From an uncultured Blautia sp. (GTDB taxonomy: Bacteria > Bacillota > Clostridia > Lachnospirales > Lachnospiraceae), in NCBI GenBank assembly GCA_900542045.1, contig UQMI01000025.1, positions 1 through 47,946 on the forward strand: a stretch of 47,946 bases of DNA, in the 5' to 3' direction. Positions 1 through 47,946 of this stretch are shown piece after piece. Under the pieces are notes generated by a model. It was not told the origin of the DNA. It saw only the letters and a program-made list of their open reading frames with translations, and made no database searches. Numbering within the stretch: position 1 is the first letter of the stretch; each line of letters starts with the position of its first letter. Made by a program: the position numbers and the translations under genes.

Positions 1-48
1 AAGCACAGGGAGAAGAAGCGCCAGACGGCAAAACAGCCGGAGGAATAA
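1..48 (+). CDS. 3' end of an unidentified gene upstream of the DNA polymerase (partial)
   Basis: The first 16 codons form an open frame rich in Lys, Arg and Gln that ends at TAA (46-48). A GC-rich hairpin and then the DNA polymerase gene follow on the same strand. In related phage-like modules a DUF2815-type single-stranded-DNA-binding-like protein often precedes this polymerase, but the fragment is too short to identify, so that is only a guess from context. Confidence 0.35.
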   Translation, partial: KHREKKRQTAKQPEE

Positions 49-61
49 GCAATGCGCACCG

Positions 62-88
62 GGCGGCAGGAACAGAACCCCTGCCGCC
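62..88 (+). terminator. Intercistronic GC-rich hairpin before the DNA polymerase gene
   Basis: GGCGGCAGG (62-70) pairs with CCTGCCGCC (80-88) around a 9-nt loop, and the sequence then runs TGTTTC. It sits between the upstream stop codon and the polymerase ribosome binding site. The T-tract is weak, so it may act as a partial terminator or an RNA-processing and stability hairpin. Confidence 0.45.
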
Positions 89-113
89 TGTTTCATATGG
101 AGGTAACAGCACT

Positions 114-2102
114 ATGGCAATCCACACCCTATCAATCGACTTAGAGACCTTTTCCGATGTCGATTTGAAAAAATGCGGCGTGTATAAATACGCCGAGTCC
201 CCTGATTTTGAAATCCTGCTTTTCGGCGTGTCCGTGAACGGCGGTGAGGTCACCGTATATGACCTGGCATCCGGCTACACCGTACCGGAGGGGATCATCC
301 GGGCGCTTGCAGATGATTCTGTTATTAAGTGGGCGTACAATGCATCCTTCGAGCGGGTCTGCCTTTCCGTCTGGTTGAGACGGAACTATCCGCAGCACTT
401 CTCCTCCTACAGCATAGAGGAGGACACTGTCCGAAATTACCTTGACCCGTCCTCCTGGCGCTGCTCCCTGGTATGGGGCGCATACATGGGGCTGCCCCTC
501 TCTCTGGAGGGAATCGGCAAAGTCCTGAAGCTGGAAAATCAGAAGATGGCTGAGGGAAAGGCGCTCATCCGCTATTTCTGCGTCCCCTGCAAGCCTACCA
601 AGGCCAACGGCGGCAGGACGCGCAACCTCCCGGAGCATGACCCGGTGAAGTGGTCAACCTTCATCGCGTATAACAAGCGGGATGTGGAAACCGAAATGGC
701 GATCCAGCAGAAGCTGTCGAAATTCCCCGTGCCGGATTTCCTATGGGAGGAATACCATCTCGACCAGGAGATCAACGACCGGGGCATACAGCTTGACATG
801 GCGCTGGTGGAACAGATCATCGCCATCGATGAGCGTTCCAGGGAAGAACTCTCCGCAAAAATGCGGCAGCTTACCGCCCTGGAGAACCCGAACTCCGTCC
901 AGCAGATGAAGGAATGGCTCACAAAGCACGGCCTTGAGGTGGACTCCCTGGACAAGAAAGCCGTGAAGGAGCTTCTGAAAACCGTACCGTCGGAGCTTGC
1001 CGAGGTGCTGGAGCTGCGCCGGCAGCTTGCCAAGTCCTCTGTGAAGAAGTACCAGGCCATGCAGAACGCCGTATGTGCGGACGGCAGGGCAAGAGGGATG
1101 TTCCAGTTTTATGGCGCGAACCGCAGCGGCCGCTGGGCGGGCAGGCTGATCCAATTGCAGAACCTTCCACAGAACCACATGGCACATCTGGAGGACACGA
1201 GAAGCCTTGTCCGTTCCGGGGATTACGCCTTGCTCTCTGCACTGTATGACTCCGTGCCGGAAGTCCTGTCGGAACTCATCCGCACGGCATTTGTGCCGAG
1301 GAACGGGTACAAATTCATCGTTTCCGACTTCTCCGCTATCGAAGCCAGGGTGCTTTCCTTTTTGGCCGGCGAATCCTGGCGGCTGAAGGTCTTTGCGGAG
1401 AACGGCGACATCTACTGCGCCAGCGCCTCCGCCATGTTCCATGTGCCGGTGGAAAAGCACGGGCAGAACGCCCATCTGAGGCAGAAAGGCAAAATCGCCG
1501 AGTTGGCCCTGGGATACGGCGGATCGGTGGGCGCCCTCAAATCAATGGGCGCTTTGGAAATGGGGCTTGCCGAGGAGGAACTCCAGCCCCTTGTGGATGC
1601 GTGGCGTACCTCCAATCCGAACATCGTGCAGCTTTGGTGGGATGTGGACCATGCCGTAAAAACCACCGTCTGCCAGCGGCTGGACACGGAAACGCACGGC
1701 ATCCGGTTCCGTTACCGCAGCGGGATGCTGTTCATCATTCTGCCTTCCGGTCGGCAGCTCTGTTATGTGAAGCCCAAGATGGGGACAAACAAGTTTGGCG
1801 GCGATTCCGTCACCTATGAGGGCGTTGGCAGCACAAAGAAGTGGGAGCGCATCGAATCCTACGGCCCGAAATTCACGGAGAATGTCGTTCAGGCGATTTC
1901 AAGAGATATCCTCATGTATGCCATGCGGACGCTGTCCCACTGTTTTATCGTCGGCCATGTCCACGATGAGTTAATCATTGAGTGCGGCATGGATGTCTCC
2001 CTGGATGCCGTATGCGATCAGATGGGAAGGACGCCGCCGTGGATAGAGGGGCTGAATCTCCGGGCGGACGGCTATGAAACCATGTTTTACAAGAAGGACT
2101 GA
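114..2102 (+). CDS. Phage-type family A DNA polymerase with 3'-5' exonuclease domain
   Basis: A 662-residue replicative polymerase of the kind carried by phages and some integrative elements. The DEDD exonuclease is visible at the N-terminus: Exo I as D9-L-E11-T, and Exo III as Y186-N-K-R-D190. The polymerase motifs are intact: motif A as S404-D405-F-S-A-I-E-A-R412 (metal-binding D405), motif B around the RQKGKIAELALGYGG stretch, and motif C as H617-D618-E619. There is no 5'-nuclease domain, unlike cellular PolA. GGAGG lies nine bases before the ATG. It is followed by a strong convergent terminator shared with the sigma-like gene on the other strand. It probably replicates the element, and all catalytic residues appear present. 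Confidence 0.9.
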   Translation: MAIHTLSIDLETFSDVDLKKCGVYKYAESPDFEILLFGVSVNGGEVTVYDLASGYTVPEGIIRALADDSVIKWAYNASFERVCLSVWLRRNYPQHFSSYSIEEDTVRNYLDPSSWRCSLVWGAYMGLPLSLEGIGKVLKLENQKMAEGKALIRYFCVPCKPTKANGGRTRNLPEHDPVKWSTFIAYNKRDVETEMAIQQKLSKFPVPDFLWEEYHLDQEINDRGIQLDMALVEQIIAIDERSREELSAKMRQLTALENPNSVQQMKEWLTKHGLEVDSLDKKAVKELLKTVPSELAEVLELRRQLAKSSVKKYQAMQNAVCADGRARGMFQFYGANRSGRWAGRLIQLQNLPQNHMAHLEDTRSLVRSGDYALLSALYDSVPEVLSELIRTAFVPRNGYKFIVSDFSAIEARVLSFLAGESWRLKVFAENGDIYCASASAMFHVPVEKHGQNAHLRQKGKIAELALGYGGSVGALKSMGALEMGLAEEELQPLVDAWRTSNPNIVQLWWDVDHAVKTTVCQRLDTETHGIRFRYRSGMLFIILPSGRQLCYVKPKMGTNKFGGDSVTYEGVGSTKKWERIESYGPKFTENVVQAISRDILMYAMRTLSHCFIVGHVHDELIIECGMDVSLDAVCDQMGRTPPWIEGLNLRADGYETMFYKKD

Positions 2103-2106
2103 AAAA

Positions 2107-2145
2107 GGCGGTGCCTATCGTAATGATAAGCACCGCCCGCTTTTT
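2107..2145. terminator. Bidirectional terminator between DNA polymerase and sigma-like gene
   Basis: GGCGGTGC (2107-2114) pairs with GCACCGCC (2130-2137), with TATC/GATA extending the stem inside. It is flanked by A5 on the left and T5 (2141-2145) on the right, so it can stop transcription from both convergent genes. The T-run overlaps the stop codon of the minus-strand gene. Confidence 0.8.
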
Positions 2146-2749
2146 AACGGTTGAAGATATCCTTTACCAGCGGCTGCACCAGGCTGCGAATTTTCTTAAT
2201 GTCATCCGACACCGTCCGCTGCTTGATGCCAAGCTCGTCCGCCATTTCCTGCTGGGTGGCTCCATCGTAGAGTAGGCGGAAGATCCTGCCGTACTTCGGC
2301 TTGATTTCTGTCAGCATGGCGATAAGGTCTTCCAGAATGGTTTCATAAATCACATCATCCTCAAATGACCCTTCAGCAATCGGCTCCGCACCCTCATCCA
2401 TCAGTACGGAGAGCGAAGCTGGCTTATTCCGCTCACGGCTAGCCTCTGAGAAGTGCTTGCACTCCTCACAGCGGTTGCTTTCCGGGCAGCGGATGAGTCG
2501 GCCGTTTTTGCCTTTGACCATACAACGGCCATCCCGGTCCTCGCGTTTGATCTCTGCCCAAATTGGAGCCATGTACGCCTTGTACTCTTCTTCGGTAGCA
2601 TCTACCATGACCACCCGGCACTTGCGGTTGCCGATGCGACGCCAGGTGACATCCTCCTGCTTGATGCCAAAATCGCGGATGACCTCATCGGTTACTACCA
2701 TTGGGATCTGATACTGCTTGTCCTGCTTTTTACTCTGTTTTGCTTTCAT
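2144..2749 (-). CDS. Sigma-70 region 4-like HTH protein of a mobile element
   Basis: A 201-residue protein. The C-terminal third (about 135-195) resembles sigma-70 region 4: an acidic stretch, a helix with KPKYGRIFRLLYDG, then an HTH with QQEMADELGIKQRTVSDDIKKIRSL. The middle holds a Cys-rich patch (C at 'RCMVK', then CPESNRCEECKH) that could bind zinc. The N-terminus is Lys/Gln-rich and has no match I recognise. Short sigma-like proteins of this build are frequent in Firmicute prophages and conjugative elements, where they drive late or transfer genes. It is transcribed away from the defence operon. Its promoter would lie in the 2750-3000 stretch. Sigma function is an inference; a simple HTH regulator is the alternative. 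Confidence 0.6.
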   Translation of the reverse strand: MKAKQSKKQDKQYQIPMVVTDEVIRDFGIKQEDVTWRRIGNRKCRVVMVDATEEEYKAYMAPIWAEIKREDRDGRCMVKGKNGRLIRCPESNRCEECKHFSEASRERNKPASLSVLMDEGAEPIAEGSFEDDVIYETILEDLIAMLTEIKPKYGRIFRLLYDGATQQEMADELGIKQRTVSDDIKKIRSLVQPLVKDIFNR

Positions 2750-3220
2750 TTCGTGTCCTTTCCGTCCGGGTCAAAGGACGGTGGGACACAAAAGAGCCTG
2801 CGGCTGAAGACACCCACAGACTCCGCCAATCCGAAAATGAACGCCAAAAGTCAACGGTGGGGCATCTTCACTCGGAGCGCAGTCTTTATCACTGCGTCCA
2901 AGGTCTTATGCATCCCATCGTCCTAATGGCCATCTCGGACTATTGAGATTTATTTCTGGATGTCAGTTCTGCAAATGCGAAAATAAACTCGCTTTTACAG
3001 ATGTGAATTCTGGATTAGGGGTAGAATGTTTCACACAGTTGTGCTATAATTAGAAATCATCTCTCCATGTCCCGAAAACACATTTCCGACTTCCCCGTAC
3101 CCCCTGTTTTCAGAAGGCACGTCCCTTATCTAAGGGCTGAATCCATTATAAAATACATGGTCGGTTAAGGCGGGTTCCGTTGGGTTGGCATGGGTAGGCT
3201 TGGGTAGAAAGGATGAGGGT
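2750..3220. other. Gene-free stretch with the likely promoter of the defence operon
   Basis: This 470-base gap separates divergent genes. Open frames in it look like noise. A TATAAT box at 3045-3050 on the plus strand is the best -10 for the downstream operon, but the hexamer 17 bases upstream (TAGAAT) is a poor -35, which fits a regulated promoter. The last 45 bases contain imperfect repeats of TGGGTAGG/TTGGGTAG before the ribosome binding site. The 2760-2940 part holds nothing else I can name. Confidence 0.4.
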
Positions 3221-3793
3221 ATGAAGTTTAAAGACTTTGCACATTTGCTGTATCCCAGCATCGGAGCCGGGAGCAGTACTCACGCCTTTACCCGTTCCTT
3301 ATTTGAAGCAATCGTCACTGAAGACGGCTTGGATATTCTCAACGGGTACAATAATGAATCCTTTAAGGCGTATTACAACGGAAATACAAAGATCTCCGGC
3401 CTGGCAAGAAAAATCAGCCCCTATGTAGAACCATTTGGATTTTCCGAATACATCGGAAGTTTTCAGGATTGCGCTATTCAAGGGCTGTGCGAGGTGTTCC
3501 AGAAATATATCCCAGACATCAATTTACACAATGCTGCGGATAAGCTGGCGGACCTGTTCGCTTCCATCATCAGAGAGGCGGCTGCTGCCACAAGAAAATC
3601 GCCGGGGAAATCGGCGCAAACAGACAGCGATGCAGAATCTATAGAGGCGGAGGTCGTGGATGACGAAATGCCATCAGGTGCCGCCGGAGAAGACAAAAAA
3701 ATAACCGTTATTCAGCAGCAGACAAATGTTATCCAAAACGGGGATCACAATGTCAATCTGACGAATAACGGTACAATCAATTTTCACTTTTGA
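3221..3793 (+). CDS. Unknown protein with C-terminal amyloid-like motif, first gene of defence operon
   Basis: A 190-residue protein of unrecognised family. The ATG at 3221 (MKFKDF) is preferred over an upstream TTG because the purine-rich AAAGGATGAGGGT precedes it. Residues 1 to about 125 look like a compact, mostly helical domain (conserved-looking FKAYYNGNTKISGLARKI, then AADKLADLFASII). An Ala/Glu/Asp-rich linker follows (about 126-160). The last 22 residues (169-190) are polar and strand-forming: V170-x-Q172-x-G174-x-x-N177-V-x-x-T181-N182-x-G184-x-I-N187. The same pattern occurs at residues 18-37 of the next gene product. A C-terminal motif paired with an N-terminal motif in the neighbour is how bacterial amyloid signalling sequences connect receptors and effectors. 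The function is unknown; the stop is 12 bases from the next start. Confidence 0.7.
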   Translation: MKFKDFAHLLYPSIGAGSSTHAFTRSLFEAIVTEDGLDILNGYNNESFKAYYNGNTKISGLARKISPYVEPFGFSEYIGSFQDCAIQGLCEVFQKYIPDINLHNAADKLADLFASIIREAAAATRKSPGKSAQTDSDAESIEAEVVDDEMPSGAAGEDKKITVIQQQTNVIQNGDHNVNLTNNGTINFHF

Positions 3794-3805
3794 TGGAGGC
3801 GGCTT

Positions 3806-4453
3806 ATGAATAACGAACTAATTCCGAAAACATCAATGCCTCCTGCGGCACAAAAAGTTGAGCAGACCGGCTCTACGAACGTCCATGTCACAAACCAGGG
3901 CGGCGGCGTGGTTAATATCAACTACAATTACCAACAGCCCGGCGGAAGTAACAGTGCCGAGCAGCTCATGGCAATACAGTCCTTCAGCAAGGAGTACTAT
4001 CAGCTTCTTGTTACATGCGAAGAGGATGTATTTATCAATAATATTGTGACTGTAACTGCCAGCCGCGCTCTGAGCCAGCATCTTGTTCCGCCGGAAATTC
4101 TGGAGCGTTGTTCATCCCTGTCCGATGCAGGAGTTGCGGAATTAAAAACATTCCCAGCCCTTATCTGTCGGGAAAATACTGAACTTGGGGGTAAAACCGA
4201 TCCAAACCAGTGGGCGGTCTATGGCTACATTAGAAGGGTCAAAAAAGAAGGAAAGAACATTAAAGTTGCTTTCCAGCCCATATCCGCCATTAACCAGCAG
4301 CTACTGTGCGCAAAAAAGAACGCCATCTATTTTGATCTTAATATGGACTGCGCTATCACGGATTTGAACTTCAGTGCATGGTCCGTACATAAGGTCAATC
4401 TTTTTGAGGCATTTGACGAGGCTGGGCTTACCGCCCTCCCAAGACCGAGCTAA
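3806..4453 (+). CDS. Unknown protein with N-terminal amyloid-like motif, second gene of defence operon
   Basis: A 215-residue protein without a family I can name. GGAGG lies six bases before the ATG. Residues 1-17 are a Pro/Lys leader. Residues 18-42 form a Gln/Asn/Gly/Val-rich strand-prone segment, V18-x-Q20-x-G22-x-x-N25-V-x-x-T29-N30-x-G32, followed by VVNINYNY, which matches the C-terminal tail of the preceding protein at nine aligned positions. A globular domain of about 160 residues follows with mixed alpha/beta character, including 'TVTASRALSQHLVPPEIL' and a C-terminal beta-rich part. No signal peptide or membrane segment is evident. It sits 12 bases after the first gene and 14 before the ATPase gene, so the three are almost surely co-transcribed and probably work together. 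Confidence 0.7.
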   Translation: MNNELIPKTSMPPAAQKVEQTGSTNVHVTNQGGGVVNINYNYQQPGGSNSAEQLMAIQSFSKEYYQLLVTCEEDVFINNIVTVTASRALSQHLVPPEILERCSSLSDAGVAELKTFPALICRENTELGGKTDPNQWAVYGYIRRVKKEGKNIKVAFQPISAINQQLLCAKKNAIYFDLNMDCAITDLNFSAWSVHKVNLFEAFDEAGLTALPRPS

Positions 4454-4467
4454 CAGGGAGGAATATC

Positions 4468-6798
4468 ATGCCAGATAAATTACCCAGTGAAATTATACGG
4501 ATTACTCTCGATGACGCCACATATAAAGGCACCGGCGCTGCCATTGCCCCAACTTACATCAATTATTTCTTTGGCAACAATGGAACGGGAAAAACAACCA
4601 TAGCAAAAGCAATAAAAACCGGCTCTGGGGTAATCTATGCCCCTGGCAAAGCTGCTGCGGATTATCTCCCCCTTGTATACGACCAGGATTTTATTGATGC
4701 CAATATGAGGAACTACCACAATCTTCCTGGCGTTTTTACCATGAATGAGGCAAATGTAAAAATACAGGAACAGATTGACAGGAAGGCCGCTGAACAGAAA
4801 AAGGCACAAAAAATCTCTTCGGATGCTTTCGCTGAAAAGGATAAAAAAGCTAAAACGAAAGCTGCTTTGGAAAAACAGCTATATAAGGACTGTTGGGACA
4901 AAACAGAGGAACTGCGCACTGTATTCGAAGCGACTCAGGAGGGCAAGAAAGGGTCAAAACAGAAATTTGCCGAAGAGGTAAAACGCCACTCTCCCATACA
5001 GCATGATGTTGAAGAATTGAAGCGGATGTATGACTCTGTCTATTCTTCTACGGCAAAGCGGTATGGCAGATTTAGCGTAGTCAGTGATGTTTCTGCCCTT
5101 GACCGCATCTCTGGCTGTGACATTCTTTCCCTTGCGATTGTGAATACCTCAAACACGCCATTTGCAGACTTTCTGAAAGAAGTCGGGTCAACTGAATGGG
5201 TGCGCCAAGGCCATGCAGATTACCATGAAAAGGCAGGTGGAAAATGCCCGTATTGTTCCCGAGACCTCCCTCAGAATTTTGAAGAAATGCTGGCCGCAAG
5301 TTTTGATACACAGTATCAAACAAACCTTCAGAAGCTGGACGCTTTCCTGGCTGCTTATCGGGATATGGCAAATGCCCTGTTCGTCCCGTTGAGTCGGCTG
5401 CCGGATGAGGTTTACCCTGTAATCGACACAAAGCCTTATCACGACAAGCTCACTGCAGTAAAGGCAGTAATAGCCGAAAATATTGAAAAAATCAAAAGCA
5501 AGGTGGTGGAACCGTCTAAAATCATCGCCTTGGACGAGGTTGAACCGCTTCTCCAGGAGCTTTCGGACATCATCAGCAGCTTTAACCGCCTGATAGACGC
5601 CAATAATGATATTGTGTCCGCCGGGCCGAAAAAGAAAGCCGAGTGCAAAAAAGCCGTTTTTGAGCAAATCGCCTATACTTTAAAAGATGTCCTGGAAGCC
5701 TATGCGCGAAGCGAATCAGCCCTTGATGCAGAAATACAGGCGCAGCAGGATATCATAAATACACAGAAAGGGGTACTTGACCAGCTAAAAGAGGATCTGC
5801 GTATTTTAAATAGCCAGACCGTGGAAACTGAAACTGCGATGAAAAGCATAAACACCATGCTCCGCGACTCTGGATTCCAGGGATTTGAACTGCGGCCCCG
5901 GCATGAAGAAATCATCCGCCCCGATGGTTCTGTAGAGTGCGTTGTCCCAACCCCAGCCATCAATTACGAGGTCGTGCGCACGGATACAGGCAAGATTGCG
6001 GAGAACCTCAGCGAGGGAGAAAAGAATTTCATCGCGTTTCTATATTTCCAACAGCTTGTATTTGGAAGGGAAAGCGCAGACGGCGATACACGGGAGAAAA
6101 TTGTTGTCATCGATGACCCCGTTTCGAGCATGGACAGCAGTGCGCTCTTTATTGTGAGTGCACAGATCAGGAAAATGATCGAAGTGTGCCGGAACAATGC
6201 AGATAACAGAAATCCTGTAGTTTCCGGGAACTTTATCAAGCAAATTTTTATTTTGACTCATAACGCTTATTTCCACAGGGAAGTCACCTATGCTTACGCC
6301 AACCGCTATGACTTTGTTTCCTTTTATCTGATTCGTAAAACGGACAACAAGTCCTCTATACGGCTGTGTGACTGTCCAAACCCCGACTGCCCTTCAGAGC
6401 GAATGAATGTAAATCCGGTCAAAAATTCTTATGCAGCTCTGTGGGATGAATATAAGGATGCTTCGTCCGGTATTCCCCTTATGAGCATTATCCGGAGAAT
6501 CCTGGAATATTACTTTCTGCAGCTTTGCGGGTATGAGGGCAGTGACTTGCGAAAGAGGATACTCGAAGAGAATAAGGACGCCTTTACCCACGATGATTTT
6601 GGCAATGAGGATTTCTCTAAATTTGAACTGGCGTCCGCCATGCTTTCGTACATTGCCGCCAATTCGTCCGGCATAAATGATGGTATGCATTATGTGGACG
6701 ACTGCATAGACGTCCAGCAGTGCAGAGATACTTTCCAGATGATTTTCCATCACATGGGGCAAGACCAACATTATGAAATGATGATGGGTATGAAATAA
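4468..6798 (+). CDS. RloC/PrrC-like AAA_13 ATPase with CxxC hook and candidate ribonuclease end
   Basis: A 776-residue SMC/Rad50-like ABC ATPase of the AAA_13 type, the family that includes the tRNA anticodon nucleases PrrC and RloC. Walker A is G36-N-N-G-T-G-K42-T43, the ABC signature is L514-S-E-G-E-K519, and Walker B is VVI548-D549-D550-P. Between them lie coiled-coil-rich segments (about 95-170 and 400-450) and a C260-P-Y-C263 motif like the RloC/Rad50 zinc hook. C634, C636 and C641 form a second Cys cluster. The C-terminus has R676-x3-E680 and H741 in an NDGMH context, which resembles the Arg-Glu-His triad reported for PrrC, although E-to-H spacing is longer. ATPase function is clear; anticodon nuclease activity is inferred. 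GGGAGG precedes the ATG, and the XRE gene starts 15 bases after the stop. Confidence 0.85.
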   Translation: MPDKLPSEIIRITLDDATYKGTGAAIAPTYINYFFGNNGTGKTTIAKAIKTGSGVIYAPGKAAADYLPLVYDQDFIDANMRNYHNLPGVFTMNEANVKIQEQIDRKAAEQKKAQKISSDAFAEKDKKAKTKAALEKQLYKDCWDKTEELRTVFEATQEGKKGSKQKFAEEVKRHSPIQHDVEELKRMYDSVYSSTAKRYGRFSVVSDVSALDRISGCDILSLAIVNTSNTPFADFLKEVGSTEWVRQGHADYHEKAGGKCPYCSRDLPQNFEEMLAASFDTQYQTNLQKLDAFLAAYRDMANALFVPLSRLPDEVYPVIDTKPYHDKLTAVKAVIAENIEKIKSKVVEPSKIIALDEVEPLLQELSDIISSFNRLIDANNDIVSAGPKKKAECKKAVFEQIAYTLKDVLEAYARSESALDAEIQAQQDIINTQKGVLDQLKEDLRILNSQTVETETAMKSINTMLRDSGFQGFELRPRHEEIIRPDGSVECVVPTPAINYEVVRTDTGKIAENLSEGEKNFIAFLYFQQLVFGRESADGDTREKIVVIDDPVSSMDSSALFIVSAQIRKMIEVCRNNADNRNPVVSGNFIKQIFILTHNAYFHREVTYAYANRYDFVSFYLIRKTDNKSSIRLCDCPNPDCPSERMNVNPVKNSYAALWDEYKDASSGIPLMSIIRRILEYYFLQLCGYEGSDLRKRILEENKDAFTHDDFGNEDFSKFELASAMLSYIAANSSGINDGMHYVDDCIDVQQCRDTFQMIFHHMGQDQHYEMMMGMK

Positions 6799-6813
6799 TG
6801 AGGAGGCAAACAA

Positions 6814-7029
6814 GTGCATATCAGTTATAACAAGCTATGGAAACTTCTTATTGACAAGAACATGACTAAGATGGAGCTAAAAGATGCCGCTGGTATCAGC
6901 GCCGCATCTATTGCGAAACTTGGCAAAGGCGGAAACATTACTACAGACGTTCTTTTGAAAATATGTGAAACACTGGGCTGTCACATAGAGGACATCCTCG
7001 AAACAATTGACGATCAGGAGGAAAAATAA
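6814..7029 (+). CDS. Small XRE-family HTH regulator
   Basis: A 71-residue Cro/CI-type DNA-binding protein consisting of little beyond the HTH: helices around LWKLLIDKNM, TKMELKDAAGIS, and the recognition helix ASIAKLGKGG, then VLLKICETLGCHIEDIL. It starts at GTG (6814) with GAGGAGG seven bases upstream. Its stop is one base before the endonuclease ATG, so translation is probably coupled. Small XRE proteins next to type II restriction genes often act as controller (C) proteins delaying endonuclease expression; by position it could also regulate the upstream ATPase genes. Which promoter it binds is not shown by the sequence. Confidence 0.85.
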   Translation: MHISYNKLWKLLIDKNMTKMELKDAAGISAASIAKLGKGGNITTDVLLKICETLGCHIEDILETIDDQEEK

Positions 7030-7030
7030 A

Positions 7031-8113
7031 ATGGCTATCTATTACGAACAGTCAAAGGTTCTTCTCAACAACTCATACGAAAAAGCTGCCCAGGAACTTC
7101 CGGCAGCCGTGACTCAATATATCACAGACAATAAGGATGCGCTGGATACAATCTTTTCCTCAAAAACACAGACCTACCGCGAGGTCCTGCTGGGCTGCGC
7201 AGTAGCAAGGTATCAGGACAGGAGCTGCAATATCCGGCACCCCTATGTCAAACAGGGCGAGGACGCTTTTAATGGGCGTACTCTGGATGAGAAGGCAGTC
7301 AATCCGTTCCTGTTTTCAAAGCAGATCCCTTGTTCCAAAGGTCCTTATCTGGCGACTTTCCGCAGGAATGTTACTTTCACTGAAGATACAAGGGATGGAT
7401 TGCGCGATAAGGAAGGCTTTGACGCTTTGCTGTCACTGATTTCCACCTTGGAGGCTGTGTCCGAAAGTGACGAGGTGGAAACGATCATCATTGCCTTATT
7501 GAAGTGCTTTATCGACCTCCGTGAGCAGTCGATTGTCCGACTTGTTCCAATCCGCCGACTCCGCATCGATCAGTACCGTATGTTCCTAAACAAACTACAG
7601 CATCGCCAGAGCGGCGGCCTTATTCCCATGCTCCTGACGGATGCCGTCTTCTCCACTATCAACGGTCAGATGAATGCGGGGTGGACCATAGAACGCCAGG
7701 AGATCAACGCCGCAGATGGTGCGACCGGCGCACCAGGTGATATTACGATTTACAAGGATGGAGCGATCTTTAAAGCCATTGAAGTTACTGAGCGGCCAAT
7801 AGACGGCTCCCGCGTTGATTCCACTTTCTCCACAAAAATCACACTGAACAACGCCGCTGAGTACTTATTCGTTTATACAAACGACCTTCCAAGGGAAAAT
7901 GCGCTGGAACGAGCAAAAGCGTATTTTGCGCAGGGGTATAATATCAATTTCGCTTCCATCACAGATTTAACCATCCACATCCTGCTTTCTGGAGATGAGG
8001 CATTTCGGACTGCATACAATGAAAGAATGTTTGAACTGTTCAATGCCCAGGATGTACAAGCAACGATTAAGGTAGCTTGGAACGATGCCTTGACCGAAGC
8101 AATGCAGGCATAA
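7031..8113 (+). CDS. SacI-like type II restriction endonuclease
   Basis: A 360-residue protein. I choose ATG 7031 because AGGAGG lies nine bases upstream, inside the end of the XRE gene. Its sequence suggests the SacI restriction endonuclease family, recalled from knowledge rather than searched. A possible PD-(D/E)XK core is P-G-D237-I-T-I-Y ... A-I-E251-V-T253-E, where the usual Lys is replaced by Thr. The preceding N-terminal half is helical with several Arg/Tyr-rich segments. The neighbouring convergent C5 methyltransferase and upstream small HTH protein make a restriction-modification set. SacI itself cuts GAGCTC, but specificity here cannot be read from sequence alone. Confidence 0.7.
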   Translation: MAIYYEQSKVLLNNSYEKAAQELPAAVTQYITDNKDALDTIFSSKTQTYREVLLGCAVARYQDRSCNIRHPYVKQGEDAFNGRTLDEKAVNPFLFSKQIPCSKGPYLATFRRNVTFTEDTRDGLRDKEGFDALLSLISTLEAVSESDEVETIIIALLKCFIDLREQSIVRLVPIRRLRIDQYRMFLNKLQHRQSGGLIPMLLTDAVFSTINGQMNAGWTIERQEINAADGATGAPGDITIYKDGAIFKAIEVTERPIDGSRVDSTFSTKITLNNAAEYLFVYTNDLPRENALERAKAYFAQGYNINFASITDLTIHILLSGDEAFRTAYNERMFELFNAQDVQATIKVAWNDALTEAMQA

Positions 8114-8117
8114 AAAA

Positions 8118-8153
8118 CGGGAATGTGTACCACATTAAGGTAACACATTCCCG
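8118..8153. terminator. Bidirectional terminator between endonuclease and methyltransferase genes
   Basis: CGGGAATGTGTACC pairs with GGTAACACATTCCCG with one bulged base and a seven-base loop. A6 precedes and CTTTTT follows, so it works for both convergent genes. The T-tract overlaps the methyltransferase stop codon. Confidence 0.85.
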
Positions 8154-8157
8154 CTTT

Positions 8158-9213
8158 TTACGCTTGAAGATATTCAGCAACAGCCGATGCAACGGCTTCC
8201 GCCATTTTACAAGGCACTGCATTGCCGATTTGTTTATAAATTGCCGCCGGCTTGCCACAGAAGATATAATCATCTGGGAAGGTCTGAATCTTAGCCGCTT
8301 CCCGTATCGTAATTCTTCTAAGGCGGCTGGGAGCTTCCTTGTATTCCGGGGTAATCGTTCCATCCATCAAACCTTTGTGGTAGTTCTCGATGAAATTATC
8401 ATCTGCCTCCCCATACAAGTAGTCTTCATCTATAAACGGCGTTTTATTCCCGCCCATAGAAGCCGGAAGGGTATTCGCATAGCCATCGATATCTATCGGG
8501 CGTCCCTGCCCATTAAAGTACATACCCGCATAAGGGGATTTACGCATAACCGGCCGTGCGCAAAAATTAATCTTTGCCACACAAGTCCGTGGATTCTCCT
8601 CACTGCCTGCTTTGCCAAGAGGTAACAAGATATCCCTGATGGGAGCAGCCTTCGTTTTATGATGTGTGATAAGCTGATGAAGACGCTTTTCATCAAACGA
8701 ATCCCCTCGGCTTCCAACAAAGAATACGCGCTCCCGCTTCTGCGGCACGCCATAATCTGTGGCATTTAAAACAAAATAATGGCACGAATATCCAAGGTCA
8801 GAAGCCTTCTTCAAATAGCGTTCTCGTACATCTTTCCATTTACTCAGTTCGCCCAGGGCTTTTACATTCTCCATCACAAAAGCTCTTGGCTTGACTCTTT
8901 CAACGACATCCAGGAAAGTAAAAATCAATTTACTTCTGTCATCATCAGGGTCCATTTTCCCCGCTACTGAAAAGCCCTGGCATGGAGGGCCTCCAAATAC
9001 AAGATCAACCCCCTCGTATTTGCCAAGAGAATCGATTACATTATTGATGTCATCGTTGACCATTATACAGTCTGGGTGATTGGCTCTGTAGGTTTCAGCA
9101 GCATCGGCAACCAGTTCATTGGCAAACACAACTTTTATCCCGGCATTCTCAAAACCGACATCCATGCCGCCCGCCCCAGAAAACAACGAAATGGCTCTTA
9201 ATGGCTCACTCAT
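8158..9213 (-). CDS. DNA (cytosine-5-)-methyltransferase of a type II restriction-modification system
   Basis: A 351-residue cytosine-C5 methyltransferase that would protect sites from the facing endonuclease. Start ATG 9213 (MSEPLRAIS) has AAGGAG eight bases upstream. Ordered C5-MTase motifs are visible: motif I (LFSGAGGMDVGF, 10-21), motif IV (GGPPCQGFS with catalytic C78), motif VI (E115-N-V), motif VIII (QKRERVFFVGSR), motif IX (RLRRITIREAAKIQTFP) and motif X (QIGNAVPCKMAEAVA). The target recognition domain lies between VIII and IX, about residues 190-290. It overlaps the upstream AbrB-like gene by eight bases (ATGAGTGA), so the two are translationally coupled. Confidence 0.95.
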   Translation of the reverse strand: MSEPLRAISLFSGAGGMDVGFENAGIKVVFANELVADAAETYRANHPDCIMVNDDINNVIDSLGKYEGVDLVFGGPPCQGFSVAGKMDPDDDRSKLIFTFLDVVERVKPRAFVMENVKALGELSKWKDVRERYLKKASDLGYSCHYFVLNATDYGVPQKRERVFFVGSRGDSFDEKRLHQLITHHKTKAAPIRDILLPLGKAGSEENPRTCVAKINFCARPVMRKSPYAGMYFNGQGRPIDIDGYANTLPASMGGNKTPFIDEDYLYGEADDNFIENYHKGLMDGTITPEYKEAPSRLRRITIREAAKIQTFPDDYIFCGKPAAIYKQIGNAVPCKMAEAVASAVAEYLQA

Positions 9214-9400
9214 CGGCTTTTTCTCCTTCTTTATCATGATGAATACGGAAAATCAATTCGTTTTCCTGCGCATTCAAATAAATATCAAAAGTGGTCTTTC
9301 CCTTTTCAACTCCCATATTAGAAAGGATTGCTTTCGGCATTCTTACTCGCATATCCTGCTGCAACACATAGGTATCAAGATAAATGCATGAATCTGTCAC
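9206..9400 (-). CDS. AbrB/SpoVT-like small protein upstream of the methyltransferase
   Basis: A 64-residue protein starting at GTG (9400) with AAGGAGG nine bases upstream. The stretch VRMPKAILSNMGVEKGKTTFDIYL resembles swapped-hairpin AbrB/MazE DNA-binding folds (a short strand, 'MPKAI', a turn, then strands), followed by a polar acidic tail. It overlaps the methyltransferase start by eight bases. The fold suggests a transcription regulator of the restriction-modification locus or an antitoxin-like protein; no toxin partner is adjacent. The TAACGATAG boxes near 9498-9545 are a plausible binding site, but this is only proximity. Confidence 0.6.
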   Translation of the reverse strand: MTDSCIYLDTYVLQQDMRVRMPKAILSNMGVEKGKTTFDIYLNAQENELIFRIHHDKEGEKADE

Positions 9401-9433
9401 GGCGTCTTTCCTCCTTGCCCTTAATTCAGTCTA

Positions 9434-9462
9434 ATTATAAACTGTTTTCAGTCCAGAGTCAA
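9434..9462 (-). promoter_or_regulatory. Sigma-A promoter for the AbrB-like and methyltransferase genes
   Basis: Read on the minus strand: TTGACT (9462-9457), a 17-base spacer, then TATAAT (9439-9434). This is close to consensus, so the methyltransferase side should be well expressed on entry, as protection requires. The GTG start at 9400 lies about 30 bases after the -10 box. Confidence 0.8.
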
Positions 9463-9497
9463 GCCTCTATACCACAACGAGAACAGTTTCTACATTT

Positions 9498-9545
9498 TAA
9501 CGATAGCCCTACTCTGTAACGATAGCTTTTCTATCGTTACAGAGT
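9498..9545. repeat. Three TAACGATAG boxes, two forming a perfect 15-bp inverted repeat
   Basis: TAACGATAG occurs at 9498-9506 and 9517-9525, and its inverse CTATCGTTA at 9531-9539. The last two lie in a perfect inverted repeat with arms ACTCTGTAACGATAG (9511-9525) and its complement (9531-9545) around CTTTT. No T-tract follows on either strand, so an operator or recombination site is more likely than a terminator. It lies about 50 bases upstream of the methyltransferase -35 box. Confidence 0.7.
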
Positions 9546-9899
9546 ATCATTGAAAAGAGCGAATCCCCCTGGCAAGACCGCTGTTCTGCCCCCGCCGCCA
9601 CAGTGCCGAAAATAGAAAAACCGCCCAGAAACGGCGGATTTGCGGCATTTTTGAGAGTATGGAATTGTATCAATCTCGGCGTGGTTTTGTCCATTAAACT
9701 TATCAACTCCACATACCATTTATCCAACCTGTCAACTCAACACCCCCAATATCAAAATCAACCACTCAACTCTCCGCCATTTTTCACAGTAGACCAGTTT
9801 CCACTTACCTATAAAATGAAAAAATCCGGGAATCGAAACCTGTCCTCGGACAAGCCCCACCTCCCGGAAATGCCTTGTTTTCTACACTTTTTCGTTATT
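9546..9899. other. Gene-free end of the element next to rlmD
   Basis: About 350 bases without a convincing gene; open frames here have low-complexity translations. It contains one hairpin terminator on the minus strand (listed separately) and AT-rich sequence up to the rlmD stop codon. If the segment to the left is an inserted element, its attachment site is at the right edge of this stretch. Confidence 0.4.
9616..9637 (-). terminator. Minus-strand terminator shielding the element from rlmD transcription
   Basis: Read on the minus strand, CCGCC (9637-9633), a seven-base loop, and GGCGG (9625-9621) are followed by TTTTT (9620-9616). It lies 260 bases downstream of the rlmD stop codon and before the methyltransferase operon, so it would end rlmD transcripts entering the accessory region. 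Confidence 0.6.
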
Positions 9900-11270
9900 C
9901 TATTCTTTGACTTTTGACATCAATACTACGCACTCCACATGAACTGTTTCGCAGAACTGGTCTACGCACGTACACCGCTCCACCTGATAGCCATACTCCT
10001 GGATCATCTCCAGATCCCGGGCCAGGCTGGTGGCCTTACAGGAAATATAGATGATCTTGTCTACCCCGTATTTCAGGATTTTCGGAAGAGCCCTGGGATG
10101 ACAGCCATCCCGGGGCGGATCCAAAACGATCACATCCGGTTTCTGGGGAATCTCATCCAGCACTTTCAGCACATCACCCGCAATAAACCGGCAGTTATCC
10201 AGCCCATTCAGACGGGCATTGGCCCGGGCGGCTTCCACAGCTTCCTCCACGATTTCCACTCCGATGACTTCCCGGGCCACTTCCGCCAGCAGCTGGGCAA
10301 TGGTCCCGGTGCCGCTGTAGAGATCGAAGACCACCTGATCTCTGGTATCGCCGATATAGTCCCGGACAAGGGAATAGAGGATCTCTGCTCCTCTGGAGTT
10401 GGGCTGGAAAAAGGAGAAGGTGCTGATCTTAAATTTCAGCCCCAGCAGTTCCTCATAGAAGTAATCCCGACCGTACAGGATGCGGGTCTCATCGCTTTGC
10501 ACCACATCGGCCAGTGAATCATTGAGAATGTGCATAATGCCCACGATTTCCCCTTCCAGAGGCAGAGCCAGCAGCGCCTCCTTCAAAGGTTCCAGATCGT
10601 ATTCCTCCTGGGTCGTGGTGATCAGATGCACCAGGATCTCCCCTGTGCCCGTCCCCCTGCGCAGCAGGAGATGGCGCAGATAACCGGTGTGCTGCATCTT
10701 CCTGTAGTAGGTGGCTCCCAGCTTCTGGAAATACTCCAGCACACAGCACAGGATCCTGGTCATATCTTCATGCACCAACTTACAGTCCGATGCGGTCAGC
10801 ACATCGTAGGTGCTGCCTTTTTTGTGCAGTCCCAGAGTAAGGGGACCGTCTTTCCAGGCATCCCCGAAGGAAAACTCCATCTTATTGCGGTAGGCAAATT
10901 CCACGGGACTTCCATGGATCCCTTCAAATACATAATTTCCCCGGACTGCTTTGTCCATCAGCTCCCGGATCTGCTGCTCTTTCATTTTCAGCTGTTCCTC
11001 ATAGGGCATGGTCTGGTACATGCAGCCGCCGCAGGCAGGAAAGATACTGCAGACCGGATCCCGCATTTCCAGCGGAGATTTCTCCAGCACTTCCAGAATA
11101 CGGCCTTCCGCCCTCCCGCTTCGTTTCTTATTGATCACGAAGCGGATCTTCTGGCCGGGTATGCCGTTTTTCACAATGACCGGCTGCCCGTCCACGAACA
11201 CCTTCCCCCGGTTGGGATACTCTACTTTTTCTATGATACCTTCGTATATTTCACCTTTTTTCACACGCAT
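9900..11270 (-). CDS. rlmD: 23S rRNA (uracil-5-)-methyltransferase RlmD/RumA
   Basis: A 456-residue SAM-dependent enzyme that methylates a uracil in 23S rRNA. An N-terminal TRAM domain (about 5-60) is followed by the Fe-S cysteine motif (CSIFPACGGC, about 75-84) and the Rossmann methyltransferase domain, with VFDLYSGTGTIAQLL as SAM motif I, VIVLDPPRDGCH, and the catalytic Cys in YISCKATSLARDL. It ends with the family-typical HVECVVLM. ATG at 11270 directly abuts AGGAGG; GTG at 11264 has better spacing and may be the true start. The 3' end is the junction with the accessory region. Confidence 0.93.
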   Translation of the reverse strand: MRVKKGEIYEGIIEKVEYPNRGKVFVDGQPVIVKNGIPGQKIRFVINKKRSGRAEGRILEVLEKSPLEMRDPVCSIFPACGGCMYQTMPYEEQLKMKEQQIRELMDKAVRGNYVFEGIHGSPVEFAYRNKMEFSFGDAWKDGPLTLGLHKKGSTYDVLTASDCKLVHEDMTRILCCVLEYFQKLGATYYRKMQHTGYLRHLLLRRGTGTGEILVHLITTTQEEYDLEPLKEALLALPLEGEIVGIMHILNDSLADVVQSDETRILYGRDYFYEELLGLKFKISTFSFFQPNSRGAEILYSLVRDYIGDTRDQVVFDLYSGTGTIAQLLAEVAREVIGVEIVEEAVEAARANARLNGLDNCRFIAGDVLKVLDEIPQKPDVIVLDPPRDGCHPRALPKILKYGVDKIIYISCKATSLARDLEMIQEYGYQVERCTCVDQFCETVHVECVVLMSKVKE

Positions 11271-11295
11271 CCTCCTGTTGACATCCTGCGCCCCC

Positions 11296-11358
11296 GCGGA
11301 GTGTTTTTATGTGCTGGGAAAGCCGAAATGAAACGTTCTGCTTTCCTGTCGCACAAAA
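11296..11358 (-). repeat. Terminator-coupled palindromic element, copy A
   Basis: A diverged copy of a roughly 60-base palindrome that recurs in this window. It contains GAAACGTTCTGC and a CCTGTCGCACAAAA arm opposite TTTTTATGTGCTGGGAAAG. On the minus strand it directly follows a hairpin (11359-11379) with a TTTTG tract. Confidence 0.65.
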
Positions 11359-11379
11359 GAATCCTGCACCGCAGGATTC
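11359..11379 (-). terminator. Perfect hairpin beside palindromic element copy A
   Basis: GAATCCTGC (11359-11367) and GCAGGATTC (11371-11379) form a perfect 9-bp stem with a three-base loop. On the minus strand it is followed by TTTTGTGCG, the edge of the palindromic element. The right half, including GCAGGATTCTCCGCCTGCGG (11371-11390), recurs at 47836-47855 next to copy D. Confidence 0.5.
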
Positions 11380-11440
11380 TCCGCCTGCGGCGGGTTGCTT
11401 TTGGCAACATGCTTCCTTTCCGCCGCAGTGCGATCCCCGC

Positions 11441-11501
11441 GGAGCGTTTTTTGTGTGATAGGAAATTCAGAACAGAACATTCTGCTTTCCTATCACACAA
11501 A
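11441..11501 (-). repeat. Terminator-coupled palindromic element, copy B
   Basis: The arms GTGTGATAGGAAA (11453-11465) and TTTCCTATCACAC (11486-11498) are perfect, with an inner imperfect CAGAA/TTCTG stem. T- and A-runs extend both arms. On the minus strand it follows the AATAGCTTCGG hairpin. It starts 61 bases after the hairpin of copy A, in the same orientation. Confidence 0.75.
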
Positions 11502-11534
11502 AATAGCTTCGGATCAATCGGAACCGAAGCTATT
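11502..11534 (-). terminator. Terminator of the small acidic membrane protein gene
   Basis: AATAGCTTCGG (11502-11512) pairs perfectly with CCGAAGCTATT (11524-11534). On the minus strand a TTTTT tract follows, merging into palindromic element copy B. It lies about 125 bases downstream of the stop codon at 11659. Confidence 0.65.
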
Positions 11535-11658
11535 AGCACCGCTGTTAAACTTATGGGAACAAATCCCGACTCACACAGACAATAGGCCGAACCGACACCT
11601 GCAGCCGACATTTCACCGGCAGCGTCCTCCTGCCCGGACTGTCCTGTCTGCGTCTATC

Positions 11659-11874
11659 TTATTCTTCGTCTTCAAAGTAATCGTCAAAATCGTCATCAAA
11701 ATCATCTTCGAAATCTTCCAGATAATCCGGAGCGAAGAAACGATAGACTGCATACGCAATACCTGCTACTGCTGCCACTGCGCCTACGATTGCCAGTACC
11801 CATAAAATTGTATTCTTATTTCTCTCTTCTTCTCTCTTATTCAAAGCCGTAAGTAATTCTTCCACACGATTCAT
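11659..11874 (-). CDS. Small single-pass membrane protein with acidic Asp/Glu/Phe/Tyr tail
   Basis: A 71-residue protein. Residues 1-20 are a charged helix (VEELLTALNKREEERNK), 22-46 a hydrophobic membrane segment (TILWVLAIVGAVAAVAGIAY), and the last 23 residues are almost purely acidic and aromatic. No enzyme motif is present. AGGAAGGTGCG precedes the ATG. Its function is unknown to me. It has its own terminator at 11502-11534 and is transcribed separately from rlmD. The acidic tail could bind cations or a basic partner at the cytoplasmic face, but topology is a guess. Confidence 0.75.
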   Translation of the reverse strand: MNRVEELLTALNKREEERNKNTILWVLAIVGAVAAVAGIAYAVYRFFAPDYLEDFEDDFDDDFDDYFEDEE

Positions 11875-12021
11875 TTAACGCACCTTCCTCTCTCTTGGTT
11901 ACAAAACCATATCGCTGATTATTGGTATTATACCACCATCCCGAAGATTTTACCACACTTTTTAGTAAAAGAGTGCTCTGGTTTGGGTATTTCTGCCAAA
12001 GGGACTCTGTCTCCGGAATTT

Positions 12022-14244
12022 TTATATTTTTTTCAGCTTCGCGAAACTGGCAAACATTTTCTTAATGCCCACTTTGTCAAAGTCCACTGTCACTTCGTAA
12101 TCCTTACCGCCGTCTGTGATCTTCTGTACGATTCCCACGCCGAACTTCACATGCTGTACCGTATCGCCCTCTTCATAATCCAGGCGATCTGCTTTTGTCA
12201 CTGTAAACTGCTTCGGGGAAAATGCCCTGGCCTGAAAAGCTTTCTTCATCTGCTGGTAGCTGCTGGGCACTGCGGGCCGCGGCTGTTCCCGATCCGGTCC
12301 GGTTTCTCCGATATCTACCAGCTCTCTTGGGATTTCCCGGACAAACCGGGAAACTTTGTTGTACTGGGTCTCTCCGCGGATCACCCGCTGTCTGGCGCTG
12401 GTCAGGGTCAAATCTTCCATGGCACGGGTAATCCCCACATAACAGAGACGCCGCTCCTCTTCCAGGTCCTCCCTGTCATCTGCCACAATGGATAAATAGC
12501 TGGGAAACGTTCCGTCCTCCATACCGGCCAGGTATACATGGGGAAACTCCAGGCCCTTGGCGCTGTGAAGGGTCATCAGCAGTACCCGGTCTCCGTCTTC
12601 CACCGTATCAATATCTGCGATCAGAGCCACTTCTTCCAGAAATTCGCTGAGTTCCGGCCGTTCCGTGCTTTTTTCATAATCGGCGATCTTGCTGAACAGT
12701 TCGTTGATATTTTCGATCCTGGCCCGGGACTCTTCCGTATCTTCCGCTTCCAGTTCCTTTACATAGCCGGTCTGTTCCAGTACTTCCTCCAGAAGGTCTT
12801 CCAGGCTGAGGTATTCCTGCTGGCTGCGCAGGGTCTGAATCAGATTCACAAATCCTTCGATCTTGGAAGCGCTTCTGCCCATTCCCGGAATCTCCCGCAC
12901 CTGTTTCAGGGCAGCATAGAAACTGATGCCCTGCTCCAATGCATAATCCTGCACCCGGGCAATGGTCGTGGCGCCGATCCCTCTCTTTGGCACATTGATG
13001 ATCCGGCGGACAGACAGGTCATCCATATCATTGTCCACTGTCTTCAGATAGGCGAGCACATCCTTAATTTCCCGGCGGGAATAGAAGTTAATTCCTCCGA
13101 TGATCCGGTAAGGAATATTTGCCATGACGAATTTTTCTTCGAACAGTCGGGACTGGGCATTGGTTCTGTATAAAATGGCGCAGTCACCATAACTGCATTT
13201 TCCTTCCCGCACTTTTTTTGCGATCTCCCCTGCAATAAATTCGGCTTCTTCGTATCCGTTGAGGAACTGGCAGAAATGCACCTTTTCTCCCACAGGGTTC
13301 TGGGTCCAAAGGGTCTTTTTCTTGCGTCCCTGGTTATTGTCAATCACTGCGTTAGCCGCGTCCAGAATATTCTGGGTGGACCGGTAATTCTGTTCCAGCT
13401 TGATCACATGGGCATCGGGAAATACTTTCTCAAATCCCAGGATGTTGCCGATATTAGCTCCCCGGAATTTGTAAATAGACTGATCATCGTCTCCCACCAC
13501 GCACAGATTCCGGTATTTGGCGGCCAGCATCTCCACAAACTGAAACTGCACCGTATTGGTATCCTGGTACTCATCCACCATGATATAACGGAAACGTTCC
13601 TGATAATTCTCCAGCACATCCGGATGATACCGGAACAGCTCCACCGTCTTCACCAGAAGATCGTCAAAATCCAGAGCATTGTTCTGTTTCAGGACTTTCT
13701 GGTATTCTTTGTAGACTGCGGCGATCCGTTTCTGATTATAATCTCCCCTGGCGTTTTCCTCGTATTCTTCCGGGGTGATCATCTCATCTTTGGCAGCGGA
13801 AATAGCCGCCATCAGAGAACGTTCCTTATAAATCTTTGTATCGATCATCAGTCTCCGGCAGATTTCTTTTATGACTGTCTTCTGATCATCTGTATCGTAG
13901 ATCGTGAAATTGTTGGAAAAGCCCAGACGGTCTATGTAACGGCGCAGAATCCGCACACAGGTAGAGTGAAATGTGGTCACCCATACACTTTCCGAACCAA
14001 ATCCAATGAGCTTATCCACTCTCTCCCGCATTTCGCTGGCTGCCTTGTTGGTAAAGGTAATGGCCATGATGTTCCAGGGATTGACCCCTTTTTCTTCCAT
14101 CAGGTAGGCAATCCTGTGGGTCAGCACTCTGGTTTTTCCCGAACCTGCGCCTGCCAGGATCAACAGCGGCCCTTCTGTATGAAAAACCGCTTCTCTCTGC
14201 GGCTCATTTAACATATCATATATGGTATTCATTCTGTTCTCCAT
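12022..14244 (-). CDS. pcrA: ATP-dependent 3'-5' DNA helicase PcrA (UvrD family)
   Basis: A 740-residue superfamily 1 helicase, the usual length for PcrA. Visible motifs include Q-motif LNEPQREAV, motif I (AGAGSGKTRVLTHR), Ia (FTNKAASEMRERV), II (MVDEYQDTN), III (VVGDDDQSIYKFRGA), IV (LEQNYRST), V (LMTLHSAKGLEFPHVYLAG) and VI (EERRLCYVGITRA). The C-terminal Tudor-like fold (GDTVQHVKFGVGIVQ ... VTVDFDKVGIKKM) is present, as in PcrA proteins that bind RNA polymerase. It acts in DNA repair, rolling-circle replication and removal of stalled transcription complexes. ATG 14244 has AAAGGA five bases upstream; a second ATG four codons later has GGAG and is also possible. Confidence 0.95.
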   Translation of the reverse strand: MENRMNTIYDMLNEPQREAVFHTEGPLLILAGAGSGKTRVLTHRIAYLMEEKGVNPWNIMAITFTNKAASEMRERVDKLIGFGSESVWVTTFHSTCVRILRRYIDRLGFSNNFTIYDTDDQKTVIKEICRRLMIDTKIYKERSLMAAISAAKDEMITPEEYEENARGDYNQKRIAAVYKEYQKVLKQNNALDFDDLLVKTVELFRYHPDVLENYQERFRYIMVDEYQDTNTVQFQFVEMLAAKYRNLCVVGDDDQSIYKFRGANIGNILGFEKVFPDAHVIKLEQNYRSTQNILDAANAVIDNNQGRKKKTLWTQNPVGEKVHFCQFLNGYEEAEFIAGEIAKKVREGKCSYGDCAILYRTNAQSRLFEEKFVMANIPYRIIGGINFYSRREIKDVLAYLKTVDNDMDDLSVRRIINVPKRGIGATTIARVQDYALEQGISFYAALKQVREIPGMGRSASKIEGFVNLIQTLRSQQEYLSLEDLLEEVLEQTGYVKELEAEDTEESRARIENINELFSKIADYEKSTERPELSEFLEEVALIADIDTVEDGDRVLLMTLHSAKGLEFPHVYLAGMEDGTFPSYLSIVADDREDLEEERRLCYVGITRAMEDLTLTSARQRVIRGETQYNKVSRFVREIPRELVDIGETGPDREQPRPAVPSSYQQMKKAFQARAFSPKQFTVTKADRLDYEEGDTVQHVKFGVGIVQKITDGGKDYEVTVDFDKVGIKKMFASFAKLKKI

Positions 14245-14289
14245 TCTTTTCCTTTCTGGAGCAGCCGTAAAGCTGCCTGTATCCGCTCT

Positions 14290-14320
14290 ATTATAACACG
14301 ACCTGGCCGTCTGTTGACAA
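14290..14320 (-). promoter_or_regulatory. Possible pcrA promoter
   Basis: On the minus strand TTGTCA (14320-14315), a 19-base spacer, then TATAAT (14295-14290). The -10 is perfect and the spacer is long. It is the best match upstream of pcrA, 46 bases before the start codon. Confidence 0.4.
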
Positions 14321-14455
14321 TAATTTTTCCAGACCCCGTCAGCAGCATGCTCTGCACTGTTTCTCCGGACATTTCCGAGCAGCCGGAAAACCGCCGGCTT
14401 CCAGAGTGTTCACCCTGTCTGCCGACGGCTGTTCTGTTCAATATTAAACTGCTTC

Positions 14456-16645
14456 TTACAGCGCAGTCAGATGAATCTTATACGCCTGATAATCTCCCCG
14501 CATAGAGGGCAGAGGATAACCGCCGTTCATCAGAACCGCTCCCCTGTATACCTTTCCGGTCTCTTCCACCTGGTACTGTTTCTCCGGATCCAGTCCCTTC
14601 ACCGGAACATAACGGAAAGGGCCGTTGAAGTTCGCCTGCTGGAAAACCACATGGATCAGCGCTTCTGACTGGTCTTCCGCCGCATATTCCCAGGCTACGA
14701 ATGGATTTTCTCTGGCATCGGTGGTCAGGCGGTAATACAGGCCCTCCTGGATCAGCCAGTAATATTTCTTAAACTCTTCGATCTGCTCCCGTACCTCTTC
14801 CCGTTCTTCTTCTGTCAGCTGGCATGGATCCAGTTCATAGCCAAAGGTACCGGACATGGCCACATATCCTCTGGTTTTCAGCGGTGTGCTCCGTCCCGTC
14901 TGTTCATTGGGGCAGACTGACACATGGGAACCCATGGCAGAGATGGGATAGCCAAACGATGTGCCGTACTGAATCTGGAGCCGTTCTATTGCATCCGTAT
15001 TGTCGCTGCACCAGATCTGGGGATGATAGTACAGCATTCCTCCGTCGAACCGTCCGCCGCCGCCGCTGCAGCCTTCGAATAAGATATCCGGATACTTTGC
15101 GGTGATCTTTTCCAGGAAATCATACAATCCCAGGATATAGCGGTGGAACACCTCACCCTGATGTGCCCCGTCCAGTTTGCAGGACCATACATCCGTCAGA
15201 TGCCGGTTGGCATCCCATTTCACATAAGAAATATTGGCGGAATCCAGGACCTTGCACATGGCGTCAAAGATGTAATCCCGCACATCCTGTCTGGAGAAGT
15301 CCAGCACAAACTGGCACCGGCCCACACTGCCCCGGCGTCCGGGAATCTGCAGAGCCCAGTCCGGATGAGCACGGTAAAGATCACTGTCTTCCGAGATCAT
15401 CTCCGGCTCAAACCAGAGTCCGAACTGCATTCCCATCTTGTTGATCTCATCTGCCAGATATTTCAGTCCTCCCGGCAATTTTTCCTCATTGACCGTCCAG
15501 TCCCCCAGACCGCTGCAGTCTGAGTCTCTCTTGCCAAACCATCCGTCATCCAGCACCATCATTTCCACGCCAAGATCTGCCGCATGTCTGGCAAAATTCA
15601 GTATTTTCTCCGAATCAAAATCAAAATAGGCCGCTTCCCAGCTATTGATCAGGATGGGGCGTCTCTCTTTCATATGCCGTCCTCTGCACAGATTTTCCCG
15701 GAAGGTCCTGTGGAAATTCTGAGACATTTTGCCAAGGCCCTCTCCGGAAAAACTCATCACCGCCTCCGGCGTATAGAAATCTCCCTCCGGATCCAGGACA
15801 AAGGCAAACTGCAGCGGATGGATTCCCATCACAAAACGGATCTCGTCGAACTGAGACACCTGGGCTTCCGCCAGGAAATTCCCGCTGTACAGGAAGGAGA
15901 CCCCATAACATCTTCCGTAGTCTTCTTCTGCTTTGTGGTCGCAGAGGACCACAAAGGGATTGTGCTGATGGGAAGAATAACCTCTCACACTCCCCACAGA
16001 CTGGCTGCAGTGCTTCAGCGGAACCCTTTCCGTCATCCGCTCCATTCCATGACGTCCGTAGAAATGGATCAGATCCATGTCGTTCTCAATAAAATCCAGA
16101 CACATGGTTCCTGCTTTCAGAAGTTCCACAGCCTCTGTTCCATGGTTGATCACTCTGGCCGCTCTGGTGATCACATCGGTTTCTTCAAAGACACCGTAAT
16201 ACAGGATCACTTCCAGATTCCGGTGGGCGTCCTCCAGCGTAATTTCCAGAGTCTGTACCGTCTTGTCTCCCTGATACAGGGCAGGAAGTCCGGGGAGAGA
16301 ATATTTTCCCTCCCGGATCTGATATCCCTTCACCTTCAGATCTGTAACCATGCTGCCATCGGCATATTTCACCTGGAGACAGTCTGTACGGTAATCACCG
16401 CATCCATATCCCGGAAATTCCATTGGCATGGTGTCCAGAGAAAACGTCCGGTCCTGGTGAGATTCATAAGGGTTTCCGGAAAACCCCCGGTCTGCCCGCA
16501 TAAACCGGTAAGACATATCGGTCTCATCTACGCGCGATCCATAATAGGTATGCATCAGCCGTCCCATTTCCACCTTCATCTGGTAAGTGGAATGTCTGGT
16601 GTGTAATGTAAATAACATATTGGTTTCATTGATATGCACTGCCAT
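14456..16645 (-). CDS. aga: Alpha-galactosidase, glycoside hydrolase family 36
   Basis: A 729-residue intracellular enzyme (no signal peptide) that removes terminal alpha-1,6-galactose from raffinose, stachyose and melibiose. The catalytic nucleophile is D478 in KWDANRHLTD and the acid/base D534 in GCSGGGGRFDGG, with the YFDFDSEK and LDDGWFGKR barrel strands before them. An N-terminal beta-supersandwich spans about 1-330, then the TIM barrel, then a small C-terminal beta domain. The length matches bacterial GH36 enzymes. It is the last gene of the minus-strand msmEFG-aga cluster, 93 bases after the permease. Galactosides imported by the transporter are its probable substrates. Confidence 0.93.
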   Translation of the reverse strand: MAVHINETNMLFTLHTRHSTYQMKVEMGRLMHTYYGSRVDETDMSYRFMRADRGFSGNPYESHQDRTFSLDTMPMEFPGYGCGDYRTDCLQVKYADGSMVTDLKVKGYQIREGKYSLPGLPALYQGDKTVQTLEITLEDAHRNLEVILYYGVFEETDVITRAARVINHGTEAVELLKAGTMCLDFIENDMDLIHFYGRHGMERMTERVPLKHCSQSVGSVRGYSSHQHNPFVVLCDHKAEEDYGRCYGVSFLYSGNFLAEAQVSQFDEIRFVMGIHPLQFAFVLDPEGDFYTPEAVMSFSGEGLGKMSQNFHRTFRENLCRGRHMKERRPILINSWEAAYFDFDSEKILNFARHAADLGVEMMVLDDGWFGKRDSDCSGLGDWTVNEEKLPGGLKYLADEINKMGMQFGLWFEPEMISEDSDLYRAHPDWALQIPGRRGSVGRCQFVLDFSRQDVRDYIFDAMCKVLDSANISYVKWDANRHLTDVWSCKLDGAHQGEVFHRYILGLYDFLEKITAKYPDILFEGCSGGGGRFDGGMLYYHPQIWCSDNTDAIERLQIQYGTSFGYPISAMGSHVSVCPNEQTGRSTPLKTRGYVAMSGTFGYELDPCQLTEEEREEVREQIEEFKKYYWLIQEGLYYRLTTDARENPFVAWEYAAEDQSEALIHVVFQQANFNGPFRYVPVKGLDPEKQYQVEETGKVYRGAVLMNGGYPLPSMRGDYQAYKIHLTAL

Positions 16646-16738
16646 ATTTCAATCTCCCTGTTTTTATTTTCAACTATCCGGTCCCGGAGATCTTTTCCAT
16701 CCTGTGTCCATGTGTCTCATGAAATCTCTGGTGACCCG

Positions 16739-17584
16739 TTATTTTACTGCGCCGTTTACCACGCCGTTTAAGATCTGCTTCTGGCATACCAGATAGAAGA
16801 TCAGGATCGGAATCAGCGCCAGCAGATACGAGGCAAACGCCAGGTTATAATTCGTTCCGAACTGCGTCTGGAAATTCAGCTGGGCCAGAGGCAGCGTATT
16901 GGTTCCCGTACCGGACATGATCACCAGCGGAGTCATCACATCGTTCCAGGTTCCCAGAGCTGTCAGTACCGCAACTGTTGCATGCATGGGCTTCATGATC
17001 GGGAAAATAATACTCCAGTATGTCTTCCAGGTACTTGCTCCGTCCACTTTCGCCGCTTCTTCCAATGCCATGGGGATATTCTTCAGATATCCGGAATACA
17101 AAAGCAAATTCATTGGCATATAGAATACCACATACAGGATGATTACGCCAGCCCAATTTCCCAGTCCCATCTGAGAAGTCTGTTTTACCAGCGGCATCAT
17201 CAAAATAGCGAAGGGCACGAACATACCGCTGACAATATATAAGTAAGAAAATTTATAAAACCTGCTGTGGGCCATATTTCTGCCAATGGCATATCCGGCC
17301 AGGGAATGCAGCAGGATCGCGATCACCACAGTTACGATGGTGATCAGAAGACTGTAGCCCAGGGAATGCCAGAAATCTGTCACCTCCATGGCTTCCACAA
17401 AGTTGGAAAAACTCCAGGAAGACGGCAGTGATAAAGCGCCGGCCACATCATTTGTCATTTCCGACGGCTGTTTGAAGGCAATAATGACCGCCATATACAA
17501 AGGAAAGAATATCGTTATACAGCCCAGGATCAGCAGGATCGTCACCGGCCAGTTTGTTCTCTCCGCTTTTGCTTTCTTCATCAT
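16739..17584 (-). CDS. msmG: Sugar ABC transporter permease, MsmG/MalG type
   Basis: A 281-residue inner-membrane permease with six hydrophobic segments (first at about 13-35) and the EAA loop 'EEAAKVDGASTWKTYWSIIFPIMKP', which contacts the ATPase subunit. It overlaps the other permease by four bases (ATGA), so they are translationally coupled. The cluster lacks an ATP-binding subunit; a shared MsmK/MsmX-type ATPase encoded elsewhere is expected, as in many Firmicutes. The likely substrate is an alpha-galactoside, from the neighbouring GH36 enzyme. Confidence 0.9.
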   Translation of the reverse strand: MMKKAKAERTNWPVTILLILGCITIFFPLYMAVIIAFKQPSEMTNDVAGALSLPSSWSFSNFVEAMEVTDFWHSLGYSLLITIVTVVIAILLHSLAGYAIGRNMAHSRFYKFSYLYIVSGMFVPFAILMMPLVKQTSQMGLGNWAGVIILYVVFYMPMNLLLYSGYLKNIPMALEEAAKVDGASTWKTYWSIIFPIMKPMHATVAVLTALGTWNDVMTPLVIMSGTGTNTLPLAQLNFQTQFGTNYNLAFASYLLALIPILIFYLVCQKQILNGVVNGAVK

Positions 17585-18465
17585 AACTGCTCCTCCTTTT
17601 TACTCAGAAACTGAAGCTGGAATACAGAGATTACCACGATCACCACAAAAAAGACCACTGCATTGGCACTCTGGAAACCAAACTGTCCTCCGTCCATACC
17701 ATTTTTGTAGATCAGATAGGAAATAGACTCTGTACTCTGAGCCGGTCCACCTTTTGTCAAAGACATGATCTGATCAAAAGCCATCAAAAAGTTCTTCATA
17801 CACAATACCATGTTGATGGTAAAGAAAGGCATGATCAGAGGAAAGGTCAGGTTTTTAAATTTTGTCCATCCCGTGGCTCCATCAATGGAACCGGCTTCGT
17901 ACACATCTTCGGGAACCGTCTGCAGACCGGAAATATAAATAATGGTATTCATGGCAATGGACTGCCAGGCAGCCACAATTACAACAGCAAACCAGGCTGT
18001 CTTCGTATCCGCCAGCATACTGCTGCTGAGGAAATCGATTCCAAGCGCCTGTCCTGCTGCCGGAAGGATGTACGTAAAGATAAAGCTGAAAATATAACCT
18101 ACAACCAGGCCGCCCAGAATATTGGGAATAAAATAAATTCCTCTCAATGCGCTTTTTCCCCGGATCTTGCTGTTCAGCCCCAGAGCCAGAATCAGGCTGA
18201 TCACATTTACAATAATTGTGGATACAATAGCAAACTTAAATGTAAACAGATAGGAATGCCCTACACGGCTGTCTGTAAACAGATCAATATAATTGCGGAG
18301 CCCCACCCAGTCATAGCTTCCATAACCTTTAAAATTTGTAAAACTGTAAATAAATCCCTTGATCAGCGGAAGTGTATTAAATGTAAAGAACAAAATCAAA
18401 ATTGGAATCGTAATCAGCAAAAATGTCCGTTTTCTCTCATTTCCCTTATCCATCAGCATACTCAA
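17581..18465 (-). CDS. msmF: Sugar ABC transporter permease, MsmF/MalF type
   Basis: A 294-residue permease with six predicted membrane segments and the EAA motif 'VYEAGSIDGATGWTKFKNLTFPLIMP'. It forms the membrane channel with MsmG. Start and stop both overlap neighbours by four bases (solute-binding protein upstream, MsmG downstream), giving a tightly coupled operon. The assignment to F rather than G rests on gene order and the N-terminal LLITIPILILFFTFNTLPLI segment. Confidence 0.9.
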   Translation of the reverse strand: MSMLMDKGNERKRTFLLITIPILILFFTFNTLPLIKGFIYSFTNFKGYGSYDWVGLRNYIDLFTDSRVGHSYLFTFKFAIVSTIIVNVISLILALGLNSKIRGKSALRGIYFIPNILGGLVVGYIFSFIFTYILPAAGQALGIDFLSSSMLADTKTAWFAVVIVAAWQSIAMNTIIYISGLQTVPEDVYEAGSIDGATGWTKFKNLTFPLIMPFFTINMVLCMKNFLMAFDQIMSLTKGGPAQSTESISYLIYKNGMDGGQFGFQSANAVVFFVVIVVISVFQLQFLSKKEEQL

Positions 18466-19760
18466 TTACCTCCCTCTGCCGATCCATGCTCTTTCTCATA
18501 AGCCTGAACCTTGGCAATGATATCGCGGTTATAGCGAACCCAGTCCGTATCAAATTTGGTAAGGAATGTATCCACATCACCATCCATCAGAAACGTCTGG
18601 ATCATGGCATCCACTGCCATTTCCGCCGGATAATAATGATCCTGATAATCCGCCATTTTTCCTTCTTCGATATAGCTCTTCATTCCATCCAGCATGCCGG
18701 GCAGTGTAAAATCTCCCTCTTTGCAGGGAACCGCATTCTGATCATCCAGATAAATCTGCACGATCTCATCCTGCTGCAGGAAGCGAAGCACCTCATAGGC
18801 AGCTTCTTTTTCCTCACAGTCCGCCATAACACAGAACTGCAGGTCCACGCCGGAATTCAGGGTCTGCCCCTCACTGTCCTCGCTGGCCGGGAACACGAAG
18901 GAATCAATATCCATATCCGGATTCACAGACAGGATCTGCGGGACTGCGTAACTTCCGATACAGTACATGGCAGATTCGCCTCTGGCAAATGCCGTACAGG
19001 CATCGTTATAACTGTAAGCATACGGTTCCGGCTGCGCATAGGGCAAAAGCTGCAGCATTTTCTCTGCCACTTCCCGATAAGCTTCTGTAAATGTGGCATT
19101 TCCCGCATTCACCTGCCGGCAGATGTCGGCGTCCACCAGTCCCACTGCAATGGCATTCCAGGGCGCCAGACAAGTCCATGTATCTTTGAACCCGAAATAC
19201 AGGGGCTGCTGTCCGGATGCCTGGATGGTATCCAGAAGTTCCATGAACTCATTCCAGTTTGAAGGAATCTCCCAGCCATTCTCTTCAAACATGGTCCGGT
19301 TATACAGAACACCGGCCGCATTGGCCACATAAGGCATCCCATAAGTTCCCTCCTCCGGCACAAATTCCAGATTTTTGATAATGTCCAGATAAGACTCCTT
19401 CACTTCCCCAAGGCCTTCATAGTCCGAAATATCCATCAGCATATCTGCATCCACAAAATTGGAATAATTAATATCTCCGCCGATCCCGATAATATCCGGC
19501 GTATCTTCTTTAATGAACCGGGTCTTCAGGACCGTCATGGCCTCATTGGGAGAATCAATCGTCAGATGGATATCTTCATGGGTCTCATTGAATCTCTCTT
19601 CGATCTCTTCAAATGCCTTTACTGCTTCCGGCTTGTACTGGACCAGTTCGATTTCAATTTTGCCGTCACTGGCAGAACCTTCTCCACAGCCACTCAAAAC
19701 TGCACCGGCACCGATCAGCATTACTGCTCCGCATAGAACAGCCATTTTCATGTGCTTCAT
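18462..19760 (-). CDS. msmE: Sugar ABC transporter substrate-binding lipoprotein, MsmE type
   Basis: A 432-residue family 1 extracellular solute-binding protein. I choose ATG 19760 (MKHMKMAVLCG) because AAAGGAG lies seven bases upstream; an earlier in-frame ATG adds a charged, non-signal extension. The lipoprotein signal has a hydrophobic core then L-S-G-C, whose Cys would be lipidated. The mature protein has the two-lobed binding-protein pattern, including 'YGMPYVANAAGVLYNR' and 'FARGESAMYCIGSYA'. It delivers the sugar to MsmFG. It is the first gene of the operon and is divergent from the AraC regulator. Confidence 0.9.
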   Translation of the reverse strand: MKHMKMAVLCGAVMLIGAGAVLSGCGEGSASDGKIEIELVQYKPEAVKAFEEIEERFNETHEDIHLTIDSPNEAMTVLKTRFIKEDTPDIIGIGGDINYSNFVDADMLMDISDYEGLGEVKESYLDIIKNLEFVPEEGTYGMPYVANAAGVLYNRTMFEENGWEIPSNWNEFMELLDTIQASGQQPLYFGFKDTWTCLAPWNAIAVGLVDADICRQVNAGNATFTEAYREVAEKMLQLLPYAQPEPYAYSYNDACTAFARGESAMYCIGSYAVPQILSVNPDMDIDSFVFPASEDSEGQTLNSGVDLQFCVMADCEEKEAAYEVLRFLQQDEIVQIYLDDQNAVPCKEGDFTLPGMLDGMKSYIEEGKMADYQDHYYPAEMAVDAMIQTFLMDGDVDTFLTKFDTDWVRYNRDIIAKVQAYEKEHGSAEGGN

Positions 19761-19800
19761 AGTCTTCTCCTTTCCCTCTCGGACTGCATTCCTTTCTTTC

Positions 19801-19827
19801 ATTTCTGACTTCTCGAGTAGTCGAAAT
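19801..19827. promoter_or_regulatory. Near-palindrome in the msmE leader
   Basis: The site reads ATTTC-t-GACT-t-CTCGAG-t-AGTC-GAAAT, symmetric around CTCGAG apart from single-base interruptions. It lies 41 bases upstream of the msmE start codon, a suitable place for a repressor or catabolite-control site, though it does not match a cre consensus well. Confidence 0.4.
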
Positions 19828-19906
19828 TACATAATTGCATTCTAGCATCCTGCCTTCGGGAAATAAATAAGTCCATGATTCTGTTTTATACCCAAATGCT
19901 GTTTAT

Positions 19907-19947
19907 CCAGAATATAGTTGAAGTACAGACGCATTCTGGTATATAAT
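19907..19947 (+). promoter_or_regulatory. araC-family gene promoter with flanking inverted repeat
   Basis: TTGAAG (19918-19923), an 18-base spacer and TATAAT (19942-19947) form a plus-strand promoter for the AraC-family gene. CCAGAAT (19907-19913) and its inverse ATTCTGG (19933-19939) lie on either side of the -35 box. This suggests autoregulation or joint control of the divergent transporter operon, whose start is 147 bases away. Confidence 0.55.
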
Positions 19948-20043
19948 AAAAGAAAACGACCCATTTTCGTAAAATATAAACATTTTTACTTTGATTTTTT
20001 TATTCATATTCCACAATCAATTTCTGCGAAAGGAGACAGAAAT

Positions 20044-20892
20044 ATGGCCAATTCCGTGTTTTCTTTGTTTTCCGATGATCAGTTCATGGATCTCACTTTA
20101 TATCAATATGGATATGAACAGTGCGCCCCCCTTCACTCCTACGGACCTTATGTGCGCAATCACCATCTGTTCCACTATATTCTTTCCGGAAAGGGGACCC
20201 TGGTATGCAATGACGGGCCGGATCACCAGTCCACCTATCATCTGTCTGCCGGTCAGGGCTTCCTGATCGAGCCGGGAGTTGTGAACACCTATTATGCGGA
20301 TCGGCTGGATCCCTGGGAATATACCTGGGTTGAATTCAGCGGACTTCGCATTTCCCAGTACATGCAGATGGCAGGACTCTCCTCCCAGTCTCCCATATTT
20401 ACCCCTTCTTCGCCTGACTATGGCGAAAGCCTCAGAAACGAGCTACTCTATATTGCCAACCATAAAAGCGCCAGTCCCCTGAACATCATCGGCCATCTGT
20501 ACCTGGCGCTGGATCTGCTCATCAGCGGTTCTTCCAACCGACGCAGACTCCAGGGCGGCTCTCTGCAGAAATTTTATGTCCATGAAGCCATTGTCTTTAT
20601 CGAACAGAATTACATGAATCCCATCACTGTAGAAGACCTTTCCAGGCAATGCAAACTGGACCGGAGCTATTTTGGAAAGATCTTCCGGAAACAGCTGGGA
20701 CAGTCTCCCCAAGAATTCCTGATCTCTTTCCGCATGGCCAGAGCCGCAGAACTCCTGGCCGCCACCACTATTTCCATCGGAGAAGTTTCCCAGCAGGTGG
20801 GCTATGCCAATCAGCTTCATTTTTCCCGCGCTTTTAAAAAAGTATACGGAATGTCTCCCAGAGACTACCGGCAGAAGCACAGGATCCTGTAA
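20044..20892 (+). CDS. msmR: AraC-family regulator of the alpha-galactoside operon (MsmR-like)
   Basis: A 282-residue regulator. ATG 20044 (MANSVFS) follows AAGGAG; the longer in-frame extension runs over the promoter and is unlikely to be translated. An N-terminal cupin-like sugar-sensing domain (about 15-160, with GKGTLVCNDG and GQGFLIEPGVVNTYYA) precedes a C-terminal double HTH (about 180-280, with 'TVEDLSRQCKLDRSYFGKIFRKQLGQ' and 'GEVSQQVGYANQLHFSRAFKK'). Divergence from msmEFG-aga suggests it activates that operon in response to the transported galactoside. The msmE side has no consensus promoter, as expected for activator dependence. Confidence 0.9.
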   Translation: MANSVFSLFSDDQFMDLTLYQYGYEQCAPLHSYGPYVRNHHLFHYILSGKGTLVCNDGPDHQSTYHLSAGQGFLIEPGVVNTYYADRLDPWEYTWVEFSGLRISQYMQMAGLSSQSPIFTPSSPDYGESLRNELLYIANHKSASPLNIIGHLYLALDLLISGSSNRRRLQGGSLQKFYVHEAIVFIEQNYMNPITVEDLSRQCKLDRSYFGKIFRKQLGQSPQEFLISFRMARAAELLAATTISIGEVSQQVGYANQLHFSRAFKKVYGMSPRDYRQKHRIL

Positions 20893-20925
20893 AATTCCCA
20901 AAAAACTCCGGTCTTTTTCTTACTT

Positions 20926-20960
20926 AACTACTTTACAGGTAGTTTTCAAAACTATATAAT
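20926..20960 (+). promoter_or_regulatory. DUF1836 gene promoter with MerR-style operator in the spacer
   Basis: TTTACA (20932-20937), a 17-base spacer, then TATAAT (20955-20960). The spacer is filled by a perfect palindrome, TAGTTTT-C-AAAACTA (20940-20954). A second inverted repeat, AACTAC (20926-20931) and GTAGTT (20939-20944), surrounds the -35 box. Dyads between -35 and -10 are typical of MerR-family regulators, and the gene product resembles one. Confidence 0.65.
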
Positions 20961-20979
20961 AGGGATACGAGGTGAGAAA

Positions 20980-21606
20980 ATGACAATTGACACAAAAGAC
21001 ATGATCAACAGCATATTGAAAAGCATATCCAGAGTAGATTATATCCGCCCGGAAGACCTGCCGGGAATCGATATATACATGGATCAGGTAACCACTTTCA
21101 TGGATGCTCAGCTGGCATCCACCAAACGCCATCCCGAGGACAAGATACTGACCAAGACCATGATCAACAATTACGCCAAGAATAACCTGCTTCCGTCCCC
21201 GGTAAAGAAAAAATATTCCAACGAGCATCTTCTGCTCCTGATTTTTATTTACTATTTTAAAAATATCCTGTCCATCAATGATATTCAGACTCTGCTGAAT
21301 CCCATCACAGAAAAGTATTTTCACAGTGAAGATTCCTTTGATCTGACCCAAATTTATACAGAAGTTTTCAGCATGGAAAAAAATCAGATCGAATACCTGA
21401 AACGGGATCTGACCAAACGATATGAAGTCTCCCGGGAAACCTTTCAGGAAGCACCGGAAGAAGACAAAGAGTTCTTACAGCTTTTCTCTTTTATCTGTCT
21501 GCTCAGCTTTGATGTATATATGAAGAAAATGCTCATTGAAAAACTGATCGATGACATAAAAAGCCGGGAAGTCCAGGATGCAGACAATCCCAGGCGCAAA
21601 CGATAA
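20980..21606 (+). CDS. DUF1836 MerR-like regulator
   Basis: A 208-residue protein of the DUF1836 family, common in Clostridia. Residues about 60-115 read like a MerR DNA-binding domain: 'TKTMINNYAKNNLLPSPVKKKYSNEHLLLLIFIYYFKNILSINDIQTLL', i.e. HTH, GLLP-like turn, then the Y-rich wing and a dimer helix. The C-terminal half is helical with no visible ligand-binding motif. GAGGTGAGAAAATG gives the start. Its own promoter carries a dyad at the position MerR proteins use, so autoregulation is likely. The regulon is unknown. Confidence 0.75.
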   Translation: MTIDTKDMINSILKSISRVDYIRPEDLPGIDIYMDQVTTFMDAQLASTKRHPEDKILTKTMINNYAKNNLLPSPVKKKYSNEHLLLLIFIYYFKNILSINDIQTLLNPITEKYFHSEDSFDLTQIYTEVFSMEKNQIEYLKRDLTKRYEVSRETFQEAPEEDKEFLQLFSFICLLSFDVYMKKMLIEKLIDDIKSREVQDADNPRRKR

Positions 21607-21647
21607 AAGAAGTCTGCACAGAATGGTTTCCTTTCCCGTGACAGCAC

Positions 21648-21682
21648 GAAGGTGCTGCGGCATTCCTGCCTGCAGCACCTTC
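21648..21682. terminator. Bidirectional terminator between DUF1836 gene and yerC
   Basis: GAAGGTGCTGC (21648-21658) and GCAGCACCTTC (21672-21682) form a perfect 11-bp stem with a 13-base loop, between two convergent genes. A T-rich stretch follows on the plus side. Confidence 0.7.
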
Positions 21683-21689
21683 TTATGTT

Positions 21690-21992
21690 CTATTCTTTTT
21701 CTTCTTTTTCCTTCAGCCGTTTCATTACCATCTCATAACCATCATTGCCGTAATTCAGGGAACGGTTCACACGGCTGATCGTGGCTGTGGACGCTCCGGT
21801 CTTTTCGGAAATATCCAGATATGTGTTTTTTTCCATCAGCATCTTAGCCACCTCGAACCGCTGAGACAAAGACAACAGTTCGTTGATCGTGCACACGTCT
21901 TCAAAAAAAATGTAACACTCTTCCTTATTTTTCAGACAGAGAATCGCCTCAAACAGGTGGTCCACTGCCTCTGTTCTAATCTTCTTGCTCAT
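21690..21992 (-). CDS. yerC: YerC/YecD family TrpR-like DNA-binding protein
   Basis: A 100-residue protein resembling the TrpR repressor fold. It has the family pattern: 'LFEAILCLKNKEECYIFFEDVCTINELLSLSQRFEVAKML' then an HTH with 'TYLDISEKTGASTATISRVNRSLNYGNDGY'. No tryptophan-pocket assignment is possible by eye. In B. subtilis the orthologue lies outside trp genes and its role is little defined. It is a single gene here, facing the DUF1836 gene with a shared terminator. Confidence 0.88.
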   Translation of the reverse strand: MSKKIRTEAVDHLFEAILCLKNKEECYIFFEDVCTINELLSLSQRFEVAKMLMEKNTYLDISEKTGASTATISRVNRSLNYGNDGYEMVMKRLKEKEEKE

Positions 21993-22153
21993 GGTATCGT
22001 GCTCCTTCTCCTATACTCCCATTGTAATAGCAAGGTGATACAGCACTTCTGCATCACCCTCTATATGCCTCATTTTACCACATTAAAATATTAATACAAG
22101 AAGTTTCACTAAAATTTTATTGATTTTTAAGGTAGATTCCGAAATCGGAAAAT

Positions 22154-22891
22154 TTATTCTTCCCTCTGACGACGGCAGATATTCAGATACGGATACACCG
22201 CTTCCCTGGAACGATTCAATACCAGTTCTTCCGGAAAGGCCAGTTCCTCCAGCAATGACACTGCATAAGAAAACTCTCCAACAGTCACATCCATATGAGC
22301 ATCACTGTTCACCAGAATAGGTACCTGGTATTCCCTGCAGTAATTCAGCATACAGATATCATTTTCCCTGGTTCCCACCCGAAATCCCCGGGGATTCAGG
22401 GACGTATTGTTCAGCTCCAGCACTTTGCCGTATTTTTTCGCGCCCTCCACCAGAGCTTCATAATTTACCGGATAGCGGGAATCATCCGGATGGCCGATGA
22501 TATCCACATAGGGATTTTCCATGACTTTCAGAAGCGCTCTTGTATTTTCCGCTTCTGTCCCCGGTCTGATGCAGGGCAGATGCAAACTGGCGATCACCAC
22601 ATCCAGATCTTTCAGATCCCGTGGCTTCAGATCCACGTTACCGTCATAGTCCATAATATTCAGTTCCGCTCCCAGCCACAGTTCCACGCCGTACCGCTGG
22701 CGGGGCACCACCCGGAAATTGGTAAAATACAGACTGCCGCAGCTGCCCGGCATCTGCGGAGCATGTTCTGTGATCCCCAGAATCTTCAGGCCTTTTTCCG
22801 ATGCCGCTTTCCACATTTCCTGCATGGTGCAGTACGCATGTCCGCTGGCCAGTGTATGAGTATGTAAGTCCATAATCCATTCATAATCCAT
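22154..22891 (-). CDS. PHP-domain phosphatase, YcdX-like
   Basis: A 245-residue metal-dependent hydrolase of the PHP superfamily. Metal-ligand motifs are visible: D8-L-H-T-H12 near the start, GITEHA, GAELNI, 'VIASLHLPC', 'DIIGHPDD' and the C-terminal 'VNSDAHM'. E. coli YcdX binds three zinc ions and acts as a phosphatase; the substrate here is unknown. It is a single gene on the minus strand with its start just 14 bases before the Cys/Pro-poor intergenic stretch shared with the malic enzyme promoter. The length fits YcdX. Confidence 0.85.
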   Translation of the reverse strand: MDYEWIMDLHTHTLASGHAYCTMQEMWKAASEKGLKILGITEHAPQMPGSCGSLYFTNFRVVPRQRYGVELWLGAELNIMDYDGNVDLKPRDLKDLDVVIASLHLPCIRPGTEAENTRALLKVMENPYVDIIGHPDDSRYPVNYEALVEGAKKYGKVLELNNTSLNPRGFRVGTRENDICMLNYCREYQVPILVNSDAHMDVTVGEFSYAVSLLEELAFPEELVLNRSREAVYPYLNICRRQREE

Positions 22892-23213
22892 CTGTCTGTC
22901 CTCCGATTTTCTGCCTTTCTTCCATCAGGGCCTTAAAAATACCGGACGATTTTTCATCCTTTATCCCTGGCATCTCCATTATAAATCCAGCTTTCTCAAT
23001 TTACAACGAAAAAACCTTTAACATATGACCCGCCCGCCGCAGTGGCTTTCACTGCCGGATTTTCTTCCCTTTCCCTCCTCCGTACCTGCCGCAACAGAAG
23101 CTTGCACTTCCCCGGGGTAAATGCTATTATGATAAGCGTAGACCTGTTGTCCGTGAAAGATTCAGGATCTTTTACAGGCAAAGGCATAAAATAAGAAAGG
23201 CGAGGATCACTTT
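22892..23213. other. Divergent intergenic stretch with the malic enzyme promoter
   Basis: The 320-base gap between the PHP gene and the malic enzyme. Apart from the promoter at 23102-23130 and a possible weak dyad GATCCT/AGGATC near 23160, I see no gene, RNA or repeat. Confidence 0.4.
23102..23130 (+). promoter_or_regulatory. Malic enzyme promoter
   Basis: TTGCAC (23102-23107), a 17-base spacer, then TATTAT (23125-23130). The transcript would have a leader of about 75 bases before the ATG at 23214. Confidence 0.6.
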
Positions 23214-24368
23214 ATGACCACGAACGAAAAAGCATTACAGTTACATGAACAATGGCAGGGTAAGCTGGAAACGGTGAGCAAAACGCCTATCCGTACCAGA
23301 GAAGACCTGGCTCTGGCCTACACTCCCGGCGTAGCCGAGCCCTGCAAAAAAATTGCAGAAAACCCTGAAGATGTCTACAAATATACAATAAAATCCAATA
23401 CCATCGCTGTTGTTTCGGATGGCAGTGCCGTTCTGGGCCTGGGCAATATCGGAGCAGCAGCAGCCATGCCCGTTATGGAGGGAAAAGCTGTCCTGTTCAA
23501 AGAATTCGGCGGCGTCAACGCATTCCCGATCTGTCTGGATACCCAGGATACCGATGAGATTGTCAAAGCAGTCATCCAGATTGCTCCCGCTTTCGGCGGC
23601 ATCAATCTGGAAGATATCTCTGCCCCACGCTGTTTCGAAATTGAAGAACGGCTGAAAGAAGCTCTGGATATCCCCGTATTCCACGACGACCAACACGGAA
23701 CCGCCATTGTGGTTCTGGCCGCCATCATCAATTCCCTTCGTATTACCGGCAAGAAAAAAGAAGACTGCCGTATCGTCATCAATGGTTCTGGCGCAGCCGG
23801 CATCGCCATTGCCAAATTGCTGCTGAACTATGGTTTCCGCCATCTGCTGCTCTGCGACAGCGCAGGCATTATCTCCAGCAACTCCCCACGACTGAACCCT
23901 GTGAAAAAAGAAATGCTGAAAGTCACCAATCTGGAAGACAAGAGCGGAACCCTGGCAGACGCTCTGGTAGGAGCCGACATTTTCGTTGGCGTATCCGCAC
24001 CTGGAATGGTAACAGGAGACATGATCCGGGCCATGAACAAAGATGCCTGCATTTTCGCCATGGCCAATCCGGTGCCGGAGATCATGCCGGACGAAGCAAA
24101 AAAAGCCGGTGCCCGTATTGTGGGAACCGGACGCTCAGATTTTCCCAATCAGATTAATAATGTTGTAGCTTTCCCCGGAATTTTCAAAGGAGCACTGGAG
24201 GGACGGGCCAGACAGATTACCGAAGAGATGAAGCTGGCCGCAGCAGAAGCCCTTGCTGCTCTGGTAGATGATGAGCATCTCTGCGAAGACTTTATTATGC
24301 CGGAAGCCTTTGATCCCCGGGCGGCACAGGCAGTCAGCCAGGCAGTCAAAGCACACATCTCCCAATGA
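23214..24368 (+). CDS. NAD(P)-dependent malic enzyme
   Basis: A 384-residue enzyme converting malate to pyruvate and CO2 with reduction of NAD(P). It is the short bacterial form (ME-like, no phosphotransacetylase domain). Landmarks: 'LAYTPGVAEPCKKI' with the catalytic Tyr, 'IKSNTIAVVSDGSAVLGLGNIG', 'FHDDQHGTAIVVLAA' with metal-binding Asp residues, the Rossmann glycine motif NGSGAAGIAIA, and 'ANPVPEI'. It overlaps the radical SAM gene by four bases (ATGA). Cofactor preference cannot be read with confidence. Confidence 0.92.
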   Translation: MTTNEKALQLHEQWQGKLETVSKTPIRTREDLALAYTPGVAEPCKKIAENPEDVYKYTIKSNTIAVVSDGSAVLGLGNIGAAAAMPVMEGKAVLFKEFGGVNAFPICLDTQDTDEIVKAVIQIAPAFGGINLEDISAPRCFEIEERLKEALDIPVFHDDQHGTAIVVLAAIINSLRITGKKKEDCRIVINGSGAAGIAIAKLLLNYGFRHLLLCDSAGIISSNSPRLNPVKKEMLKVTNLEDKSGTLADALVGADIFVGVSAPGMVTGDMIRAMNKDACIFAMANPVPEIMPDEAKKAGARIVGTGRSDFPNQINNVVAFPGIFKGALEGRARQITEEMKLAAAEALAALVDDEHLCEDFIMPEAFDPRAAQAVSQAVKAHISQ

Positions 24369-25288
24369 GACAATGGAATGGAAAACCCTATCACTCTCTG
24401 GACTTCTTTCTGCGGGAGCAGTTCGGTGAAAAAGTTTATAAGGTCACATTAAACGGCGGCATGACCTGCCCCAACCGGGACGGCACACTGGGAACCAGAG
24501 GCTGTATTTTCTGCAGCGCAGGAGGCTCCGGCGACTTTGCCGCCAGTGCTTCTCTCTCCATCACGGAACAGATTGAGAGTCAGATCCATCTGCTGGAAAC
24601 CAAACGGCCCATCCAAAAATATATTGCCTATTTTCAGGCCTATACAAACACCTATGGAGAAATCCGCCATCTGCGCCGTATTTTCACAGAGGCACTTTCT
24701 CACCCAAAGATTGTGGCCCTGTCCATAGGCACCCGACCGGACTGTCTGGGCGCAGACGTACTGGCACTCCTGGAGGAACTCAACGACTGGAAACCTGTCT
24801 GGATCGAACTGGGACTCCAGACCATGCATGAAGACACCGCCCGCTACATCCGGAGAGGCTATTCCCTTTCCTGCTTTGAACAGGCGGCAGACGCTTTGGC
24901 ACGGCGCCACATTTCCGTCATTGTTCACACAATCCTTGGCCTTCCGGGGGAATCTCCGGAACAGATCCTGGAGACCATGAAATACCTTAATCATCAGCCT
25001 GTATCAGGCATTAAGCTGCAGCTTCTGCATATCCTCCGGGGAACGGATCTGGCAGAACCGTACGAAAAAGGTCTGATCTCCACCTATTCCATGGAGGAAT
25101 ACCTGGATATCCTGATCGCCTGCCTGGAGCATCTGTCCCCGGACATGGTAATCCACCGTATTACGGGCGATGGACCAAAAGATCTGCTTCTGGCTCCGCT
25201 CTGGAGCAGCCGCAAACGTGAAGTCCTGAACCACCTGCACCACGAAATGAAACTGCGAAACACCTGGCAGGGAAAGTATTATAAATAG
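24365..25288 (+). CDS. Radical SAM protein of the TIGR01212/YhcC family
   Basis: A 307-residue protein with the Cys motif C-PNRDGTLGTRG-C-IF-C (three cysteines, 4Fe-4S cluster) near residues 36-50, an atypically long first gap that marks the YhcC group. Further radical SAM features include 'SIGTRPDCL', 'IELGLQT' and 'VHTILGLPGES'. The reaction is not established. It starts within the malic enzyme stop codon and is followed after 12 bases by the DUF4364 gene, so the three are one operon. Confidence 0.88.
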   Translation: MRQWNGKPYHSLDFFLREQFGEKVYKVTLNGGMTCPNRDGTLGTRGCIFCSAGGSGDFAASASLSITEQIESQIHLLETKRPIQKYIAYFQAYTNTYGEIRHLRRIFTEALSHPKIVALSIGTRPDCLGADVLALLEELNDWKPVWIELGLQTMHEDTARYIRRGYSLSCFEQAADALARRHISVIVHTILGLPGESPEQILETMKYLNHQPVSGIKLQLLHILRGTDLAEPYEKGLISTYSMEEYLDILIACLEHLSPDMVIHRITGDGPKDLLLAPLWSSRKREVLNHLHHEMKLRNTWQGKYYK

Positions 25289-25300
25289 AAAGGAGTCTTT

Positions 25301-25813
25301 ATGGCACAGCCTTTAACCTTATACAAACTGATCGTATTATACATGCTGGATAAAGCCACCTTTCCCCTGAGTAATTCTCAGATTTCCGAATTTATACTGG
25401 ATCGGGAGTATACCAGCTATTTTCACCTTCAGCAGGCCCTCTCCGAGCTTGTAGACGCGAAGCTGGCAAAAATTGAGGTGGTAAGGAATACCTCTTACTA
25501 TCACCTTACTCCAGAGGGAGAAGCCACTCTGGGATACTTTTCAGAAGAGATTTCCACCGCCATTCAGGCCGAAATTCTGGAATTCCTTACGGAAAAAGGA
25601 TGCGAGATTCAGAAAAAACCGCTTACCACGGCTGACTACTACAAAGTCAGCAGCCATGAATATGCCGTACGATGCCAGGTAAAGGAAAAAAATTCCACCC
25701 GCATGGAACTGACCATTTCTGTTCCCTCTCAGGAGGCGGCAGAAACCATCTGCAACAACTGGGAACACCGGTGCGAAGACATTTATTCATATATTATGGA
25801 AACTCTGTTGTAA
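25301..25813 (+). CDS. DUF4364 winged-helix-like protein
   Basis: A 170-residue protein of the DUF4364 family found in Clostridia. The N-terminal half (about 5-85) reads as a winged helix: 'LYKLIVLYMLDKATFPLSNSQISEFIL', then 'HLQQALSELVDAKLAKIEVVRNTSYYHLTPEGEATLGYF'. The C-terminal half is beta-rich with no active site. GAAAGGAG precedes the ATG. It is probably a transcription factor with unknown targets. Its final codons and stop are directly duplicated downstream. Confidence 0.78.
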   Translation: MAQPLTLYKLIVLYMLDKATFPLSNSQISEFILDREYTSYFHLQQALSELVDAKLAKIEVVRNTSYYHLTPEGEATLGYFSEEISTAIQAEILEFLTEKGCEIQKKPLTTADYYKVSSHEYAVRCQVKEKNSTRMELTISVPSQEAAETICNNWEHRCEDIYSYIMETLL

Positions 25814-25851
25814 ATTTCAAACATTATAGAAACACTGCTGTAAATTTCAAA
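25793..25851 (+). repeat. 30-bp direct duplication of the DUF4364 gene 3' end
   Basis: Positions 25793-25821 and 25823-25851 are two near-identical 29-base copies (about 26 matches) in tandem with a 30-base period. The first includes the last codons and TAA of the gene; the second repeats them after the stop, still in frame and with its own TAA. Confidence 0.8.
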
Positions 25852-25890
25852 AGCAATGAGAGATCCGCAGAGGGAAACTCTCATTGCTTT
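25850..25890. terminator. Bidirectional terminator between DUF4364 gene and rarA
   Basis: AAAGCAATGAGAG (25850-25862) pairs perfectly with CTCTCATTGCTTT (25878-25890), followed by TT and CTCTTTT. The right arm lies inside the last codons of rarA, so it serves both convergent genes. Confidence 0.85.
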
Positions 25891-27203
25891 TTCTCTTTTA
25901 TCCTGTTTAGATGAGCCTTCAGCTCTTTTTCATATCCCATATCACTGAGCTGATAGAATGTTTCTCCCTGGATCTCACTGGGAAGGTACTGCTGCTCCAC
26001 ATAATGGTTGGGAAAATCATGAGCATACCGATAACCAATCCCCCTGCCCAGAGCTTCGTGGCCGCTGTAATGGGCATCCTGAAGATGAGGCGGAACCGTG
26101 GTCTTTTTCAGCCGCACACTTTCCATGGCCTGATCAATGGCCATAACGGCGCTGTTGCTCTTGGGCGCACAGGCCACATAGGCGGCTGCCTGGGCCAGAA
26201 TAATCCGCGCCTCCGGCATTCCTACCCGCTCTACGGCCAGAGAAGCAGAAACAGCCGTGGTCAGAGCCATGGGATCTGCATTCCCCACATCCTCTGCCGC
26301 ACAGATCATGATCCTTCTTGCAATAAATTTCACATCTTCACCTGCGCTGAGCATCTTGGCCAGATAATAGACCGCCGCATCCGGATCGGATCCGCGCATG
26401 CTCTTGATAAAAGCAGAAATCACATCGTAATGATTATCTCCTCCCTTGTCATAGCGAATCACCCGTTTCTGGATACATTCGGACACCACCTCCAGGGTCA
26501 GATGCAGTTTTCCATCCGGACTCTTAGGGGTGGTGAGCACGCCCAGCTCCAGAGCATTCAGCGCTGCTCTTGCGTCTCCTCCGGCCATATCTGCCAGAAA
26601 TTCCAGAGCATCTTCGTCCAGCACCGGATGGTAGCTGCCCATTCCTCTCTTCTCATCTGTTACAGCCCGGATCAGCAGCCTGCGGATATCTTCCCTTGTC
26701 AGCGGCAGCAATTCAAAGATAATCGAACGGGACAATAGAGCGCCGTTCACCTCAAAATAAGGATTTTCCGTGGTAGCTCCGATCAGGATCACCGTACCGT
26801 CCTCTACAAACGGCAGCAGGTAATCCTGCTGTCCTTTATTAAACCGATGGATCTCGTCGATAAACAGAATCGTCTTCTTCCCATACATTCCCAGATCGGT
26901 CTGCGCCTGCTTTACCACTGCTTCCATATCTTTTTTCCCCGCCACGGTGGCATTCATCTGGGTAAAATTCGCGCTGGTGGTATTGGCAATAACTTTTGCC
27001 AGAGTGGTCTTTCCGGTGCCAGGCGGCCCGTAAAAAATGAGAGAACTGAGCTTGTCTGCCTGTATTGCCCGGTAAAGCAGTTTATCTTTTCCTATGATAT
27101 GCTCCTGTCCCACCACTTCATCCAGTGTGCGGGGCCGGATCCTGGAGGCAAGGGGCGCCTCCTTTTCCTGGGTAATACTTTTTGCATATTCAAATAAATC
27201 CAT
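25881..27203 (-). CDS. rarA: Replication-associated recombination protein RarA (MgsA)
   Basis: A 440-residue AAA+ ATPase acting at stalled replication forks. Walker A is FYGPPGTGKTTLA, Walker B ILFIDEIHRF, sensor I 'ILIGATTENP', and the arginine-finger region 'ALLSRSIIFEL'. A C-terminal tetramerisation part contains 'SMRGSDPDAAVYYLAKMLSAGE'. The length is usual for RarA. AGGAGG lies upstream of the ATG. It is a single gene whose 3' end holds half of the terminator shared with the facing operon. Confidence 0.95.
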   Translation of the reverse strand: MDLFEYAKSITQEKEAPLASRIRPRTLDEVVGQEHIIGKDKLLYRAIQADKLSSLIFYGPPGTGKTTLAKVIANTTSANFTQMNATVAGKKDMEAVVKQAQTDLGMYGKKTILFIDEIHRFNKGQQDYLLPFVEDGTVILIGATTENPYFEVNGALLSRSIIFELLPLTREDIRRLLIRAVTDEKRGMGSYHPVLDEDALEFLADMAGGDARAALNALELGVLTTPKSPDGKLHLTLEVVSECIQKRVIRYDKGGDNHYDVISAFIKSMRGSDPDAAVYYLAKMLSAGEDVKFIARRIMICAAEDVGNADPMALTTAVSASLAVERVGMPEARIILAQAAAYVACAPKSNSAVMAIDQAMESVRLKKTTVPPHLQDAHYSGHEALGRGIGYRYAHDFPNHYVEQQYLPSEIQGETFYQLSDMGYEKELKAHLNRIKEKKQ

Positions 27204-27307
27204 AGTATCCTCCTGTCAGTACCCGGTCTTTCAGGCAGAAGGCAACTGCCAGACTGCCTCTTTCACCGGTATCCTTCTCTCTCAAGATTATAACTCTTCC
27301 CTGCGGT

Positions 27308-27997
27308 TTATTCCAGCAGCATTTCTTCCACAGTCACAAACTGATAGCCTTCGGCAGTCAGATCGTCTATGATCCGGAGGGCTGCTTCCACCGAACTTTC
27401 GGATCCGTCATGGAGCAGGATAATGTCGCCTTCCTCCACCGTCTTCTCTACTCTCTGCACCACTGTATCTGCATTCTCCGTCTTCCAGTCCAGAGGATCC
27501 ACGGACCAGAGCACCGGAAACATGGTCACCGCATATTCCAGCTCCCGTGACCATTCCCCGTAAGGCGGACGGATAAAAGATGTATACTGGCCGGTAATCT
27601 CACAGATCAATTCACTGGTGCTCTGGATTTCTTCCACAGCCTGTTCCCGGGATATTTTCGACAGCCGCACATGATTGTAGGTATGATTCCCGATCAGATG
27701 GCCGTCCTCGTACATGGTCTTTACCAGCTCTTCCTTTCCTTCAATATTCCGCCCCAGCAGAAAAAAACTGGCCTTTACATCCCGCTCTTTCAAACCTTCC
27801 AGCAGTGTCTCTGTATATATGGTTGGCCCGTCATCAAAGGTAAGGGCAATCTGCGGCGCCATTGTTTCCCCGGAAATCCCCGTATCTGCCTGTGCCGTTT
27901 CTCCCCGGTCCAGCAAGCCCTGCCCCCAGGTACACAGAATCAGCAACAGGATTGCCGCCAGAAAATACAGGTGCTCACCGCCTGTCTGTCTCTTCAT
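27308..27997 (-). CDS. Secreted polysaccharide deacetylase (NodB domain)
   Basis: A 229-residue carbohydrate esterase family 4 protein. I favour ATG 27997 (MKRQTGG) with GGAG six bases upstream over the ATG six codons earlier. A short charged N-terminus and hydrophobic stretch (LYFLAAILLLILCTWGQGL) form an uncleaved signal anchor or signal peptide. The NodB motifs are present: TFDDGP with catalytic and metal Asp, HLIGNHTYNH with metal His, 'RPPYGEWS', and the C-terminal 'ILLHDG'. It probably removes acetyl groups from peptidoglycan or another cell-surface glycan. Sporulation-linked PdaB-like roles are possible, but nothing here decides this. Confidence 0.88.
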   Translation of the reverse strand: MKRQTGGEHLYFLAAILLLILCTWGQGLLDRGETAQADTGISGETMAPQIALTFDDGPTIYTETLLEGLKERDVKASFFLLGRNIEGKEELVKTMYEDGHLIGNHTYNHVRLSKISREQAVEEIQSTSELICEITGQYTSFIRPPYGEWSRELEYAVTMFPVLWSVDPLDWKTENADTVVQRVEKTVEEGDIILLHDGSESSVEAALRIIDDLTAEGYQFVTVEEMLLE

Positions 27998-28199
27998 ACT
28001 ATGCTCCGCATTCATCTATTCCATATAATATATGATGATGTGGGGAGTAAATAGCCCCAACAGTGATGCCTGCAGCTCATTTCGTGCTGTGAACTCCCAT
28101 AATCCTGCTAAATATCCGGGATTCGAAGGGCCTGCCTACCGGCTGGCCTGACTGCATTTTCATACTCATCTCCCGTATCATACATACCGGCCTCTCCTT

Positions 28200-29732
28200 T
28201 TAAAGAATGTTCTCCAGAAGAGTCAGTCCTCTGCGGATGTCTTCCTCCCGTATACCGGAATAATTGATGATCAGCAGATGCTCGCCATAACTTTCCGCTC
28301 CATAGGTATAATCTTTCAGAGATTTCACACGAATTTTGTGATCGGCAATCCTGGCGATCAGTTCTTCATCCGTCAGTTCCGTATCCACCTGCAGCAGAAA
28401 ATGCAGACCTGCATTCTCTTCCAGGATTTTCAGACGGGAAGCAATCCGGCTTTCCCGAATGGCGTGTATCATCTGATTCCGCTGTTTCCGGTAGAAATTC
28501 CGCATCCGATTGATATGCTGCTCAAAATACCCTTCCTCCAGAAACCGGGCCAGCGTATACTGCTCGAAACTGGAAACAGTACAGGCGTACATTCCCAGTT
28601 TTTCCCGGTACCGCAGGGCCAGACGGGGAGGCAGCACCATATAGCTGATCCGAATGGACGGCGCCATAGTCTTGGAAAATGTATTCATGTAGATCACTTT
28701 TTCCTGAAGATCAATACTCTGCAGTGTAGGAGCCGGACGGCTCTGAAAACGGAACTCGCTGTCATAATCGTCTTCTATGATATAACGCATCTCATTTTCC
28801 CCTGCCCAGGCCAGCAACTCCTGCCGGCGCCGTACCGGCATCACGATCCCCGTGGGGAAATGGTGCCCGGGACTGATATGGATCACCTCCGCATCACTGT
28901 TTCGCAGAGCCTCTACAGACAGACCGTTCTGGTCCAACGGAAGCCACCGGCAGGCCACATCATTGCTCTGATAAATCTGGGCGATTTTCTGATACCCTGG
29001 GTTTTCCACCCCATAAATGTGATTCCGGCCCAAAAGCTGAATAATCAGTGTATACAGATACTCGGTTCCTGCACCCACTACAATCTGTTCCGGATCCACT
29101 TCCATTCCCCGGAAGTCTCCAAGATGTCCTGCAATGGCCCTGCGGAGCTCATAGACACCCTGATACTGCAGGGGCTCCAACAGCCGGATATCCTGCTGGG
29201 ACAGCACCTGCCGCATCAACCTGGACCAGAGAGAAAATGGAAAGCTCTCCGGCAGGATCCGGTTACCGGACAGATCCAGCAGATATTCCGGATCCCTGTT
29301 GTTCTGCCGGCTTTCTTCTATTCCTGGGCCGACTTCCGGCACTATCCGGCTTTCTTCCCCTGCTCCAGTCGCTGTTGTTCCTTCTGCACCTGTTCCAGAC
29401 ACCGTTATTTCTCCCGCTGTCTTTCTCCAGAGCAGCGGCTGGGTCTCTTCCTGCTCCATCCACTTCCCTGCCGCTCTTCCTCCCTCCAGCAGCACCTCAC
29501 TGACAAAGTAGCCTTTCCGCTCCACAGCATACAGATACCCTTCCATCAAAAGCTGGGCATAGGCATTTTCCACCGTGATCACCGCCACCTGCAGATGACG
29601 GGCCAGGCTGCGCTTTGACGGTAGTTTTTCTCCTGCGGACAACTTTCCGGACAGAATATCCTGTTTTATTTTCCGGTACAGAAAATCATAAATCGGAAGT
29701 TCTCCCCGTTCTTCTATGGCATACGTAAGCAT
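28200..29732 (-). CDS. pdxR: PdxR, MocR-type regulator of pyridoxal phosphate synthesis
   Basis: A 510-residue GntR/aminotransferase fusion. An N-terminal winged helix (about 10-75, 'LPSKRSLARHLQVAVITVENAYAQLL') is joined by a Gly/Glu/Thr-rich linker (about 95-145) to a fold-type I aminotransferase domain that binds PLP; the Schiff-base Lys is in NTFSKTMAPSIR and the 'EDDYDSEFRF' motif is kept. The linker is long and repetitive (several GAG/EES stretches). It sits divergent from pdxST, the arrangement in which PdxR senses PLP and controls synthesis. GAAAGGAG precedes the ATG. Confidence 0.92.
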   Translation of the reverse strand: MLTYAIEERGELPIYDFLYRKIKQDILSGKLSAGEKLPSKRSLARHLQVAVITVENAYAQLLMEGYLYAVERKGYFVSEVLLEGGRAAGKWMEQEETQPLLWRKTAGEITVSGTGAEGTTATGAGEESRIVPEVGPGIEESRQNNRDPEYLLDLSGNRILPESFPFSLWSRLMRQVLSQQDIRLLEPLQYQGVYELRRAIAGHLGDFRGMEVDPEQIVVGAGTEYLYTLIIQLLGRNHIYGVENPGYQKIAQIYQSNDVACRWLPLDQNGLSVEALRNSDAEVIHISPGHHFPTGIVMPVRRRQELLAWAGENEMRYIIEDDYDSEFRFQSRPAPTLQSIDLQEKVIYMNTFSKTMAPSIRISYMVLPPRLALRYREKLGMYACTVSSFEQYTLARFLEEGYFEQHINRMRNFYRKQRNQMIHAIRESRIASRLKILEENAGLHFLLQVDTELTDEELIARIADHKIRVKSLKDYTYGAESYGEHLLIINYSGIREEDIRRGLTLLENIL

Positions 29733-29773
29733 AACTTCTTCCGTCTCCTTTCATATAGTATCTGGTGCTCTGT

Positions 29774-29879
29774 CTGATCCAGCTCCATCAGATTTCAACT
29801 GATCTTATTCTGGTCTCACTCTGACCTTATTCAAAATAATTATTTTGAATCTTTTAATAATGCCAGCCATTATTATAAT
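29774..29879. promoter_or_regulatory. PdxR operator region between pdxR and pdxS
   Basis: Three CTGAT/CTGAC boxes lie at 29774, 29799 and 29821; the last two belong to near-identical 12-mers CTGATCTTATTC (29799) and CTGACCTTATTC (29821). A perfect 22-bp palindrome follows at 29829-29850 (half site ATTCAAAATAA). A TATAAT at 29874-29879 is the likely pdxS -10 and has no good -35, which fits activation by PdxR. PdxR homologues are known to bind direct repeats upstream of pdxST. Confidence 0.6.
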
Positions 29880-29945
29880 AGACATAGACAAAAAAGTAAA
29901 GAAAGAACGCTTTCCCGGAGCGGGACAGCGCAGGAGGTAAAATTT

Positions 29946-30821
29946 ATGGATCAGGAACGTTACAAACTCAACAGAGAACTGGCACAAATGCTGAAGGGCG
30001 GTGTCATCATGGATGTGACCACACCGGAACAGGCCCGCATCGCAGAAGCGGCCGGGGCATGCGCCGTTATGGCTCTGGAAAAGATTCCGGCTGATATCCG
30101 TGCCGCCGGTGGAGTCTCCCGTATGAGTGACCCCAAAATGATCCGCGGCATTCAGGACGCTGTTTCCATTCCTGTTATGGCAAAATGCCGCATCGGCCAT
30201 TTTGCAGAAGCTCAGATTCTGGAGGCTATTGAAATCGACTACATTGATGAAAGTGAAGTTCTCTCTCCGGCAGACGATGTGTATCATATTGATAAGACCC
30301 GCTTTCGCATTCCCTTTGTCTGCGGTGCCAGAAATCTGGGAGAAGCACTTCGCAGAATACAGGAAGGCGCTTCTATGATCCGCACCAAAGGAGAACCCGG
30401 CACCGGAGACGTGGTACAGGCTGTCCGGCACATGCGCCTGATCCAGAGGCAGATCCGCCACCTGGCGTCCGTTTCCCCGGACGAGCTCTATGAAGAAGCA
30501 AAAGCCATGCAGGTTCCTTATGATCTGGCAGAATACGTACATGCCAATTGCCGTCTTCCCGTGGTGAATTTCGCCGCCGGCGGCATTGCCACTCCCGCCG
30601 ATGCTGCCCTGATGATGCAGCTGGGAGCCGAAGGCGTATTTGTCGGTTCCGGCATCTTCAAATCCGGCAACCCGGAAAAGCGGGCTCAGGCCATTGTAAA
30701 AGCCGTCACCAATTACCAGGACGCCAACCTCCTGGCCCATCTGTCCGAGGATCTGGGTGAAGCCATGGTGGGTATCAACGAAGCGGAAATCCAGTTATTA
30801 ATGGCGGAGCGTGGAAAATAA
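29946..30821 (+). CDS. pdxS: Pyridoxal 5'-phosphate synthase lyase subunit PdxS
   Basis: A 291-residue TIM-barrel subunit that makes PLP from ribose 5-phosphate, glyceraldehyde 3-phosphate and ammonia delivered by PdxT. Conserved lysines are present in MALEKIPAD (Schiff-base lysine) and '[13 protein letters not shown]', with phosphate-binding '[33 protein letters not shown]'. The length is typical. AGGAGG precedes the ATG. It overlaps pdxT by one base in TAATG. It is expressed from the divergent region shared with pdxR. Confidence 0.97.
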
Positions 30822-31393
30822 TGAGAATTGCAGTCTTAGCCCTTCAGGGTGCCTTTGCCGAACACTGTCAGAAGCTGTCCCGGCTTGGAGCCCAGACCAT
30901 GGAACTTCGAAAAAAAGAGGATCTGCAGCACCCCTTTGATGCCCTGATCCTGCCCGGCGGCGAAAGTACTGTCATGGGAAAACTTCTGCGGGAGCTGGAC
31001 ATGTTCGAGATTCTGCAGAAAAAAATCCTGCACGGCCTGCCCACCTGGGGCACCTGTGCAGGAATGATCCTTCTTGCAAAAAAACTGGAAAACGATTCTT
31101 CTGTTCATCTGGGCACCATGGACATCACGGTAAAAAGAAACGCCTACGGAAGACAACTGGGCAGCTTTCATACCCTTTCTTCCTTCGGCGCTGACACCCG
31201 GGTTCCCATGACCTTTATCCGGGCTCCTTATATTTCCCATGCCGGTGAAACTGTGGAAATTCTGTCCGTTGTACAGGGACGCATCGTGGCAGCCCGACAG
31301 GATCACCAGCTGGTAACTGCCTTTCACCCGGAATTGGATGACGATGACCGGATCCACCGATATTTTCTGGAAATGGCAGCAACCCATGCATGA
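30821..31393 (+). CDS. pdxT: Pyridoxal 5'-phosphate synthase glutaminase subunit PdxT
   Basis: A 190-residue class I glutaminase giving ammonia to PdxS. The catalytic Cys lies in WGTCAGMI and the His/Glu pair in 'TAFHPELDDD'; 'PGGESTVMGKLL' is the family oxyanion region. The ATG overlaps the pdxS stop codon, consistent with coupled synthesis of the two subunits in a 1:1 complex. No further gene follows on this strand. Confidence 0.96.
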   Translation: MRIAVLALQGAFAEHCQKLSRLGAQTMELRKKEDLQHPFDALILPGGESTVMGKLLRELDMFEILQKKILHGLPTWGTCAGMILLAKKLENDSSVHLGTMDITVKRNAYGRQLGSFHTLSSFGADTRVPMTFIRAPYISHAGETVEILSVVQGRIVAARQDHQLVTAFHPELDDDDRIHRYFLEMAATHA

Positions 31394-31450
31394 CTCCCTG
31401 TTATTTTCTGGAATGGCGACAGGTTTGGCGTCCTCACCGAAAAATACAGA

Positions 31451-31972
31451 TCAGCTTCCCATCATCCGGCCAGTCTCATAAGAATACAGCATGGCCTCCA
31501 GCCCCTGTTTGTCCATCTGACGATATTTCAGATGATAATTCAAATGCTGCAGATACTTCAGAAACCGCTTTTCTTCCTCAGGACTCATGGGCTCTGTCTC
31601 CTCCGGGATCAGAAGCTCATGGGCCAGAAATGTGGTAATAAATCCCTCATTGCAGAATGCCAGCTTGCTGTCCCAGATTTCCGGCCGGATCTGCAGCGGC
31701 TTTCTGCGCAGGATCCAATAAGCCTCATAGGCCAGGATCTTGGTTATATTTGCTTTATCTATCTTATGAAATTCTTTCAGACGGTAAATATCCGCAAAAT
31801 AATCCATCACCACCTGCTGCAGAATCGGCTCACAGATAAAAATCTGCTCTTTCTGATTCCGCACGGTAATATATTCCAGCATCTTATCATATAAAAATCT
31901 GTATCGGTCGGTGATCTTTGTCTCGCCAAAATATTCTACGATCTCACCATAACTCAATGCATTCTCCCTCAT
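31451..31972 (-). CDS. Unknown protein, last gene of RelA/SpoT operon
   Basis: A 173-residue protein I do not recognise. ATG 31972 (MRENALSYGEI) has GGAGG seven bases upstream; a longer frame is possible but lacks this. It is largely helical with many aromatic residues ('TDRYRFLYDKMLEYITVRN', 'EPILQQVVMDYFADIYRL'). No signal peptide or known motif is present. It overlaps the preceding small gene by 29 bases and belongs to the three-gene unit starting with the RelA/SpoT protein. Confidence 0.65.
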   Translation of the reverse strand: MRENALSYGEIVEYFGETKITDRYRFLYDKMLEYITVRNQKEQIFICEPILQQVVMDYFADIYRLKEFHKIDKANITKILAYEAYWILRRKPLQIRPEIWDSKLAFCNEGFITTFLAHELLIPEETEPMSPEEEKRFLKYLQHLNYHLKYRQMDKQGLEAMLYSYETGRMMGS

Positions 31973-32204
31973 CTGATTCCTCCAGCATCTGCAGTACTCG
32001 CTTCCCATTGGCAGAACTCAAAAATCCACAATAGGAAACATAATCTTTTTCTTCCAACTCTCCGGTAAACTGTACCGAGGTATTTGGCAGCACTTCCATG
32101 ACCAGCGTTCCATCATCAATACGCTCCAGCAGCCGGACAGCGCCTTTTTCCGCTTCTACGGAATTCAGCATCTTTGATTTTCCCATCAGGTTTCCCATAT
32201 CCAT
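31944..32204 (-). CDS. Unknown 86-residue protein in RelA/SpoT operon
   Basis: A small soluble protein of mixed beta character ('GAVRLLERIDDGTLVMEVLPNTSVQFTGEL' then an acidic C-terminus ending GECIELW). I find no family. The ATG at 32204 follows GGGGAG ten bases upstream and 15 bases after the RelA/SpoT stop. It overlaps the next gene by 29 bases in another frame, which supports co-translation. Roles as partner or antidote of the alarmone synthetase are conceivable, but without support in sequence. Confidence 0.6.
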   Translation of the reverse strand: MDMGNLMGKSKMLNSVEAEKGAVRLLERIDDGTLVMEVLPNTSVQFTGELEEKDYVSYCGFLSSANGKRVLQMLEESDEGECIELW

Positions 32205-32219
32205 AACACTTTTTCTCCC

Positions 32220-33146
32220 CTAAAACAAAATCCGCATCTTTTCTTCCAGGCCAGGCCCCTGTTCTGTTCTTCTGTTTTCTGTGTCTTCCTGTTCTGTTTC
32301 CGCCGGTACTTCCCTGGCTTCCGTAAAATCTTCCTCATGATAAAAAGATATCAGCCGGTCCGCCGCAATGGCAAGACTGCTGAGAACGCCAATATATTCC
32401 TGCTTTTTTTTATTATTCTGATCATTTGGATATTTCATCCGGTGATCAAATTCCAGCCAGCCTTCCTCGAACAGCGTTCTCACCTGGATCTCAAAATATA
32501 CTATTTTATATCGGATAATATAATGCACAGAACGATAATGGGATTTGGAATTATCCACTTTCAGATAATCATCCTGGTAAATTTCCCGGTCGTCTTCCGA
32601 AGTAATATAAGCCACAGGACGTTCCGCATGATAGCCGCACAGCCGCCCTGTGCTCTGACTCCCTACTTCCGCTGCATAGCGGTCATAATTTGTCACAATA
32701 TCTTCTGCCCGGCGCACATATCGCTCCGGAAAATTCCCAAAAATCTTCATCAGGTCCCTGTGAACACTTTTCCAGTCTCTCTTATCCAGGATAATGATCC
32801 GCACACCGATCAGATCTGTTATGGTCTTAAAATAATTTTCTGCTGATATTCCCTCGTACTTTTTGGGATTGCGATATACATTCCGTATGATCTTCCCAAT
32901 CAGGTGATCCGGTTTTTTGATCCTGCACCGAATCGAGTGTACTTCACTCGACAGCTCCTCATTCAAAATTCCCAGTATTTCCGTCCGTATCTTTTCCAAT
33001 TCTGCCAGATAAGAAGAATAATTCTGGTGAATCTTCTTCAATTCTGCTTCAGGGATGGGACAGTTTGCAATACTTTTCTCCGACAGATTCAGATTCTTCT
33101 GGATCCGTTTCAAATCAAATTCCAAATTCTCTTCCTGCAGCCCCAT
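32220..33146 (-). CDS. RelA/SpoT-domain (p)ppGpp synthetase-like protein
   Basis: A 308-residue small alarmone synthetase. Synthetase motifs are intact by eye: 'VHSIRCRIKKPDHLIGKIIRN', the G-loop-like 'ITDLIGVRIIIL', 'KSHYRSVHYIIRY', and 'FEIQVRTLFEEGWLEFDHRM' (E-x-Q-x-R-T). There is no HD hydrolase domain, TGS or ACT domain, so it can only synthesise. An N-terminal helical segment of about 70 residues and a Glu-rich C-terminal tail flank the domain. It leads an operon with two small unknown genes from a good promoter at 33188-33216. Confidence 0.85.
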   Translation of the reverse strand: MGLQEENLEFDLKRIQKNLNLSEKSIANCPIPEAELKKIHQNYSSYLAELEKIRTEILGILNEELSSEVHSIRCRIKKPDHLIGKIIRNVYRNPKKYEGISAENYFKTITDLIGVRIIILDKRDWKSVHRDLMKIFGNFPERYVRRAEDIVTNYDRYAAEVGSQSTGRLCGYHAERPVAYITSEDDREIYQDDYLKVDNSKSHYRSVHYIIRYKIVYFEIQVRTLFEEGWLEFDHRMKYPNDQNNKKKQEYIGVLSSLAIAADRLISFYHEEDFTEAREVPAETEQEDTENRRTEQGPGLEEKMRILF

Positions 33147-33187
33147 TTTACTTTATTCCTTTTCCGTTCTTAACCGTATAATAGTTT

Positions 33188-33216
33188 ATGATATCTCGAT
33201 TCCAGCCGATTTTCAA
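33188..33216 (-). promoter_or_regulatory. Promoter of the RelA/SpoT operon
   Basis: On the minus strand TTGAAA (33216-33211), a 17-base spacer, then TATCAT (33193-33188). The ATG of the RelA/SpoT gene lies 41 bases downstream of the -10. Confidence 0.6.
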
Positions 33217-33291
33217 CTCTTTTATCGTCAACTTTTTGTAAATACTTCGACAAATCTGCCGTCCATCCTGCATCCTTTTCCCGAATTACAT

Positions 33292-33405
33292 TATGTACCT
33301 GTCAGCCGGTTTTTCAATCTTCCCCGATTCCATTATGTACTCGCCAACCGGTTTTTCAATCTGCAATGATTACAGTATGTACCTGTCAGCCAGTTTTTGA
33401 ATCTG
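33292..33405. repeat. 42-bp repeat, three copies, starting in the nuclease gene 3' end
   Basis: TATGTAC(C/T)... units start at 33292, 33334 and 33376, exactly 42 bases apart. The conserved part reads (plus strand) TATGTACCTGTCAGCCGG then TTTTTCAATCT. The right-hand copy encodes the final residues and stop of the nuclease-like protein; the other two lie beyond the stop but keep the same frame open. Confidence 0.85.
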
Positions 33406-34164
33406 TCTTGTATTCAGAACTGTTTTTTCCGTCTCAAAAGTGAGAATCAGTCGTTCACCGGGATAAATCTCATTTTCTTCATAAGCCTGTATTTTTCTTA
33501 CGGCATTTTGTGCATAGGACGGATCATCCATCCTGCCATCGTGTTCCCAGTATATTTCCTGTCTGGTCTTCTTGGATAGAAATGTGAAATCCGGATAGAC
33601 AATCCCGAAATCCTTCAAATACAATGGACACTCATATTTATACCAAATCCCATTCCGGTAAAAAAAGTCCGCCAGTATTTTTTCTGATTTTGATCGCACC
33701 CGTTCTCCCCGCTCGGTGAGGATCACAGGCATATCTGCCTGAAATTCTTTTCCTTTATACGTTTCAACCATCCAGCTGTTTAGCTGCTGTTCCCATGTGG
33801 GTTCTGCCGGCTGGATCAGTTTCTGCCGTTCCCAATGTTCCTGCAGAAAAATTTTTTCAATCTCATTTTCATCGTAATCTTTGAGGATCCTTCTGATCTG
33901 CAGCAGCCGCTTTTCAGCCAGTCTGAAGACTTTTTCATCATATGTTTTCTGGGCAAGTTTCCGAATCAGCTCCTTATCTTCTTTGGAAATATATTTCTTG
34001 CTTTTCTTCCCGTCCAGAATACAATGATAATACTGCACACATCCCTTTGTTCTAGACAACTGCAAAGTTCCCCGAGGAACCTCCTTCAGCTGCAGGGATG
34101 TCTTCTCCAGAATCCGTTCCAGCCTTTGCTGTTCCTGTAATAACATTTCTCTGAGATTTGCCAT
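33370..34164 (-). CDS. PD-(D/E)XK nuclease-like protein of unknown role
   Basis: A 264-residue protein. ATG 34164 (MANLREML) has GAAAGGAG upstream; a longer frame runs into the tandem array and is unlikely. The N-terminal half is coiled, Arg/Lys/Gln-rich and contains 'KGCVQYYHCILDGKKSKKYI'. The C-terminal half fits a PD-(D/E)XK core: Glu in 'SKSEKILADFF', 'YPDFTFLSKK', then 'IYWEHDG' with acidic Glu but His instead of Lys. It ends in the repeated tail 'QKLADRYIL'. Proteins of this build seem common in gut Firmicutes, without a known function. It is a single gene between two repeat arrays. Confidence 0.6.
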   Translation of the reverse strand: MANLREMLLQEQQRLERILEKTSLQLKEVPRGTLQLSRTKGCVQYYHCILDGKKSKKYISKEDKELIRKLAQKTYDEKVFRLAEKRLLQIRRILKDYDENEIEKIFLQEHWERQKLIQPAEPTWEQQLNSWMVETYKGKEFQADMPVILTERGERVRSKSEKILADFFYRNGIWYKYECPLYLKDFGIVYPDFTFLSKKTRQEIYWEHDGRMDDPSYAQNAVRKIQAYEENEIYPGERLILTFETEKTVLNTRQIQKLADRYIL

Positions 34165-34229
34165 ACGACATACTCCTTTCTTTTCTGATTTTGATAATTT
34201 TTCTGTAATATATGGGATTTTTGAGATTA

Positions 34230-34970
34230 GACATGTACCTCGGAACCTTTTCCTCGGCACTGAAGATGATTTCTTAATAAACACCTGTACTTCGAGACTC
34301 TTGGGTTAGGCACTGGAGATGATTCTCGTATAGACACCCGTACTTCGAGACTCTTGGGTTAGGCACTGGACGCGATTTTCGAATTGACACCTGTACCTCA
34401 GGACTCTTGGGTTAGGCACTGCAGACGATTTCTTAATAGACACCTGTACCTCGGCCCTCTTGGGTTAGGCACTGGAGACGATTTTGGGATAAACACCCGT
34501 ACTTCGGGCTTCTTAGGTTAGGCACTGGAGACGATTCTCGTATAGACACCTGTACCTCGGCCCTCTTGGGTTAGGCACTGGTTGCGATTTTCGAATTGAC
34601 ACCTGTACTTCAGGCTTCTTGGGTTAGGCACTGCAGACGATTCTCACACAGACACCTGTACCTCAGGGCTCTTGGGTTAGGCACTGCAGACGATTCTCAC
34701 ACAGACACCTGTACCTCAGGACTCTTGAGTTAGGCACTGCAGACGATTTTCGAATTGACACCTGTACCTCAGGGCTCTTCACCCCGGCACTGAAGACGAT
34801 TTCTTAATAGACACCTGTACTTCGAGACTCTTGGGTTAGGCACTGCAGACAATTCTCGTATAGACACCCGTACCTCGAGACTCTTGAGTTAGGCACTGGA
34901 GATGATTCTCTCATAGACACCTGTACCTCAGGGCTCTTCACCCCGGCACTGAAGACAATTTTGGGGATAA
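34230..34970. repeat. 53-bp tandem repeat array, 13 full units plus one degenerate unit
   Basis: Full units begin at 34280 and recur every 53 bases to 34916; a shorter degenerate one starts at 34230. A typical unit reads GACACCTGTACCTCAGGACT then CTTGGGTTAGGCACTG and a variable CAGACGATT... end. Variable positions come in a small set of alternatives (ends TTCGAATT, CTTAATA, CTCGTATA, CTCACACA, TTGGGATA; core GGGTTAGG or ACCCCGG). Since 53 is not a multiple of three, it is not a coding repeat. There are no CRISPR-type unique spacers. Confidence 0.95.
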
Positions 34971-35317
34971 ATGCCTGACTACAGCTTCCGACGCTGGCTG
35001 CAGACAGCCAACTGGCAGTACCGCAGAGATGTGAGCGGTTCCAAATGCGTCGTTTGCATGGGCGAGAACATAAAACTTTCGTTTATCGTAACAAGTTTTC
35101 TGCCCAAAAGCAAGAAAGATTCTGCAGTTTTATAAAATATTCGAAGTTCATGGCCCCTCCCCACTGCTTCCTTCTGGTCTGACGGTCCCAAAGTGAATCT
35201 GCCTCCCGGCAACAGTCTTCTGCTCCGCCGCAGTACAGTTCCTGGTCCACTTCATCCGGCACATAACAATGACTTTCTACTTCCTATGACTCCATTTTCG
35301 GAACACGAAAACACCGT
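34971..35317. other. Gene-free stretch between two tandem arrays
   Basis: About 350 bases without a convincing gene. A minus-strand frame of 77 codons (start 35212) has no ribosome binding site I trust and an odd composition. I see no RNA-like stem of note; the stretch may be decayed sequence. Confidence 0.35.
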
Positions 35318-35479
35318 CATATACAGCCCGTTAAAGCCAATCATCATACACAGCCGGCTAAAACCAAGCGTCATACACAACCGACTAAAACCAAGCATCA
35401 TACGCAGCCGACTAAAACCAAGCATCATACGCAACCGACTAAAACCAAGCGTTATGCACAACCGGCTAAAACCAACAAT
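35318..35479. repeat. 27-bp tandem repeat array, six units
   Basis: Units start at 35318, 35345, 35372, 35399, 35426 and 35453, each close to CATACACAACCGACTAAAAC followed by CAAGCAT. The period is a multiple of three, so frames stay open through it; one plus-strand frame reads H-T-Q-P-T-K-T-K-H repeats and runs on to a stop near 35558, but lacks a start codon. Confidence 0.9.
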
Positions 35480-35480
35480 C

Positions 35481-35523
35481 AAAAAATCCCCCCGGTACAC
35501 GTTTCCGTGCATCCGGGGGGGGG
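35481..35523 (-). terminator. Strong terminator of the infC-rpmI-rplT operon
   Basis: On the minus strand CCGGGGGG/CCCCCCGG complements (35513-35520 with 35488-35495) enclose an inner CACG/CGTG stem, and TTTTTT (35486-35481) follows. It lies about 160 bases downstream of the rplT stop codon. Confidence 0.8.
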
Positions 35524-35681
35524 AACTTTGCAGCTGGAGATTAACTCCCTCTATTGATACAGATCTGAAATTCACCGGATCCAGCAGCAGAAGCTGCCCT
35601 GCATCCGATGCAGTTCAAAATCAGTTTACGGCAGCAGCAATGCTGCCGATATTTCTGTTTCCCGACTGAACAATGCCAGGA

Positions 35682-36038
35682 TTATGCCAGTTTTGTTTTT
35701 GCCAGTTCTGCCAGAGCCTTGAAGCCTTCTGCATCGCTGACTGCCATCTCTGCCAGCATCTTTCTGTTCATATCTACGCCTGCCTGCTTCAGTCCGTACA
35801 TGAACTTGCTGTAGGATAAGCCGTTCATTCTGGCTGCTGCGTTGATACGTGCGATCCAAAGCTGTCTGAACTGACGTTTTCTCTCTTTACGGCCTGCATA
35901 GGAGCTTGCCAGAGCGCGCATTACAGACTGCTTTGCAATTCTGTACTGTTTGGAACGTGCTCCTCTGTAACCCTTAGCCAGTTTTAATGTGCGATTATGT
36001 CTTTTCTTAGCGTTCAATCCGCCTTTAATTCTTGCCAT
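35682..36038 (-). CDS. rplT: 50S ribosomal protein L20
   Basis: A 118-residue, very basic 23S rRNA-binding protein needed for early assembly of the large subunit. The sequence shows the family start '[30 protein letters not shown]' region (Arg/Lys-rich extension) and the globular '[24 protein letters not shown]' segment. It is the last gene of infC-rpmI-rplT. In Firmicutes L20 is the autogenous regulator that binds the operon leader, and the leader here (36841-36976) has the matching attenuator. Confidence 0.97.
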
Positions 36039-36078
36039 TTCTTAAATTCCTCCTGTTCTTCTATCTGAATGCTCTATC

Positions 36079-36276
36079 TTATAAATAAGGTAATGCTTTC
36101 TTCATGTTCTTTACGTTTGTAGCGTCTACAACAGTCGCTTTTCTCAGATTTCTTTTTCTCTTCTGAGATTTCTTGGTTAAGATATGGCTTTTATAAGCTT
36201 TATTGCGAACTAACTTTCCTGTACCTGTTTTTTTGAAACGCTTTGCTGCTGCTCTGCAAGTTTTAATTTTTGGCAT
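36079..36276 (-). CDS. rpmI: 50S ribosomal protein L35
   Basis: A 65-residue basic ribosomal protein with the family opening [20 protein letters not shown] and '[20 protein letters not shown]'. It lies 34 bases after infC and 40 before rplT, in the conserved operon order. AAGGAGGAAG precedes the ATG. Confidence 0.97.
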
Positions 36277-36310
36277 GTTAATCTTCCTCCTTGAACTTTC
36301 AATATCTATT

Positions 36311-36819
36311 TTAACGTTTTTCAGTTAAAAACATGGTCATGCTTCTTCCTTCGACTTTCGGGGCCTTTTCAACCACAGCGATATCTTTCAGAAGTTCCGC
36401 AAAATCATCCAAAACATGCTTGCTGCTCTGCATGTGCGCCATCTCTCTTCCACGGAAACGCAGTGTAACTTTGACCTTATTCCCCTTGCTCAGGAACTTT
36501 CTCGCAGCATTGACCTTTGTATTCAAATCGTTGGTATCAATATTGGGTGAAAGTCTCACTTCCTTGACCTCGATGGTCTTCTGTTTTTTCTTCGCTTCTT
36601 TTTCCTTACGTGCCAGCTCGTATCTGTATTTACCATAGTCGATAATCTTACAAACCGGCGGTTTTGCTGTGGGAGCAATTTTCACTAAATCCAGTCCTGC
36701 CTCCTGAGCTTTAAACATTGCCTCCTTCGCTGACATGATTCCCAACTGCTCTCCGTCAGGACCGATCAGACGTACTTCTCTGTCTCTGATCTGCTCGTTA
36801 ATCATTAACCCGCTAATAG
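36311..36819 (-). CDS. infC: Translation initiation factor IF-3 (AUU start)
   Basis: A 168-residue IF-3 that keeps subunits apart and checks start-codon pairing. The two-domain pattern is visible: N-domain '[24 protein letters not shown]' and '[11 protein letters not shown]', then the linker of Lys/Glu, and the C-domain '[10 protein letters not shown]'. I place the start at ATT (36819-36817), eight bases after GGAGGTG; the first ATG is four codons later and lacks a site of its own. AUU starts are the rule for infC and let IF-3 limit its own synthesis. Confidence 0.93.
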
Positions 36820-36840
36820 TCTTACACCTCCATACCTCAA

Positions 36841-36976
36841 AAAAAATAGTGTCGACAGACAGACTATCCACACTACCACATAAAAACCCACAAACTCTCT
36901 GTGAGTATTTCGCAATATTGAACCATTAGTCGCCTCTGCGCTAAGGTGAGAGTGGATACTCTTCTTTCTTTACGTA
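36841..36976 (-). promoter_or_regulatory. L20-type leader with transcription attenuator upstream of infC
   Basis: The infC transcript has a leader of about 155 bases. Its end holds a hairpin (TAGTGT 36847-36852 with ACACTA 36870-36875) directly followed on the minus strand by TTTTTT (36846-36841), a terminator in the leader. A second hairpin with CTCACA/TGTGGG and TTTTTA lies just upstream. In Firmicutes the L20 leader (Rfam family) stops this operon when L20 is in excess; I infer the same here from position and structure, not from a covariance search. Confidence 0.7.
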
Positions 36977-36983
36977 CTTAAGC

Positions 36984-37012
36984 AATATATCACAGTTCCA
37001 ACCCAAAGTCAA
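36984..37012 (-). promoter_or_regulatory. Promoter of infC-rpmI-rplT
   Basis: On the minus strand TTGACT (37012-37007), a 17-base spacer, then TATATT (36989-36984). It is close to consensus, as expected for a ribosomal protein operon. Confidence 0.8.
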
Positions 37013-37153
37013 CAAAAATTTTTGCAAACCCAGCGGCACGGCTCCGGCAACACACATCCAACAGCACTGATCTAACAGCACCGCTCTGACATCCCAAACC
37101 CGGCAGCAATCATTCAGCCACACTACTCCGGCACCGAAGCTCCGGCCGTCTGC

Positions 37154-38425
37154 TTATGCACTCATGAGCACCACCAGCCGAAACTCTTCCTCTGTATAGG
37201 AAATATCCAGCGTGCCGTGGTATTTTTCCACTGCTGCACGCACAGAGGAAAGCCCCAGGCCATGGGAGCGGCTGTCTTCCTTGTCTGTGAGGAGCACGCC
37301 TTTCTTCTTCCGGATGGGGTTGGCCTTGGAATTTACGATCTCATAGCTGAAATACCCATTCTCTGTATACCTTGCCTTCACAGAAATCTTCCGCGCCGAA
37401 GGTTCCGCCACCTTTACGCAGGCTTCAATGGCATTGTCCAGAGTATTGGCGAAGATCGTACACAGAGAAATATCATCAATGCTCATAATGCCGTCAATAC
37501 TGATATGGAAGAAACAATCAATCTGCTTCTCTACCGCCAGGTTATATTTGGCATTCAGCACGGTATTGATGATGCTGTTCTTACAGAACGGCCGGTTTCC
37601 TGACGCCATATGCCCTGTGAGCTGCTCCATATACTCCAGAGCCCCGGCAGTTTCTCCCTTTTCCACCATGCCTTCCAGCACCGCAAAATGATTGTTCATA
37701 TCGTGGCGCATCCTTCGGATCGTCAGCTGGTTCTTTTCCAGCTCTTCGTAATAATCCTTCTGCAAACGCAGATTTTTCCGTTCCATATCGGCCAGGATCG
37801 TATCTGCCAGATACGAAGCCAGATAAATACTGCCGAAATTCGTCACAATACAGGCGAGCATGCAGGGATAGGCCCCGGGTTGGATAGATGGCGTAAAGAC
37901 CGTCAGACTGAAAACAGCCGTCAGAGAAGCCAGACAGATAATATCCAGAAACAGCCAGGAGCGCTGATCCAGCAGTTCGCTGATCCGGCTGAACCGTTCC
38001 CGCGTCAGGCGATAGAACACAAACCAGAAAAGCAGGAGCAGGCCTTCTGACAGGCTGGAAAACCATGCATTCAGCAGCTGACTCCCATCGGTAAATGTAA
38101 AAAATAAAATAGTTCCCAAATTGTAATTCAGGAAATTTACTGCTGTGCAGATAGGATACAGCAGCATCACCACGGAAAGCTTCACATACCATTTTCCCTC
38201 AAACAGTAAAAAATTCATCCCCAGAAACAGGAGAAGGATCACCGTGATATTCACCGGATCCATGGGCTGGATCACCACACTGGGGATCATCACACAGAGC
38301 AACCAGGCCAGGATCCGCAGAATCACCGGTTTTCTGGGACGCATGATACAGGAAATGGTCCGATAAAAGAAATATCCCATGGCAAAATCAAAAGCGACTG
38401 CAAGCAGCCTGGCCAGTTCTTCCAT
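37154..38425 (-). CDS. Sensor histidine kinase with GHKL ATPase domain (AgrC-like)
   Basis: A 423-residue membrane kinase. About six membrane segments occupy residues 1-200. A coiled linker ('NLRLQKDYYEELEKNQLTI') leads to the phosphoacceptor helix with His in RRMRHDMNNHFAVLEG, and the C-terminal GHKL ATPase has the N-box 'FANTLDNAIEAC' and G-box 'RSHGLGLSSVRAAVEKYHG'. This is the AgrC/LytS-like group that pairs with LytTR regulators. It starts 13 bases after the regulator stop, with GAGGAGG upstream. It probably senses a peptide or antimicrobial, judging from the ABC transporter next door. Confidence 0.9.
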   Translation of the reverse strand: MEELARLLAVAFDFAMGYFFYRTISCIMRPRKPVILRILAWLLCVMIPSVVIQPMDPVNITVILLLFLGMNFLLFEGKWYVKLSVVMLLYPICTAVNFLNYNLGTILFFTFTDGSQLLNAWFSSLSEGLLLLFWFVFYRLTRERFSRISELLDQRSWLFLDIICLASLTAVFSLTVFTPSIQPGAYPCMLACIVTNFGSIYLASYLADTILADMERKNLRLQKDYYEELEKNQLTIRRMRHDMNNHFAVLEGMVEKGETAGALEYMEQLTGHMASGNRPFCKNSIINTVLNAKYNLAVEKQIDCFFHISIDGIMSIDDISLCTIFANTLDNAIEACVKVAEPSARKISVKARYTENGYFSYEIVNSKANPIRKKKGVLLTDKEDSRSHGLGLSSVRAAVEKYHGTLDISYTEEEFRLVVLMSA

Positions 38426-38438
38426 TACTTCTCCCTCC

Positions 38439-39143
38439 TCAGGATGACCGCAGCATCATCTGTGCAAAAGCCACCGCCAGTTCCTGGCGGCAGGCACGGC
38501 TTACCGGAAGCTCTTCTCCGCCGCAGCTGCAGGCTGCGGTACTGATACCGCTGATATGATTCAGATTAACAAGATACCGATTGTGGATCCGGATGAACCA
38601 GTCCGGCACTTCCGTCTCCACATCGGAGAGACTTCCGTAGAACTCCTGGGTTCCCCTGGAAGTCACTGCACAGACCTTTTTCCGGTCACTCTTAAAATAA
38701 TAGATTTCTTTCAGCGGAAGCCTTCGGATCCCGCTTTTTTGCTCAATGATATAATACTGTTCTTCCAGCTTCCGGGTTTCCTCCAGGGCCATCCGCAGAA
38801 CCTCCCGGATCTTTTCCTCCCGATAAGGCTTTAATATATAATGAAACGCATGGACTTCATACCCCTGAAACACATAATCCGGATATGCCGTCACAAAAAT
38901 AATCACAATATTTCCGTTGATTTTCCGCAGCTCTCTGGCAGTCTCCATGCCATTGAGCCCTTCCATTTCAATATCCAGAAAAAGGATATCTGTCTCTTCC
39001 GTCTGCAATCCCTGCAGAAGGGCATTGCCGGATCCATATTCCTGTATGGCACAGGGAATCCCCTGCAGCTGCATCTCTGTCTCAATTACTTTTTTCAGTG
39101 CATGCCGCAGATTTCTCTCATCATCACAGATACAAATATTCAT
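38439..39143 (-). CDS. LytTR-family response regulator
   Basis: A 234-residue regulator. ATG 39143 (MNICICDDE) has GGGGAG upstream; earlier in-frame starts are unlikely. The receiver domain (1-120) shows acidic pocket D8-D9, phosphoacceptor Asp in 'ILFLDIEMEGLNGME' and the Lys in 'YILKPYREEKI'. The LytTR DNA-binding domain (about 135-234) has 'IYYFKSDRKKVCAVTS' and 'FIRIHNRYLVNLNHI'. It forms an operon with the kinase and lies divergent from an ABC transporter it probably controls. Confidence 0.9.
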   Translation of the reverse strand: MNICICDDERNLRHALKKVIETEMQLQGIPCAIQEYGSGNALLQGLQTEETDILFLDIEMEGLNGMETARELRKINGNIVIIFVTAYPDYVFQGYEVHAFHYILKPYREEKIREVLRMALEETRKLEEQYYIIEQKSGIRRLPLKEIYYFKSDRKKVCAVTSRGTQEFYGSLSDVETEVPDWFIRIHNRYLVNLNHISGISTAACSCGGEELPVSRACRQELAVAFAQMMLRSS

Positions 39144-39270
39144 TGCTGCTCTCCCCGTCTCGTAATTCCTGTCCGCGTATCTGAGGACCGTCCCTATTAT
39201 AGCAGAAAGGAGGTGCAAAAAACAGTGGCCCTGCAAAACTTTCCAAAATCCATGTCAATCTTTCCCTTTC

Positions 39271-39305
39271 CCCAAATGGGATTTCGGGGCAGGCTTTTCT
39301 ATAAT
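39271..39305 (+). promoter_or_regulatory. ABC transporter promoter with upstream inverted repeat
   Basis: TATAAT at 39300-39305 is the -10 for the transporter operon; the -35 position (39277-39282, TGGGAT) is poor. The near-palindrome CCCCAAAT-GGG-ATTTCGGGG (39271-39290) covers the -35 position, so a bound regulator is likely needed. Confidence 0.45.
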
Positions 39306-39353
39306 AAAGACAGTTAAACAAAACATCAAAGGTTTACACAGGAGGGCAACAAC

Positions 39354-40109
39354 ATGCTGAAAGTTGAAAATCTGAACAAAACTTACCGCACAGGGAACAA
39401 TACCTACCCGGTGCTGAAAAATCTCTCATTTCAGGTAAAAAAAGGCGAATTCGTGGCAGTCATGGGTCCCAGCGGCTCCGGCAAGACCACTTTGCTAAAC
39501 TGTATTTCCTGTTTCATTCCTCATGATTCCGGAAAGATCATTTTAAATAGAAAAGACATCTCCGGACTCAATGAAGAACAGCTGGCCAAAATCAGAAACC
39601 GGCACCTGGGATTTGTCTTCCAGGATTTCATGCTGCTGGACGGACTGACCGTATTCGAAAACATCTGCCTTCCCCAGGTCATTGCCGCTAAACCGGCGGC
39701 GCAGATGGAAGCCAAGGCAGAAAAATTCTGCGAGGCCTTCGGCATCACCAAAATCCGGGACAAATATCCGGCAGAAATCTCCGGCGGTGAGAAACAGAGA
39801 ACTGCCGTTGCCAGAGCGCTGATGAATTCTCCTTATATCCTTCTGGCCGACGAACCCACCGGCAATCTGGACAGCAAATCCTGCCGGGCTGTCATTGACG
39901 CCTTTCTTCAGGCCAAAGAACAGATGGGCGCCACAGTATTTATGGTAACCCACGACAGCTACGCCGCTTCTTTCTGCGACCGGGTCATCGTTCTCCGGGA
40001 CGGAACCATCCATTCGGAACTGACCCGCCAGGGAACCCGCAGGGAATTCATGGATAATCTGCTGGAAGTACTCAGGGAGCTGGGAGGTGACGACGATGAC
40101 AATGAATAA
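39354..40109 (+). CDS. ABC transporter ATP-binding protein (MacB/BceA type)
   Basis: A 251-residue ATPase with Walker A GPSGSGKTTLL, Q-loop 'FVFQDFMLL', signature SGGEKQR, Walker B ILLADEPT and H-loop VTHD. It belongs to the FtsX-permease group that drives antimicrobial peptide resistance or signalling. Its acidic end (GGDDDDNE) overlaps the start of the permease. AGGAGGGC lies upstream of the ATG. It is paired with the permease and divergent from the LytTR two-component system. Confidence 0.93.
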   Translation: MLKVENLNKTYRTGNNTYPVLKNLSFQVKKGEFVAVMGPSGSGKTTLLNCISCFIPHDSGKIILNRKDISGLNEEQLAKIRNRHLGFVFQDFMLLDGLTVFENICLPQVIAAKPAAQMEAKAEKFCEAFGITKIRDKYPAEISGGEKQRTAVARALMNSPYILLADEPTGNLDSKSCRAVIDAFLQAKEQMGATVFMVTHDSYAASFCDRVIVLRDGTIHSELTRQGTRREFMDNLLEVLRELGGDDDDNE

Positions 40110-42201
40110 AATATTTGCCAAACTCCGTGAAAAAAACAAAGGGCAGTACCGGATGCTGGCATTCTGCATCTTTCTCTCCGTACTGCTGATCTCTTCCTTT
40201 GCCCTGATGTATCTGGGACCAACCGTACAGGATTTCATACAGGAAGGCGGAGATACCAGCAAAATGGCCATGCTGCTCATGGGTGCCACCGCTGTGGGCT
40301 GCTCTATTTTCACCCTCTATGCCTCCATGCTGTTTTTCCGGTACAAAAGCCGGGAATATGGAATTTTCCTGGCTTTAGGCGAATCCAAGAAACAGCTGAA
40401 AAAACTTCTTTTCAAAGAACTGGCCCTTGTGACTGCAGGCGCAGCTGCCGCAGGATTGATCGCGGCCATTCCGGCCTCCTGGCTGATCTGGAAACTGTTT
40501 GAAATATTCCTGGTTTCCACCCGGGAAATGCAGTATCGTTTCGGCATCACCGGATTTCTGGTGGGGATCGGATTTGCTGTTATCCTGGCACTTCTGCTGG
40601 GTATTGCTGCCCGGCGTTTTGTAAAACGCTCCAACATCATGGACATCCTCCGCACCCAGCATCAGCCGGAAATGGTGAAAAAGATTCCCGGCTGGACTTT
40701 TCCTCTTGGTATTGTGCTGATCCCTCTGGGCATCCTGCTGGCCCTGGGTATCCCCCAGATCTTCGTCTATGTTCTGGGACTGGGCGCTCCGGCCATCGTC
40801 AACCTGTTTTATCTTCTGTCTGTGGTTGGCATCTACCTGGTCCTGCTGAACATTGTGGCCAAAACCGGCTCAGAGAAAAGCAAAAAGAAATTCTACAAAA
40901 ATATGGTATCGGTAAGCCTGATGCGCTTCTCTGCCCGATCCACCACCCGCAATATGTGCGTGATCGTACTTCTGCTCTTTGCCAGTATGTTTGCCTGCTT
41001 CTATGGAATGCTCTACACGAATTCCACCGGTTACCGGGATCAGGGGAATTCCAAAGGCTTTGCCATGCATTATCCCATCGAAGAAGAACAGATCACAGAA
41101 GAAGACATTCGCAGCACCGCCGAAGAATACCAGATGCAGGTAGAAGACTATGCCCAGGCCGAAGCCGCCAACCTGGTCATCTCCTATACTCATACCGACT
41201 ACACGGATGACGGAAAATATGTGACCCTCAGTCAGGACGATGCAAAAAATGCCCTGTTCTTCTCCGCTTCCGCTTATGAGACCCTTACCGGACGGAATGC
41301 AGAAATCCCTCAGGGCAGTTACTGCACTCTGACTACTACCAATTATCAGGAAAATATCTGGTATTTCCTGGATGGCGTATACAGTGTCCTGAATCCGGAC
41401 ACCAACACCAGACAGGATCTCTCCTTCGCCGGTACTCTGGAATACGACAATCTGGCCAATATGAGCGATCCCTATGCCTATGTCTTGAATGACAGTGATT
41501 ACAATACTCTGACTCAGGGACTGAGCGCCTCCTGGATGGAGCAGGTGGTATTGTTTAATGTGGCAGATCCTTCCAATTCTTATGACTTTGCCCAGGCTCT
41601 TTATACCCAGTATGTGGAACACGCCTCCGATCTTTCTGACCATGTCGGTTATTATGACCGATGGGAAGAGATCCAGGCCCAGAATGCCGGAGAAACTTAT
41701 ATGTATGGCAATCCTGTAAATATCAGTCTGGACAACACCCAGCTTCGGGGAAACTGGCGGTATGCCCCGGATTTCCTGATCCTTACCCAACAGGACGTCC
41801 TGCAGCTCTACAGTGTTTACATCCTGCTCTGCCTGTATATCTTTATTATCACGCTGGCGGCTGCATCCGTGATGACCTATGTACGGGGTATCTCCGTAGC
41901 AGCAGATAACCGGGACGTTTTTCTCAGCCTTCAGAAGCTGGGGGCTGATGCCGGCTATCAGCGTCGGGTCCTGAACAGTCAGCTTTCCAAGATCTTTACG
42001 TATCCCGGAATTCTTGGCTGCGGAGTGGGACTTCTCTTTTCCGTTATCATCTGCGGCACCAATGACCACAGATACACGCCTGATGAACTGATGAACCTGG
42101 GAATCCTCCTTGGAATCAGTCTTCTGGTCCTGGTATTTCTGTATCTCATGTACCGCAAGGTAAAAAAACAGGCCGAAACCATCGTGGGAATCCACGAATA
42201 A
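40096..42201 (+). CDS. FtsX-type ABC transporter permease with large extracellular loop
   Basis: A 701-residue permease. ATG 40096 (MTMNKIF) follows GGGAGG by eight bases, overlapping the ATPase gene by 14 bases. Hydrophobic segments occur near residues 20-45, 55-80, 110-140, 150-175, 200-260 and at the C-terminus (about 570-700). The stretch of about 310-560 is polar and soluble, the large extracellular domain typical of BceB-like transporters. This type usually senses or removes cell-wall-active peptides. It is followed by a bidirectional terminator. Confidence 0.88.
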   Translation: MTMNKIFAKLREKNKGQYRMLAFCIFLSVLLISSFALMYLGPTVQDFIQEGGDTSKMAMLLMGATAVGCSIFTLYASMLFFRYKSREYGIFLALGESKKQLKKLLFKELALVTAGAAAAGLIAAIPASWLIWKLFEIFLVSTREMQYRFGITGFLVGIGFAVILALLLGIAARRFVKRSNIMDILRTQHQPEMVKKIPGWTFPLGIVLIPLGILLALGIPQIFVYVLGLGAPAIVNLFYLLSVVGIYLVLLNIVAKTGSEKSKKKFYKNMVSVSLMRFSARSTTRNMCVIVLLLFASMFACFYGMLYTNSTGYRDQGNSKGFAMHYPIEEEQITEEDIRSTAEEYQMQVEDYAQAEAANLVISYTHTDYTDDGKYVTLSQDDAKNALFFSASAYETLTGRNAEIPQGSYCTLTTTNYQENIWYFLDGVYSVLNPDTNTRQDLSFAGTLEYDNLANMSDPYAYVLNDSDYNTLTQGLSASWMEQVVLFNVADPSNSYDFAQALYTQYVEHASDLSDHVGYYDRWEEIQAQNAGETYMYGNPVNISLDNTQLRGNWRYAPDFLILTQQDVLQLYSVYILLCLYIFIITLAAASVMTYVRGISVAADNRDVFLSLQKLGADAGYQRRVLNSQLSKIFTYPGILGCGVGLLFSVIICGTNDHRYTPDELMNLGILLGISLLVLVFLYLMYRKVKKQAETIVGIHE

Positions 42202-42248
42202 AAAACGTTCATTTCCATAAATGTATGCCCTCCGGGCACGACCAAAAG

Positions 42249-42271
42249 GGAGCCATCTGTACGATGGCTCC
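42249..42271. terminator. Bidirectional terminator after the ABC permease
   Basis: GGAGCCATC (42249-42257) and GATGGCTCC (42263-42271) form a perfect stem with a five-base loop. T-rich sequence follows on both strands (TCTTTG and CTTTTGG). It separates the permease from the DUF1540 gene facing it. Confidence 0.75.
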
Positions 42272-42283
42272 TCTTTGAAATTC

Positions 42284-42598
42284 TTATTTGCATTGAAAGG
42301 TTCCGCATCTGGTGTCCTGGCTGGAACAGGCATCTGTCCCTGCAATATCCACAGAACCGGCCGCGCACTGTTCATTTTCATTGTAGACACAGGAACAGGC
42401 CTTGCAGTCTACCTGAATGGTCTTGCAGCCACAGCTGCTGCAGCTCTGATTGGTAAACTGACTTCTCTCACGAAAGCTGGCACAGCTTGTTTCATCTGCA
42501 GCCGTTGCCTGAGCTCCGTCTACTTTAATATCTCCTTTACTGCAGAGATTGTCTGTGTTGTAATAACAGGTCGTTGCTGTACATCTTAAATTTGGCAT
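42284..42598 (-). CDS. Cys-rich protein with two DUF1540 domains
   Basis: A 104-residue protein. ATG 42598 (MPNLRCTATTC) has AAGGAGG at good spacing; an ATG two codons earlier is too close. Two repeated units are visible: C-x5-C-x5-C (CTATTCYYNTDNLC) ending 'TSCASF', and 'VDCKACSCVYNENEQC' ending 'TRCGTF', with a CSSCGC bridge between. The cysteines suggest metal or disulfide binding, but DUF1540 has no settled role. It is a single gene facing the ABC permease. Confidence 0.85.
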   Translation of the reverse strand: MPNLRCTATTCYYNTDNLCSKGDIKVDGAQATAADETSCASFRERSQFTNQSCSSCGCKTIQVDCKACSCVYNENEQCAAGSVDIAGTDACSSQDTRCGTFQCK

Positions 42599-42780
42599 GT
42601 CCATTTCCTCCTTTTCATTACGTCTTATCTGCCGTGCTGACACACGGCAATGATGGAATTCCCATAAGGTATGTCCATCCATATTCTGTACAGCAATTGC
42701 TTTTTTTATACTTGCGCCAACGTGTTTTTGTACAACAGGGAAGTGGGAGTAAGATGTCCACCGGACATTTTGCTCTCATA
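42599..42780. other. Gene-free stretch upstream of the DUF1540 gene
   Basis: The gap from the DUF1540 start to the palindromic element. It presumably contains the DUF1540 promoter on the minus strand, but I find no match good enough to place it. No gene or RNA seen. Confidence 0.35.
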
Positions 42781-42842
42781 CGGAGCGTTTTTATGTGATA
42801 GGGGGCAGAACGAAACGTTCTGCTTTTCCATCACACAAAAAA
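42781..42842 (-). repeat. Terminator-coupled palindromic element, copy C
   Basis: The best-preserved core: GCAGAACG-AAA-CGTTCTGC is perfect, flanked by TTTTTATGTGAT and ATCACACAAAAAAA arms and CGGAGCG at the left edge, as in copies A and B. On the minus strand it directly follows the ftsZ terminator. Confidence 0.8.
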
Positions 42843-42900
42843 ATACCCCTCAGCTTTTCTGCAGTTCCATATTCACAGTCTGCAGTCCGCTGCGGGGTAT
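42836..42900 (-). terminator. ftsZ terminator
   Basis: On the minus strand ATACCCC (42900-42894) and GGGGTAT (42849-42843) form the outer stem, CTGCAG elements can pair inside, and TTTTTTT follows (42842-42837). It lies 57 bases after the ftsZ stop codon. Confidence 0.7.
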
Positions 42901-42956
42901 CTGATCAGGAGCCGGGTGCCTGACAGGCATCTGCCGCCCCTGTATTTTAATTCATT

Positions 42957-44114
42957 TTATTTGCGTTTCAGGAAGTCCGGAATCTGGATATCCTTCTTCT
43001 GCACGGTGCTGGTAGGCATCTTCGGAGAAGTAAAGGTTGTGTTCAGATTCGGTATGTTCAGATTCGGCATTCCATTGCTGCCGACAGCACCGGAAGTACT
43101 GCCTGTGCTTCTCTTATTGCTGAAAGAAGAATTGGACACTCTGCCGAAGGTCGGCTTATTGGCAGTATCCGTCAATCCTGTGGCAATTACCGTAATTCTG
43201 GCTGCATCGGCAACCGTATCATCATACATTGCACCAAAAATAATGTTGGCATCATCACCGGCCAGCTCCTGTACATAGCTTGCGGCGTCGTTGGCATCCA
43301 TAAGTGAGATATCGCCGGAAATATTGATGATCACATGAGTTGCGCCCTTGATGGTGGTCTCCAGCAGAGGACTGGCCACTGCCTGCTGTACAGCTTCCAG
43401 AGCCTTGTCGTCTCCTCTTGCCTCGCCAATACCGATATGGGCAATTCCCTTGCCGGTCATAACTGTCTGCACATCTGCGAAGTCCAGGTTGATCAGAGCA
43501 GGCAGATTGATCAGGTCGGTGATTCCCTGTACAGCCTGCTGCAGCACCTCATCGGCCTTCTTCAGCGCTTCCGGCATGGTGGTGCGGCGGTCTACGATCT
43601 CCAGAAGTTTATCGTTCGGGATCACGATCAGTGTGTCTACGTTTTCCTTTAATTTCTCAATGCCGGCCAGGGCATTGTTCATACGGGTCTTGGCCTCGAA
43701 CCGGAATGGTTTTGTCACAACACCAACGGTCAGGATTCCCATTTCCTTGGCTGCGCCGGCGATTACAGGAGCTGCTCCTGTACCGGTTCCGCCGCCCATT
43801 CCGCAGGTAACGAATACCATATCCGCTCCCTCCATCAGGTGTTTTACATCGTCAATGCTTTCTTCCGCTGCTTTCTGTCCTACCTCCGGCTGTGCGCCTG
43901 CACCCAGCCCTTTTGTCACTTTTTCACCGATCTGCAGAACAGTCGGTGCCTTACATAATGTCAAAGCCTGTTTATCGGTGTTCACTCCTACGAATTCAAC
44001 ACCGCCAATGGATTCCTCCACCATTCTATTCACTGCATTATTGCCTGCGCCACCCACACCGATCACGATGATCTTTGCAGATGATTCGGCTTCGTTTGTC
44101 ATAATTTCTAACAA
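42957..44114 (-). CDS. ftsZ: Cell division protein FtsZ
   Basis: A 385-residue tubulin-like GTPase forming the division ring. The GTP-binding tubulin signature [13 protein letters not shown], '[14 protein letters not shown]' and '[11 protein letters not shown]' (T7 loop) are present. After the globular core (about 1-318) comes a Ser/Thr/Asn-rich linker and the conserved C-terminal peptide [11 protein letters not shown], which binds FtsA/SepF. It follows ftsQ after 135 bases that contain its own promoter. The terminator is at 42836-42900. Confidence 0.98.
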
Positions 44115-44192
44115 CGTGCTTCCTCCTTCTTTATACCCGGTATTTATATTCCCCTATTGACTATTCAGCTTTCATTGTGTACATATAGGTAT

Positions 44193-44221
44193 ATTCTATA
44201 TTTTTTTTTTTCATTTATCAA
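44193..44221 (-). promoter_or_regulatory. ftsZ promoter
   Basis: On the minus strand TTGATA (44221-44216), a 17-base A-rich spacer, then TAGAAT (44198-44193). It allows ftsZ expression independent of the upstream ftsW-murA-ftsQ genes. Confidence 0.6.
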
Positions 44222-44249
44222 CCGTTAATTTGGATTTTTTTCACTTTTT

Positions 44250-45371
44250 TCAATAATTTTCGCCATCGGCACCGGTATCTTCGCCATAATTCTCTTCGGA
44301 ATTTTCATCCGTATCTGAATACGCATCACTTCCCCAGGTATTGTCCTGATAAGTGCTGTTTTCATAGACCTCCTCATCGCTTGTGCCTTCCTCCGTTCCA
44401 TCTCCGGATCCCTGCGTCTCCCCGTAAGAATCCTCGCTGGAGCCATCTTCACTGTAGCTGTCTTCGGCATATCCGTCCTCAGTATAGGTCTCATCACCAT
44501 ATTCATTCTCTGTGTATTCCTCTTCCGAATACCCTTCTTCTGCGTTTGTATCTGACGTTTCTCCGGTATCCGTATATGTGTCTGTCTCTCCGGAAGTATC
44601 CTCTCCCGTATCTGTACCGGTATCTGTTTCCTCCTGTTCAAAGGTAATCGTCTTCACATCTGCTGTGACATTCTCCATATGGAGGATTCCTTTCTGTCCG
44701 CTTATCTTGGGCAGGATCGCGATCAGCCGCGCCATTTTATCTTCCAGATAGCTGTCCTTGCCCAGCATTACTGTGATATCTCCATATTCCAGTGTAATCG
44801 CATAATTCGCGTCAAAATAAATATGATCCGGTATCAGATCGTTTTTTTCAAATATTCTGGCCAGACTTACAGCTGTATTCAGCACACTTTCGTCCTCAAT
44901 AGCCAGCTCATCCTCCAGAGCCACCGAATCCACTTCCAGTCCCTCAAAATACGGGATCTTTTCGTCTCGTTCCGTGGAACTTTCTATGATCTTTCCGGTC
45001 CTGTCAAAATACATATAGCAGTCCAGAAACGGAATACAGCCCACCGGCTGCTTTTCGATCACACTGATCGCAATGGTATTGCGATTTACCTGCCGCACTT
45101 CAAACCCTTCCACAAAAGGAACATCTTCCACAGAATTGCTGTAAAGCCCCGGTGCCAGCACGGAATTATAGGCCAGGGGGCCCCGAAGGACCATCTCACG
45201 GATTTCCTCTTCCGTATAGCGGTCACTTACCATTACTTCCACATTTTCTACACGGAAATATACAAAGAAAGCAATAATCCCGGCAATCACAAGGCCTGCC
45301 CCGCTTCCCAGCAGGATCCGTATGGTTTTTTTGTTCAGTTTCCATTTCTTATGGTAATTGGATGTTCGCAT
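44250..45371 (-). CDS. ftsQ: Division protein FtsQ/DivIB with long acidic Tyr-rich tail
   Basis: A 373-residue bitopic protein. ATG 45371 (MRTSNYHKKWKL) has GAGG seven bases upstream. A basic cytoplasmic start is followed by one membrane segment ('LLGSGAGLVIAGIIAFFVYF'), a POTRA domain ('VENVEVMVSDRYTEEEI...') and the FtsQ beta domain. The last 125 residues are a low-complexity acidic tail of Glu, Asp, Tyr, Ser, Thr and Gly, with YSEE/YTEN/YGDE-type short repeats. The tail is extracellular and has no counterpart in the usual DivIB length of about 260. It follows murA by 17 bases and bridges the divisome. Confidence 0.85.
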   Translation of the reverse strand: MRTSNYHKKWKLNKKTIRILLGSGAGLVIAGIIAFFVYFRVENVEVMVSDRYTEEEIREMVLRGPLAYNSVLAPGLYSNSVEDVPFVEGFEVRQVNRNTIAISVIEKQPVGCIPFLDCYMYFDRTGKIIESSTERDEKIPYFEGLEVDSVALEDELAIEDESVLNTAVSLARIFEKNDLIPDHIYFDANYAITLEYGDITVMLGKDSYLEDKMARLIAILPKISGQKGILHMENVTADVKTITFEQEETDTGTDTGEDTSGETDTYTDTGETSDTNAEEGYSEEEYTENEYGDETYTEDGYAEDSYSEDGSSEDSYGETQGSGDGTEEGTSDEEVYENSTYQDNTWGSDAYSDTDENSEENYGEDTGADGENY

Positions 45372-45388
45372 TCTGTTTCCTCTGTATT

Positions 45389-46645
45389 CTATGTTGAAAT
45401 TCTTCCGCCCAGGCTGCAAAGGTCCTGACAAATGTTCTCATATCCACGGCTGATATAACTGCAGCCGTGGATCACTGTCTCTCCCTGTGCCGCCAGACCG
45501 GCGATCACCAGAGCGGCGCCTCCCCGCAGCTCCATGGCCGTTACCTCACAGCCAGTAAGCTCCGGTACGCCTGTGATACAGGCAGTCCTGCCATGGACAC
45601 AGATCCGTGCTCCCATTTTGCCGAGCTCGCCTGCCACCTTATAACGGTCATCAAATATGTTCTCCACCAGACAGCTTTCTCCCCGGGCAACTGCCAGAAC
45701 CGCCATCAGCGGTGACTGCAGATCTGTGGGAAATCCCGGATAAACAGCCGTTTCCAGATACGCCACCGGCAGCTTTGCCTTCCGGCTGTCAGCTATTAGT
45801 GTACCACTGTTCCTCTCATATTGTCCACCCATTTTCCCGTAGACACGCAAGAAAGCCTCCAGCTCCCCTGCCGGACAGTTTTCCAGAACGATTTTTCCCC
45901 GGGTGGCGGCCCCGGCACAGAGGTAAGTTCCCGCCACAATCCGGTCCGGCGGAATCCGGTATTCCACATCCCGCAGACGGGAAACACCTGTGATACGTAT
46001 GGTTCCCGTACCGGCTCCTTCAATCCTGGCTCCCAGCTTTCTGAGAAAATCCTGCAGCCACCAGATCTCCGGCTCTCTGGCACAATTATGGAGATAGGTG
46101 GTTCCTCTGGCACAGACTGCCGCCAGAATCCCCTGCTCCGTAGCTCCCACGCTTGGGAAGGAAAAAACAACATGACAGCCTTTTAGACAGCGGGCACTGG
46201 CGTAAACACCTTCTTCTCTCTCCTCAATTCTGGCTCCCAGCTTCCGCAGCAGCATCAGGTGCAGGTTAATGGGCCGTTTTCCAATGACACAGCCGCCCGG
46301 ATATCCAATACACCCTTCTCCCATACGACTTAAGAGAACACCCAGGAGGATCACAGAGGAGCGCATTTTTCCGGTAAATTCTTCAGCGACCTGTGTTCCC
46401 TCCACATTACGGCAATCCAGAAACAGAGAATTCCCTTCCCACCAGCTTACCACTCCCAGGCTTTTCAGGATCGCTTCCATACAAAATACATCATCTATTT
46501 TAGGACATCCGTGAAGCACTGTGATGCCTTCATGCAAAAGAGCGGCCGCCATGATCGGCAATGCCGCATTTTTCGACCCCTGTATGCATACGTTGCCATG
46601 CAGCGGTACTCCTCCCATAATCCGGAACTGCTCCACTCCCCACAC
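45389..46645 (-). CDS. murA: UDP-N-acetylglucosamine 1-carboxyvinyltransferase MurA
   Basis: A 418-residue enzyme for the first committed step of peptidoglycan synthesis, transferring enolpyruvate to UDP-GlcNAc. Two repeated inside-out barrels are typical. The opening 'GSKNAALPIMAAALL' and the active-site loop 'YPGGCVIGKRPINLHL' with the catalytic, fosfomycin-sensitive Cys are present; 'PGFPTDLQSPLMA' and the C-terminal 'ELRGGAALVIAGL' are conserved. It lies 26 bases after ftsW in the division cluster. Confidence 0.95.
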   Translation of the reverse strand: MWGVEQFRIMGGVPLHGNVCIQGSKNAALPIMAAALLHEGITVLHGCPKIDDVFCMEAILKSLGVVSWWEGNSLFLDCRNVEGTQVAEEFTGKMRSSVILLGVLLSRMGEGCIGYPGGCVIGKRPINLHLMLLRKLGARIEEREEGVYASARCLKGCHVVFSFPSVGATEQGILAAVCARGTTYLHNCAREPEIWWLQDFLRKLGARIEGAGTGTIRITGVSRLRDVEYRIPPDRIVAGTYLCAGAATRGKIVLENCPAGELEAFLRVYGKMGGQYERNSGTLIADSRKAKLPVAYLETAVYPGFPTDLQSPLMAVLAVARGESCLVENIFDDRYKVAGELGKMGARICVHGRTACITGVPELTGCEVTAMELRGGAALVIAGLAAQGETVIHGCSYISRGYENICQDLCSLGGRIST

Positions 46646-46671
46646 TCCCAGCCATCCTCTTACCCTCTATT

Positions 46672-47769
46672 TTATGCAGAGCCGGATTTTTGGTGACGGC
46701 TCACACTCAGGGCCAGGCCCATCTCTCCCAGCAGGAACAGGACCGAGGTCCCTCCGTAGCTGATAAACGGCAGAGTAATTCCTGTATTTGGAATGGTATT
46801 GGTCACCACAGCGATATTTAAGATAACCTGAATCGCCATATGTCCCATGATACCGGCGCAGATCATGGCTCCCAGAAGATCCGAAGCATGGACCGCCGTG
46901 ACCATCAGACGCCAGATCAGCAGTATGAATACAAGAATCAGCAGACTGGCACCCACAAGTCCCAGTTCTTCACAGATAATGGAAAAGATCATATCATTCT
47001 GCGCCTCCGGCACAAACCCCAGTTTCTGCAGGCTGCTTCCCAGTCCTTTTCCAAAATACCCGCCGCTTCCAATGGCATACAGGCCCTGAATGGTCTGAAA
47101 TCCTTTTTCATAGGCTTCCGGATTCCTCCAGATTTCCAGACGCTCCAGGCGATAACTCTCCATGGCAAGAAAGACCGAGAGAAAACAGACCCCTGCCACA
47201 CCGATTCCAACAAACTGCAGATAGCGGGGATTCGCAATAAAGATCAGTACGATCCCGATTCCCAGAATGATAATGGCCGTACTCAGATTATTGCTGCCCA
47301 CCAGTCCCACAACCGGCAGCAGCAGGAACAATACTTTGCACATAAACCAAAAACCTGTGGTTTTCTTTGCAGTCGTGTCAATCCGCCAGGCCAGAAACAG
47401 GATCACTGCCACCTTGGCGAATTCTGATGGCTGGAAGGACAAAGGTCCAAGAGCCAGCCACCGCCTGGAGCCATTGTATTCCTGCCCGAAAAATAAAACA
47501 GCTGTAGAAAGCAGAATTGCCAACAGATAGCCCAGAGGCGCCAGAACCGCCAGTCTGTGATAGTCCATCTGGGAGACCAGATACATTACCATCAGCCCCA
47601 GCGCAGTGGCAAACAGCTGTTTTTTTAAATAGTACGCCGGATCATTAAATTTCACCCGTCCATTATAGGCGCTGGTACTGCTCAGAATCACAAGGCCAAA
47701 AACCACCAGAAGCAGGACCAGGATCAACAGAATAAAATCTGCTTTTCCTCTTGTCTTTTTTTCCGGCAT
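46672..47769 (-). CDS. ftsW: Lipid II polymerase FtsW (SEDS family)
   Basis: A 365-residue membrane glycosyltransferase that makes septal peptidoglycan with a class B PBP. ATG 47769 (MPEKKTRGK) has GAGG nine bases upstream. About ten membrane segments and the SEDS motifs are visible: 'RRWLALGPLSFQPSEFAKVA', 'SGGYFGKGLGSSLQKLGFVPEAQNDMIFSIICEELG', and 'PNTGITLPFISYGGTSVLFLL'. The essential Asp of SEDS proteins falls in 'EAQNDMIF'. The cluster ftsW-murA-ftsQ-ftsZ is transcribed on the minus strand. MraY, MurD and MurG genes, if linked, are outside the window. Confidence 0.93.
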   Translation of the reverse strand: MPEKKTRGKADFILLILVLLLVVFGLVILSSTSAYNGRVKFNDPAYYLKKQLFATALGLMVMYLVSQMDYHRLAVLAPLGYLLAILLSTAVLFFGQEYNGSRRWLALGPLSFQPSEFAKVAVILFLAWRIDTTAKKTTGFWFMCKVLFLLLPVVGLVGSNNLSTAIIILGIGIVLIFIANPRYLQFVGIGVAGVCFLSVFLAMESYRLERLEIWRNPEAYEKGFQTIQGLYAIGSGGYFGKGLGSSLQKLGFVPEAQNDMIFSIICEELGLVGASLLILVFILLIWRLMVTAVHASDLLGAMICAGIMGHMAIQVILNIAVVTNTIPNTGITLPFISYGGTSVLFLLGEMGLALSVSRHQKSGSA

Positions 47770-47820
47770 GCAAACACACCTCAACAGGCCGTTTCTAAAT
47801 TATATACGCCGGCATCCCAA

Positions 47821-47913
47821 AAAAGAATCCCGCCGCAGGATTCTCCGCCTGCGGCAGGATGGTCAGAACGAAACGTTCTGCTTCCCTGTCACATAAAAAA
47901 CAGGCTTCGCCTA
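47821..47913 (-). repeat. Terminator-coupled palindromic element, copy D
   Basis: CAGAACG-AAA-CGTTCTG (47863-47880 region) is perfect and is followed by CCCTGTCACATAAAAAA. To its left lies GAATCC...GCAGGATTC with CCGCCTGCGGC, shared with the sequence beside copy A. On the minus strand the hairpin AGGCGAAGCCT and TTTTTT directly precede the element, probably the terminator of the gene beyond the window. Confidence 0.75.
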
Positions 47914-47946
47914 TTCAACTCCCCTGCCCCTCAATCATGAGGGGTT

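Follow-up and report, generated by a model that had tools for sequence, protein, structure and literature searches.

A conserved three-gene operon with matched terminal tags and a predicted Rad50-like ATPase beside restriction-modification genes

The window, a stretch of 47,946 nucleotides from an uncultured Blautia sp., contains two small neighbouring genes whose products share a short motif, located at the C-terminus of the first protein (ORF1) and at the N-terminus of the second (ORF2), followed by a gene for a large ATPase (ORF3). Why would two adjacent proteins carry look-alike tags at opposite ends, and what could they do together with an ATPase encoded next to restriction-modification (R-M) genes? 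A preliminary description of this locus had proposed a defence module in which the two proteins zip together by an amyloid-like motif, with the ATPase as sensor or effector.

The operon and its restriction neighbourhood

The genes and features of the module and of the adjoining R-M system are as follows.

3221..3793, + strand: ORF1, 190 aa, class I helical N-domain and C-terminal tag (PADLOC and Pfam scans)
3221..3586, + strand: ORF1 N-domain, all-helical, residues 1-122 (AlphaFold2 model)
3728..3790, + strand: ORF1 C-terminal tag, residues 170-190, kept among homologues in several types (pair tests)
3806..4453, + strand: ORF2, 215 aa, N-terminal tag and body of predicted PUA/EVE/YTH-like fold
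3857..3931, + strand: ORF2 N-terminal tag, residues 18-42 (pair tests, BLASTP)
3956..4450, + strand: ORF2 body, residues 51-215, fold predicted as modified-base-reader-like
4468..6798, + strand: ORF3, 776 aa, AAA_13/PDC-S06 ATPase, predicted to be Rad50-like, with a CPxC zinc hook (Pfam, PADLOC, Foldseek)
4573..4599, + strand: ORF3 Walker A (alignment conservation)
5245..5256, + strand: ORF3 CPxC zinc hook (C260, P261 and C263 invariant among 33 ATPases)
6007..6138, + strand: ORF3 ABC signature and Walker B (alignment conservation)
6814..7029, + strand: HTH_26 regulator of Cro/C1 type, separating the module from the R-M genes (E 1.2e-18)
7031..8113, + strand: SacI-like restriction endonuclease, part of the linked R-M system (PF09566, E 9.3e-11)
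8158..9237, - strand: C5-cytosine DNA methyltransferase, also part of the linked R-M system (PF00145, E 1.1e-69)

ORF1, ORF2 and ORF3 form one conserved operon, in keeping with the module proposed in the preliminary description. All three lie on the + strand, with 12 bases between ORF1 and ORF2 and 14 between ORF2 and ORF3, and all 62 loci with the three genes present have them on a single strand in the order ORF1-ORF2-ATPase. Of 76 loci, four showed ORF2 without a detected ORF1; three of the four (L006, L014 and L140) have an ORF2 that starts no more than 620 bases from a contig end. The 76 loci do not include the window and were not thinned by similarity; repeats of the same contigs (L071, L083, L093 and L094) were left out, and the interrupted ORF1 genes of L012 and L018 were counted as present. 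Loci lacking a partner or the motif, which the preliminary description had named as evidence against its proposal, were mostly not found; two related natural ORF1-ORF2 fusions (L073 and L075), in which the tag pair is absent, are of this kind.

The module adjoins many different restriction systems in bacteria and phages. Methylase motifs were found downstream in 33 of 56 loci and upstream in 2 of 67. Among the families listed for 112 downstream proteins (the 25 most frequent of 62), Pfam matches included 15 C5 methylases, 11 ResIII, 8 N6_Mtase and 7 Eco57I, and none of these four families was among the matches listed for 64 upstream proteins. The downstream set comprised 111 of 118 chosen proteins (at most three per locus, 46 loci) and the window's restriction enzyme; seven proteins were left out (three from L073, two from L017, one each from L051 and L052), and L019 and L065 contributed none. 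The upstream set comprised 63 of 82 chosen proteins and the window's. Some loci lie beside phage genes and some in phage records. A plasmid collection gave no ORF2 match, nor did a viral scan with one distant ORF2 as the query. In 196 genomes searched with PDLC04890, 59 had matches reaching E <=0.001, most of which are weak and were left unused.

Pairing of the terminal tags

The motif V-x-Q-x-G-x-x-N-V-x-x-T-N-x-G is indeed common to residues 170-184 of ORF1 and 18-32 of ORF2, with eight ungapped identities and a further N past a four-residue gap. On its own, the window pair shows modest similarity: its SW score is 42 where shuffled sequences average 23.4 (20,000 shuffles, p 0.0023), and BLASTP gives E 0.039. 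The pairing became decisive when it was compared across loci. In 30 loci with ORF2 bodies less than 75% identical, the mean score of own pairs exceeded that of each single one of 20,000 re-pairings (z 12.0), and widening the test to 33 loci gave z 12.7. The window pair ranked 8th of 30 when ORF2s were compared with its ORF1 and 4th of 30 when ORF1s were compared with its ORF2, because several other loci have the same tag type. Tag similarities were also correlated given ORF2-body similarity (partial Mantel r 0.60, p 0.0002), and for ORF2s with bodies less than 40% identical, their own ORF1 was the best match in eight of nine. Tag types therefore co-vary locus by locus across the C-terminal/N-terminal pair.

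The tag type tracks the partner rather than the N-domain class of ORF1 itself. Type A (the window) or C (L061 and L062) occurs on class I ORF1s and type A (L002 and L003), B or C on class II ORF1s, so that one tag type is found on two unrelated N-domain classes. In L068, the tags match by eye with an extra gene between ORF1 and ORF2.

The pair test started from 58 pair rows, in which L043 and L052 were each entered twice. Dropping the rows in which no body anchor could be located (L043, L052b, L061, L062 and L070) left 53, and these fell to 30 upon removal of the remaining second-partner row and of ORF2 bodies at least 75% alike; restoring L043, L061, L062 and L070 gave 56 rows and, by the same filter, the 33 loci. 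Left out were L068, the fused L073 and L075, L045 (ORF1 cut short), L104, L006 and L014, together with near-duplicate loci, for example L009, L012, L013, L015, L016, L018 and L048, and further L049, L082, L085, L086, L091 and L092.

An amyloid character of the tags is favoured by weak signals in their sequences. Among 60 tag-region peptides, Ses_B was the only Pfam family to be matched more than once (by four peptides, best E 0.012, against none of 60 shuffled peptides); two of the four matches scored 12.0 and 14.3 bits, below the gathering cut-off of 23.2, and one of 13 ORF2 relatives also matched (E 0.26). RHIM-like tetrads occurred in the 30 loci in five ORF1 tags and four ORF2 tags (shuffled means 0.5 and 0.7, maxima 4 and 5). 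Most tags, including those of the window, have no such tetrad, their cores being Q-x-G or other. An AlphaFold model of ORF1 and ORF2 as a single chain showed no co-folding of the tags, with pLDDT below 50 for residues 129-238 and 240-242; this is a weak negative, as the aligner places the tags of ORF2 rows onto the ORF1 tag columns and so leaves few rows for the ORF2 tag.

Predicted roles of the three proteins

ORF1 matched no Pfam family. The PADLOC LmuA model PDLC03857 matched its residues 1-141 (E 2.9e-15), covering only positions 1-150 of the model's 327, and the N-domain was modelled with a pLDDT of 92-98 (blocks of ten up to residue 120; AlphaFold2). Of three class II ORF1s tested, none matched a PADLOC model. 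A weak PADLOC match of ORF1 to HamA (E 0.015) was set aside. By analogy, ORF1 is likely the effector or a signal partner, because NLR/BASS pairs place the C-terminal motif on the effector side (excerpts of PMC8086366). A second reason is the resemblance of its N-domain to the LmuA N-domain, which excerpts of PMC10586767 describe as the likely effector part in Lamassu.

The ORF2 body is predicted from structural models to have a PUA/EVE/YTH-like modified-base reader fold. In its structure comparison the VIA rows were mostly modified-base readers. With the single-chain model of ORF1 and ORF2, the top Foldseek row was the McrB N-domain (E 0.024), with no row at E <=0.001; ORF2 fills the list, which includes McrB, YTH and also many flavin reductases. 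The window ORF2 and the relatives scanned had no profile match to EVE (Pfam PF01878), HHalign to EVE gave a probability of 0.3%, and PDB sequence searches with ORF2 returned nothing useful. The main text of an EVE survey (PMC7641849) contains none of RloC, ABC ATPase, AAA_13, amyloid, Rad50 or SMC, and in the open-licence literature we found no paper linking an EVE domain with amyloid and phage.

ORF3 is an ABC ATPase with a coiled coil and a zinc hook, as in RloC/PrrC, and matches Pfam AAA_13 (PF13166) over nearly its full length (E 4.4e-110). PADLOC gave PDC-S06 as the best match (E 2.4e-206) and also LmuB (E 3.9e-18). Its model (mean pLDDT 67, from 15 rows) is of low confidence, with Foldseek matches at TM around 0.1, among them the Rad50 complex (E 9.3e-5, but TM 0.11) and Lamassu 9hqu (E 0.023); a Rad50-like ATPase is predicted. 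Near the C-terminus, R676 and E680 are each conserved in 31 of 33 ATPases and H768 in 33 of 33. The RloC/PrrC affinity claimed in the preliminary description thus stands for AAA_13 and the zinc hook, and falls short for the R-E-H triad, of which R and E are conserved and which is incomplete, so that an anticodon nuclease is unproven. In the open-licence literature, AAA_13 together with PrrC and defense led only to an unrelated paper.

A restriction-linked alarm, its alternatives and known systems

We propose, with a probability of about 45%, that the operon is an R-M-linked alarm for restriction escape. The locus-matched tags of ORF1 and ORF2 would bind each other by RHIM/BASS-like templating; ORF2 would read modified DNA bases and, with the predicted Rad50-like ATPase, bring in and activate ORF1 as the likely effector; the trigger may be a phage evading the neighbouring R-M system. 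A more specific formulation is put forward tentatively, namely NLR-free paired-amyloid immune signalling, in which reader and ATPase guard the R-M system and locus-specific tags act as an anti-cross-talk barcode, templating the effector once modified DNA of a phage has got past restriction.

Ordinary heterotypic docking of the tags, for instance by beta-strand augmentation or as a small beta-solenoid, within a stable ORF1-ORF2-ATPase complex is a credible alternative at somewhat less than even odds. Pairing by type and the loss of tags in fusions need binding only, the amyloid-family matches are weak, and LmuA C-terminal domains are thought to be docking stations in Lamassu (excerpts of PMC10586767). 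However, the single-chain model has no ordered tag docking, with the few ORF2 tag rows in mind, and the two tags, short and in many cases rich in Q, G and N, resemble each other as those of RHIM/PP/BASS pairs do; this likeness speaks against docking because a heterotypic dock needs no look-alike sides. A diverged Lamassu/ABC-3C operon, with ORF1 as LmuA, ORF2 as LmuC or middle component and ORF3 as LmuB, seems rather doubtful. The LmuA and LmuB matches, the gene order and the low-confidence match to 9hqu suggest it, but PDC-S06 fits the ATPase far better, the class II ORF1s tested are without a PADLOC match, and ORF2 matched neither LmuC nor ABC-3C middle-component models. Matches of both small proteins to named ABC-3C components, which the preliminary description had held would count against it, did not emerge: ORF1, ORF2 and the relatives scanned had none among the named ABC-3C Pfam families, the sole such match being that of the L051 ATPase to CTD8 (E 0.49).

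It is unlikely that ORF3 itself is the effector, as a PrrC/RloC-like anticodon nuclease with ORF1 and ORF2 as latency and sensing partners and the R-M system guarded as EcoprrI is by PrrC. The AAA_13 match, the conserved R676, E680 and H768, and the R-M linkage are consistent with it, members of the PrrC/RloC group being frequent in R-M operons (excerpts of PMC3710099). The RloC histidine lies 41 residues past the glutamate (excerpts of PMC2610378), but a histidine at exactly +41 occurs in only 7 of 33 ATPases and is absent from the window's ORF3, which has histidines at +28, +61, +81 and +82 after E680, then H768. A HEPN Rx4-6H motif, its position differing between proteins, occurs in 13 of the 33 C-termini; neither feature is conserved. 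That the three genes are unrelated cargo of a phage hotspot, with tags alike through an old duplication, is very improbable: the phage surroundings would suit it, yet it is at odds with the conserved gene order, with tag correlations that persist after correction for ORF2 relatedness and with one tag type on two unrelated ORF1 N-domains.

If the tags do function in the way that their appearance suggests, templating of the amyloid kind would not be bound to NLRs in bacteria and would be a general connector for phage-borne defence modules, with many natural tag types at hand for specificity studies. A backup alarm comparable to PrrC and PARIS would then be common to different types of R-M system (I, II, III-like), and a reader protein would sense the modifications by which phages evade restriction.

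Lamassu, ABC-3C and DdmABC have the same gene order of effector, small protein and SMC-like ATPase as the module, and the class I N-domain resembles that of LmuA, whereas the module's ATPase is of the PDC-S06 type and excerpts of PMC10586767 mention no tag pair for Lamassu. PDC-S06 is a PADLOC phage defence candidate, listed by its ATPase alone in the entry consulted; in one paper it appears as a table entry. PrrC/RloC shares with the module R-M linkage and an AAA_13 ATPase that has a zinc hook and, close to its C-terminus, R-x3-E, whereas the catalytic histidine is not conserved at the RloC position and the module adds two tagged partner proteins. PP/RHIM motifs (Ses_B) are approached by the weak matches and few tetrads described above. 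The closest parallel in layout is BASS, comprising many motif families, with similar motifs carried C-terminally by one protein and N-terminally by the product of the next gene (excerpts of PMC8086366). No NACHT or NB-ARC was among the Pfam matches (E up to 1) of the three module genes. Both have similar short C-terminal/N-terminal motifs on neighbours that pair by type, but BASS links Bell-domain effectors to NLRs, whereas the module has as partners a protein predicted to read modified bases and an ATPase predicted to be Rad50-like.

Tags shared between ORF1 and ORF2

The three genes of the module and the regulator following them are arranged in the window as listed.

3221-3793, + strand: ORF1, with its tag at the C-terminus
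3806-4453, + strand: ORF2, with its tag at the N-terminus, 12 bases after ORF1
4468-6798, + strand: ORF3, the ATPase, 14 bases after ORF2
6814-7029: Cro/C1-type regulator, between the ATPase and the restriction-modification (R-M) genes

The preliminary description had reported an amyloid-like stretch common to ORF1 and ORF2, and we could confirm the shared stretch, with 8 identities across 15 ungapped positions and one further N. Taken alone, the similarity of the window tags is of modest, not overwhelming, significance (shuffle p 0.0023; BLASTP E 0.039). Among the homologues listed by protein search (best 120 of 129 for ORF1, best 120 of 373 for ORF2), most full-length members keep the tag, in differing types, and the type A tag of the window also occurs on proteins whose N-domain is unrelated.

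The loci for a pair test came from scanning genomes and viral contigs with ORF2 profiles. ORF2 is rare in the scanned genomes: a match was present in 2/394, 3/392, 7/250, and 2/391 genomes, a count that includes weak matches and the genome from which each search started. The tags of a locus pair by type: type A with type A in the window, KTYNI with KTYNI (L012, L013, L017, and L018), NQYGEKNIHI with NQYGEKNVHV (L044), NQYADKIYNIEHV with NQQAEKLYNINNV (L051), VPNYGTVNL with IPNYGTVNL (L067), and TQIGYINQQVN with MQVGYIQQQTN (L103). Over 30 loci with ORF2 bodies less than 75% identical, the tags of one locus scored 56.0 on average as opposed to 33.2 (sd 1.9) when re-paired among loci, and none of 20,000 re-pairings reached the former value. 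The own ORF1 ranked best of 30 for 17 ORF2s and the own ORF2 for 11 ORF1s; a 33-locus version gave 55.9 against 32.8 (z 12.7) with the own partner again first for 17 and 11. Part of the missed first ranks, including the 8th and 4th of the window pair, arises because several loci have one tag type in common. L010 (17th), L019 (8th), and L064 (28th of 30) were poorly ranking exceptions. Because the ORF2 tree could itself produce such a pattern, we calculated a partial correlation controlled for ORF2-body similarity, in which ORF1-tag and ORF2-tag similarity remained correlated over the 30 loci (partial r 0.60, p 0.0002). Even where ORF2 bodies were less than 40% identical, the own ORF1 was still the top choice for 8 of 9 ORF2s.

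Tag, N-domain, and possible amyloid character

Separate profiles distinguished two classes of ORF1 N-domain; of 76 loci, 17 were matched by the class I profile and 55 by that of class II. Class I ORF1s bear type A in the window and type C in L061 and L062, matching their ORF2s, and the class II ORF1s of L002 and L003 bear type A. The tag goes with the ORF1-ORF2 partnership, independent of the ORF1 N-domain. Two natural fusions join a class II ORF1 to ORF2 in a single protein, with the tag pair absent from view.

L073, 5747-7489: class II ORF1-ORF2 fusion
L075, 5744-7444: class II ORF1-ORF2 fusion

They probably reflect one event, since both loci are closely related. Five loci, two of which are near-identical to each other, contain two ORF2 copies. 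At L052, the tag is present on a third protein as well (7624-8250, N-terminal tag), whose domain resembles by eye the additional central segment found in the long class I ORF1s (L005, L007). At L068, an additional gene (6540-6989) separates ORF1 from ORF2, the tags nonetheless being similar in appearance.

Sixty peptides spanning the tag regions of the 30 loci, including an L064 ORF2 piece without recognisable tag, were compared with Pfam families. Ses_B was matched by 4 of the 60, weakly (L098 and L101 among them), and by none of the composition-matched shuffled peptides; each remaining family was matched once. Ses_B is described as the fungal PP motif (PMC8086366), for which homology to RHIM and BASS3 is described (PMC12261475). 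The disorder of the tags in AlphaFold models counts neither way because RHIM monomers are described as disordered, gaining order upon assembly (PMC12133306).

Conservation of the operon and its R-M neighbours

Within the fetched stretches, 72 of 76 ORF2 loci have an ORF1 match and 65 of 76 an ATPase match, counting some genes that are broken (ORF1 in L012 and L018, and the ATPase gene in L014, L019, and L090). Order and strand were kept in all 62 loci having both. An ORF1 match was not found in four of the 76, namely L006, L014, and L140, where ORF2 lies less than 620 bases from the contig end, and L104, itself a weak partial match. At L046, the ATPase follows about 11 kb further on, past genes resembling a type III-like restriction operon (4255-9556), also seen between ORF2 and ATPase in L138; L060, L063, and L069 start as L046 does, their fetched stretches stopping short of any ATPase. 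At L047 (3416-11943), ORF1-ORF2 without an adjacent ATPase lies beside an apparent CRISPR array and Cas-like genes, identified by eye. Seven ATPases (L053, L065, L066, L078, L084, L089, and L138), not that of the window, have a His spaced as in RloC, at +41 from the conserved acidic residue; part of the ATPase family could be genuine anticodon nucleases.

In the window, the regulator at 6814-7029 precedes genes for a SacI-like restriction enzyme and a C5 methylase, the latter on the opposite strand. This regulator, which may be an R-M controller, resembles VanU with 83.5 bits, under the cut-off of 150. Downstream proteins are rich in R-M families: Pfam matches among 112 of them included 15 C5 methylases, 11 ResIII, 8 N6_Mtase, 7 Eco57I, and 4 N6_N4_Mtase, alongside several named restriction enzymes. 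Those families are absent from the matches listed for 64 upstream proteins, which instead include DUF2800 (18), sigma-70 region 4 (6), and antirepressor (4). Judged by sequence motif, 33 of 56 loci having two or more downstream ORFs encode a methylase on that side, compared with 2 of 67 on the upstream side.

The left part of the window looks like a prophage, with a phage-like DNA polymerase A (PF00476) at the edge (within 114-2749). The module is also present in two annotated phages, Ca. Heliusvirales, from human feces. On the strand opposite to that of the polymerase, the same stretch of the window encodes a weak sigma-70 region 4-like protein adjoining the module.

A possible backup for R-M systems

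Most likely, ORF2 and the ATPase would sense a DNA state, upon which ORF2 tags would cluster and ORF1 would be recruited and activated through tag templating; we infer the steps that would lead from sensing to toxicity. The module would thereby most likely serve as a backup for the linked R-M system. Passages of one account describe PrrC and PARIS as guardians of R-M, and type IV enzymes as aimed at phage DNA modifications (PMC12707154).
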